DNA of 64,000 bases from Rhabditophanes sp. KR3021 (lineage: Eukaryota > Nematoda > Chromadorea > Rhabditida > Alloionematidae), in contig CAUJLY010000006.1 of the NCBI GenBank assembly GCA_963281155.1, positions 8,618,001 to 8,682,000 on the forward strand. Direction: 5' to 3'. The notes beneath the pieces were generated by a model that saw nothing but the letters and a program-made list of their open reading frames with translations, was not told where the DNA came from and did not search any database. This document shows, in pieces, positions 1 through 64,000 of this stretch. Within the stretch, counting starts at the first letter, position 1. Every line of letters starts with the position of its first letter. The position numbers were made by a program, and so were the translations under genes.

Positions 1-650
1 GCACAGGCAAAACATGTTTATTAATACGTTTTAAAGATGGTACATTCATGAATAACAATTTCATTTCAACCGTTGGAATTGATTATAGAAACAAAATTGT
101 CGAAATGAATAACAAAAAGATTAAGCTGCAAATTTGGTAAGTTGATGTCAACAATATACAAACTCTTATATTCCAGGGATACCGCGGGCCAAGAGAGATT
201 TCGTTCAATCACGAATTCTTACTATCGAGATGCCGATGCTTTGTTGCTAGTTTTTGACGTTACTTCTAGAGATAGTTTTGATCATATCAGAGACTGGTTG
301 GCTCAAGTTGAAGACAATGCTAAGGATGAGGTTGTTGTAACCTTAGTTGGTAATAAAATTGACTTATCTGGCCAACGGAAAGTCACTTGTGATGAGGCTA
401 AATCACTAGCTGCTGTAAGTATCTCCACTTCAACCAAATTATTTTACTGTTTTAGCATTACAAAATCAATTACATTGAAACAAGTGCCAAAACTGGTCAT
501 TGTGTTGAAATGGCCTTCAACGACTTGACTAAAAAACTAATTCAAAGAGAACTCACTGGCCACAAGCCTGAATTTGACTCAACAATTGATTTAAATGCGT
601 CTTCATCAACATGGTACAGTGGAAGTTGCTGCAATGGCATGTCAAAATAA
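1..650 (+). CDS. Rab small GTPase, Rab26/Rab37 type (5' end outside window)
   Basis: Vesicle-traffic GTPase, truncated by the left edge. Three exons are seen: 3-136 (in frame), 177-414 and 456-650, with introns of 40 and 41 bp. The protein opens inside the P-loop (TGKTCLL). It then shows switch I ([12 protein letters not shown]), the switch II motif [11 protein letters not shown], the guanine-specificity motif NKID, and ETSAK. The IDYRNK and [15 protein letters not shown] stretches fit the Rab26/37 group, which works in regulated secretion and dense-core vesicle traffic; this assignment is by remembered family pattern. The C-terminus ends SCCNGMSK. The cysteine pair expected to be prenylated is therefore five residues from the end, which is further in than usual, and an alternative last exon is possible. 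Family identity is certain; the subtype is likely. Confidence 0.9.
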
Positions 651-904
651 ATTATCATGACTTATTTTATCCTTGCCCCACAAAAACTCTTTACTTCATA
701 TAATATTTATCACATTAAACTCTTATTGAAAATCTACAAAAAAAAGTTTGACTACGGGCGCGACTTTTTTTGAATTACTTTTAAACTATCAAATATTTGT
801 ACTAAAATTAGTCTTATTAATGGCCGAAGAACAACAAATTAAATATCGAACTAAATATGAAAATATTTATTAATTTGGGGAGCCATAATATGAATTAATT
901 AATA

Positions 905-2690
905 TTAGACTTTAATAGATCTCCATAATTCATAGTCCAATTTACTAATATCGTCGCAACTGACTGCATTCTCACTTTTATCAGTTTTGAATGCATTTCT
1001 TGGAATTCTTCCATAATTATCTCCTGTCATACAAATAATCGAAGCTAAGGACATGTCTTGGATGGAACGTGTTTGGCGAGTTTTAAATGTTTCCTTGTTT
1101 TCAAAGTAAAATCTGTCACTGTCGTGTAATCTTTTAAATTGTTCACTAATTGTGCAGGCGAATGTTGGTCCAACCATTGATCCTATCAAAGTTTCTTCAG
1201 TTATACCATCAAGGTACAAGTCAATATTTTCTGGATTTTTATGCAATTCGGCTACTTTTGATTTGACTGTTTCATTGCTTCCTTCTATAAAATATTAATG
1301 TATAAAAATATATGTATGATAAAGTTTTTACCATTCCATTCTCTGAAGTTTGTAATAAGTGCTAACTGGCACATTCTTCTGAACTCATTATAAGATCTCA
1401 ACCCGTGGTCTCTTCCCCTAACAATATTAACAGAAGCCAAGTCTGCTGTAGCGTCAAACAATTTCTCAGTAACTTGTTTTTCAATTCTTCGGGTTTCGAA
1501 AAAGGCCTAATGACACAGCATAAACACCAGCTCCTAACAAATCAGTAATTTTGTTTGTAGTTTGAATGAATCTAGGATTGTCAACTGTTTGAAAGTTTTC
1601 ATTCACCAAAGGATAACTATCCTATAAATATCAAATCAAGCTTTTTCGTCAATTATCTTTTTACTCCATACCGATATCATTCTGTGAAGACGAAAAGCTG
1701 TTGCGGCAAATTTATTTGAATTACTGGAATCAACATCTTGCCTGTAGCCAGTATAAGATGGTAAAAGTGAATTGATATTGCTTTCACCTATAAGTGCATG
1801 CAAAAACTAATAATAGGTGATTCGTTGAACGATTGCTCCAACTATTTTTCTTGTCTCTCGAAATGATCTTTCTATTGACCAATGTTTATTCATTGTACGA
1901 AGTTCGTTTGAGATGGTGTTATGGAGGCGAACAAAGGCAGTGTGCATTGTAACGAGTCCTAAAAATAAAGCAGGCCTGCCATCACCTGTAGACATACCAT
2001 CAAATTGATCTGCAATTGATAATGGAGGAAACTCACGACCATTAACGAGTTGTGTTTTTAGTAAATGCCCATTTTTTAGACGTTTCATATCTGGATCTGT
2101 ACTTCCATGCATCTGAAATAAATATATAAGTACATAATGTAGCAACATTAACAATAGTAAGTGATAGTTTAAAAATAAGTCAATTAAAATTTACCATTGA
2201 AGTATCAATATGCGAAGTATGTCTATTCATTTGTTCTCGCGGAACTCCATCTCTTTCATATATTGGAATACTTCTGGTAATTGGGATGCAAGGCAACAAC
2301 AATTGAGGTGTTTTTGGATCGTCTCTGGCTAATGAAACACTCACCAAATTTTCATGAACACTATTGCATGCGCAAAAGTTATCAAAATTGTTACCTGTAA
2401 TGTCATGAGAAAAGAATTGCCCAAATTGCATCCCCATTTGATTATTGTTAGTTAGAAGTTGAGTTGTTGAGGTTGAAATATTGCGAGTTACTTGCCTTGC
2501 ATTGGAGCGAAATAATTTCGATTTCCCTGCTAAATAAATACTCTATCTTCATAAAGTGGAGGAAGAAGACAAACAAAGTTGGTAAAAGAAGCTCCTCGAT
2601 TGCTTGTCAAGAAGTTGTTACAAGTTCCAACAAGTGTTCTGAATTGTTTGCGCTAACAAAGATTAAGGGAATAATTATTTGAAGGATTGT
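905..2690 (-). pseudogene. Decayed animal heme peroxidase (ShK peroxidase paralogue)
   Basis: Exon-sized blocks of a heme peroxidase can be read in order on the minus strand. They are the GTCNN start region, the distal-heme motif MQFGQFFSHD, IDTSM followed by MHGSTD, the REHN-equivalent FVRLHNTI, ASVNIVRGRDHGL, and a complete C-terminus ending LDYELWRSIKV. The frame is broken at least four times. In-frame TAG stops lie at 2653-2655 (LC-stop-RKQFRT, where the intact paralogue has Tyr) and 1807-1809 (TYY-stop-FLHALIG, where the paralogue has Glu). The frame shifts near 2529-2536 (after PLYEDRVFI) and near 1485-1497 (before IEKQVTEKLF). Splice sites between blocks are still present (for example the donor after IDTSM and an acceptor near 1622). 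The intact paralogue is at 9489-12588. Good similarity on both sides of each lesion suggests fairly recent decay. Confidence 0.85.
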
Positions 2691-3360
2691 TGCTTCCACA
2701 TCGTGTCATTTCCGACAGCCACTTTCCAACGAAGTAATTATTTGATAATTAGCAGAAGATGGCACAGATCATAATATAGTAGGATATATGAAGAAGGTAA
2801 TTTTTATTTAATTTGAAGAGAATAAATGCAATATAGTCTTCTCAATTTATAAATGTTTGATATAAGAGTTGTTGTTAAATTGATGTTGATAATTTTGTTA
2901 AATGGATATTAAAATTCATTTTTAATAAGGATTCTTATTTCCTACTATTAAATTCTTGATTAGATTAAAATTGTTCAAAATTAATTAATCGAAGAAGTTG
3001 TTAATAAAGCATGTTGCAGAATAACTAATAATGTTCTCTTTATAAACCTCATTTGATCCGTGTTAATATTATTTTACCAAACGAACCAACGTACAATCGA
3101 GTTAAATATGTTATTATTTTGATTATTTATTTACGCTTCCTTATCCGTCGTTATTGTCTCTTTTTATTCCTTTTATTAATCTCTTTCAAGATCTACATCA
3201 TGTTCTCAGGAGACGAAGAGTCATCTAAGGATTCAGGATGTATTCCTAATGAAACGAGATTCAGTCTAACTCCTGCTCACCTAGCAGATTTAACATGGCC
3301 AGCCCTATCATCCATCTGGCTTATATGACACACAAGGTAAGTTTATTATCTAATTTAATC

Positions 3361-3460
3361 TGTACATTTCGATCGCATGCCCCTTGCTGAGCCCAAACCT
3401 TGCAATTAACATTCAAATCACAACAATCCCCATTATTTTTGCAATCACGATAAGCAGCAT
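3361..3460 (-). pseudogene. ShK-domain exon remnant of the decayed peroxidase
   Basis: After a clean acceptor (CCTTAG), the minus strand reads AAYRDCKNNGDCCDLNVN, then CKVWAQQGACDRN. This aligns with the ShK exon of the intact peroxidase downstream (NGCCDQHEWCRFWASIGEC). The second half of the domain, with its last three cysteines, does not follow: the frame runs to a stop, and WMIG-like coding debris is seen nearer 3300. The position, upstream of the peroxidase blocks on the same strand, matches the exon order of the intact gene, so it most likely belongs to the same dead gene. Confidence 0.7.
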
Positions 3461-6400
3461 CTAAGGAGTTTATAGTAAAAGTTATTGCTTAACCATAAAT
3501 CATCCAAAATCAACTCACAAGTTGCTTTCTGTGTAATTAAAAGAAAAAACTGGAAACAAGCAAGCTAATGTTGTTGGTTTTAGATGATTGGGTCCCATCT
3601 AAAGTAGATTGCAATGATTATTATTAGTAATCTGTAAATTAAGAGCCACACATTATTTATTATATTATGACATTTTTACATTCTAAGATTATTACTATTA
3701 TTATATTTTAAATCGAAACAGCATGACACAACTTTCATGATCAACTACCAATAATAATACATTTATTGAGCAGGCTTAAGAAACTTAAAACTGTTTGATG
3801 ATGGTTTTCTTTTTCCAAGATAATAAAATTAATAAGCTAGTAACAATTGCATTAAAATTATAAATATAGTCAATGTCATTGGTACTATTTGGAGAATGTT
3901 AAGACGTACTGTTTATGTCAGACAACAAAAAAGCCCTAAACTTAGATGATATCAATTTGATTAGCAAGAAGATTGATGTCAACAAATTACCTAAAAAATT
4001 AATTTGGTGCTCACTAATAAAACTGAGTGGAATGTATGACATACATGGGCAATCAATTGTTAAAATTTAAAGATTCTAAAACAGTATTAGGTAAATGGGA
4101 AGTTTAGTGTAATTATTGTTTGTTAAGGAAGTAGTAAAAAAATTTGACTAACAAACATTTCAATAGATTTTGACTAGATTAGAGGGTGAATGGTTTGATG
4201 TCAATTAATATATTACTTTATCATCTTTTTAAAGTGCCTTTTGTTTAAATTTGATGTTGTTTTGATATAGGCATATTTTCGAAGGTACTTAAATTTGTTT
4301 TGCTTTTGATTGTCTCCATAATAAATTGCTTTGATTGAAGGATTATTTTATGAAATAATGATAATGTTTTATCCCTGCATTTGTGTACATTATTGTACAT
4401 TTATTCTCCCCACTCTCAAAATTCAGTATCACGTAATCTTTCATCAAAAAAATATATCTTAAGTTTTGGAAACCAAAGCAGTGAACCGAAACGGTCAAGC
4501 TTTGTCATTTTCTTTTATTTCACAATGCATAAAACGAAATCTTTTTGGTAAATTTTGATCTAAACATTGAGTTTAAGAAAAACAAAAAATGACGCATATT
4601 ATTTTTACAGGAAATTAAATAACACTTCATTGTATTAGAACAATATTATTTATTATTTCAAAGAAAAAATGACAATTTATGTCAATCTTTATTTCTAGAC
4701 GTTGATGTTATTGTTAGCTTTAATTTGTATTTTGGTAAAAACAGAAAAGTAAAAATACCTTCAATAAAAAGATTTAGTTCTTGTCATTTATATTCTATTT
4801 TGAATAAGTTTTAATAGTTAAAGAAAGTGAAACAGTTTGAGAATGATTTGATTTGATATATTGTTCAGGTGAAAAGTCACTGCAAATTCCTAAATCTGAC
4901 CGAGGTTATAAATTCAGGTTTTAGGTAACATTATATGAACAGCATTATCATCTTTGTGGCATTAACCTTTGATAATGATCCAGTTAATAGGAGATACATG
5001 TTTCAACCTGATGTTATCATAAACATTCTTTCCTTTTACCTCGAACGCTAACAACTTTACCGCATGCCACTGAGTTAGCAAGTTGGTGAAAAGAGTTGAC
5101 GAATTTTTTACAAAAAATGGGATAACATTTAACAAATTACACACAATCAAGTTTTAACTCACTTCCAAAGCAATATCAAACTAACATTTGTATACACTTA
5201 CTTTGATACGTCTACCCCATACTTATTTATACTTATTAGGTTAAATCGTATTTTCACATAAAACGAAGACACCTCGACACCAACATCATGATTCTATTAC
5301 CTTCTTAACACTTTGTCGACCAGTCATAGGTGATATTAACGAATGAGATCAACTCCAAAATCAACTTTTAAACACCAATTGCTAATAATTTAGTTTAATT
5401 GTGCATACATCTATTTTTGACACATATTTCAAAATTAGCAAAAAAATAACACGAGAAGCTTGTTCGACGCAGCTGTTTGATGTTTTAATGATTCTTATGA
5501 AATTAGGCTAACTTTAATGGTTTTATCTAATTTATATGTTTTTTTAATTTGACAAGAATTTGTCTGATGCTGAAATAAACAAAAGATTAATTTGTATACA
5601 CAATGGTTTGGGTTGAAGTTATGACGCACCATTCTATTGTCCAGAGGTAAAAAAATTATTTGATAAACAGCCAACGAAAAGATTATGTCATCAAACGTGT
5701 AACAATGAAAAGGAGTACATTTATCACAAACATTTTCTAATTACCCATTTTTAACCATAATTGGCGGAAGGATCACTACACAAAAGGATATGTTAAACCA
5801 TTTAAGTTTGTGATAATCAACTTGTTTACTAAAAAAGAAACACTTCTGTCGTATTATTGATAAATTGTTGAAGAAGGATCATGTGTGCAGTAGAATTATA
5901 TATTATATTAATGTTGTAGTATGTATATTAAAAAATCGAATACCAATATTTGATTGCGTCATTAACTATATATACGCAACATCACTTTTAATTTTGCAAA
6001 TTTATGTGTATTCGGGCAGATGCAACCCTGTTGATGCCTATTTAAATTTTTTGAATATTTTCCAATTACTCAGCTTAAATACGGAATGTTTGTTTGGTTC
6101 CAATCTGAGGTTAAAGGAAATGGGTGACAAGTCAAATTCCTGCTTAACTTAATGAAGATGTCCGAAGGTTAAACGTTTTAATCTAAATTTCAACACATCA
6201 AGAATTAATTATCCTTTCCTGAACAATCCAAATAAACAAGATAATCATCAAATAACAATTTATTTCAACTAATCACACTCACTTAAATAATCAGTTTTAG
6301 GTAATATCAAGAAGGCAGCTTTGATTCATCTATCTAATTAAAATTTAAAAGTAAAATTCTGTATTAGCTCTGAGCAATATATCATTTTTGTATAGTTCCC

Positions 6401-9400
6401 TTATTTGATTAGTTTTGTATTTGTAAAATCCTCTGCAAAAATGTTCATTGAAATAAAATGCTCTTATACTTAGTTGAATATATCTTATTATACCTGACCA
6501 CTTTTGATTTTAATCCAAAGCTATTATTTCGAAATACATCTTTATTTTTTACAATCCTTCGCATCATGAACTTTTATAAATTGAAAATCTATTTTGGATT
6601 TGTTTTGCTATATCTACTTTCCATTACTATTTAGATATGAATATTTTTTATCCGTCCATCATTTTTTTATTAAAAGGGTAAGAATTTTCAATTTTATAAT
6701 TAACGTATAATTGAATGAAATGGAGTGAATTTCTAAGTCTTAATTCATTGCTAATATCACAAAGCGTAGAAGATACCATAAAAAATCGTATATGCATATA
6801 TATCCTTATATTATTTTAAAATGTTCATTTAAGTACACAATTGAGTGAGAGACCTTTGAGTGAATGGTAAAAGAGACAAATTCACCTTGAAATTGGTTCA
6901 ATAAGCAGTAAATTTCGTTTCTTATTCCTCACTAATAACTCTTTTTACGTAACCATACCAAAATTTGTATCTTTATTTCAAACGCTTTTTAATATTGCAA
7001 ATAAATTTTTTGATTAGCTTATTTATAAATGTTTGTGTTAACTCTTTTTTGTTCCAAATATTCATATATTCATGCATTAACATCTTTATATGATCATGGT
7101 CTTTAGAATCAAAAATTATTTTAATTAATGTACAAACTTTTTCTTTGATTTGTCAAGCTATATGGTACGTCATATTTATCAAATTACACCCAACCGTCTT
7201 GATTTTCCTTATTTAGCCTTCTTGCTGAAATTTGTCAAAGACTAGCTTCGTGATCATATTGTCAATTTGTGGTGGTAGTGTGCCGCTCCAATAAAACAAG
7301 TCTACCTTTGTTAAGCCTTGAACTTTAAAATAATTTACGTAATCATAATTTTGTGTCAACTCTTAACTTAATGTATGATTTTTTGGTAAGTGGTACCAAC
7401 AACACATTCTTGTGCGGTGTCAAACATGACACAGGAATCTTGCTTAATCTAAAACATGACAACTACTCGCCTCCAAACCTATCCTGCACACCTCAAAACA
7501 AGCTTTTCCTACTTTTTGTATCTTATTGACACAAGTTTAACAGAGGAGCCACAATATTATTATCATTAAATCAACCTCTTCTCCTTGATACCCTTTAACC
7601 TTTTTTAGTTACCTCTAGCTATCTATCTCTCTTTTTATTACAGTATTAGGGAAAGGAGAAGTGTAAGCGATATCAAAAGCATGCACATTAGAGATATTAA
7701 CATGTTAAGGCGTGTGAGTTTCCATCTTATCTGTGTTGAAAAAATATATATACTCCGTTTGAAGCTAGTATATATTAACTTAATATTATATTGTCTCCAA
7801 GTTCCTATCACCTAACCAAAAAGTTTAGATAAGGTTAGTGATAGCATATACCAAGTATCGCCAGGTAGTTTAGGTTGGGGTTGGGCTTGAAGGGTAAAAG
7901 GTATTGGAACATAGTAGGTGTGGATAAAAAACATATTTTGTTGCTTTTTAATTTAAAATATCTTGTTTTCTTTCAAACCAGGCTATAGAAAGGAGTTTCT
8001 TGCCGACTGAAAGTTAGCATATTTGACTGTTAATTTGGAAGTCACCTTACTTTTATAATGCCAAACTATCAATATATTTTGTATCTTTTTTGCTAATAAG
8101 AAGTTCGTTTATAATTCATTCAAATGAATTGCATATAAAGCCTATTATACTTCACATATTTACAAACATTCTTTATAATATTTCTAGTCTTTCAATTTTT
8201 CCTCTTGCCATTAAAGGTATGATTAGTGAACTTCCGTCTACATTGGCTACATGCAAATATTTATTTACCTATATTCATAATCAATCATATTTTTTGTAAC
8301 TCCTTATAGTCTATAAAAAATATATTTGATACTTTCTTTTTGCATGGAATGCTTTATATAAAACAAGCTTTAAACAGCCATCTTCTATATTGCTCATTCA
8401 ATCAACTTTTCATTAAACTATCATGTGCACATGGAGAACATTAATATATGTATCTTTTGAATGGTGAATACTACTACCTTGAACCAGATAACAAGCATAC
8501 ATTTCACAAGTTTTGAGCTTTACATCCCATCCATACCACACCATCTCTTTTTTAAACCAAAAACACATATAATATCTTTTGACACACAATTTCCTCTTCT
8601 AAATTACTTTGATTGCTTATTTTTTAGGATCTATTAATATTGATATTATTATGTCTTTGAATTGTCGTGTATATGTAATTTAGTTATATTATATTACTTT
8701 TATTATACTTTTACTGTGTAAGCATGATCAGTACTTTTGGTTATTACGTCTACATATTTGAAGGAAACTTTTCATAACTAAATAACCTTAAGGTCGAAGC
8801 GCAAAAAAGGTTTAAATTTGGATAAGGTTGTAATAGGTGCGTATGTTTGGAATAAATAATTACTTTATTTGATTGTCGTTGAAAAGACATTTATTCAAAT
8901 AGACAATAATTGATAAACTTCTTGATGTATTGCAACAGTTAGACATATTTAGTTTCTATTTTTGGCAACTTTCTTACAAGATCATACACATTTATCTTGA
9001 TCACCCTCGTCATATTATTTTAACATGTTCAACAAACCATTGTCGTCATCTTCAAAAATGGTAATAATTAATCATTCTTCTTGATTCGTTAAACTGAAAC
9101 GAAACGTTAAAGTCTCTGCCAAGATTCGGCTATGTGGAAAGTAATAACTAAAATTCCCTGCACTCCTGTCCTTGAAGACACAAATATATGCAAATACCTT
9201 GTAGATTTTTTATCTCCAACTTAATTACCGTTTATCTTTTCTCTTCCCTTGTTTGATCTTCTTCTTGACTGACAAAAATTTGCATTACACATCTTTAGCG
9301 GGCGAGTTTCTCTTTCACCAAAAAAAGACAAACTTATGGTGTCTTGATTCACATAATATCATATATTCATCATGTACTACTACCCATATCACTTATTAAA

Positions 9401-9488
9401 AAATCCTTTTTTGTGTCTTTATAAGTTAATAGTCAAAGAAATTATGTATGATAATAGACAAACCTTTATAGATAATAAAATATAGATC
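3461..9488. other. 6-kb AT-rich spacer between the two peroxidase copies, no gene recognised
   Basis: Open frames here are short, lack family resemblance and have AT-driven composition. No tRNA, SL RNA, or splice-bounded exon was found. A less AT-rich patch near 7390-7510 and 7840-7910 has no coding signal I can support. The spacer separates two divergently transcribed peroxidase genes and presumably holds their upstream regions. Confidence 0.6.
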
Positions 9489-12400
9489 ATGAAAAAAAGT
9501 CTGTTATTTTTATTGGTTTTGTCACTGTATACAGGTAAGATTTATTACCGACTAGGAAACAAGAATTCGAACCAAAAAATACTATTTTTCAGGTCTTACT
9601 ACATCGCAGCTATCACCACCAAAAACGACAAATTTTAAATGCATAGCAAATGGCTGTTGCGATCAACATGAATGGTGCCGTTTCTGGGCATCCATTGGGG
9701 AATGCCGCTCCAATGCTGATTGGATGGTGGTTAATTGTCAATTAGCTTGTAATACATGCAGTGAACCAATGCGTAAGTTGAAGCCCAGCAAATATTTCAT
9801 AATATGCCTATCAAATAACCAAATACTTTGGTTAATCTTCTTCTTTGTGTCACCATTTGTGAATGTTGTAATTAATAATATGTTACGGACATTGAAAATA
9901 AGAGCATAAAAATGAAATAATTGTTTTTGAAGATAATAAGTTTGCGACAATCCAATTAACGGGTTTACAAACAATAGAATAAATTAGATGAATAGATGCA
10001 TCAATTCTAAATTATAATAATAACAATACTTTTGTGCATTATTTTGATTTATCATCTTTAACGTTTATTTTTAGCTGCTGAGACTCCCAAAGTAGAACCT
10101 GCATCAGGAGCACAATCAACTGGACCTGTGCCGTTGTCAGGAGGTTCTGGAAACTGCAATGCCATTAAGGCTGCTCCAGCAAATGCTGCCGAAGCTCTGA
10201 TGAAGGACGGTCTAGTCAACCCAGTCGAAGACATCTCATCAAGAGTTCTATTATCCATTGACGACATCACACGATCTGTCCCAACTGGATGTGTTCCTCA
10301 GGTAATAATTGTGAATATTATTTATTAATCACTTCTTTTGCAGCTTGCATCCTCTGATTGCCAAAGATCCCTATGCTATCATTTATCATACAGATCATTC
10401 GATGGAACATGTAATAATTTTAATAAACCACTAGTTGGAGCAGCTTTCCGACAATACTTAAGGTATATAGTTTGATCATTAAATGATTCTAGTTGTCTAA
10501 TCATTTATCATGTCTCTCAATTGTTCTTTTCAGAATTCTTCCAGCTGAATATGATGGAGGAAGTATGGGAGAACCAGTTGGTAAGTGTTCCGTGATTAAT
10601 GTTTTCGGCTTGTGACAGAGCTTCTTCTCTCCTGGCTGATTAATCATTTATGTCATCATTATCACTTTACTTTTTCAACCACATTTATGTGAAACGTTGT
10701 CTGTCTTTCTTTAGGTCGTGTCTTTTCAAAAACAAATTTCAACTTTGTCTTTATCATAGTTTTTGGGGTTTAGTAGTAGTAATGTTGTAGCTGTGATCGA
10801 GTTCTCGTTTTTTACCATTAACGCACTGGACACATCTACTACCTATTTTGTTTATAATAGTGATAGTTAAAAAAGCTGATATTACGTAATATCAATGTAA
10901 CGTCAATGTTTATGTTTGTTTGTTAAATAACATGTGTTTGAAAAGGAAAATGATCTACCTAAAACTGGTAATCAAAAATTGATGTTTGCTTTAAATGAAA
11001 CAATTAACACAAATTAGGAACAATTCATTAAGTGTATTTTGTCTTTATAGCGTCCCTTAAGGAAACAAGACCTTCACCCCGTGAAACATGCCGACTTTTA
11101 TTGTCTTCGGCTCAAGTGGTAACTCATGACAAATTCAATACAATTATGATGCAATTTGGACAGTTTATTTCCCATGACATGTCTAAGACAACTCTTCAAC
11201 CAACATCTCAATGCCCAAGTTGTAATCCCGTGGCCTCAAAGTGCATTCCTGTCAAAATTAATGCCAAAGACGGAAATGAAAACTTCAAGACACGTGGGTG
11301 TTTAAAAATCTCAAGATCTGCACCTGTGTGTGGTACAGGAACAACCATTCCAAGACAACAATTGAATGAAAATTCTGGATTTATTGATGCTTCTCAGATT
11401 TATGGTTCCTCATCTAAGGATCTTCACAAATTCAGAGATGGAAGATCAGGCTTCCTCAAAATGACTACTTTCCAAAACAAAATGTTTCTTCCATTTGATA
11501 CATCAAGGTGTACTTCTGCTACTAGTTGTGCCGCTTCTTTCGCTGCTGGAGACATTAGAGTTAACCTTTTCACTGGACTTGCTTCATTGCATATTTTGTT
11601 TGCAAGAGAACATAATAGAGTCGCTAGATCATTACAGGCTCTTAATCCAGGATGGTCTGGTGATAGAGTTTTTCAAGAATCAAGAAAGATTGTTGGTGGT
11701 ATCTTGCAAGCTATTATTTATCAGGAATATTTACCTAAGATTCTCGGATCCGCTACTGCTTCGGTTTTAGGATCTTATGGAGGTTACAATCCAGAAATAG
11801 ATCCAACTGTTGCCAATGTATTTGTTACTGCTGGCTTTAGATTCGGGCATGGTATGATTCAAGAATCATTCAAAAGAATTGATGCAAATGGCCAAACTAT
11901 TCCACAAGGACCCATGAATTTCGGAGATGGAGTTTTCAAGTCAGCCAAGATTCTCTTCGAAGGTGGAATCGATCCCTTATTAAGAGGAATGATGCTAACA
12001 CCCGTAAAAAGACCACATAGAATGACGCCTGCAATTACGGAAAGAATGTTCGGAAGTACAGATCTTGGTTCAGTAAATATCCAAAGAGGAAGAGAACACG
12101 GAATTCCTAGTTACAACAAATGGAGAGCCTTCTGTGGTGGGTCCACTGCATCTACCTTTGAAGATTTCAAAGACCATATTCTTGACAAAAATGTTAGACA
12201 GGCTCTTGGCAAAACTTATGGCAATCCAGATGAAGTTGATCTTTATGTTGGCGCTATGCTTGAAGATCCAGTTGTCGGTGGTTTAGTAGGCTCAACATTA
12301 GCTTGTATTGTTGGAAATCAATTTAAAAGATCCAGAGATGGAGATAGGTTAGTTTAAAGATTAAATACAATTATTGAAATGCCTGTTTACAGATTTTTCT

Positions 12401-12588
12401 ACGAAAACCCGGGTATATTCACTGCTGAGCAACTTGTTGAAATTAAAGCTCAATCATTGGCACGAATTCTTTGCGACAATGGAGATAGTTTCCAAACAGT
12501 TGCAGCAGATGCTTTCACAGTGCCTACGGGCGGCATGACACCTTGCTCTCAAATACGTCCATTAAATTTACAAAAATGGAAGGAGTAA
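9489..12588 (+). CDS. Secreted ShK-domain animal heme peroxidase
   Basis: Seven exons: 9489-9534, 9593-9772, 10075-10301, 10344-10462, 10534-10580, 11051-12347, 12393-12588. Together they give 703 residues in one frame. The start ATG opens a signal peptide (MKKSLLFLLVLSLYTG). A complete ShK domain follows (CCDQHEWC, WASIGEC, DWMVVNCQLACNTC). The peroxidase domain begins at SFDGTCNN and shows MQFGQFISHD (distal histidine), IDASQIYGSS, AREHNRVAR, FRFGHGMIQ (proximal histidine), LGSVNIQRGREHGIPSYN, and the Cys-rich end. In C. elegans this architecture (SKPO and MLT-7) acts at the cuticle, in tyrosine cross-linking or defence; the same role here is inferred. All key heme residues are present. The 470-bp fifth intron is unusually long for this window. 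Confidence 0.95.
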
Positions 12589-14363
12589 TTAATTTATAGA
12601 GGAGAAACATTTAATTATATCAAAAAATACATATCCTTTAGACAAATTTAATTATATTACCAACAATAGGCAGGTTTCAGCGCAACTTAATCTCTCATTT
12701 AAAAAAGACTACTGGAGTCTCTACTTTTTATCTTAACAGTCAATAATAAGAACATTGGTAGACATTGTGTTAAAAATTATGTTCATGAATATTACTAATA
12801 TCAAGAAAAGACCATCTGTACCCGTGTTTTATTGAACCAAACTTTAATTAATTAAACAAAAACGACACACAATCAACCTTCAAATTTTCGTTCCAAGTTG
12901 AGACAACTTTTAAATATAAATATACCTATATAAAAGAGAATATAATATTAATAGAATATTCAAATCCCCGTTACCCCACAATATATCTGTTCTTTGATTG
13001 GAAATTCATTTTTGCTCAAAATGTTATGTACATAAAATATTTGTGTCGATTGAGAATAATTGTAATTATGATAGGTTTATTTTTTTGTCTTCAATAATTT
13101 CTAGCACATCAAGGAAGTAAATGGCACAGAATAATCACGCCACATAAATTTTTCTTTCAATTAACGCTTTGTTCCTATATATTTATATATCTCAATAAAT
13201 ATTATCTAAAATAATTATTAGATGCCACTGCAATTAACCGGAGATTTAAAATAGGAACTTTAAAAATAAAGTTTTACGCGGAAAAAGTTATATTTTCATG
13301 GAAATTAGATGTTGTACAAAAATTAATACTTTTGAAAACAAGTATATCATTATCATAATTAGCAAAAAATCTTTACATGCTCGGTTGTTGTTTACAAAGT
13401 ATACACATAATTAATTTGCATAAATTGATAATTAAGTTATTCAAACAAACAAATTTTAAATCATAAGTTATAGTATTTTGATCAGACAATTAACGCGAGA
13501 TATAATTGTATCAAACTAGTAATTTCTTAGAAAACATAATTGTTGTAACAAATTAGTAATTTCCTGGAAAATATGAAGAATTTATTTATTAATGTTTATT
13601 TTAAGTTTTCTTAACTAATTGCACCAATTCTCGGGAACTTAAACTTGCTGATTTCAGATATTAATTTCATTATCATACATTACGTCCAATTCTGATTCCA
13701 GTCACAAGAAACATCAGAACGTTTACATAAAACATGTGAAACAGATGTTCTTAGTTTAACTCGTGATTCAATTATTCTTAACCAGTGAACTTCAAAAAGT
13801 GGAACAAACTTAGACAAACTTCCTCGGTACTGGCCAACTACTCTTCACGCTTTTTAAACTATAGATTAACATATCTATCTTGAACATTCCTTCCCATTCA
13901 TCACTATAACCGAAGATATAACTTTGAGTACACGAAGAAGATTTATTTATTTTTAGTTTAACAAGCAATAAAACATAAAGAATGATGTGAAAGAGACTAT
14001 TAAGAAGACTAAATAAAAAAGTTATATCCAAATTATCAAAGAAGCAAGCATACAAAGAATATTTAAAAAACCATTTATCTAGTCTCACCAAACATTCCCA
14101 GAGTATGCCACTTTGGCAAAGAGAGATATTTATTCAAAAAATGTTTGTAATTTTCTAAGAGGTTAAAATTGAATTCTTAACAGATAAAAGTGCCACCAAG
14201 GATGGATGCTGATTAATGTTTCGACATGTGTGGTTCTTTTGAATAATTTCAAAGATGAAAATGTTTCTTTGAACGGCTAATGATGTTTTTGCGGATAAGA
14301 TGAAATAATTGTAAAAGGGCTTTCTATGAAGTTTTTTATAAAAAAAGTGATTGAGTGTGTCCA
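12589..14363. other. Intergenic, AT-rich, no gene seen
   Basis: This lies between the 3' ends of the convergent peroxidase and TGF-beta genes. Several open frames occur on the minus strand (around 13810-14379), but they show no domain, no consistent splice structure and AT-biased residues. The part next to 14363 is probably the 3' UTR of the TGF-beta gene. Confidence 0.6.
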
Positions 14364-15573
14364 TTAATAACATCCACACTTTTCGACTACCATGTTTGGA
14401 AGTATCCGTTTGGCGATGACGTTATTTTCGGTAAAATATATAATCTCCAAGTTGGTATATTCCACTGGATGACAACAAGAAACATAGTTAAATGGCTTGG
14501 TAGCAGACTTTTGGATAAGAGAAGTGTGAACGTTGCGGGGCTAAAAGCTTAATGAATTTGAATAAGAAAATAAAAACTTACTATAGCATTTTCACATGAA
14601 CCAGTACAAGCTCTGGCAGTAAAAATCTTTGGGGACAAAACAAATTTCCATCCTAGTTCTTCAAAGCTGATACGCAGGTTATCTACACAACACTTGTCTT
14701 TTGATCCCATGGAAGTACACGTATCTTCATCGACAGCTCTTCTTGAACGAATTGGTGGCATGCTGGCGGCAGAAACTTCAAGAAACATTTGAGATCCCAT
14801 CTTTTGAGTTTTTCTGGCATCATTTTCGTGTAGGACAAGCCCATTAATTTCCGAACGATTGTTCAAATCAGTTGTTTTGACATAAATCCCAATGCTCTTA
14901 TTCTTGTATGAGAGAATGTTTGATGAAAATTCATTATCAAGTACAATCCATGTTTTTTCATTTGCATTTGAATTTTCAATCATAACTACAGCTTCACCGA
15001 TTCGTTTGATTATATCTCCACTCTTTTCTCTAATGAAAACATCAACACCTACTGGTCCAGCTAATGTTTTTAGGTTAAAATTTTGATTGATGACGAATCC
15101 AAAACGAACTTCTCCGGGATACATTGGCATCATATGATGAAGAAAGAAGACTGTAGTCAATTCGTTGTTGAAATCATTTGCATTTGGAACTCGCCCAAGA
15201 GTGAGAAGTGTAACAACGGGTACGGATTCAGCATTTATTGGAATTGGAACTATTCCATGAGCATTGTCAATACGTTTGACTGCGTCTTCCAAAGCTTCTC
15301 CTTCGATTTTGATACCAGGCAAGAATGGATCAGACATGTTGATTTGATGAGTTGGAAGATTGCCCAGATCTAAAGCTTCCTTGAGATATCCGAGAAACTT
15401 GTCAATTCTCATTTTATTCAACTTCTCGGGGTGTATTGCACAATTAGGGCATTCCTCGGCTTTTGATGCAGGAGCATAAGTGAAACAAATCAACTATAAG
15501 CATTTTATCAGCAGGACCTCAAGTCTAAAAAACTTACACTTACAGTAGCTAACAAAAGAAACTTGACATCCAT
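14364..15573 (-). CDS. TGF-beta superfamily ligand, activin/DAF-7-like
   Basis: Three exons on the minus strand: 15573-15544, 15493-14582, 14540-14364, with introns of 50 and 41 bp, giving 372 residues. A signal peptide (MDVKFLLLATLICFTYA) precedes a propeptide of about 260 residues. A furin-type site RSRR then releases a mature domain starting AVDEDTC. The cysteine-knot pattern is complete: C...KCC, ACTGSC, SCCHPVEY, and the end VVEKCGCY. The extra N-terminal cysteine pair and CCHPxEY resemble DAF-7/activin/myostatin ligands rather than BMPs. DAF-7 signals environmental state in dauer or infective-larva decisions; the orthology is inferred. The start is supported by a strong acceptor (TTTTTCAG) seven bases upstream of the ATG, suggesting SL trans-splicing. 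Confidence 0.93.
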
Positions 15574-16312
15574 GGCGAGACTGAAAAAGAGACAGATTAT
15601 ATGTTTGGAAAGGATAAAGTGAAAAGTTTTGTTGTTCCCGTCTATTAAATAGCCCTTTCAGAGGAGGGATTCAAAAAAATGTTCCGTCTTAATTGCATTT
15701 TATGTCATTTTCGGAAAGACTGAGCTAGACAGGCATAACTAATTGCGTATGTCGGGGCAAAAATCTCCTTATGACTCAACTCTCTCAATCAAAAAGAGCT
15801 TTTTCCTTGGCTTTTTGCAACGCCCGTTTTAATAATTTATATTTATGAACTTTACATACAAACACCAAAACAAAAAGTATTAGTGAGTAAAGCCGATTTT
15901 TTTTGAAAAATTATAATAATAACAGTGATTAAAACGAAAATGTATATTTTTATTTCTGTCGCCTTAATAAATGACATTAAAATTATGATTCGATAGTACT
16001 TAGCAATACCATTTAAATGTGCCGTTTTCTAATGAGTATAATCGGCATAAACTTAAAAAATAAATATGGACAACAAGTATTACAAATTAAATATGGTTTG
16101 GAGGCTGATAAATATAAGTTATTTTTTGCTGGATTATATATACGTTGTGCCAGTAGTTGTCGTTTTCTTGGAAATGAATGGGAGATCAAACAAAAATGCG
16201 TTAGCTATGTTGTTTTGTGTAATAAACTTTAAATACTTTGATTTTGAGTTTGAGAGTTGTATTACTTTTTCGAATGCAGTTGTGTTTAAATGAAACAAAA
16301 AAATGAGAGAGA
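15574..16312. other. Upstream region of the TGF-beta gene, no other gene
   Basis: On the minus strand, a pyrimidine-rich acceptor (TCTCTTTTTCAG) ends seven bases before the TGF-beta start. A TATTTAATA-like TATA element lies further upstream near 15643-15653. Beyond that I see no coding exon. The plus-strand open frames near 16017-16293 are AT-rich and unsupported. Confidence 0.45.
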
Positions 16313-17091
16313 TTAAAATTGAGTTGTGCCTTCAATGTATTCGTTAGACCCATTATAATTACATCCATATAAATCTTCAAAATGCCTTCTAGCGTTATCG
16401 CGTTCCAATTCAAAAGCACTCTTTGCCAAGAAGTAAACGTGGCACCGGCATAAAGCATAAAGGAAAACAAAAACCGCACAAAAGTAAAGAAACATTGGAA
16501 TGATAATATTCAAAATTTGGAACGAATCTTTGCAGGGTAACCACCAGGCATTAACAGCCTCGGCATCGGCAATAATTTTTAATAAACTGTAAATATCAGC
16601 CAATGTTCCTATCATTATTTGGGTTACACCCACGGGTATTAAAAAGTAAGGATTTTGTTTCCACAATGAATAATACATCAAGACTACAGATGGTAATTGA
16701 AGAACTCTCATAGCTATGACTAGGATAATGGTCCATGAGTGGCGTCCATTGCCAAATTCCTTCTGATTAATTAACCATAATACGCCGATCGTAATTTGAT
16801 GGAAAAGTAATGTTCCGCAAACAAAGAGACCTATCTTGGCGTGAATTAAGTTAAAACAACAACGATGCTGGCGAGAGTCAAAGACCCTGTTTGGTACTTT
16901 TGCCTTGTAATTTTCCTAAAGAATAATTTATTAAAAGCTTAGTTATTGACACGTACGTTATCAAATTTATCTTCTTCGTTTTTTTCCAGATTTTCCACGT
17001 TTAAAGGAGTGCATTGTTTATTGTTGAGGCTTGAAGACAGGTCACCCAGGCCATCAAACTTTCTCAAACTACCTCCAAACTGAGACTCCAT
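16313..17091 (-). CDS. Four-pass membrane protein of unknown function
   Basis: Two exons, 17091-16957 and 16915-16313, with a 41-bp intron, encode 245 residues. The N-terminal 75 residues are polar (MESQFGGSLRKFDGLGD), so there is no signal peptide and the N-terminus is probably cytosolic. Four hydrophobic segments follow: around IGLFVCGTLLFHQITIGVLW; SWTIILVIAMRVLQLPSVVL; FLIPVGVTQIMIGTLADIYS; and ILNIIIPMFLYFCAVFVFLY. A charged tail containing FELERDNARRHFEDLYG comes after. The layout resembles small nematode-restricted four-transmembrane families, but I do not recognise a named domain with confidence. An acceptor (ATTTTAG) lies 12 bases before the ATG, consistent with trans-splicing. The exon join is supported by continuous topology across it. 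Confidence 0.85.
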
Positions 17092-20000
17092 AACGCTCCT
17101 TCTCTAAAATTAAAATATAAAGTTAGCAAGAAAGGACAAAAGTTATGTAGATATAGTCTGAACGTCTTTTCTTTTATTAAAATATGTCTATACAAGAGGA
17201 CAACACATCTACACTTATTTAATGACCAAATAATTCAAGTCAAAGGAAACAAAAAATGGAATGGTATTATCAACTCTTTTTAAACTATTTTTGGGTTTAA
17301 AAAAGATGGCAGATGTAATGGGATGTGTGTTAATTAATTTATACAGCTAAATCATCTACAAGAACTTAGGAGATATAGGTGGAAGAGTAATGCATAATTT
17401 GAAGAGGGATATATGTACATATTTGTTAAAACTAAAAAAATACTGTTAAGCCAATAGTGCAAATATTTTTGACAACGAAATATAAAGGCAAATAGTTGTT
17501 AAATTTAAAGATTTTACCATAAATATTAATTTTACATTTTGCTATTAATGATATCTTTTTTACAAACGAAATAGGAGAGATTGAATGTGATTGTCGGTGT
17601 AGATTCAATGAAATAAATGCCAAATTAACAAATGTATTATTAAATGTATGTTATGTGCTATCGATCAACTTACACAAAACACTGAACAATAGCAAAAAAG
17701 TAAACTCCTTTTGATGATAAAAATGACAGATTTATTAACTCATCAAAAAAGCACAGTTGTCTGTGGGAAAGAAGGTAATTTATTAAAATAAAAGATAAGT
17801 ATGTACTTGTGTCGTTTTTTAAAAATTTAAAAAAGTAACGGACAAATAAAGTATAAATGAACAAAAAATAAGTAAAAGTTTAAATGTTTTCGTTTTTAAA
17901 TATGAAAAAGCTCGTCATTTGTTTGGTTTTCAGAAGAACGGAAGAACATTAATTTTTGGTCTATTCTAGCTGCTGGTGTATCAACGTGACCTTAACTTCT
18001 TCCTCCTTCATATTCATTTTAATATGATTGTGTTAATGAAGAAAGCAAAGCTTTTTTTGAACTCAAAAGTAAGTGTTTATATGCTTTTTTAATTATTTAA
18101 TAACACACATACACAAATAAATAAAAATACTCGAATATTATAATATCCATCACTCATAACTATTGCAAACATTCTGCAGGTAAAAACGAAAGATCAGACG
18201 ATATCTTTGATGTAACTTTTTATTTATTGTTACATTTAAGAACATTTTTTAACTTTACAACGTAGGATAATCTTCAGTCAGGATAATTTACCTTATTACT
18301 TTGCTATTATAAACCATTCTTCTTTTGTCTTAATACATATATCTTGTTCATTTGTTTTTGAAAGATCAGAGTGGTTGTTTAAGTGTATGAAAGTATTGGT
18401 AAATCAAATGTATATAAATTTGATTGAGATTTTTGACAACAAATTAAAATAAATAATCAAAATGCATAAATAAACAACTTCCACACACACCACCCTAAAT
18501 TCAAAATTTGAAAAGAAGACATATGAAGATGAATATACTTTGTGTGGGTTTGTGTATGTTGTCAAAAGTGTGTTTGTCCAAGAAATATTACAATTTAAAA
18601 ATCCAGTTTAAAAAAAGCAGAACAAGCAAAGAAACAAAACTAAGAATATTTTTTTATATATATTTAGATATTTAATGGCAAAAATATTTGTGTGTGTCTT
18701 TTTTATAAATTGCAGTGCTTACTCTGCTTAACCTTTATCATCATTTACTACATAGAGTAGACTCAATAATTCCTGTGGCGAAAAGTTTCGACTAAAATAT
18801 ATACTTTTCTTTCGTGTGATAAATGTATATTTGGCTAAACTTATGAAGATATATGTGTATATGGTGTTTCCAAATTTAATGTAATGGCAAAAGCAAGACA
18901 TATATGTGCTAATGACAAACTAAATTAGCTTCTTTTAAAAATATAATTAGTCTTTGTGTAATTAAAAGCTTTGAAAATGGATAGATACCACACGCATTAT
19001 TTTTAATGGGCGATTGTATGTGTATTCGAAAAAATAATTAATTATTAATAAATAACTGAGTATACGTCTAACAAACAGGATAATCCCTTTGTAATACAAA
19101 AAACTATACACTAACGCTATTTATTGTTCTTTGTATTTGATGGAATATATTTAAATTTAGTATATCGAGTCAATAATAAAATATAACCAAATTTTTAATA
19201 ATAATAGATAATATTACACTCCGTCTTCACCTCATAAAAGAGTATTTGATATATTTATATAAATTTAAAATAGAAAAGCAAAATTAAAGATATACATATT
19301 TATATCCAAAGATATTGTTATTTTAATTTATATGATTATCAAGTGCATATTAAGGTTTGTGTTAATCTACTTTAATAATATTTATTCACACGATGTATAT
19401 TTATTTACTTATCAAGGTAATTTTTCGATTTTGAAATAATTATGTTACCACAGGATGAAGAATTTTGATTTTATTTAAGATAATTGCAAATTTTATTTAA
19501 ATATAAAAGGTAGTAAATTAAGCAGTGCGTTTTCCAGGCAAATAATAATTAGATTATAAGTTCTTTTTTGTGGATATAATTAACTAAATTGCATTAAATA
19601 CTAATAGCAATAACGTTGTAATGATTAAATTTCCGTTTCTTTAATTGAGATTAAATGATTGCATATTTTTTGATTGGAGGATCTAATAATTGCTTAAATA
19701 TATAGTAGAAATAAATATATTCTTTTCCGATTAATAAATGCAAATGCCACTCAAATTGCTGAATGATTTTTCAGTAAAAAAGTTCTGATATCTTTAAATA
19801 TAGATTTGTTGTAAATCTAACTGAGATAATCCCATGAGTCTTCTAAATTACTCATTATATTAGAACTGTTGCGTTATTATTAAACCCTACCTATTTTAAA
19901 TAAATCCAATAATATTAGATTTTTTAGTGACGAGTAATGCAGGTTGGTAATATTAAATTTAATTAGGTAATCACTTAAATAAATGCTATATTTTGCTGTT

Positions 20001-21730
20001 TATTCTGAAATATTTATAATGTGGTTATTTATGAATAGGTAAATAAAACCCACCAGTTTATTTTGATTGAATGATGGAACATTTATTAATGAATCCTTAA
20101 ATTATGCATAACAATTTTCCTTAATATTTTGGAAGTTGAATGGAAATTATTTTATTGCTGCTTATTGACGACAATAATTAACAATCAAAAAAGAGTTGTT
20201 AGGATCTAATGTTGCGTATAATTTAAAATTGATTTGTAATATGCTTTTAAGGTGTGTGCATTTGATAGTTTGTTGTTTGTGTAAAATGAGAAAGTAATGC
20301 TTTTGATTTTAAATTATCTCGAAAATCTTGTGTATTTTATTGAACGAGTTTTATCTTAAGATATTAATGCCACTTTAAGCATGTTTGGCTGAAATAATTG
20401 TTTTTTTAAGGACAAAGATTATTTATTTCAAATTTGGATGCTTCTGAATCTATAGGTAGCAATTTAAAATTGATTGCTACATACAACATGCTATGATTGA
20501 TTAGACTCTAAACGCTGCTTGTAATATTCATATTATGCATTTATTAAATACTTGATCTGTTCATTTTCAGACGAATACTTTTGTGTAGTACAATCATTGT
20601 GTTATTTATAGTTTTTAATAAGTCCTTGTTTTACTATTTTTGATAAAACTTAATGTATCTTATAGTTAATTAAAGTACTAATCCTGTGTTTTGAAATCTG
20701 ACGTGCGATAACTTTCATTATTGAATAAATATTGATACTGGTTCATATCCAAGTATGCAGACAATTTATCAAATAAGGTATGTTGAAATTCGAAAGAGAT
20801 TGGGGTTTCATTTGACAATCCTACTATGGCAATAAATAAACATGGACATTATTGTTTTGATGCTTTAGAGAATCTATGAAGGTAAGTATAGTGATGACGA
20901 CATTAACATGTAGAATTGAAAAACGAATTCAAAGTTATAATTTGGTTTACTTATATACTTTTAAAAAGAGTCTTCAAGCTATATAACGATTTCTTTTCAT
21001 GTATCAGAATATAAAGTAAATTATTCAGTACGCTATGTACACCATTTTCATTTACTCAAATCAAAGAGTTATTTGAGATGTCCTTACTTTTAATTATTCC
21101 CAAGGACTCAAACTAAAGCCTACTTGGTTTGATTTAATGGGATCAAAGTTATATAAGTCTTAGAAGGTTAATTGAGCACATGCATCCCTCTGTAAATAAA
21201 ATGTATATTTGTAATAAATGCCTTGTAGCAAAATTCTTAAGGCTTCATTTATAATTTACCAAACAATTAAAAATTTATTAAATAAGTACAAAATAAAATA
21301 TTAAAAAATGAATCGTCTTAATATGAATTATATTACAAAGTAATTCAAGCATTGACTGTTTGTTTTGATAAATTTTGTAATTGGCAAGCAATTCAAATTT
21401 GATAGCTACAGATATATGATATGAAAGCTGGAAACAGCATAGTTTCATTAAACAAAAAATATAATGTGAGATTAAATGTATGAAAGTGTTAAATTGAGTT
21501 ATTTGACTAGAAAGATAACAAGTTCTGTAAATCAGTTATACAAGATTGGTTGTTTTTTAACTGCTCGCGAGTTTCTTGCAAATTTGAATTCATTTGCCAT
21601 CTGTTGCTCATATCACAGAAAGTATTTTTCGGTATTTTAATTAATAATAAAAGAATTTGTTAATTAAAAATGGACATTTTTTACCCGTTGGCGAGATAAA
21701 AAATATTTAATACAAGTTGTTAAAGGATTG
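17092..21730. other. 4.6-kb AT-rich gene-poor stretch
   Basis: No domain-bearing exon was found on either strand. A short less AT-rich spot near 17970-18025 can be read on the minus strand as an 18-codon frame starting MNMKEEEVKVTLI and ending in TAG. It has no matching splice partner, so I do not call a gene. The remainder is very AT-rich with frequent homopolymers and stops. Confidence 0.55.
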
Positions 21731-23273
21731 TTAAGCAGTGTGTGGCTGAGTGTCAACATTTGACCCAATATTTGTGTCAATTAAAGGAGTTGCATCTCCG
21801 GTCGAGTGGTGTCTTTGTATAACTGCATGTTTGCCATTTCTGGTGTCAAGGATTAATTTATGATAATTGGGATACAATACATCTTCACTTCCATTTGTGA
21901 AACTGTGCGAAATTGTTAAGGACTCGGTAGCACTCAGTGAGTGGGAGGGATAAGTTGAAGAAGTAACCATTGCTTCAGTGAAATCAACTTGAGAATATGA
22001 CAATGGGTCTCCTTTTTTAAAGCGCATCTTCTTTGCTTCTTTGCAATTTACTCTAATGGCCGCAGGCTGGCAATCTGTTATAACACGTACTCGATGGTTT
22101 GAAGGTCTTTTGGTGTTGCTAAAGCATCTTTTGAAGAGAGGAATAACATGGATAAACTCTCTTCTAAATGATTCATTCATCCAGGCATAAACAATTGGAT
22201 TCCAACATGTGGCTGTCATACTAATTAAATGTGAGGTAATGTATAGTGGTGGAAAATATTTTTTAATTAGGTAGTCTAATCCTAGATCCCTGATCATGTT
22301 CAACAAATTAAATGGAAACCAACATGCTCCAAACACAGCAACCATAATTACCAACATTCTTAGCAAATGTTTTTTGCGTTGTGTTTCAATTTCTGATTCC
22401 CTAGCAGTTACAAGACTTCTCCTATTATTCAAAAAACGCCAAATTTGAATGTAAGAGTAGGCAATTATGAGTAATGGGACAATAAATTGTAAAACCATTA
22501 CTATAAGACCATATGCACTTTTCAAATCATTCATGGTCCACGTTTCCAAACATAACCAGAAATCACATGGTTTTTGAACGTAATGTAATCTCATGTGTAC
22601 AGCATATGGCATGACTAGCAACAGTGAAAATGCCCAAATGACCGTTATAATGCCTACACATACCTAAAAAATGTCCAATTTCAAATTAAACAAAAAAGAA
22701 TATAAACTTACATGCATTGAAATATGATCCGTAGCATTAACTTTGACCGTTCCGTGGTGGCATATGACAAAGTATCTGTCCAAGGCAATTGCTGTCAGTG
22801 TAAGGGTCGAGATAAAGATGCTAGTTCCTTGAAAAAGAGGTAAACCATAACACAGCCATCCACCCCAAATCCAATGTCCCATAAATGTGTACAAAGGAGT
22901 TAGCCACAAGGAAGTAAAATTAACCAAAAGATCCGAAATCGCCAAATTTGTAATGAAGATATTTGTTACCGTCTGCATGGACTTTTTTGTCATCACCACA
23001 TAAACGACTAGTGTATTTCCAGTAACAGCAACAACAAATATTATGAAATAAAGCATCAAATATATTACACGAACTTGAAATATGTGTGCGAAACCCTGTA
23101 ATATGTGTTTGATTAAATTGCTAAAACAAAGGAAAACTTACTTTAGGAAATCCTTCACAAACTAAATTTCCATCAACAACACTAATATTAGAAGTGTACA
23201 TGCCAGGAGTCAACTCCATCAACAGCTCTTCCTCTTCAGCTCCTAATAAATCAACATTTTGAATCATATCCAT
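21731..23273 (-). CDS. Rhodopsin-class neuropeptide receptor (NPY/FLP-receptor type GPCR)
   Basis: Three exons, 23273-23142, 23095-22712 and 22663-21731, give 482 residues. The extracellular N-terminus carries an NxS site (TSNISVV). Seven transmembrane segments follow. Visible class A signatures are GNTLVVYVV (TM1), NLAISDLLVN (TM2), the TM3 end LDRYFVICH, a disulphide-type Cys in ECL2 (PCDFWLCLETW), ACWFPFNLLN (TM6), and WNPIVYAWMNESFRREF (TM7, NPxxY). NESFR after TM7 and the overall pattern fit the nematode NPR receptors related to the NPY receptor, which mostly bind FMRFamide-like peptides. The ligand cannot be told from sequence. The 130-residue cytoplasmic tail is rich in Ser and Thr (about residues 400-480), typical of regulated receptors. 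Confidence 0.93.
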
Positions 23274-26200
23274 GATTATTGTTTCTTTAAAAATATTATT
23301 TTGCCCAAATAAGAATGCACTCTTTTATATGTACGTTTGTATTGTTATAAAATTTGAATCTTTGCGCTTCTGCTAAGTGTCATTAGTAATTCTAAAAAGG
23401 GAGGATGTTTGATTAGTAGTTTGTTGGGAGAGAGATAATTTAATTTAAACTGGAATAGTGTATTGAATATTGCAAGGGTAGAAACGTGCGTGTCTTTAAA
23501 TTGGTGGTAGATATCATTTTTTGGAAGATTACTAATCGGTGTATGTTTTGGTAAAATGATTTGGCCAAAAATAAATTGGTATATAAAAATGATTATTACA
23601 CCCAAATTATAACAATAAGTTTTGTTTGTGGTCTCACAATTTTGAAAGGAATTGTATTATTCAAGAGGGTAACAGCAAATTATCTAAGAGGGCGCGAGAA
23701 AGTAAGTGAGAGGTTATATGAAGGATAAAAGTTGATTTTGTTGAGTTGTGTATATAAATTCTTTGTGTTAAAGCTACTAATCAAGCAACTATTATACACA
23801 GATATTATAATATATATGCAAACACGACAACATTTTTTCTGATTTGAGCAAACGAGATAAATCACAATCTTCGAGGTAGATATACGCATATGTGTTAACT
23901 TAATCAAAAGGTATCACTTTTGTTGTAATGGAAAATAACACAATGATATGGAAAGACGCGATGTGAAAGTTTTTGAATATTCTAAACTTACACCCAAACT
24001 TCTGCCCTAAAAAGGATTGTTGAGTGTAAAGGAAGCCACAAAACATTATCTAGATAATGAATTTGTGATATGTACTCATAGATAGAAGCTGAGTCTTTAG
24101 AACAATAGTTAAATAAATAATGCCCGCAATTGCGAGGAAGTGTTTAAGAACATTTGGAGATAAATATGTATTGTGAACTTTAAATGATGATAAGAGAAAG
24201 CTAACTAAAATAATCAGTATAGTCCAAAAGTGTCAAAGAAACTACTATAGGAGCGTGGAACAATTTTATATATTACTAGAAAGAAGTTGCCACACTCGCA
24301 AAACCTTTTATTACCATGTTGAAAATCATTTTACTATTTGTTTAGACGCCATCAGTAAGTCATTTAACCATAAGGCAATTCTATAAGCTTGCTCATAAAA
24401 AAGCGAATACTTCGTTAAAAGGATTTCTAATAATATATATCAATATTATACAATCAGAGGGATGTTAATTAAAATATTTATTGTCTTTAAAGGCATTAAA
24501 TAACGACACCTAAAAAACAATCTGATTCTTTTGACTAAGTTCATCTTTTTTTAATTTTGGTTTTATGAAGAGAAGGCAAATAAGTACATAAAATATGGTA
24601 TGATTTAATTTATGAGAATTTAATGTGTCTTTTAATAGTTTAATAATCCAAAGGGCATTGCAAAAAATCTAGTAAATTGTCTCTAAAATAGCCTTACTTT
24701 TTGCGAGTGACCAAAGTACGCAGTATGTTATATCAAAAACATATGTGAAAAGCTGAAAAGGCAAAGGTTTTATATCTCGAGTATTCTAAATTGTATCAAA
24801 TGTATATGATATATGGTTAAGAGGTGATGTATACTAGGGGACATTTCAATTTATTAAAAGAAGTCTTCTACTGGACAAACCAGAAACAGAGACCAATGTT
24901 TTACAACAGTTAGACATTGCATATAAAGTTTCGATGCTCTTCCAGACACTTAACTTATTCTATTAAACTTTTACTAAATACATTAAATACATATGAAGGA
25001 ACAATTATTTAATTTAAAAAATCACTCAACTATTTTTCCTTGAAATGTTACATTTTGAGGGATGTAATATACCAGTACCATTTATGTACCTAAACAAATA
25101 TAATGAATATCACAAATATAAGGCCTGATTTTGGTAATGTAAATAAAAGTGTGTTCATAAAAAATGAAATACTTTTATAATTGAGTTCCAGTATTTTTAC
25201 GAAAGTGGTCTTTGTTATTCGTAGTAGCCTGTTGTTTCTGATAAAAAAATCTTTTTGTGTAAATAGGGGAGACATCTACTTTGGTTAATGCAAAGGTACT
25301 CGGTCTTGACCAAAATTCAATATCAATTTGAAAGCGGAAGTTTTATTTTTTATTTTGTTGAGATTGATATAAATAATAATATATAAAGCTTAACAAAGAA
25401 AATACCTCATTTTGGTTGTGTATGTGAGGAAAGATAAATTTATATGGTGACACCCACGGTTCAATGAAAGAATATTTAATTGTGAGAACATTATGTTGGA
25501 ATATATAGGGACTATGATTTTTTGTTACGATTTTGTAAAATATAGAAACTAAAAAACGTAGTTATAAGTACCCTAAACCGCCATTTGAAAAACTTATTAA
25601 AATAAAGAATCACAGATTGACATATTGATAAAAGGTAAATAAGAAATGGCTTCAATGAAGCATAAGATCATTTTAAAAGAAAATTAATTCTTTTGCCACA
25701 TTCCTCATAAATACTTGTCTTTCCCCAAAACTAAATAACAAACTAATCGTGTGGATATAAAATTATTTAAATAGAAAAAAACATTTTAAGATAAGGCAGT
25801 GATGATGGAGCGAAGATCTTGATAAAACTGGCAGTTTAAATATAAACAATGATTGATAAAATATTATGACTTAACAAACGGCTCTTTTTTGTTAAAATCT
25901 TTTTGTTGCCAATCAAATAACAATGTCATATTTTTATGCTTTTAATAACAAAATTGACATTAAAGTTTGAAGATTTAAAACACACAGATACCATACAAAC
26001 ATGTAGAAAGATGTAGAAAGATGTTTATTTCGATGATGGCTAAATGAAGGCAATAAGGATTGAATTGTTGGATATATATACATTATTACATAATAGTAAA
26101 AGGCGTCCACGAGATTGTCAACACCATTGAAACAGTAGACTATAGATGACCTAAAGTTAAAATAAAACAAGGACAATACATAATGTGGTTAGTTCGTCAA

Positions 26201-26890
26201 TTACAGAGTATGCATACCAAATAGTCATTACCTCAAAAACATAAAGTATCACCTGCACTTTGATAGATGACTTTTTTCTCCTTTGATTGGAGCTAAACAA
26301 AAATAATCGTGGTAGCATAACAATCATTTTTACCGGTCATGCAGCAGGCAAGCATAAGTGAAGAAGTGTAATTTTGTTAAATTAACAATTAACCAAAGTA
26401 CCATTGCTTTAACAATTTTGGCCTCTTTTTGTTTCATCCCAAATAAACTAATAATATCAACATGATATGAGGACACGACTCAAAACACAAATGTAAAAAG
26501 AATAAAGTTGAGTATGAAAAGGTTTATAATTGTTATGAATGAAAGAATTTTTAATAATGGCGGGGATATCGAATGAGGGTGGATAGGAATGATACATTAT
26601 AATTGCTTAAATATCTATTAAGAATTATGATATCAGAAAATAATCTCTAAATTCAATAAAGGAATGTCAATGTGATCCATTTGTCACCGATCCTTCAAAG
26701 GTACATTTAAAGTTGATTAAAGAGACAATAAAATGCTATCAAAAGGTACTTTTTGATTGGAAGATACTCTTTCCTATATGGGCTTGATTTTTATCTTTTT
26801 TGGAAAATAATTATGGAGTATGATACCATTCACTTACAAGCTCCAAATTAAAGTCAAGTCAATAGTAGTTTCAAACTGATTAGTAATTAA

Positions 26891-26926
26891 TATGATGTTT
26901 TATATGATGTTTTATATGATGTTTAT
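26891..26926. repeat. 12-bp tandem repeat, three copies
   Basis: The unit TATGATGTTTTA is repeated head to tail three times, with the last copy differing at the final base. It is a simple microsatellite-like array in non-coding DNA. Confidence 0.9.
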
Positions 26927-29051
26927 TATGTTTGTGAAAGTTGTATTTCATCCTGAAAATTGGTTATGTTAAAATAATGTTCATAAGCATGTAATAATTT
27001 ATTCAACTAAGCTTTACATTCACAGAGGGAAAAATTTAATATAATTCTATAATAGGGTTTCACATGTATTTTTAGCAAAATGTGAGTTGTTTCTTTTTTA
27101 AAATAGATTAAAATTATGTATTTTTTGGAAAAATAGTTTTCCTTACAAAAAAGTTAAATAATGTGGAATGAATCCTCTTACTTAGTATAAACAAATACAA
27201 TTTTGAGCAAAAATTATAAAACCATGTTGTGCTGGAGACAAGAATACACAGCAAAAACATAATAAATTTCATTAAAAATGATATAACTCAAAATGAGGAA
27301 TAAAATTTTACATGTGTTAAGAGGCATCTATATAGCGTTTAAATTAAAAAAGAATATGTGTTGATATATTTTCTCTAAATACAAAACTTGTTGCAGATTT
27401 CGAGAAACTTATTCAAAGTAATATTAATAAAAGAAACAAAATTCTTTTTTTGATACTATCCAGTATAGTTAGTATAAAAGAAGTATGTACATCTTAGTGA
27501 ATGTTATTTATTGTTAAATATTTAAAGGAAATATGATATGCTTAATGTTTCTCTATATTTAAATTGAAAGCAATAACATAACATACTAAAATGTGCCTCC
27601 ACCTTCAAACGATGATGGATATGCCTTTGATAGGAATAAATAAACTTTAATTTGAGTGGTGTCAAAACAAAAAACTTAAAAGGGAACCTTGATTAAGATT
27701 TTAAGGGCGATGTTATGTTTGAATAAATTAAAAACAATAAAATGCAAATGTATGGTGGAGGAATTTCGAGTAGGATTTGTTGTGAAATGCTTGTCAACTT
27801 AAGCAGACATGATCTAAAAGAGGAATTAAAAAATGAAAAGTGTTATTGTTAAAATATAAGAATAATTGAAAAAGTCTATAAATAATAAATGAGAATTTTT
27901 AACGGATCCTTGTAAATTCTCAAGTTTTAACAATATTCAATAGAATTAAAAAATATATCTCACTAGTAGGAGAAGATTCGAGTTTAAATGTTGAATAAGA
28001 ATATTTAGCCAATGATCAATGTGAATTTCCATAGTCTAAACTGATATGCCAAACATTAAAATGAATAACTTCCAAATATGTTTTTTGGCTCCACTTGTTA
28101 GCAAAAACTAATAAAAAAATGTTGTTCATCAAAACTACTCGAATCAAAACCTGTCTAGTGAAATGATTAACATATGTTTTGGATGTAAATAATAAAATAA
28201 TTTGAAGAACCAATAAGCTTTATAATAATATGAATTTGGTATCCATATTATATACATTTGATAATTGGTAAATCACAAATAACTTATTTTGAATTCATCA
28301 AAATTAGTTTAGAATGTGCAGATAAAAATATGCACGATGGTGGGATGTCAAACAAGCTCCATTTATCAAAAAACATTATTTGTAAAGAATGTTAAATGAA
28401 TCAACATGACACAAACGGCTTCACTGTGTAAGAATTTAATTGAAGATACACAATTGAATTTTTTTGGAAAAATAGTCATGTTACAAAGAAAGTTAAGCTT
28501 AATTGATGCCAAACTTACTTTTTCATAAATATATCACTTTGACGGGTGAAATAGAAACGTACAAAAACACATTTATTATTTTAAAAATGTTGATGGGTAA
28601 AGATAATCAAACAACAATGCCAAATTTGGAAGAGCTTATATTTTAATATCGTTTCAATTTTAAAATGCAAAAAAATTATAAACAGTATATGTGAAAATAA
28701 CAAAATAATATTTTTTTGCCAATTCTTGAAGTCATGAATTTAATGATGACGCAGGGGGTCTCATAAAACTTTAAATTCTTTTATTTAGTAATTTGATCTT
28801 TACGAGTTAATTAAAAAGGTAATGAATCACTTCAAAATAAGGAAATGAGTTTGTTGATAAAGAATCATAATATTTATTATTTTTTTGAAAATAGGATTTG
28901 AATGTTTATCAACAATTATCAAGTTTCTTTTAACAAACAAATTGTGGAAACAATAGAGAATGTTGGAAGTAATATTATAATTTTTGTTACTTCTTAATAA
29001 TGACTTATTTATGGATTATGTAAAAATGTGTTCAAATCAATCTAAAAAGGA

Positions 29052-29103
29052 ATTACTTTTAATTGTTTAAAAAACAAATTACTTTTACTGTTTAAAAAAC
29101 AAA
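29052..29103. repeat. 26-bp direct repeat, two adjacent copies
   Basis: Two adjacent copies of a unit that begins ATTACTTTTA and ends GTTTAAAAAACAA differ by about one indel. They lie just downstream of the JNK gene, in its 3' flank. Most likely replication slippage; no function is inferred. Confidence 0.85.
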
Positions 29104-29477
29104 CTAATTGAATCTGTGGGCCAAAAAAATTGATGATTATTTTTAGAAGTTTATTTATAGAAATATCATGAACTTATACATTGGATCTCAGTTAAAATGA
29201 ATAAAAAAAATAAAATGTAAGAAAAAAATCCATGATAAGCTGTTAAAATCATTTGTTGTTATTACGACAAAGTTGTTAGATTGAATTCGCCTGTATATAA
29301 TTTGAATTTGACATAAATTGTTTTCATGAACAAAAGTTGGATGATAGATTGATAAAATTAATAACAAAAACTGTATTTTTTTGGGAATACCCGATAGTTA
29401 AATCAAAGAGTATATAGTTCGACGAAATATTGAATTTTGAAGCATGACACTGGTGATTTCTGTAAAATCAATTGCAT

Positions 29478-34195
<4,718 letters not shown>

Positions 34196-37100
34196 CTGTA
34201 TTGTCAAGTGAAGCTCAACAAACAACAAGCAAGGGAGGTTGGTTGTGTGTGCCTGAAGCAAATTTATTAATTAATTTATATTCCGGTTGTGTTATTAATA
34301 TGGTTGTATACAATTTGGCATAAAACGATTAATGAAATTAGTATCCTTAAAATACACCATACACACCGCCAAAAAGACAACTTAATTCGTCTTTCTGCCC
34401 ATAAATATGATGAATTTTTATTATGAATCGAAGAGATATAAAATGGAGAGGGAATATATAACTATTCTTCACACTTAAGACTAAATAAACATTACTCTGA
34501 ATAAGAAATTTGAAAGAAAAAGTAAAGGGACAATATTCATTATTATTCAGATGGCCTAATGCTTTATCTACTCATTATATCAATGACACTCAAAACTATA
34601 TAAAGGACTGTAAATGGGTGTCGGTGATGGGGTTGTATTATGGTGATAATGGTAATAGTAATAAAATGTTAAAATATCGAGAATAAATTGTTCACATGGT
34701 TCTTTTCTCTGATAACAATTAATAATAAACCTAATATTACAGTCACAACCCTACTGAACTATGTCTTTTCTAAATTCAATTTAAAAAAGGAACGATAATT
34801 AAGTAAGTTGTGTCTTTTGTGGGGTAATCAACGATTAATAGCTTTCTTGATATTTTTGCATGTTCGGCTCGGTCTCAATCATCTTTATGATATTTGGAAC
34901 TAAATTGTACCTTAGATATCAACAGCATGTTGAAATAAAGTAAAGTTGAACAAAAAATCAAATATATGATATATTGATGAATATAAAAAATGTTGATGCC
35001 AAAGTAGAAAAATACACAAGGCAATAAATGTGCAGAGATATAATTTTCATCCGTAGCCATTATGTCCTCCTGTAGACTAGGCCATATTTTTAATAAATGA
35101 TTAAAATATTGGGAAAATAAATATGGGCTATTATAAGAAGCCAATTTAATTTTAAATATTTTACCACCTCAATATACTACACGTTTTTGTATTGAATAAG
35201 AAAGGAGTAGTAACAATATTTGTATTGTTAGAGCCAGCACATGAGAAAAAGTAATGTCTTAAAAAACACTTAGTAATAATATAAATAACACATCATATGT
35301 GCATATTTTTGGTGAACTTTTTTTGTAATATTTGCGTGTCTTATCAGTAGAAAGTTAAGATGTGGAAGATGAGCTAATAAATATGATAGACGGAATGTGC
35401 TAGTAACTACCTTTTGACAATAATTCGTTAATGTATTAAAGCAATTTTAAGCGAAATTGGATGATGCTAAAATCGATTTGTGAATGCGTTTGATTCGATG
35501 TTTGATACATATAAATTGTATGAAATAACTTAGTGGTTTTCTAAATAAAATCGTACTAAAGATCATAAGAATATTGGGAAATAGAGTTGTAACTAATGTG
35601 AATGTCACAAAACCTTGTAAGACGGTATTAAATATTGCAAAATAACATATTAATGGTAAATGCTTATCTAGATTTTAATATAATATATTTCTAATCATCT
35701 AATTAGAAAGCTTGACGATAAACCAGCCATTTTACAATATTAGTTTTAGAGCAAAAAAATAACAAATAAAAGTATGTTGTCAAGTAGTGTAATGTGGCAT
35801 TTGTAATTCGTAGTCAAAAAATAGAAAGTTTATCTATTTTGAATAAATAAATAAAAATAGGATATAGATAAGTTGGGGTGGTGTGTAGGACATTGGCGTA
35901 ATAATAATTTAAACTTGACAGACAAATTGTATGTGCACCATTTAATTCAATTCATAATTTGACATGGTCTATTTTATTTGGAAAGTAGAAGCTTGTTTGA
36001 AAAACACCATTTGCACATTTAATAAGGAATATTGTAAAAATTTTGATAGTTTAAAAATTGCCATGAATAAAATTTAATGAGCCGTTAGTAGTACACTACT
36101 TGATTATGAGGAAAATAAAATTGGTTTGTCAAAAATGAGTATAATTGTAATAATAAATAAATAGAAGTATGTTGGATGGGAATGGTAGTCCTAATGTCAA
36201 GATAAGTAAGTTATTACCAAAATAAGCAATAATAAAAAGAATTGAAAGTTAGTAGTTACCGAATAAGCAAGAAAGTCAAATAGCATATTTTCTATAAATA
36301 AAAAAATAATTTATGTCTGGTATGATTTCATTAGAAAATATATAATGTGCGTATTGAATAATATATTAATGAAGTATGTATAAATCCGTAAATAAGGTAT
36401 TTATGTATATTACCAAATACATCACAAATAGTTAAGTAAGATTCCAAATTTTCTAGTTTGGTAAATAAATGAAGAAATATAAGTTGAAAAAGTATGTATT
36501 GTACATACCAAGTTTTGTTTAGCTGGTAGCTTATTCAAAATTCTAAACGAAGTTGGCTCTTTTGGTATAGAAGATTGTCTTACTATAAACACATAATTAC
36601 TTTTATCAAATTTGTTTTTTAAATTACGGCAATTATATTTAGTAATATAAATTTGTGACGTGAGAATTTGGTAATTTTATGTTAAAAATTCTATACTTTC
36701 ACTCATCAAAAGAAGGTTAATGTCAATAAATATAAACATCAATCAAGGATTGCTGGATTTAATCATTTAAATTTAAATAAAGGAATATTATCATTAAAAG
36801 TAAGAAAAAAAAGCATCATTTCTATCACCACATCGTTATTGACGTTATCGTTTTTCTTTTCATATCTTAAAGACAAGTCAAACGCCCATCTAAAGAAGCA
36901 CGATAAATGCATAAGACATTTGTCGCAAACGGGACACTACTCTACACTTAAATATGCGACTATACACCAGTGTGGTGAATATAAAGGATGGGTTGCAGCA
37001 AAGGTCGCAACTATTCGAACGAACACAACCTTTTTATCATCACTCCGTCATTTTAAAATTCTGGTGCAGCCCGCATCTCTCCGTCACTTTTTATCGTTAG

Positions 37101-38041
37101 ATTATGATATATGTGTGAGTGTTTGTGATTCAATGCATTTCAAATTTACATCTGCGTAATGATACAAACAAAATTTAAGCTGCTATCAGTGCGTCGCAAA
37201 GAGACTAGAGAAGAACAAGAGAACTTTACAATGCTTCTATTACCCAAAAAAGAACTTTTATCAGTCCACGCAAAAGACCCCATTAAATGGTTTCAACTAT
37301 CCATTAAGGTTGAATTGAGTCCAAACGGCAATTGACCTAAGGTATAAGTGTGCACACACTATTGCGTTTGCTATGGCTCTATTTGTGGTGGAAGATATTT
37401 GATATCCATGAATTTTAGAGTGACTTTTGGTTCATAGGTAAAAATACTAAATAAACATACAACAACTAAATTTGTATGAACATTTTCAGCACATTAAATC
37501 AAACCTACAGAATTATTTTCAATCAATTATGAGTAAAAAGTTATTTTAATAATAGAAAGATACAACATCGTAACAATAAAACTAAATATATTATGATAAA
37601 AATAATTTGGTGGATGAAAGAAGATGATAACAATAACAAAGCAGTTCTTTGAGCACGAGACAATTCTTACCAATTAAACTAATAGCATTATATTTGCATA
37701 TAAATACACACAGATTCATTTAAATTTGCAAACTCTATAAATAAATTTTGATTGAATTTGATAGTAATAATTACTTTAATAGACCCATTTTTGTTTAACC
37801 CTATTGCATATTCCATATATTTATCCAATAAACAAATAAAGTTCTTTACTTTTCAATTAGGGGGGGTTCGAAGTTTTAATAGTTTAGGTCGTTTTGAGAA
37901 CACGTGATTGGAAAGACGATCAGATCAGGGTTTGCTGGCCTTGAAGTAATTGAAATTAGATAATACTTGATGTGTAGCATACTTTGTATTGATTGTAATT
38001 TTAAGTTTACTTTAGGGTGATATATTTTAAATATATTTGTA
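34196..38041. other. JNK 5' region and intergenic DNA, mostly non-coding
   Basis: Apart from the candidate exon at 36509-36582, no intact gene is visible. A patch at about 36830-37180 is less AT-rich than its surroundings and shows zinc-finger-like fragments on the minus strand (CPVCDKCLMHLSCFFRW in one frame, SCDLCCNPSFIFTTL in another). Neither frame is open for long. The rest is AT-rich and featureless. Confidence 0.5.
36509..36582 (-). CDS. Candidate additional 5' exon of the JNK gene
   Basis: This 74-nt minus-strand segment lies between an acceptor (TTTATAG) and a donor (GTATGTAC). It reads RQSSIPKEPTSFRILNKL and then PAKQNL. The final codon is complete before the donor, so it joins in phase with the next known exon (KPKLETSRDE) at 34195. 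The residues are Ser/Pro/Lys-rich like the rest of the JNK N-terminus. No start codon or domain is present, and the intron would be 2.3 kb, so this is a proposal only. Confidence 0.4.
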
Positions 38042-38559
38042 ATGGCTAGACGTACCGCAGCTCCAGCATCTTCAGGTGCCGTAAGAAGATCATCACCAGC
38101 TCCTGCTCCAGCACGCTCCGTTGCTCCAGCATCAACTCCATTACCACCAAGAACAGTTGCAGCCCCAACTCCATCTGCTCCTGTCCATGCTCCAACTCAT
38201 ACTGCTCCACCGATGGCCGCTGCTCCAGTTGCCTCTCAAGGACCCTCAATGATGCAACAAATGGCCGCTACTGCCGGTGGTGTTGCTATTGGAAGTGTCG
38301 TTGGATCAGCTGTTGGAAACATGTTTTCCTCCTCTTCTTCAACTCCAGCACCAGCAGCTGCCCCAGCTCCAGTTAACAACCAACAATCATATCAAGGAAA
38401 CAATGTTTGCGACTTTGAATATCAAAGATTAGTTGACTGGTAAGTAGACGATTATGCATATGATTATATTCTTTCAGCTCAAGAAATACCAGTGATATTG
38501 CTTCTTGCAATGCTTTCCAAGATTTGTTCAAAGAATGCAAACTTCGCAACAACTTTTAA
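38042..38559 (+). CDS. har-1: CHCHD2/CHCHD10-family mitochondrial twin CX9C protein
   Basis: Two exons, 38042-38439 and 38478-38559, with a 38-bp intron, encode 159 residues. The Arg/Ala/Ser-rich N-terminus (MARRTAAPASS) fits mitochondrial import. A long Pro/Ala-rich segment is followed by a hydrophobic Gly/Val stretch (GGVAIGSVVGSAVGNMF). The C-terminal CHCH domain is built from two CX9C motifs: C-DFEYQRLVD-C, whose second Cys codon is split by the intron, and C-NAFQDLFKE-C. This is the CHCHD2/10 architecture, named HAR-1 in C. elegans, acting in the intermembrane space on cristae organisation and respiration. All four cysteines are present. Length and order match the family well. Confidence 0.94.
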
Positions 38560-40717
38560 ATGCTCAAAAATGATTAGGAATAAATCTATTAGGAAGTTAG
38601 TAATGCTTTTTTGTCTAGAAAATTACTCTGTTGTTATAATTTAAATAAATTCTATTTTGTTCCCTTTTCAAATTCTTTCTAAAACAATACAAGAGTCTTA
38701 GTTTTTAATTAGCTTCTGAAAAATTAAATTTGGGGTTAATATTTAATGGTACACAATTCATCAAGTCAAATAATTACTTTGTTATTTTTTCGGTATTCCC
38801 TTTATATTGCCATAAAGAGTCAAATAATTAGTCTAGAATTGATTCTTAGGTTATCAAAACAATGCCTCTTCTATTCATTAAAAATATGTTATTTTTATTG
38901 TTTTTCTCCAAGTGATTTTGTATATAAATAACTCTACAAATGAAACAATTGATGGCATTTTATTTTAATCATTTTATATTCAGTTGCAAAATATTTTGAC
39001 GTTCATATATTTCTTTGGAAAAGATTAAGACATTGCCAGGTTCACATATATCTTAATAATATCGTTTATTTTTTTAAAATTGAAGAGATCGTTTTGAAAT
39101 ATTACCAAATCTCTTCATTTATAAATATAAGATTAAAACATTAGAAGTCCATATACTTCTGGATATTAAATTTCGGGCAAAATTATAAAAAATTGCAATT
39201 ATTTTGATAAATCTTTTACTGAAATTATTGCCTTTATATATTTTTAGTAATTTGAGAAGATACTTCAAGTCTATTGCCTAATAAAATAAGATTTCATTTT
39301 TAACAACAAAGAATTAACAAACGGTTTGTGCTTAAATGGTCCAATAAATTTATAAAATGTAAATTATAAACAAAGATTTTGATATGGTTAGATAATAATT
39401 CTTTTATTGCCAAAGCTTGAAGTTGTGAATTGTACAGTTACTTTTGTTTGGAAATTTCTTCCCCGGCTTAACAACCACATTACTTTTGATGACTTTTATT
39501 ATTGTGGTTGATTTGAATAGAACACTATAACAATCCAGCCATTGAAAATAAAAACTTTTGTTACTCGGTATTTTTAGCTTGATTATTAATTATTTTGTTT
39601 TGATGGAAACGATAAAAAATGATAACATTGAGTGGAGAAGATTTCGGATTATAACGTAATTAGAAGTTATTATTGTGGTAATTTCAACTACGTACAGGAA
39701 GCATTTTTTCATTACCACACTATTCAAGGTATTTCAAGTATCTAGAAAGTTCATAATAACTTTGCCGATTAAAAATGCTTCATAATAAAGTTTCTATAAA
39801 AAAGTCAAGCTTCGTAATCGTCATTAATAAAAAATGTTTATATCCACTTCTTTTTGTTTTATCAAAACATACCAAGTAAATTAACAGTATTTTTATTTTA
39901 TTTCTTCGTGTTTTTGTACTATGACGATAAATATATATCCATGTAACATCCCTTCATCACAAGAGGGTTGTGCCAAAAGTTATCTTTTGTTCAAAAATAT
40001 CTTTAAATATGAGATTCTTGTAGAAAGTTTGTGTTATATTGTCATCATCTTTTTTGCCAAAGTCACCTTATCTTTTGTGTGCCATTTGGTGATATATTTA
40101 TAATCTTACTTTTGATGAAGATTCATTTATTATTTACATTGATTCTTTATCCTTCAATCCACTTAATAAAAAAAGAATTATATTTCCCGTTTTCGATCAT
40201 ATACCTAATTGAGGGTAGTTGTGGTGCAAGGAAATGATGTAGCTGTACTATATATGGTTTCTATTAAATAAACTTATTTCTATATAATTAAATATTTATT
40301 CAATTAAAAATCTTTTTGAATTAGCAGGGATCCGGATGTCAACGTGGGCCTATTGTAAATAGATCTACTTTCGACTCCCGCGTCAGCTATATATACCATT
40401 GTTTTGTGCAAAATAACTTCAATCCTCAAATTATTATTTGCCTATTCTTTTGCTCCTTAAATATTTATGTATTATCCCAAAGTTATTACTACCATAATAC
40501 TTCTACCAAATGTTCCATTTTTTTAATTATAAATTTAATTATAATCTTATTTTAAACGACGGCCAATTTGGTTATCCCCCTAAATGAATTTCATTTATGA
40601 ACTTTTATGTTGTTGTTGCACTTTGGGCATATCCATATTATTTATTTCATTTTAATTTCTTCCCTAAAATATCACCACACACTTTTATTCATAATATTTA
40701 TGTAAATATTTTAGGTT
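38560..40717. other. Intergenic DNA upstream of the FMRFamide gene
   Basis: No coding exon is seen. Most is AT-rich. A compact GC-richer block with an adjacent TATA-like element at 40328-40396 is listed separately. An acceptor-like TATTTTAG ends three bases before the flp ATG. Confidence 0.5.
40328..40396. promoter_or_regulatory. GC-richer block with TATATATA, possible core promoter
   Basis: In DNA that is otherwise strongly AT-rich, this block (GGGATCCGGATGTC, CGTGGGCC, CGACTCCCGCGTCAGC) stands out and runs into CTATATATACC. It lies about 320 bp upstream of the flp-13-like start codon. A neuron-specific promoter or enhancer is plausible. I tested a tRNA fold: there is a 7-base loop TTGTAAA with a GTA anticodon, but T and acceptor stems do not pair, so a tRNA is not supported. 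Confidence 0.3.
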
Positions 40718-41514
40718 ATGATCAAATTAGTTTGTTATTTGTGCTTTCTAATTTCTGTCTGTTCGGCTTTTGGTTTAGAACCAAGTCAAATTAGACAAGT
40801 TGAGGCTGAATTGGCTGAAGGCAAAAGATCCCCATTATTAGACGGAGGATTCTTGGTTCCGTACGAAGTTTGTAAGTTACTATAATTGTTGGATTAATAA
40901 TAGTTATCTTTACAGTATATGATGAGCAAATGGAGAAAAGAGGTAGTTACGAAGGCAAGCCGTTAATAAGATTTGGCAAACGAGCTTCTTCCCCAATGAA
41001 TATGAACAGAGAGGGGAGAGATATGTTGAATAACCCTTTAATTAGATTCGGTAAAAGAGATCCTTTCTCAACACCTCTCGTTCGTTTTGGAAAAAGAGAT
41101 CCCTTCTCAACTCCCTTAGTCCGTTTTGGCAAGAGACCAGAAAGTACACCCTTAATTCGATTCGGAAAGAGAGCTGCTGGTTTCGAGGGGCCATTAGTTC
41201 GTTTTGGAAAGAGAAGCTCTAAATTCGGACAGCCAATTGTTAGATTCGGGCGTAGCTTCGGACAACCTATTGTCAGATTTGGTAAAAGACCAGCCAGTTT
41301 TGAGGGCCCATTAGTTCGCTTTGGAAAAAGAAATCCCAAGTTTGGAGATCCAATCGTCAGATTCGGACGTAGCTTCGGACAACCTATTGTCAGATTTGGT
41401 AAAAGATCTGCCTTACCTCAGGAGTCTGAAGAAAACGTACAAGCAGGAGAAGTTGTTGAAGATGATGATAACAATGCAGATATTGCCGCTGCCACCGGAG
41501 ACGAGGAACAATAA
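40718..41514 (+). CDS. flp-13: FMRFamide-like neuropeptide precursor, FLP-13 type
   Basis: Two exons, 40718-40871 and 40916-41514, encode 250 residues. A signal peptide (MIKLVCYLCFLISVCSAFG) is followed by a spacer with KR sites. Eleven amidated peptides follow, each ending RFG before KR or a single R. They are GSYEGKPLIRFG; a long one ending MLNNPLIRFG; DPFSTPLVRFG twice; PESTPLIRFG; AAGFEGPLVRFG; SSKFGQPIVRFG; SFGQPIVRFG twice; PASFEGPLVRFG; and NPKFGDPIVRFG. PLIRFG is the signature of C. elegans FLP-13, which acts in sleep and motor inhibition; the PLVRFG and PIVRFG forms are variants. An acidic tail closes the precursor. An acceptor three bases before the ATG suggests trans-splicing. The flp-13 name rests on the peptide motif. 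Confidence 0.92.
41173..41406 (+). repeat. 117-bp in-frame tandem duplication inside the flp precursor
   Basis: Two consecutive 39-residue units carry the same order of three peptides: x-FEGPLVRFG-KR, xxKFG(Q/D)PIVRFG-R, SFGQPIVRFG-KR. The first unit starts AAGFEG and the second starts PASFEG. Both retain the unusual single-Arg cleavage point in the middle. The exact period at DNA level (41173-41289 and 41290-41406) indicates a tandem duplication. Confidence 0.9.
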
Positions 41515-41980
41515 ATAAAATATAAATCATCAATCTCTTTAACTTATCCACAAAAGTATAGAATATTTGTAGCATTTTTATCATTTCCAAGGTCTCTCTC
41601 ATCATCAAATCACTGAATATTTTGAACAATCGAGCTTTTGTGTAAATGAAACGTCATTAAAAGAACACGAAAATAAATTAGTATCAGCTTCACCAATAAA
41701 AAGCCATCTCACCTTCACTCCAAGTTTATATTATGGAGTATATAGTTTTAACGCACACATCTTATGTTTAACTTTTCTGATTCTTCATAAATTTTTTTAA
41801 TTCTTTTGATATTGTTATTTTATAAAATTAATGAAGCCGATTGGTAAAATGAATGATGTATTCGGGACAAAGTGACAATTTAATTTGAAATGTAATGAAA
41901 ATTTATTAGCGGGAGTTTTGTCATATAGTTGGGGGAAATAGTTTTAATAAAATTGCAACTATCTATCTTGTTTATTTATT

Positions 41981-42730
41981 TTAGCAGTAGCCGCAGCTTA
42001 ATCGACCTAAAGTGGAGGATAATTAAATAGATGAAAGTTCAAAATAGAATTTTCTTACATTGAGTTCTTAGTAGGTCCACATATACCGGATTAGTGCAGT
42101 ATGCTCCGAGGGAAGCGCAATTGGTAGCAATATTTACGCATCCAGCAGATGGTTTTTTGGTTGTTGTTACTGTTATAACTACAGCCGTACATCCAAAGCC
42201 ACAAGAAAGTGCGCATTGAGTTTTCCTAATAGTTATTATAATTAAGGTATTTCAATTAAAAATTACATTAAAGCTATGTATGAAGCATGAGTACAATATC
42301 CTCCTGCTTTCAATTGTGCACAATTGTTGGCTAAATCTCCGCATCCAGGGTTAACAACAACAGGTCCTTTGGTTGTGACAACAACTCCTGTTCCAGTACA
42401 AGTCAAAGTCAAGGTATTACAGGTGCCACTTGAACAAGGAACAACGGGACACACTGACTTTCTGGAAGCAATATCGCAAATATTTCTCGCAATTTTGTCA
42501 GCATCATTAAAAGCTAAACAAGTTCCAGCTTTTCCACATTGAGCGACTTCATTCGCAACTGTACAAGTTGTAGAACATATATACTTGGCATTATTATTAG
42601 CATCAAGATACTGATTGCAACCTAATCCAGCGTTACAATTCGAGTGTTTATTGGCACAATCTGCGCCAAAGCCAAGTCCTTCGACCAAAGCAATGGAAAA
42701 CAGACCAATAATTATTATTTTAGCACTCAT
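41981..42730 (-). CDS. Secreted cysteine-rich protein with two C-terminal ShK domains
   Basis: Three exons, 42730-42267, 42225-42059 and 42006-41981, give 218 residues. The ATG at 42730 opens a signal peptide (MSAKIIIIGLFSIALVEG). A Cys-rich N-terminal region of about 100 residues (CANKHSNCNAGLGCNQY and onward) is followed by a Val/Thr-rich linker. Two ShK-like domains come next: CGDLANNC...GGYCTHASYIALMKTQCALSC, and CVNIATNC...GAYCTNPVYVDLLRTQCRLSCGYC. They are separated by a Thr-rich linker (VTTTKKPSAG). The 26-nt last exon supplies the final cysteines (CRLSCGYC), strongly supporting the splice model. Such proteins are abundant secreted products of nematodes; a role at the surface or in excretion is inferred. 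The function is unknown. Confidence 0.88.
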
Positions 42731-43355
42731 ATTGTTAAAAGATGTCAAAGATATGTTTAAAAATCTGAAATCAGGCCCTTTAAGTGTAGCAAATATGTTT
42801 TTTCAGCTGTTGTATACATAGTTCAATGTATGTCCACAAGTTGTGTTGGCGTTTAAAGAATGATAAAAAAAAAGTCATTCACAATCCTAATACTTCCTAT
42901 TTAAACTGACGAAGATTGTTTGAAAATAGTTTGCAGGTTCGATTGTGTACTTTCATGAAATATATGTAATACTGCAGCTGCAGAAACATGAATATAAAAA
43001 ATTCAATTATCTAATTTACAATACTTACTTATTAACATTTGTGTAGTACGCCCATGGAAATTTTTATTAAACTAATCTTTCTTAAACTTTTCATATTTGT
43101 AGTAAATTTTAATCACATTTCGTATTAATTTAATTATTTTGTGAGTAAAAATATTTTTATTAATAAGAAAATATCGTGTGGTTGTTTATTATAGAAATGG
43201 TGTTATTGTAAATGTTGATTAATTTTGCTAGAAAAATAAGTATTTAATATGTTGTTGTCTAGATGACGTTGGATTAAAGTTACGATACAAAGAGCATGAT
43301 TTGGTTAAAAAATATTGACGGAATTCGGGTAAATACTAGGATGAAAAGACTAGGT
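42731..43355. other. Short intergenic region between ShK protein and decarboxylase
   Basis: Upstream of the ShK gene a pyrimidine-AG site (CTGATTTCAG, minus strand) lies within 50 bp of the start. No coding exon is recognised and the DNA is AT-rich. Confidence 0.5.
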
Positions 43356-45759
43356 CTACATTGGAGTTTGGAGTCCTGTTTGTTCCATAGCAATGATGAC
43401 ATCATTTATTTCTTGACCGTCTTGATTGTAATATTCAGAAGAGTAACTATCAGTTCCAGATTTGCCCTTTAATTTGTTTCTGGATTCAATTGTTTTGCGC
43501 ATTGTGGTGTCACGATAAATATCCTGGGACATTTTTCGATGAGCGTTGTGGTTGAGGTGACGAACAATTTTTGGATTGTAGCATTTAGGATCACTAACCA
43601 TTCGTACAAGGAATGATCTCTTTTCAGAAAGTGATTTCAACTTTTTGGCTTCAATCATTTCATCACAAACAGATGGTTGAGACTGAATGAAAGGAAAGTG
43701 AGCGTCTGAGTCTACACTTTTTTGACGGTTTGAAGTAATTGATTCTGTAGAGGCTCGAATACGATAATGCTCAGACACAGCAACGGCAGTCTCCCCCGAC
43801 TCTTCAGTGTCATAAATAGAAGACTTGACATTAGTATAAGCATCCTCATCTTCTTCAACAAGTGGAGGATTAGTTGGTTCGTATAGTATTTTTTGGGCTG
43901 TTTGAGATATTATGGTATAAGCAATTTCAATATCTTCATCCGTAGCATGTTCTTGACATACACAAAAACGGATAACAAACTGTTGAGATAAAGATGCTGG
44001 CACCATATGAATTTTGCCACTACTATTTAGTTGAGTGAGTAAATTTTGGTTGATTTCATTTGATCCTTTGAGGCGAAAGCAAACTAAGCCCATGATTACT
44101 TCTCCGATAATCTCAAATCTATCATCATTTCGAAGGATAGCCTCGAACTTTTTGGCTAAGCGAACATGCTCTCGAACATATTGCTGCAAGCCGTCAACTC
44201 CATACATCCTAATGACAAACCACAGCTTAAGAGAACGAAAGCGCCTACTCAGTGGAATTCCCCAATGCCGATAATCTATGGCTTTATCTAAAAATTGCGA
44301 GTTAATTACTTTTCTTTCCGTTTTTTACTTACCCGTCCATGAATGTTGCAAATACAGAGGGTCAACAACCAAAGCTTGAGTCAACTTGTATCTATCTCTA
44401 CACCACATTGTTGAACAATCAAAGTTTACCAACAACCATTTGTTTGGATTGGTATTAAAAGACATTGCATGCTCAATTCCATTCATAAGGTATCGAAATT
44501 CCGGACAAATAAATGCGGATCCAGCATACGCAGCATCCACGTGCAACCAAATATCATTCTCAGAACAGACAGGTCCAACTTCAGACAAGACGTCAAAAGA
44601 ACAAACGGAAGTAGTTCCTAGTGTTGTTGAGACAAAGAATGGAATCAGGCCCAAGTTGCGATCTTCTTGGATGGCTGCATTCAGAGTATCGCCACGAAGT
44701 CTGTACAAATCGTCTGTCTCCATGATACGTAGTTTCACCATACCGATCATGCAAGCTTTCTCAACCGACGAATGAGATTCCTTTGAACAGTAAGCAATTA
44801 ACTTTGACATCAACAAACCTTCTTCAACAAACGGAAATCGTTCCTTAAGTTTCTTCATTATTTCAAACCGAGCAGCTAACAGAGCTACAAAGTTGCATTC
44901 ACTTGCAGAGCCCTAAAAGTGAAATGTTATGTTGGTCAAAACAAATGTCTCTACCTGAATAACTCCCCCGCCTTTGCCATTCTCGGTAAAAGGTAAGAAT
45001 TGTTTTGGAAGCCCAATCATTGTCCCAAACCAATCCAACATGATCATCTCCAATTCCGTCATGGCAGGACAAGCAGCCCATGAAAATCCAACACAGCCAA
45101 TTGCATCAGCCAGCATGCCAGCCAAAATCGAGGGCCATGAATTTCCAGCCGGAAAGTAGGCATGGAAACGCGGATGTTGCCAATGAGTTATTCCTGGCAT
45201 TATGAAATTTTCAAAGTCTTTCATTACATCATCGTAACTTTCGGAAGCCATTGGGGGCTGTTTTGGAATTAAGTCACGAAGATAGCCAGGTTCAATGTCT
45301 GGAACGACGCGGCGGTCTTCAATATTGGCCATATAGTTGACCATGTAATCAACCATTTTGCGTCCATTGAGACGGAATTCTTCTTCGCTCATGCCTGGGT
45401 AATTGTTTGGCTTTGATTTGGCGATGATTTTGGGTGGTGGAGGAGCTGAATGAATCTTAACTCCTTGAGCATGTGCTCCTGCCAGTGGCCTTGGGGGAAG
45501 GGCTGGTGGCATAGTTGCCTTTGGAGCTGGTTGTCTATTATCCATACTGAATGAGTTTCTTGGAGAACCTTTTGGCGATGGAGATTGAGAAGGTGAACCT
45601 ATAAATTACATCAAATAATATTAAATAACATTGAATAAATTAATGCTTTTAAAACTCACCTTTCGATAAAAGAGAACTCCTAATTTTGGAAGTTTTGTTT
45701 TGGCAGTAGCTATTAAAACTACTAAATACTCCTGTTAGCGAATTTTGATCAGAAGTCAT
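43356..45759 (-). CDS. tdc-1: Tyrosine decarboxylase (PLP-dependent, tyramine synthesis)
   Basis: Four exons, 45759-45660, 45598-44955, 44912-44333 and 44287-43356, give 751 residues. It is a PLP-dependent group II decarboxylase making tyramine from tyrosine, the precursor of octopamine. After a Pro-rich N-terminus of about 90 residues, the domain begins GMSEEEFRLNGRKMVDYM. It shows GITHWQHPRFHAYFPAGNSWPS, WLHVDAAYAGSAF, NPNKWLL (PLP lysine), and VDPLYLQHSWT followed by DKAIDYRHWGIPLSRRFRSLK. The last stretch fits invertebrate tyrosine decarboxylases, matching C. elegans TDC-1, better than dopa decarboxylase. A polar tail of about 170 residues follows, as in nematode TDC-1. An acceptor-like TTTTTAAG lies seven bases before the ATG. 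The first small exon is supported by phase only. Confidence 0.93.
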
Positions 45760-47142
45760 GGGCTGACTTAAAAACAATAATGAAAGTAATCTAAACTTGC
45801 CGGATGTTTAAATATGAAATGTTTAAGATATCTATCAAACCCATTTTGTTTTAAATTAAAAAATGTCATTACCACCCCATGTCAATTGGTTATTGAAGTG
45901 AACGAGACTTCTTTTTAATGTCAAAACCACATGGAAAAAGACTCAAAACAAATTATCATTTGATGATACCCGATTACACATATCTTTTTGATAATTGAAA
46001 ATTTGTGTTGAACTTTATTTTGAAGGATGTGATTATATGCACTTTCAATTTAATTGGCAAAGTACAGTAGATGAGAAATACCAATTTTTCGTGATATCAC
46101 GCAGCTATTTATATATTTCATAATCTTGCTAATGTAATCCAAATATGACCTTGTTGAAATAGAATGCCTGCACTTAGAAGGTTTGCAACAATCACATGAA
46201 ATGTAAGGTAATTGAGATTAAATGCCAAAGAGTACCTTTATTCAATCATAATCTTATTGATACCAAATATTTGCCTTAAAAAGTGCACTTTTATCCATTA
46301 AACTGAAATACACATATTTTGGTTGTTCCAAATAATAATATATAAACACAATTTACTTCAAAGAAAATATATTCTTCTTATCGTCATTCTTGCAATTTAT
46401 ATTTACTAAAAATATTTGTATCAAACGAAAATAAGGTATTGTGGGAGGAAATATAAAAGTATAAAAAGCGGATAAATATTTCAATATTTACCAATATTTA
46501 TTAATATTTAAATGCAAATAGTTGATCATCGAATAAAACATGCTATTTCATTCACCTATAAATCACTTGATCAAGCATTTTTTATTTAAAGATGATCAAA
46601 ATCCATTAACATGCTTCGTTTAATAGATAGTCGCAAAAATTTGTTTTTGTTTTTAGTTTGAAAAGCTTTGGTTATTTAAATAAAAGTAACTATATATTCC
46701 CTACGTTTTTCCCAACAATTTTATTTTGGCTGGCACTTTTAAGTTAATCTTTATTTTTCCTCATCTATTAAGATTTACTTGATATACGGCTAATTCATTT
46801 ATATTGCGAATAGCTAAGCCGATAAACTAAGAGGTTTAGTACACCAATTATCTAGCCAAAAATAAGTTTTTTGGCTTAGTCTTTTGTTAGTTAAAGAGTG
46901 TGATGTGGCTCATAACAAATTCTTAATTATCTTGAAGGAACACTTCACTTTATAATTGTTTTTAGTTAGAATATAAATATAAATTAGAGTATGATGTCTA
47001 TTATTGTGATAAATTTACTCGTCAGTAAAATATTGTATTCTTCAAACAGCAAAATTTATTTTTAAATGCGTTGGCTAGTATTTTCATTTGATTATTTTAG
47101 TTTTTCTAATTTTCTTAACTTTATTTTAGTCCTTTTGTGAAA
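45760..47142. other. Intergenic region between divergent genes
   Basis: This is shared upstream DNA of the minus-strand decarboxylase and the plus-strand secreted protein. It is AT-rich with no coding exon seen. A long pyrimidine tract with acceptor (CTTTATTTTAG) ends 13 bases before the ATG at 47143. Confidence 0.5.
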
Positions 47143-47775
47143 ATGCTGCCAAGTACAACAACTTGTCTATTATTTATTACTATTAATGCTATCATGGTAC
47201 TTATATCTTGTGGCCAATCACATTTCAATGCATTTCTACCACCAAATACTTTAAATGAGAACAGGATCATAAATGGAAACAGATTTAAAAGCACTTCTAA
47301 TTGTTTTGTCAGATCAGATATACGGTGTATGTTTAAAATGTTCCCAAGTGATGAAAAATATCTTAAGCAAATTGATACTAAAACTAGTGAAAATACATAT
47401 TGTAAATTGTATCCTGAAGACTGCGAAAGTGCAGATCAGCCAAGACGAAATACCGAGAAGAGATATACCCGTATTTTGAAAAAATCAGGAATTATTTTAG
47501 GTGGACCAAGTCAAAATACTTTCTGCTTCATATTTCCGGAAAAATGCCGTGCCGCCATTGATGTAGAATCAAAAAGAAGCATTCGAAATGATCCTACGTT
47601 TGAATATCACGGAACATTTTGCAGCGACGAATATCTTAATTGCATTGAACGTATCACATATAAATTTTCAATGTTTAACAATTTTCTTCAAAACAAAAAA
47701 TTTGAAGAACTAAATTGTTTAAGAAATAAATTTAGGTGTGAAATAAACATGGAAAAGCAGTTGGAAACTAATTGA
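47143..47775 (+). CDS. Secreted prohormone-like protein with five cysteine pairs, unrecognised
   Basis: Single visible exon of 210 residues. The ATG at 47143 opens a signal peptide (MLPSTTTCLLFITINAIMVLIS). The mature part repeats a simple pattern of two cysteines separated by six or seven residues: CFVRSDIRC, CKLYPEDC, CFIFPEKC, CSDEYLNC, CLRNKFRC. Two of them share an extended motif (NTYCKLYPEDCESA and NTFCFIFPEKCRAA), implying internal duplication. Dibasic processing sites (PRR, EKR, LKK, SKR) lie between them. This looks like a precursor releasing small disulphide-looped peptides, but I do not recognise a family and claim no function. The upstream acceptor suggests trans-splicing. The sequence following the stop is AT-rich 3' flank. 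Confidence 0.7.
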   Translation: MLPSTTTCLLFITINAIMVLISCGQSHFNAFLPPNTLNENRIINGNRFKSTSNCFVRSDIRCMFKMFPSDEKYLKQIDTKTSENTYCKLYPEDCESADQPRRNTEKRYTRILKKSGIILGGPSQNTFCFIFPEKCRAAIDVESKRSIRNDPTFEYHGTFCSDEYLNCIERITYKFSMFNNFLQNKKFEELNCLRNKFRCEINMEKQLETN

Positions 47776-48119
47776 AATTATATAATATTTTCGAGCATAA
47801 TTAATATATTCTAGAAATTAAATGATGTATTTTTTAACATTAAATGATATATTTTGCAAACTACTTAAATGATATAATCTCGAGATTAATTCTTTTAATA
47901 GCTATTTTTGTGGTGTATGGATTTATTATAAACACTTAATAAAAATAAATAGCAATTGTTTTGAATATTTATTTTATTTTGTTTAAAGCGTAATAAATTA
48001 GATAATCAAATATTTCTGGACCACTATATTAAAAGATGAATAACACTGGGAAAACGTGGTTGCTATTTTTAGACCTATAAAGATGATTAAAACTTGGTCT
48101 TTTTTAAACAAAAAAGATA

Positions 48120-49103
48120 TTAATCTAGCTTGAAAGGTGGAGCGGAGTAACGCTTAACGAATTCGATGTAGTTTGGGGGAGTACGATGAACCAATTCGGA
48201 ACCGTCTTCTGCTCCAAGTTTCTTGGGGAACTTTGGTTTTTTAGGAAGTTCAGTTCCTTTAAGGCAATGAGATTCCTCAGGAAGTTCGGCTCTCTTGGAA
48301 AGTTCAGCTTCGACCAAACTATCAATTGAGTTTGTCATTTCCATCCTTCCGTAGTGGTGTCTTTCAAAATACTTGTTGAGAACGTCTTGATTGGTTTTGC
48401 GAAATTCATCAACCCCAGTTGATACGTTCCCCAATACTCCATGGGTCTTAAATTTGTCTTCACCTTTCAAATTTCTGATTTCTCTCTTGAGTTTGGAAAT
48501 TTTTGTAGTTTGATCAGAAGACATCCTGTTGTCGTTCTCGATAAGAGAAGAGTTGATTTGAGAATAAATTTCCGATTGTCTTTTTTCCTCTTCTGAAGAA
48601 ACGATCAGCTTCAATTCAGAAATAACGTCGATGTCCTCTTTCTTCAAGCCGATGGATTTAAGAGCCAACAACAATTGGATGGTGGATAATCTCACCTCCT
48701 TAAGCTTGTCTTTGACAGCATTCATTTCAACAGCTTCTTCTTTCAAGTGCCTTTTTAATTCCTGATTTTGTTCGTTAAGAGCTTCGAGTAAAGTGATGTT
48801 AGAAGAATTGTGCATTTTTAGCATTTTGTTCTCCCTTTTCAGGGTGTTGATTTCCTCAACTTGCCCTTCATAACGAGTGACCAGGATTCGGCGATCACAT
48901 TCACTTCTACTTTTGATAGACATCGATGAAAACTGCGAATTAAGACATTTGGTCTTTCTTTCAGCATTTGCTACATTCTCCTTTAAATTTTTTTCAGACT
49001 CCGAGTCTTCATCAAGCTTATCCTCTGTGACTAGTTCATTATTAATTCTTACTTCTGATGGTTTATTTTCCTCTGCAGATACTCGATGGCGTCGGTCACA
49101 CAT
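48120..49103 (-). CDS. Coiled-coil protein of unknown function
   Basis: The main frame has an ATG at 49103 (MCDRRHRVSAEENKPSE) and 327 codons. Residues about 75-220 are rich in Leu, Glu and Lys with heptad-like spacing (VEEINTLKRENKMLKMHNSS; LLEALNEQNQELKRHLKEE; KISKLKREIRNLKGEDKF). These are typical coiled coils. The tail is Lys/Pro-rich and ends FVKRYSAPPFKLD. No catalytic or named domain is seen and there is no signal peptide. A second open frame on the same strand, overlapping at 49049-49279, carries a 9-residue repeat (STVPVCDIL, STVPVFDIS) but no ATG. A 38-bp intron at 49073-49110 could join the two in phase. A frameshift is the other explanation. Confidence 0.65.
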   Translation of the reverse strand: MCDRRHRVSAEENKPSEVRINNELVTEDKLDEDSESEKNLKENVANAERKTKCLNSQFSSMSIKSRSECDRRILVTRYEGQVEEINTLKRENKMLKMHNSSNITLLEALNEQNQELKRHLKEEAVEMNAVKDKLKEVRLSTIQLLLALKSIGLKKEDIDVISELKLIVSSEEEKRQSEIYSQINSSLIENDNRMSSDQTTKISKLKREIRNLKGEDKFKTHGVLGNVSTGVDEFRKTNQDVLNKYFERHHYGRMEMTNSIDSLVEAELSKRAELPEESHCLKGTELPKKPKFPKKLGAEDGSELVHRTPPNYIEFVKRYSAPPFKLD

Positions 49104-49122
49104 TTTCTACTTTCGGCCTTGG

Positions 49123-49178
49123 AAATGTCGAAAACGGGAACGGTACTTAAAATGTCACAAACGGGAACAGTGCCTAAA
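49123..49178 (-). repeat. 27-bp tandem repeat, two copies
   Basis: Copies starting at 49123 and 49150 share AAATGTC, CAAACGGGAACAGTG or close variants. On the minus strand they read as a 9-residue repeat in an open frame. The in-frame length suggests the DNA was coding when duplicated. Confidence 0.8.
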
Positions 49179-49765
49179 ATATCTTTGTTGATGGAAGAAG
49201 CTTGAGTGATTCCGTTAGAAGAGTCTTGGTCATTAAATGTCTTTTTAAAAGTGTTTGAGACATTTTCAATTATGTCCAATCATTATGTACATAAATTGGA
49301 ATAAACATTTTGATGTTCATTATTTTGTTGATAACAATTGTTCGTATGTGTTTTTTAAATTACAAAATGCATATAGTCTTGATTATCCAATCATACATTC
49401 CCTTGCTTTTAAAAAGACATTTATGCTTTAAATATCAAACAAGATTTTAATTTCAAACAAAATCTATATTTAGATAGGAAATAATTTATTAGCAATATAA
49501 ATTTAAAGTCGTAAAGGTATTGAGTTGGTTTGTGGATCCAGTGAAACTGTATGTACTCAGCGAGTTTTATGCATTCTTCAAATTATTGACATAAATATGA
49601 ATGATAAAACAGTACAGATAATAAAATGTATGATGATTTAAACGTTTATGAAGGATAAGCTAATAGGACATTACAAAATTTGACCCAATAAAGATTAATT
49701 TTATTTTGGTATAATTTAAAAAAATATCATCAGGCAGAAAACAATATAATTACAATAAATTGAGA

Positions 49766-52700
49766 TCAATCAAGCAAATCTTTTACAGCGCACAATTTTT
49801 CTTCACTCTTTTTAATAGCTTCTTTTTTTAAATCATTTACACGTTCAATTAAATTTTCTAAGCGTTTTCTTTTGGCCACAATCAACGCCCTTTGATCCTC
49901 AATGCCTTTTTTGATATATTTATCACTAATACTTTTTTGCTTTTCTTTGATATTAACAAGTCCTTTTAATTGACCAACCTCAGCCAATCTTTCCTTTTCC
50001 GCATTCTTTTGGAACGTCTTTTGTTCAGTTGCATAAGCTAAATCTAGTAGTTTTTGTTGCTTTTTACTATCTTTCTCAATTGCTTTTAATAAAAAATCAT
50101 GGAATGATTGCTCATACTTTTCATACTCATCTTTAGTAGGAATTTTCGGACATAACTTCTTAACTTCAATAATTGGTTTGTGACGAAATTGAGACCAATT
50201 TTCTATTGTTTCCAAAAAATTTGGATACTTCTTCTGAAATTGTTTACGCCTTTTTTGGAGATCCTTAGAGCTGATTATTGAATCTAGAGTGGGTAGGGGA
50301 AGACCCATTGTCTCAATGTATGACTTTTTCCTTATGTTTAATAACTCCTTCGACAAGACTGTATACTTCCTGGACTTTTGTAAAGATACATCTGTTGCAG
50401 TAGATGACACACTACCTTGTGCCATAAGCATACGATCTGTAACTTTATTACTTGAAGAAAAGACACCGGATATGTCATCGCCCAAAGTTATTGTGGTTGA
50501 ACGAGTAGTACTGAAGTCTCGTAAATTGTCTATGTCAATAGTTAAGGAACTGGAAGCAGACGTAGACGATTGTATTCCACCCATTTTTTTGACATTAATG
50601 TTGCACTCGCCCACTTCTTCTAAGGCCTCGAGCATTTGTCTCTTTTGCTCCATTTGATTTCGATGTTGGACTGGGTCAATTAAAGCCGTCTCAAAGCAAA
50701 TGCTTTTAGAAACGGCTGCTATAGGATTTTGTAAATCCATAACCATTTGTAAATGCTGGGCCGCAACATAATCTTGCACTTCAAATTTGACAAACAAAGA
50801 AACCGGACCCATATATCTGTTAAAGGCGTTTTTTAACATAACATGTTTATAGCCGGGAACCATACCAACTACAGGTAGTATCCTTTGCCCTAGCATCCGT
50901 CCATTTTCCTCAAACACGGCTAGTCTTACAAATGCCATTGAGGGCATGATAATTTTATCAAATTCCACCTTACATGTTTCATCATTGAGACAATTAGAAA
51001 AACGAGTATTGAAAGTGTCAAGTTGTGCATATCTAGATCTGAATATTTTTTTAGTAGAATCTCTTGGCAGCCCATACATGTCAACTTCAACATAACAAGA
51101 ATTTGGTCTTTTCTCAGTTAGTATTCCTAGCATTTGCCCTGATATAATCTTTATCTTGAGTATGTTTGGGACTACATTTTCAACTTTTTCCGTTTCAAAG
51201 GGATCGAATTTTGCATTACTTTTTCTCATTGGTTGTGGTTTTAATACATATCCGCAATTTCCGTTAACCTCAAAAAAAGCCGAATTCATAGCAAAAGGAA
51301 GGTCTGGCGTCTGCAAATTTATGGCTGCCATTTGACATCCGCAATTCCAAAACATTAATGGCATATAGTTACTCGAATCAATTCGTGAACCCTTTGGAAA
51401 GACACGTGTTATTTGCCTTTTATTGTGAATTACAAATCTTTCCCCATCCGTCTTAAGTAAGTCTATGGCCTTCTGCTCATTCATGCTATACATCTCCGAA
51501 CTAATTCCTCTGTTGTCACAATCAACGAAAGATGTAAACTTGCCCATTGCTTGAAAGTAGTTGACAAGTGAACTTAACCCTGAACTGCTTGATACGGAAC
51601 TTTTGGAGTGCAAAGCATTTCTTCGGTTAATCATGCTTTCATTTTTGTCGAAGTATTGTTTTGGTGTGTGATTGTTCGTGTTATTCTCGGTTGTGTAGTC
51701 AAGGAAAACATTTGATGAGCCGTCTGCATTGCTCGATATTTCAAAGCTTGTATTTTTGATATCATAAGGCGATGAATCACACATGTCATCATTTTCAGCC
51801 TTATCTATTGAGTTTTCATTAGACCCGACATCAATCTTTTTATTTTTAATTAAAATTTTCCTTTTTAAAACTTTGGGAGATGGAAGTGATGCACCTGATT
51901 TAATTGGATAATCAGATAAGGTTTCTTTTAGCAGCAAATCCCCGAAAATGGTACAACAGTGGTCTGCCATAACATTTTGTTGTTTAGTGGAGCAGTGGTT
52001 TTCGAAAGACAAGATAACCGGATATTCAGATGTGATAAAGGCTGTTTCGGCAATTGCTTTGATTACATCTTTGAATAATATGCTTGTGCAAAAAAATATT
52101 GTCGATGGGCCGTGTGTAATTATAGGCTCTCCATTTTGACCGTCCCAGCAATCTAACTCAATCGAACGACACCCCATTAATAATGCATAACGATACATGG
52201 CCACTGAACTTCGTCCCTTATATTGTTTTCCTCTTAAATAAGTATTATGACTGCTGTTTAGAAAATAATGAGCTATAGGTTCATTCATTTCCTCTTCATT
52301 CAAGCTTGCAAAATCTTTCCGAATTGTCAAGTTGCTCGAAGACATTAAAAATGAAATATATCCGGATAAAGAAAGTTCACTTTCGTTATTGTCAAATTGC
52401 TTTATCAATGTAGAAACAGATTGAAGAGTGGGACGGGGAAATAGAACATCGTTTAGCCGCTGATCGCAATGTTCTCTCAGCAAATAACGATGTAATTGAA
52501 CTTTATTAGCAGATGGTTTTTGAAATGTAGCATCGAAAATTTCTTTTATTTCAGTTCTTTTGAAAATGACTAAGTACAATTCCATTAGAACTTTGTCATC
52601 ACTCAGTTGATCAACGTAAATTACATCCACATTTCTAAATAACTTCACATTACTTCTTAATTCATTTTCTAAATTCCTTTTTTCTTCTTTTAATTTTGTT

Positions 52701-53364
52701 GATGGTAATATTCCTTCCACTAATCTGCAAATAACATTAATTTAGCAAAAATTTGACAAAAATTTAAAACAAAAACGGGAGGAATAAGAACATACTGGTG
52801 AATGGTAATGCAATCTTTGACGGCGGTCTTCTGAATCGTCCCGCACAAGATTTTCCAAAAATAATAGAGATCACGTTGCGATTGATAAGATTGTAAAGCA
52901 AGTTGTCTAATTGATTGTCTCCAATGCATAGCCAAATTTTGATTTTGAAAGATGAAAATTGTATGCTTTAGACCGTGGATAAAATTTTTGCCATGGCACA
53001 GGCACAAAACACAATCATCTATTTCCTTAGAATCGTTTAAATATAATTGCTTGTCGAAGCTCGTTTTCAGTTTTTGATCGTCCTTAGGGCGTCCAGTCTC
53101 AGCACTAAAGCCGGAAAAGACATCAAAGACATCACCTAACCAAATGGCCTCAGAATAGTCGGCATGGCGCCATGTTAGTATACTGCGATCCTCGTTAATA
53201 GACAATTGGAAATTCCGACCCGACATCAAGTCTCCATGAGAGTCAAACTTGAACACTGTCGTAGAGTTTGGAAAGTTACTTTTAGCTGGAGCAGTTTCCG
53301 GATTATCCTTGTTATCCATTCTGATAGCATTTAGTAATAGGAATTTAAAATTATTCTGAAACAT
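49766..53364 (-). CDS. Phosphoinositide-specific phospholipase C, PLC-beta class
   Basis: Two exons, 53364-52796 and 52724-49766, give up to 1175 residues; a later ATG at 53319 is an alternative start. The enzyme cleaves PIP2 into IP3 and diacylglycerol downstream of Gq. A PH-like N-terminus is followed by EF-hand-like helices. The X box has the catalytic histidine in HYFLNSSHNTYL (about residue 349), the metal ligands in SIELDCWDG, the second histidine in ITHG (about 394), and LSFENHCS. An acidic, Ser-rich linker precedes the Y box (FTSFVDCDNRGISSEMYS, then YMPLMFWNCGCQMAAINLQT). A C2 domain (VEVDMYGLP, MAFVRLAVFEENGRMLGQRI) and a long Lys/Glu-rich coiled-coil tail follow, typical of PLC-beta. 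THGPSTIFF departs from the usual THG(F)TMTT pattern. I cannot decide between nematode PLC-beta paralogues. Confidence 0.92.
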
Positions 53365-56014
53365 TTTGTTTTGAAGAGGGGTAGTTAGTATTTTTAGCAA
53401 TAATAATATCTTTGAATATATACCAAGAAGAAAACAATTGTGTTAACGCATGATCGACTGACTATCAAAAAAAGATAAGAAAAAAATTTAATAAAGCCAA
53501 ATAAGGATTGCCTGTTTTTGGATCCTAAGCATTATTATTATGATGATACACTCCTCCCAAATATAATATTTCAACATGGATCATATTATAAGTCTACATA
53601 ATTATAAAATAGCAGCAGCATCCTCTCTCGTTTGCCTATGCATATTTTCTGTTCTTTCAGCATACTTACACAAAAAAGTTTAGTCACACTCTTGCAGATA
53701 CAAAAATAAACATGCGCTAATCAAAGTTTTTGGATTCATATTAGAATACAAACACAAAAAGTCCACACTAAGTGTAGGAGTTATCTTTGTCAAATTTGGT
53801 GGTATGAGAAGAGAAAACTTTTGACTGTTAAAATATGATACAGACATCTATATATTTTTATATATAAATATGTTTTATTGCAATATGAGAACATGAAACA
53901 GTTAAATTAGTTTTAGTACAACAAGAATATACATATATCATTGTCAATTTGCTTAAAGCAAAGAAAGGTGAAGGAAAAGTTCTGTGGTTTATAAGTCAAA
54001 CAACAAATATAATTTTGCTTAACTATTTTTGATGATGACGATTATAATAAAACTTTACGTCAATTTAAATCTCTAACTCTTAATGTATTAAAAATCATTT
54101 CATCAACACAAACCGAGGGTGTTACACAATAGAAAAAATTCGTTACAAACAAAACAGTCGCAATCATATTTCCTAAAGAAGATTGTCTATAATATTTTGT
54201 TTAGTATATAAATTAGATCAAATAGATACAAATGCAGAGATAAATATATCTGGATGTGGGCGAGTGAAGTATTCATGCAGATATATCTTTAAATTTCGAT
54301 ATAAAACATCTATACTTAATATCAACAACTTCAATCTTAACTATCAAGCAAAAAGTTTATGTTGAATTTGTTTGACGTCAATAAAAAATATTCTAACTAT
54401 TTATGAGCATGACTTCTGTACAAAAAATTTTGGAATCAATTTGGTACTTACCTGTACGCAGCCCTTAATTATACATATAAGGCTATTATCACGATGAGCT
54501 AGCCTACAACAAAATAAGCCGATCAATTATAAAAATAATAGGTTCTAAAATCGAAATATTACATTTTTTCACATGCGCTCTGATAAGAATTTATAATAAG
54601 AGTGAACAACAAAGTAGGATGTTATGAAGAAGTATAGATGCAATTTCATAGCATAATTACATATTAATTATCAAAAATAACTAGCAAGAAATTATTAAAA
54701 ACTAACTGATAATTATGTGCGTCGTCTTTTTTCAAAATTCAACTATTAATAATATCTGTAAATTGCCATATTCCGTTTAATTTTTTCAAAACATGATTGT
54801 TTATTTGTTTGCCTAAATATTTCTTAAAGAATAACCTTTTTGAATTTATATGTAATATTATAAATATTCGTATGTGCTTGTATGCATAGAAACAAATTGA
54901 TATACAAAGGAGGATTTATATTTGAAATAAATAGTTAAAAGTTTATTTTAATAATGTATTACACATACATCCACACACCCATGGTAACTGTTGTAATTTT
55001 GTTTGAATTGGATGATTGGTAATAACTGTTTTATTGTTGATGCCTAGCAAAAATTATTTGATTGTGTTGTAATCATCCTAAATTTCCCACTTCTTCACAA
55101 ATATCTATCGAAAAGGGTGTTTGTTATGTAATATTATTATTCTCCTTTTGTTTAGTTCGAAATAAAGAACCATCAAATATAAAGTTTTGTCTTAATTTAC
55201 TTTATTTTGTCAATTAGATTGTGATGAACTGCACCATAATTATGTTTATCTTAACTTTTACTTGAGATGCTGTTGTTATAGCTGCGGGTGCTGGCAAATA
55301 TTTTAATATATTTATTGGAGAAGAAAAAGTCATTACTTTTGTATACTTTAACTTTTCAATTTGATGTAATTAACTTGAATGATGCATGGACAAGTAACTT
55401 GCTTATCAATTTAAAAAATAAAATTTGAGTCTACGACCATGTTATGGCAATATTTGTGGTTTGTGTCGAGTGTCAAATTTCATTTATTATTAGTATCTTG
55501 ACTTTTATAAATTCTTTGGTAAACATATGATATGTCTAAAATAATGTCTTCTTTATTTACAAATTATTTTTGATGTTCATTAAAAGGATGTTGATTATTT
55601 AAAGAAAGGTAAATTATAAACATGTACTTTTCAAAGCACTAATCAAAGTGTAAAAGAATTGTCACCAAAGTGATTTGGTCGTGTGATTTTTCTTATAACA
55701 ACAATAAACATTTTTTGTTTATAATTAAAGTAATGTGTTCACAGCCAAATTATATAAAGCACTTTGAATGTTTAAAAGATGGTTTGTTAAAATATCTTAG
55801 ATTACTCATATCCATTAAATCAGAGAGCTTTTAAACAAAATGGCGTTTATATCAAACCAAACCTTTGAATAATGCCGTTGTTTTGTAAATACAAATGAAA
55901 GTCATCTCATCATTTGCACAATTGTTTTATAAAACTTAGCGACCGATCAACAATGACTATTCTTATGAAAAGGTATTTAAAATGTGAAAAATTAGAATTG
56001 ACAACTCTTCGAAA
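53365..56014. other. 2.6-kb intergenic region, no gene seen
   Basis: Between the divergent phospholipase and transthyretin-like genes. AT-rich throughout, with scattered short frames lacking any domain or splice partner. Regulatory elements of both genes presumably lie here but none could be identified. Confidence 0.5.
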
Positions 56015-56455
56015 ATGAAACTTATTATTTCCTTGATTTTTCTATTGACCTTAGCTTATGAATGTCATTCATATGCGCAAAGTATTACAATTATTGGGCA
56101 AACTATTTGTGACAGGAAAAGAGCTATCAATGTAAAGGTTAGCTCACAACTCATTTGAGCAAATGTAAACTTAATTTAGGTTGAACTCCGTGAAAAAGAC
56201 ACCTTTGATCCCGATGACGATCTTGATCAAACTGTTACAGACTTTGAGGGTAAATTCAGAATTTCAGGAACTGAGGATGAAATCAAGGCTATCAAACCTT
56301 ACGTTAACTTTTACCATTCATGTAATGTTCCAAAAGATGGTTGTACCAGAATCACTAAGTATCTGTTTGAAAAAGCTGACATTGGAAAGGTTATTGATAT
56401 GAACTACATTAACTTGAATATTAAAGGACACGAAGATACACTAAACTGCCCTTAA
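56015..56455 (+). CDS. Transthyretin-like (TTR) family secreted protein
   Basis: Two exons, 56015-56137 and 56180-56455, with a 42-bp intron, give 132 residues. A signal peptide (MKLIISLIFLLTLAYECHS) precedes the TTR-like fold. It shows SITIIGQTICDRKRAINVKV, VELREKDTFDPDDDLDQTVT, DFEGKFRISGTEDE, PYVNFYHSC, CTRITKYLF and the end LNIKGHEDTLNCP. The G(Q/x)xxCDxxxxxxVxVxLxE, D..G.F and YHxC patterns are the hallmark of this nematode-expanded family of small extracellular proteins. Cysteines in CDRKR, YHSCNVP, GCTR and LNCP are the usual disulphide set. Member-specific function is not known, though a few bind lipids or act in engulfment or neurons. The intron position is supported by the phase. 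Confidence 0.94.
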
Positions 56456-56975
56456 ACCTTGTTTTTGCATTCTTAACCCGTATTTTATATGTTTGAACTA
56501 TATTTTGTATTCTTAATAAATATTTTTTAAATTTTCAGTATATCTTGTACCAGCCGTTTGGTAAGATACATATTCGGGTGTATACAACCATTCCATGTAA
56601 GATTTAAGCTCGTACAAGCTCAAGCACATAAACGGGTAAATATAAGCAAATTAATAAAATATGACGCTGATTAATATTTAAATAAGCAGCATACTAAACG
56701 TTCTCTAAATAGTAAATATTTAGATCATTCAAAATATTCAAATTAATTGGTATGCATTTGTTTGTGCACAAGGTACTTGATAAGAGCAGCAAGTATAAGA
56801 CAAAGATGATATGGTTGTCTTTCCCTAATTGTCACACTACTCGTCTTTTTGATCATTCACTAATAACCCTAAAAGGAATATACTGCTTTTATCATAAACA
56901 TTAAATTGGTTGCTTAGTTAGTTTGCGTATACCCAATGATTATATTTTAATTAAACAATTTTAGATCGTTCGAAG

Positions 56976-58219
56976 ATGCGTCGTGTATTGAATCAAGCTT
57001 TCAGTCAATTCAGATATAGTTCTAATAATGGCAAGACAACTTGTTTAAATAGCCTTCACAAAGCCAATGGAGGAAAAATGGTCCCATTTGCCGGATATGA
57101 AATGCCCGTTCAATATTCCGATCTTTCTGTTGTCGATTCAGTCTTTCATACTAGAAAGGAAGTATCGATTTTCGACGTCTCTCACATGCTTCAAACTCAT
57201 ATCACAGGAAAAGACCGCGTTGCTTTCATTGAATCTTTGACGACTGCCGATGTGGAAGGTTTAAAACCAAATACCGGATCTTTGAGTGTTTTCACAAATG
57301 AAAAGGGAGGAATTGAGGATGACCTAATTGTTACGAAGACAGACAAAGATTTCCTTTACATGGTAACAAATGCCGGATGTATTGACAAAGACTTGCCGTA
57401 TTTACTTAGCAATTCCGCAAAATGGAGATCCAATGGAAAGGACGTTCAAATAGAGGTCCTTCAAGACAGAGGGCTTGTTGCTTGCCAAGGTCCAAAAATG
57501 ATTGACTTGTTGGAAGGAGAAACCGATGTTGATTTAAAAAAATTGTTTTTTATGAACACTACTGTTGGTAATGTTTTTGGAATTGAAAATTGCAGAATTA
57601 CAAGGTAAATATTTGTTTTAAAAAAGCCTTATATCCTATTTTTTTCAGGTGTGGATATACTGGCGAAGACGGCGTTGAAATTAGTGTTGATGCCGACAAA
57701 GCTCAAACACTTGTCGAAAGAATGCTAGCCAAACAAAAGACTGTTAATGTAAAATTAGCCGGACTTGGAGCAAGAGATGTACTTCGTCTCGAGGCCGGAT
57801 TATGCTTGTATGGAAATGACATCAACGAAGGAACAACACCAATCGAAGCAAACATTGCTTTCGTAGTTGCCAAAAGAAGAAGACAAACATTAGGTTTTCC
57901 TGGGGCTGAACGAATTATCAAGCAAATTGAAGACAAAAGATGCCCCAAGAAGAGAGTTGGTTTAATTGCCGATGCAGGGCGCGCTCCAAGAGCACACATC
58001 CCAATTACTGATCCAATGGATAAAGCTGTTCTTGGATTCGTCACCTCGGGTGGACCATCTCCAGTTCTCAACAAAAATATAGCTATGGCCTATGTTGATT
58101 TTGATGATGCAAAGATTGGAAAGAAATTGTTAGCTGATTTCGGAAAGAAACAAGTTCCTATAACTGTTGCTAAGATGCCTTTCGTCCCCACCAAATATTA
58201 TACACCCAAGAAAAATTAG
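56976..58219 (+). CDS. gcst-1: Aminomethyltransferase, glycine cleavage system T-protein (mitochondrial)
   Basis: Two exons, 56976-57604 and 57649-58219, with a 44-bp intron, give 399 residues, the usual length for the family. The N-terminus (MRRVLNQAFSQFRYSS) is basic and Ser/Gln-rich, fitting mitochondrial import. The T-protein moves the methylene group of the glycine-derived aminomethyl intermediate to tetrahydrofolate, releasing ammonia. Visible motifs are GGKMVPFAGYEMPVQYS, SIFDVSHMLQT, EKGGIEDDLIV, RCGYTGEDGVEI (split by the intron), LGARDVLRLEAGLCLYG, and the C-terminal barrel SGGPSPVLNKNIAMAYV. No frame lesion is seen. An acceptor (CAATTTTAG) 11 bases before the ATG suggests trans-splicing. 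Confidence 0.96.
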
Positions 58220-58369
58220 ATTTATTTGAATAAAAGTAATCATTAGGTTTATTTGCTTTAACAAAATAAGTATATAATGGGTTAGAATAAAAACCATGAA
58301 GAATTAAATTTTATAAAGAAGCTGGCAAAAGACCAGAAGCTATTTTACACTGATTAGTATCGTTTTTTG

Positions 58370-58788
58370 TCAAATTGAAAGTACAATTATGCAAATGATA
58401 CTTATTAAATTGCCCTTTGAAAATTGATAATTTTTGAAGTCCTCATAATTTTTCGAAGATATTAATTTTAGAGTATATTGTGCAAAAACATAAAGTTGAT
58501 TATCAATTTCAGTATTTAAAGATATCACTCCATCATATTGTTCTAGGATTCTCAATGGATTTACACCCTGGTAACTTTTTAAATTATCGCTTAACTGACT
58601 TGCACAACATTCCATAGCATCCAACAGCTCTCCAATGCCTTCACCCTTGAATATTACACCAAAACAGCCTACCTTAGATTTAGTTTGTATGTCTGTTGAT
58701 GCTCTTGAGGAACTAAGCGTCTCTCTGTCAGGGGTACGGCACAGATCTTTTCACTTTCGAATTTGTCAATAATTTCGGAAATGCTCAT
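58370..58788 (-). pseudogene. Frameshifted small protein gene, family not identified
   Basis: Minus strand. An ATG at 58788 reads MSISEIIDKFESEK. After that point the coding-like sequence is in another frame: DLCRTPDRETLSSSRAS, TDIQTKSKVGCFGVIFKGEG, LLDAMECCASQLSDNLKSYQ, then ISLNTEIDNQLYVFAQYTLK. A one-base deletion near 58742-58752 would explain this. No intron of plausible length (the window's minimum is about 38 bp) bridges the frames. The middle part is helical and has some resemblance to small BLOC/BORC-type subunits, but I do not assert it. It could be an intact gene with an error in the sequence, or a pseudogene. There is no signal peptide or membrane segment. Confidence 0.5.
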
Positions 58789-59036
58789 AGAGATATTTGT
58801 ATAGAAATTTTAGCTATTACGAAATTACTTCATTATTTTTCGATTAGGCTTTAACCTTAAAAAAATATACTTCATAAATTCTCAAATACTCAATTTGGTT
58901 TATCTTTTTATTATTAATTTAACGGTGCATGTATTTTCAAATTAATGAAATCAAAAACCGTTAAACGAATACAAGTGAAATTCAATAATCCCGCTTTATC
59001 AAAAGGCCTTTTTCAAGTTTAACAACTGATACATGG

Positions 59037-60310
59037 ATGACTACGAAACAATATCCAAAGCTCGAAAATTTTATTATAATCTTGAAGAATAATCAGAACA
59101 GCATGAGAAATGAATGGAAGTATGGTCAATTGCTTCACTTAGTTAAAGTACCGGAGCTTGATTTGTTTGAATATCCTTTTGAAATACAATGTATTCCATT
59201 TTTGATAATGGCAAATAAGTTTGCGGATATTTTTAAAAGAAAAAATAAAACAATTCAAGATTATATTCTTTCTTCATAAATATGACTTCTTAAATTTATA
59301 CAAAAATATAATGAACACGTTTGCTGTAAAGAAAAATTCTCGTCAAAGTGTGTAGAATCTACCTTTCTTGTTATGCATATTATTTAATAGATGGTACACC
59401 AAGCATATTTTAGAAATATGTCCAAAGCCTATATTTATCCAATTCAAAGTTATCACCGATGACCACATTTTGCAGGCTTTACAACATATATAATTTAAAA
59501 GAATGCACAGGTTTTAAATATTTTACAAATTTAAGAATTGTTTCTTTCAAGGAAAGTTTAACGTCTGATTATTATGGAGAATTCAAAATAGATCACTCTT
59601 TACTCCCTCTTCCTGCTAGATTGACTATTTTCCATTTATTAATTTCTTTTGATGATTCTACAAAACTGTTATATTATTAACATAGTAATAATATGCATAT
59701 TTATAATTTATTATGTAGATTTATATTCTATCTATATTGATGCTTGTCCTAATATGATGAAGCTATTTTACTTGAATAAAGTTATTTTTCTACCAGTCTA
59801 ATGTCCAAAGGAAATGGAGAGAAGAACAGAAGTGCTTCACAAACACCTAGGAGAGCATTTTCCAGCAAAATCAGAACCTGGCAAAAATGTTTTTCGAATC
59901 TGAAAGAATTAATGATAAAAGAAGCGACACTTCAAACTTATGATATCAATTACCTCCTGAATCTTTGGAAATACTTTATTTACAGTGTACTGGCAAAATT
60001 GAATTCTCACTTCCTGAAAATCTCGGATTACTTTTGCATCTTAGATTATGCTTAAGTTTTTGATAATGAAAGTACAGAACCGATTATTCAATTAAACGAA
60101 ATACATTATAAAAATTATGTATAAAAAACAAGTAGTCATAATATATTTAACGATAACAACTGTCCCAAATTAAAAAATTTGGTTCTAAAATATAGTAGTT
60201 TCTCCAAAGCAAATATTTGTATACATTCTTATAACCCACTAGAATGCAAATTATACAACAGATGGATTCAAGGAACTCTCCTAAAGGTTATTATCGCTCG
60301 GGAAGAGTAA
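59037..60310 (+). pseudogene. Decayed leucine-rich-repeat-type gene
   Basis: Pieces of LRR-like protein in changing frames lie in order on the plus strand. They include a start-like MTTKQYPKLENFIIILKNN at 59037; EICPKPIFIQFKVITDDHIL near 59413; YFTNLRIVSFKE and LLPLPARLTIFHLLISF near 59520-59650; CPNMMKLFYLNKVIFLP near 59745; CFSNLKELMIKEA followed by ESLEILYLQCTGKIEFSLPE near 59888-60010 (shifted by one base at about 59957); and CPKLKNLVLKYSSFS near 60163. Repeated CPxL and LPxxLxxL patterns are typical LRR spacing, as in expanded F-box/LRR families. Stops and frameshifts between the pieces show the gene is broken. The related fragment at 62733-63197 is on the opposite strand. Confidence 0.6.
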
Positions 60311-60734
60311 ATAGAATTTCGTCTTTTAAAACTGATCCCTTAATTTCAACATATTCATAATAAATTAAGTACTCTTATCGTAAATGTCTTTAGCTGATTT
60401 CAAGAAGATCTTAATAATTGAGATATTAGTCATTTATCAAGCATAAATTACAAAGAGCTGATATTTTACATTGGAATCATCCGATTATTTGACTTACTCT
60501 TCCATTAAAGCAATTACGCATATAATATTTTTGTAACCAAGATTGTTTTGTTATTTATCAGTTCAAAATAAAGGTTGTGAACAAGAAGATGTTGAAATAG
60601 TAAAGTTGGTAGCATATGTCTTTATCCAGAGAATTTATATGTTTCAATTTAACTATTATGTATGCATAGATATATAGTAGGTGTGTCTTTATGTGTTAGC
60701 AGAATGTCCTACTTCCGACTTTCGCATAGTCACC

Positions 60735-60742
60735 TATAAAAG
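60735..60742 (+). promoter_or_regulatory. TATA box of the SL RNA gene
   Basis: TATAAAAG lies 30 bases before the first base of the SL exon at 60765, the expected spacing for a pol II small-RNA promoter. A moderately GC-rich stretch upstream (CTTCCGACTTTCGCATAGTC, 60712-60731) is a candidate proximal element. Confidence 0.6.
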
Positions 60743-60764
60743 GCCGAGTAAAACAGACTAAGAC

Positions 60765-60858
60765 GGTTTAAAAAACCCAGTTTGAGGTTAGTATGCGTTC
60801 AGGATTCTATATGAATTCTGTGAGCAAATTTTGGAATGAGATTTGAAAAGGTCTCTAA
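60765..60858 (+). ncRNA. Spliced-leader (SL1-like) RNA gene
   Basis: The 22-nt leader exon (60765-60786) begins GGTTTAA and ends CAGTTTGAG, matching C. elegans SL1 at 18 of 22 positions. It is followed directly by a GT donor (60787). Downstream there is an exact Sm-binding site (AATTTTGGA, 60827-60835) as in SL1 RNA. Three stem-loops can be drawn. Stem I uses AACC of the leader with GGTT across the splice site. Stem II is CAGGATTC with GAATTCTG around a TATAT loop (60800-60820). Stem III is GAGA with TCTC (60838-60855). These parts, spacing and the TATA box at -30 fit a functional donor of leader for trans-splicing. The 3' end is approximate. Confidence 0.87.
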
Positions 60859-61196
60859 TAAAATTATCCAGTGTTATCAACACATTTTTACCAGAAAAAA
60901 CTAATTAGAAGCAATATTTCTGCTAAGGATAAATTCCTTCCACGAGAATATTGATAACGGACTTTTTATTCTCACGCTCACGTAGACCTAATCAGGTTGG
61001 ATTGTACAATTGTATGTAATTACATTTTCTTAGCAGGATATTTGTTGTACGCGTATTCAACATAATGTGAAAAAAAGTATTTGATTTAACACAGGGCTAT
61101 TCATAAAAAGTAGATATACCTATTTAAAGTAATTAGTGTTTATCACTCTTTATTACTAAATATCTCGATTGAAATTGTTTCTTGCTTGTTACAAAT

Positions 61197-61373
61197 ATGG
61201 CTTTTGGACCGGTAACTAAAATCAGTATTTCTTTGCATATTAAAAAACACTTTCAAGTTCAAACATCCAATGGTACGACAGTAACTCATGTAAAAATAAA
61301 AGAATTCATCTACATTTTTAGCTTATTCTCCCCCAGGTTTTTGTCATTTTCACTATCTTATTATTGCAATTAA
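61197..61373 (+). CDS. Possible small ORF, unrecognised
   Basis: A 58-codon frame starts MAFGPVTKISISLHIKKHFQ and contains VQTSNGTTVTHVKIKEFI before turning AT-rich and ending in a stop. The first 40 residues look more coding-like than the background. An internal acceptor-like CTCCCCCAG near 61336 might mean it is one exon of a longer gene. No domain is seen. Confidence 0.2.
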   Translation: MAFGPVTKISISLHIKKHFQVQTSNGTTVTHVKIKEFIYIFSLFSPRFLSFSLSYYCN

Positions 61374-61645
61374 ACTTCCTACTCAAAAAGTTAGATGCAT
61401 TTCCGGTTCTAACGAAAGAATTGTTTATTATATTGGTGTGGCTAATTTTTAATATCATTTTTCACCCTAATCTTATTTCTAATCACTTAATATTATAAGT
61501 ATACATCTTGTACTATTATCATGTAAATTCTTTTTTAAAAGGAGCATTTAAGAAAGACCTTAACTCTGGTAAAGCACATTTACTTTACAACATCTTTTGA
61601 TCAGTGAACATTATATTACTTTGAATCCAAAATCCTATTGTTAAA

Positions 61646-62053
61646 ATGGCCGAAGGATGTTGCGCCAATTGTTTCCTATTTATAGTGTATTGCTTTTGCC
61701 CTTGTTTGGCCGTTTTAATGGATAGAGGCTGTACAGATGCATTTTGGATAAATGTTTTATGTTGGATTCTTGGGATTATTCCTTCTTATATTCACGGAGC
61801 TTGGGTAATTTGGTTCCAGGAAAAACCACACCATCATCACGTTCACACTCAATATGTAACTCATCAAATTCATACACATATACCGCCACCAGCGCAGTAT
61901 GTGGTTCGTGAAACTGTAGTTCACCAACCTATTGTTCCTCATCATCAGCATCATCAACATCATCATCATCACCGTGAAGTAATAGATTGTGCTCCGCCAC
62001 AATATATAATTCCACAACAACCTGCCAACACTTTAATTGTTACAAAACATTAG
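61646..62053 (+). CDS. PMP3/YqaE (UPF0057) small membrane protein with histidine-rich tail
   Basis: Single exon of 135 residues. The N-terminal 57 residues form the PMP3 domain: a Cys-rich first segment (GCCANCFLFIVYCFCPCLAV), a polar turn (DRGCTDAFWINVL), and a second segment (LCWILGIIPSYIHGAWVIWF). The family is small two-pass plasma-membrane proteolipids affecting membrane potential and salt tolerance in yeast and plants. Here it is followed by a cytosolic tail of about 75 residues, rich in His, Pro and Gln (HHHHVHTQY, PHHQHHQHHHHHREV), which could bind metal ions. The tail is unusual in length for the family, though nematode members often carry extensions. The start follows AAA bases and matches the domain edge. 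Confidence 0.92.
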   Translation: MAEGCCANCFLFIVYCFCPCLAVLMDRGCTDAFWINVLCWILGIIPSYIHGAWVIWFQEKPHHHHVHTQYVTHQIHTHIPPPAQYVVRETVVHQPIVPHHQHHQHHHHHREVIDCAPPQYIIPQQPANTLIVTKH

Positions 62054-62732
62054 TTGATTTTTAAATACATATGAAACATGTTTTGATTCTGTTAAATTAA
62101 ATAAAAAATTAATTTGTAATATCCAATTCCTTATAATATTCAATACAATGAGCAAAAAATGATGAGCGATTTGGCATTTGCAAATAAACGTTTTCATATA
62201 AATGTAACTTGATGTCAAATGTTTTTAATCCAATTCTACCACACACTAGCAATTATAATTTCAAACACAGTAAGTTTGTTATTTTAAGCAATCTTGAATT
62301 TATATAATCAAAAAAATAAAGATGCTCTTAATTACATATAACTATTAACATCAAACAAAACCCATTTAAAATTGTTTTATAATAAATTTAAGGTTATACG
62401 ATTTAATCATTTAAAATTTGAGGATAGACGTTCAGATAATGATTATGCATTTGATATAATTAATGTACGCATATACATCTTAGCAATACGCTCATCTTAA
62501 GCCACGAACAAATCATTTAAAGCTTAAGGAAAAAATTAAAATTTGTGTAAGGTTATAATACGATTCAAAATGAGGGTGAAATTTGGGTAAAGAATGAAAA
62601 TCACCAGTATTTATTTGTTTGAAAACATATCATTAAAACTGTTGATCAGTTTTCAACATATACACACTCAAGATTAACCGTTTTGTACAGCAAGTTATTT
62701 ATTACGGATTATTATAAATATGAAGGATTACA

Positions 62733-63197
62733 TTATGGATTGTTAAAACTAGCATACAAATCCATTTGGAGTGTATGTTCAGGAGTAACCTCATTAATTT
62801 CATTACAATTAATGTATTTCAATAAATTATCAATTGATGTTCCATGAATGATACAGAAAGTTGTTTCCAAACTACGCTGAGCAATACGGTGTTTGAATAA
62901 ATTCACTCTTTCAAGACATTTACAAGAATGCGTATTAAATATATCTGAAAGATGTTGTTCAACATTGTTGCATCTATCTACTGCTGGTTCAAGATTGCCA
63001 AATTTTGTATCATCTAAGTTATAGTTTGATTGATATAGACTGCATTCATAACTTATGACTTCTAAACTTTCTGGGTATATGAATTTCTTATCCTTAATGC
63101 AAACAAGGCGCGAAATTTGCAGATTTTTGAATTTTAGGAAATATTCATCGTTGTGTAAACTATAGGGATTGTTATTACTATTTGGACAATTCAACAT
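62733..63197 (-). pseudogene. LRR-type gene fragment
   Basis: Minus strand. A 154-residue frame from an ATG at 63197 reads MLNCPNSNNNPYSLHNDEYF and then KFKNLQISRLVCIKDKK, YPESLEVISYECSLYQSN, and CKCLERVNLFKH. The PESLEVI and CPN patterns match those in the broken LRR gene at 59037-60310 (PESLEILYLQ, CPNMMKL). The frame is open upstream of the ATG to about 63265 (NIEISSAYLHHF), so this is probably the 3' part of a larger gene. No upstream exon was found. It may be a short intact gene, but a fragment is more likely. Confidence 0.5.
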
Positions 63198-63265
63198 AAA
63201 ATGATGTAGATAGGCACTGGAAATCTCGATATTTGTAGTTATATTTAAAAAAGATGAATATTATG

Positions 63266-64000
63266 AAAAGTTGTTTGAGAAATATTAGCGATTGAAAAAG
63301 ATTGCTTTTGAGTTTTTATCTGAATATGTTACTATCATTCGTGTTGTAGAATAAAGTTTCAATAATCTTGATGTTTAAATTATGGTTAACTTTTTTAATT
63401 ACAAATGCTACGATACTACATTAGGATAGTTCATTCTCACCATGAAATATTCTTTCTGTGCATGCTATTAATAAACACATTAAATTGTTAAACAATTATA
63501 ACGATAAAATACAAGATTCGTATCATTATCAACAATATTTAAGAAAATTATTGTAATTGTTAGTGATATAAATTATGTTTTGATTTTAATTAAAGTGTCA
63601 TTACAAAAAATTTGAGTATCAGTAAGAAGATTAAAATAAGAAGCAAATGAATATATGAATTTTTAATTGTTACCAATGTTGTAAATTCGACAGATTTGGA
63701 CGTGAAAGACTTTTATTAAATTTTATGGATTCTATTGGCGAAGTCATCACAAATGTTATTATAAATCCATTTTACAATTATAGCATTGTTACTTTTAAAT
63801 ATATCCAATCATCAAACAACTATTTAAGTAAATGTTAATATAGTTCAATTATATGTAATATTGCAACAAAGAATATGGACATTTCATTCAAGCAATTACT
63901 AGGTATAGACTAAATACAATTGAAAAGAATGAAATTATGTGTTGTATGGCATATGCAAGAATCTCAGTACTATTATGGGTGCTGCTGGATATTAAACAAA
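63266..64000. other. AT-rich right end, no gene seen
   Basis: No domain, splice-bounded exon or RNA gene was found to the window edge. The DNA is rich in A and T runs. Confidence 0.5.

Follow-up and report, generated by a model that had tools for sequence, protein, structure and literature searches.

An SL1-type spliced-leader RNA gene of Rhabditophanes sp. KR3021 belongs to a dispersed family of about 125 copies that very probably supplies the worm's standard leader

Introduction

Spliced-leader (SL) RNA genes have been described in two quite different arrangements. According to the sections of PMC1657053 used here, Caenorhabditis elegans encodes SL1 in about 110 monomorphic genes, tandemly arrayed together with 5S rRNA genes, and its 19 SL2-like RNA genes are dispersed across the genome. 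The same sections report 19 different leaders in RACE clones of Strongyloides ratti, all of them SL1-like, with canonical SL1 not observed among them. These leaders have 5–8 bases from GGTTT to CCCA and 5–6 bases from CCCA to AG, and genes inside and outside operons carry an overlapping set of them. Leaders of this shape, with canonical SL1 not among them, are thus already on record for S. ratti.

Rhabditophanes is free-living and belongs, like S. ratti, to the Strongyloides clade (abstract of PMC10676810). The R. diutinus KR3021 v2 assembly listed in Table 1 of that paper totals 44.8 Mb, its scaffolds measuring 11.2, 9.3, 7.8, 7.5, 6.5 and 2.3 Mb with a GC content of 32.16%, and the parts of the paper used here describe its Chr6 as syntenic with the S. 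ratti X. The DNA analysed in this study, called the window, is a stretch of 64,000 nucleotides (C6:8618001–8682000); if contig numbers equal chromosome numbers, it would lie on the X-syntenic Chr6. In a limited literature search, no description was found of the Rhabditophanes leader or of a dispersed SL layout in this worm, and the literal leader strings were absent from the paper full texts searched.

Results and discussion

An earlier reading of the window, made from the letters alone, had proposed a variant SL RNA gene near its right end. The parts that this sequence-only reading named are present, among them the Sm site and the TATA box (Table 1). When compared by eye with the Rfam consensus, the leader matches SL1 without gaps at 18 of 22 positions, as had been stated, and it has the form of an SL1-type leader: about 22 nt long, starting with GGTTT and ending with GAG before a GT donor. 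With C. elegans SL1 RNA the gene shares the 22-nt leader, the donor, the three stems and the Sm site. Its leader also fits the S. ratti pattern GGTTT-N5–8-CCCA-N5–6-AG, with 6 and 5 bases in the two spacers (leaders as given in the sections of PMC1657053 used here). The Sm motif purine-A-U4–6-G-purine, as worded in the part of PMC6362198 consulted, is matched by AAUUUUGG at 60827–60834. An upstream promoter box at −57 to −38 is absent from the description that the sequence-only reading gave.

Table 1. The SL RNA gene, its parts and the duplicated segment around it, in window coordinates.
Feature	Position	Strand	Basis or remark
SL RNA gene	60765–60858	+	SL1-type leader, GT donor, Sm site, three stems, TATA box, upstream box
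Spliced-leader exon GGTTTAAAAAACCCAGTTTGAG	60765–60786	+	identical leader+GT at 115 genome places; Rfam SL1 alignment
GT splice donor, intron-like part after it	60787–60788	+	no change at G23 or T24 in 90 aligned copies
Stem I across the splice site: AACC 60774–60777 / GGTT 60786–60789	60774–60789	+	fold
Stem II: 60794–60796/60824–60826 and 60800–60807/60813–60820	60794–60826	+	fold, Sm site unpaired
Stem III: 60838–60844/60849–60855	60838–60855	+	fold, Sm site unpaired
Sm-type site AATTTTGGA	60827–60835	+	sequence; putative Sm binding
TATA box TATAAAAG	60735–60742 (−30)	+	read from sequence
Promoter box CCTACTTCCGACTTTCGCAT, proximal-sequence-element-like	60708–60727 (−57 to −38)	+	upstream consensus of 86 copies
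ACTAAGAC directly before +1, presumed start-site box	60757–60764	+	columns −8 to −1, 86–99% conserved in 86 copies
Inverted-duplicate segment with SL gene and Pmp3 gene	59463–62317	.	second copy at about C6:8,838,123–8,840,978
Pmp3-family protein gene, neighbour inside the duplicated segment	61646–62053	+	PF01679, E 2e-12

The Rfam SL1 family (RF00198) aligns end to end over exactly 60765–60858, scoring 25.8 bits (E 0.023 for a search of 601 bases) against a gathering score of 75. The gene is SL1-type by its parts and relatives, and by the cut-off it is not an RF00198 member. At gathering scores no Rfam family had a match anywhere in the window; this includes 5S, in agreement with the claim that the copy does not sit in a 5S rDNA repeat. 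A profile built from 89 other copies, with the window copy left out, had the window gene as its sole match in the window up to E 10 (E 2.8e-30). A covariance model that includes the window copy, and is to that extent not independent, gave E 2.9e-21 at the gene and only one other match up to E 10 (E 0.91).

Next we searched the assembly, which comprises 44,845,725 bases in six contigs (9.31, 7.88, 7.52, 6.57, 2.36 and 11.21 Mb). The exact leader followed by GT occurs at 115 places (50 forward and 65 reverse; 0 and 0 for the reversed-pattern control), and a pattern for the intron side gave 118 matches, 100 of them with listed places, against 2 in its control. Canonical SL1 had no exact match in the assembly, where tandem repeats are possibly collapsed or missing. 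A total of 125 SL genes was found, 115 with the main leader and 10 with six minor leaders, by searches that would miss quite different leader kinds and strongly diverged copies. The 122 genes that were read consist of 112 with the main leader, 4 with a 23-nt form, 2 with the 20-nt leader GGTTTAAAACCCAATTTGAG and 4 single forms; the remaining three are exact copies on C6 that were counted by the pattern search and are unplaced. When leader spacing was varied, the search returned 4 copies of the 23-nt leader and 3 shorter ones. The two 20-nt-leader genes are L113 (C1:1401370) and L114 (C1:2832932), and the TATA region is degenerate in both. The Sm core AATTTTGG is found in 104 of 107 copies and missing from three.

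These counts change how the gene is to be seen. That it occurs as one copy is true of the 64-kb window and not of the genome; that SL genes are dispersed is borne out by about 125 scattered copies. The supposed variant beside a canonical leader is instead the dominant form (115 of 125 genes). With 115 exact copies of leader and GT against none of canonical SL1, it is very probably the worm's ordinary leader, a standard leader that would take the place of canonical SL1. Canonical SL1 was found neither in this assembly nor among the S. ratti leaders. The two worms differ in that one leader is carried by 115 of 125 Rhabditophanes genes, whereas 19 leaders were seen in the S. ratti RACE clones (PMC1657053, sections used here).

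Mean column variation among the copies is 0.9% in the leader, 0.3% in the donor region and 0.5% in the Sm site, but 9.6% in the remaining intron part. With its own duplicate set aside, similarity between the window copy and the other loci fetched is confined to 60698–60870; together with the low variation of the leader, this makes the leader itself seem to be under constraint. The leaders are much less variable than the intron part, and stems II and III contain the compensatory changes described below, so that most copies look functional; a few are decayed.

The ungapped upstream consensus of 86 copies reads CCTACTTCCGATTnTCACAT at −57 to −38, where 13 of the 20 columns are at least 80% conserved and the others 38–79%. 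At most two mismatches to TACTTCCGATT are seen in 97 of 107 copies for this box, a putative proximal sequence element (PSE). Columns −30 to −24 (TATAAAA) are each 87–98% conserved in the 86 copies. One of the strings TATAA, TATGAAA or TACAAAA stands in the −30 region of 91 of 107 copies, the other 16 being without such a string. U2 genes, located for a comparison of promoters by eye, gave 13 matches in the assembly.

The sequence-only reading gave the RNA three stem-loops and required stem I to span the splice site. When the fold was computed with the Sm site held unpaired, all three stems were obtained, and stem I crossed the splice site with pair probabilities of 0.63–0.74. The unconstrained fold, which was better than 197 of 200 shuffles, has no stem I and contains instead a hairpin inside the leader, GGUUU/AAACC (60765–60777), that competes with it; the proposed structure holds for the Sm-unpaired fold, and stem I is its weakest point. 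On the first 35 nt, hairpin and stem I come out equal at 37 °C, and temperatures of 15–25 °C favour the hairpin. Among five variant leaders that were folded, the 20-nt leader being excluded, its five pairs are kept in three, reduced to four in one and lost in one.

Covariation was examined in 90 aligned copies, 89 of them distinct; the copies are related and the structure comes from one of them, both of which favour the result. All four pairs of stem I are invariant in the 89 copies, which speaks neither for nor against pairing. In stem II, 91.0 and 93.4% of cells are paired and 4 pairs have changed on both sides, although two of its pairs are weak (unpaired in 21/89 and 29/89 copies). Stem III is paired in 94.8% of cells, with 6 of its 7 pairs changed on both sides. 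For the two stems together there are 10 such pairs and 45 such cells, a level reached by none of 500 shuffles, and pairing is 94.7% of cells compared with at most 49.3% when the partners are slid. In a comparison by eye with canonical SL1 of C. elegans, the pair U9-A25 is A10-U25 here, with both sides changed.

The grouping of genes and their distance from contig ends were determined for the 120 placed genes (that is, without the two 20-nt-leader genes and the three unplaced exact copies on C6). These form 94 groups: 75 single genes, 14 pairs, 3 triplets and 2 quadruplets. Tandem neighbours lie 231–250 bp apart (about 240 bp), except for one gap of 488 bp. As many as 16 of the 94 groups are within 100 kb of a contig end, while such ends make up 2.7% of the genome; p-values for this enrichment come out too small, because groups were treated as independent and some are duplicates of one another. 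The genome search scored at least 47 5S genes, which are dispersed over the genome. An SL gene is no more than 1 kb away from 7 of the 47 and no more than 5 kb away from 14, compared with random means of 0.19 and 0.87.

A tandem array of the C. elegans type, with SL1 linked to 5S, was not found in this assembly, in which such an array could have been collapsed. The dispersed genes and small tandems of about 240 bp differ in this from the array described for C. elegans SL1. They are dispersed like the C. elegans SL2-like genes, from which they differ in their SL1-type leader (PMC1657053, sections used here, for both comparisons). A further 5S gene, outside the 47 of the genome search, was seen in locus L065 at 887–1005 on the minus strand (77.2 bits). 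It sits within the 488-bp gap between SL genes of that locus, shares their strand, and is perhaps a remnant of 5S–SL linkage. In the fetched stretches of the other 18 of 19 tandem SL groups, a scan up to E 0.01 gave no 5S.

Copies of the SL gene are also found within larger duplications. The 2.86-kb segment around the window gene is found again, inverted, at a distance of 161 kb on this contig, with 98.6% identity over 2857 aligned columns (about 40 differences). Within it, the SL gene and its promoter show one difference, at 60822 (G in the window, C in the duplicate), and the Pmp3 gene stretch shows 3 at the nucleotide level. On C3, an 8.7-kb inverted duplicate (L110, C3:1138300–1147000, and L111, C3:1236300–1245000) is 97.5% identical and carries a gene for major sperm protein besides SL genes and one 5S gene. 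From these two cases, segmental duplication spreads at least some SL genes. Stretches partly similar to the C3 duplicate are present on C2 (L112). A mobile element had been suspected as the vehicle on account of repeated SL–5S–SL units, and was set aside for the two C3 units, which turned out to be the 8.7-kb inverted duplicate.

Signs of use on mRNAs were sought in the genome. Retrocopied mRNAs that begin with the leader were looked for as AAACCCAGTTTGAG with no G after it; there were 0 matches, against 1 in the reversed control, and so no genomic relic of trans-spliced mRNAs. Acceptors had been expected just before the ATGs of two named genes. Acceptor-like TTTTAG and TTTTTCAG stand 11 and 7 nt before the presumed ATGs. 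A GCV_T domain, as expected of gcst-1, is encoded by the first gene, and the second is the putative TGF-beta gene of the sequence-only reading. These sites may be trans-splice acceptors, a use towards which they point faintly, since ordinary introns could use such sites as well. Transcription, with its polymerase and cap, Sm binding, trans-splicing and use on most genes are inferred.

Taken together, we put at about 0.9 the probability that the window holds an intact SL1-type gene, one of about 125 dispersed copies, that its leader is the worm's standard one, and that the copies have spread partly through segmental duplication. The sequence-only reading saw a special variant leader, expressed from a lone gene and possibly serving its own set of mRNAs. 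The leader does depart from canonical SL1 in 4 of its 22 positions, and the gene is alone inside the window, but a further 114 places encode the same leader and no place encodes canonical SL1, and the inverted duplicate 161 kb away bears the same leader and promoter; as stated, this view is refuted by copy number, and we rate it as highly improbable. It is also very unlikely that the window gene is a silent or decayed family member, of real ancestry and without a product. Loss of one among about 125 genes would be cheap, and decayed members exist (by the Sm site in L079, the upstream boxes in L054, and the CCC and donor in L055, L065 and L096). The window gene, however, has kept its promoter boxes, leader, donor, Sm site and stems intact, and gene and promoter differ from the duplicate only at 60822.

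A further rival reading has functionally distinct leaders, the minor ones on other gene sets and the main one on the bulk. The idea of several leaders for different gene sets finds slight support in the 10 of 125 genes that carry six other leaders, the 23-nt form at 4 places and the 20-nt form at 2. Against it, the minor forms are few, both 20-nt genes have the degenerate TATA region, and the leader set of S. ratti overlaps on operonic and non-operonic genes in the sections of PMC1657053 used here, so that we regard such a division as unlikely.

We lean towards a broader account, with a good deal of reserve. The 5S-linked array would have been abandoned in this worm for about 125 genes, most with a full promoter, on all six chromosomes and crowding their ends, spread by segmental duplications in which genes for 5S, major sperm protein or other products travel along; selection, rather than homogenisation of an array, would keep the leader near uniform, unlike the diverse leaders of parasitic S. 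ratti. What is noteworthy is a dispersed family with one dominant leader in an assembly from which canonical SL1 is absent. Such a family is a natural setting for testing how a uniform leader is kept up in a multicopy RNA family whose genes lie dispersed rather than in a tandem array, and for this free-living relative of Strongyloides it supplies the leader with which operons and the 5′ ends of mRNAs can be read. It also fits a proposal in the sections of PMC1657053 used here, that some worms of this branch may lack canonical SL1.

Searches of the whole genome with RF00198 reported no match, 50 of 14192 candidates having been scored, and controls were likewise silent. SmY RNA is a companion of trans-splicing in other nematodes; the genome search with its family, RF01844, gave no match, with controls again silent, so that neither negative is informative.

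Several copies depart from the intact form. L079 (471–568) is short of two T in the Sm site and probably decayed. In L054 (481–578) the upstream boxes are gone, while body and 3′ flank match L052, and it is probably a promoterless copy. Three diverged SL-like relics, in L055 (also in the overlapping L106), L065 and L096, have lost the CCC and the GT donor at its usual place. They resemble one another and have TATA-like strings upstream; they could be decayed copies or, less likely, another class. Two shorter SL-like pieces are present in L084 and L095.
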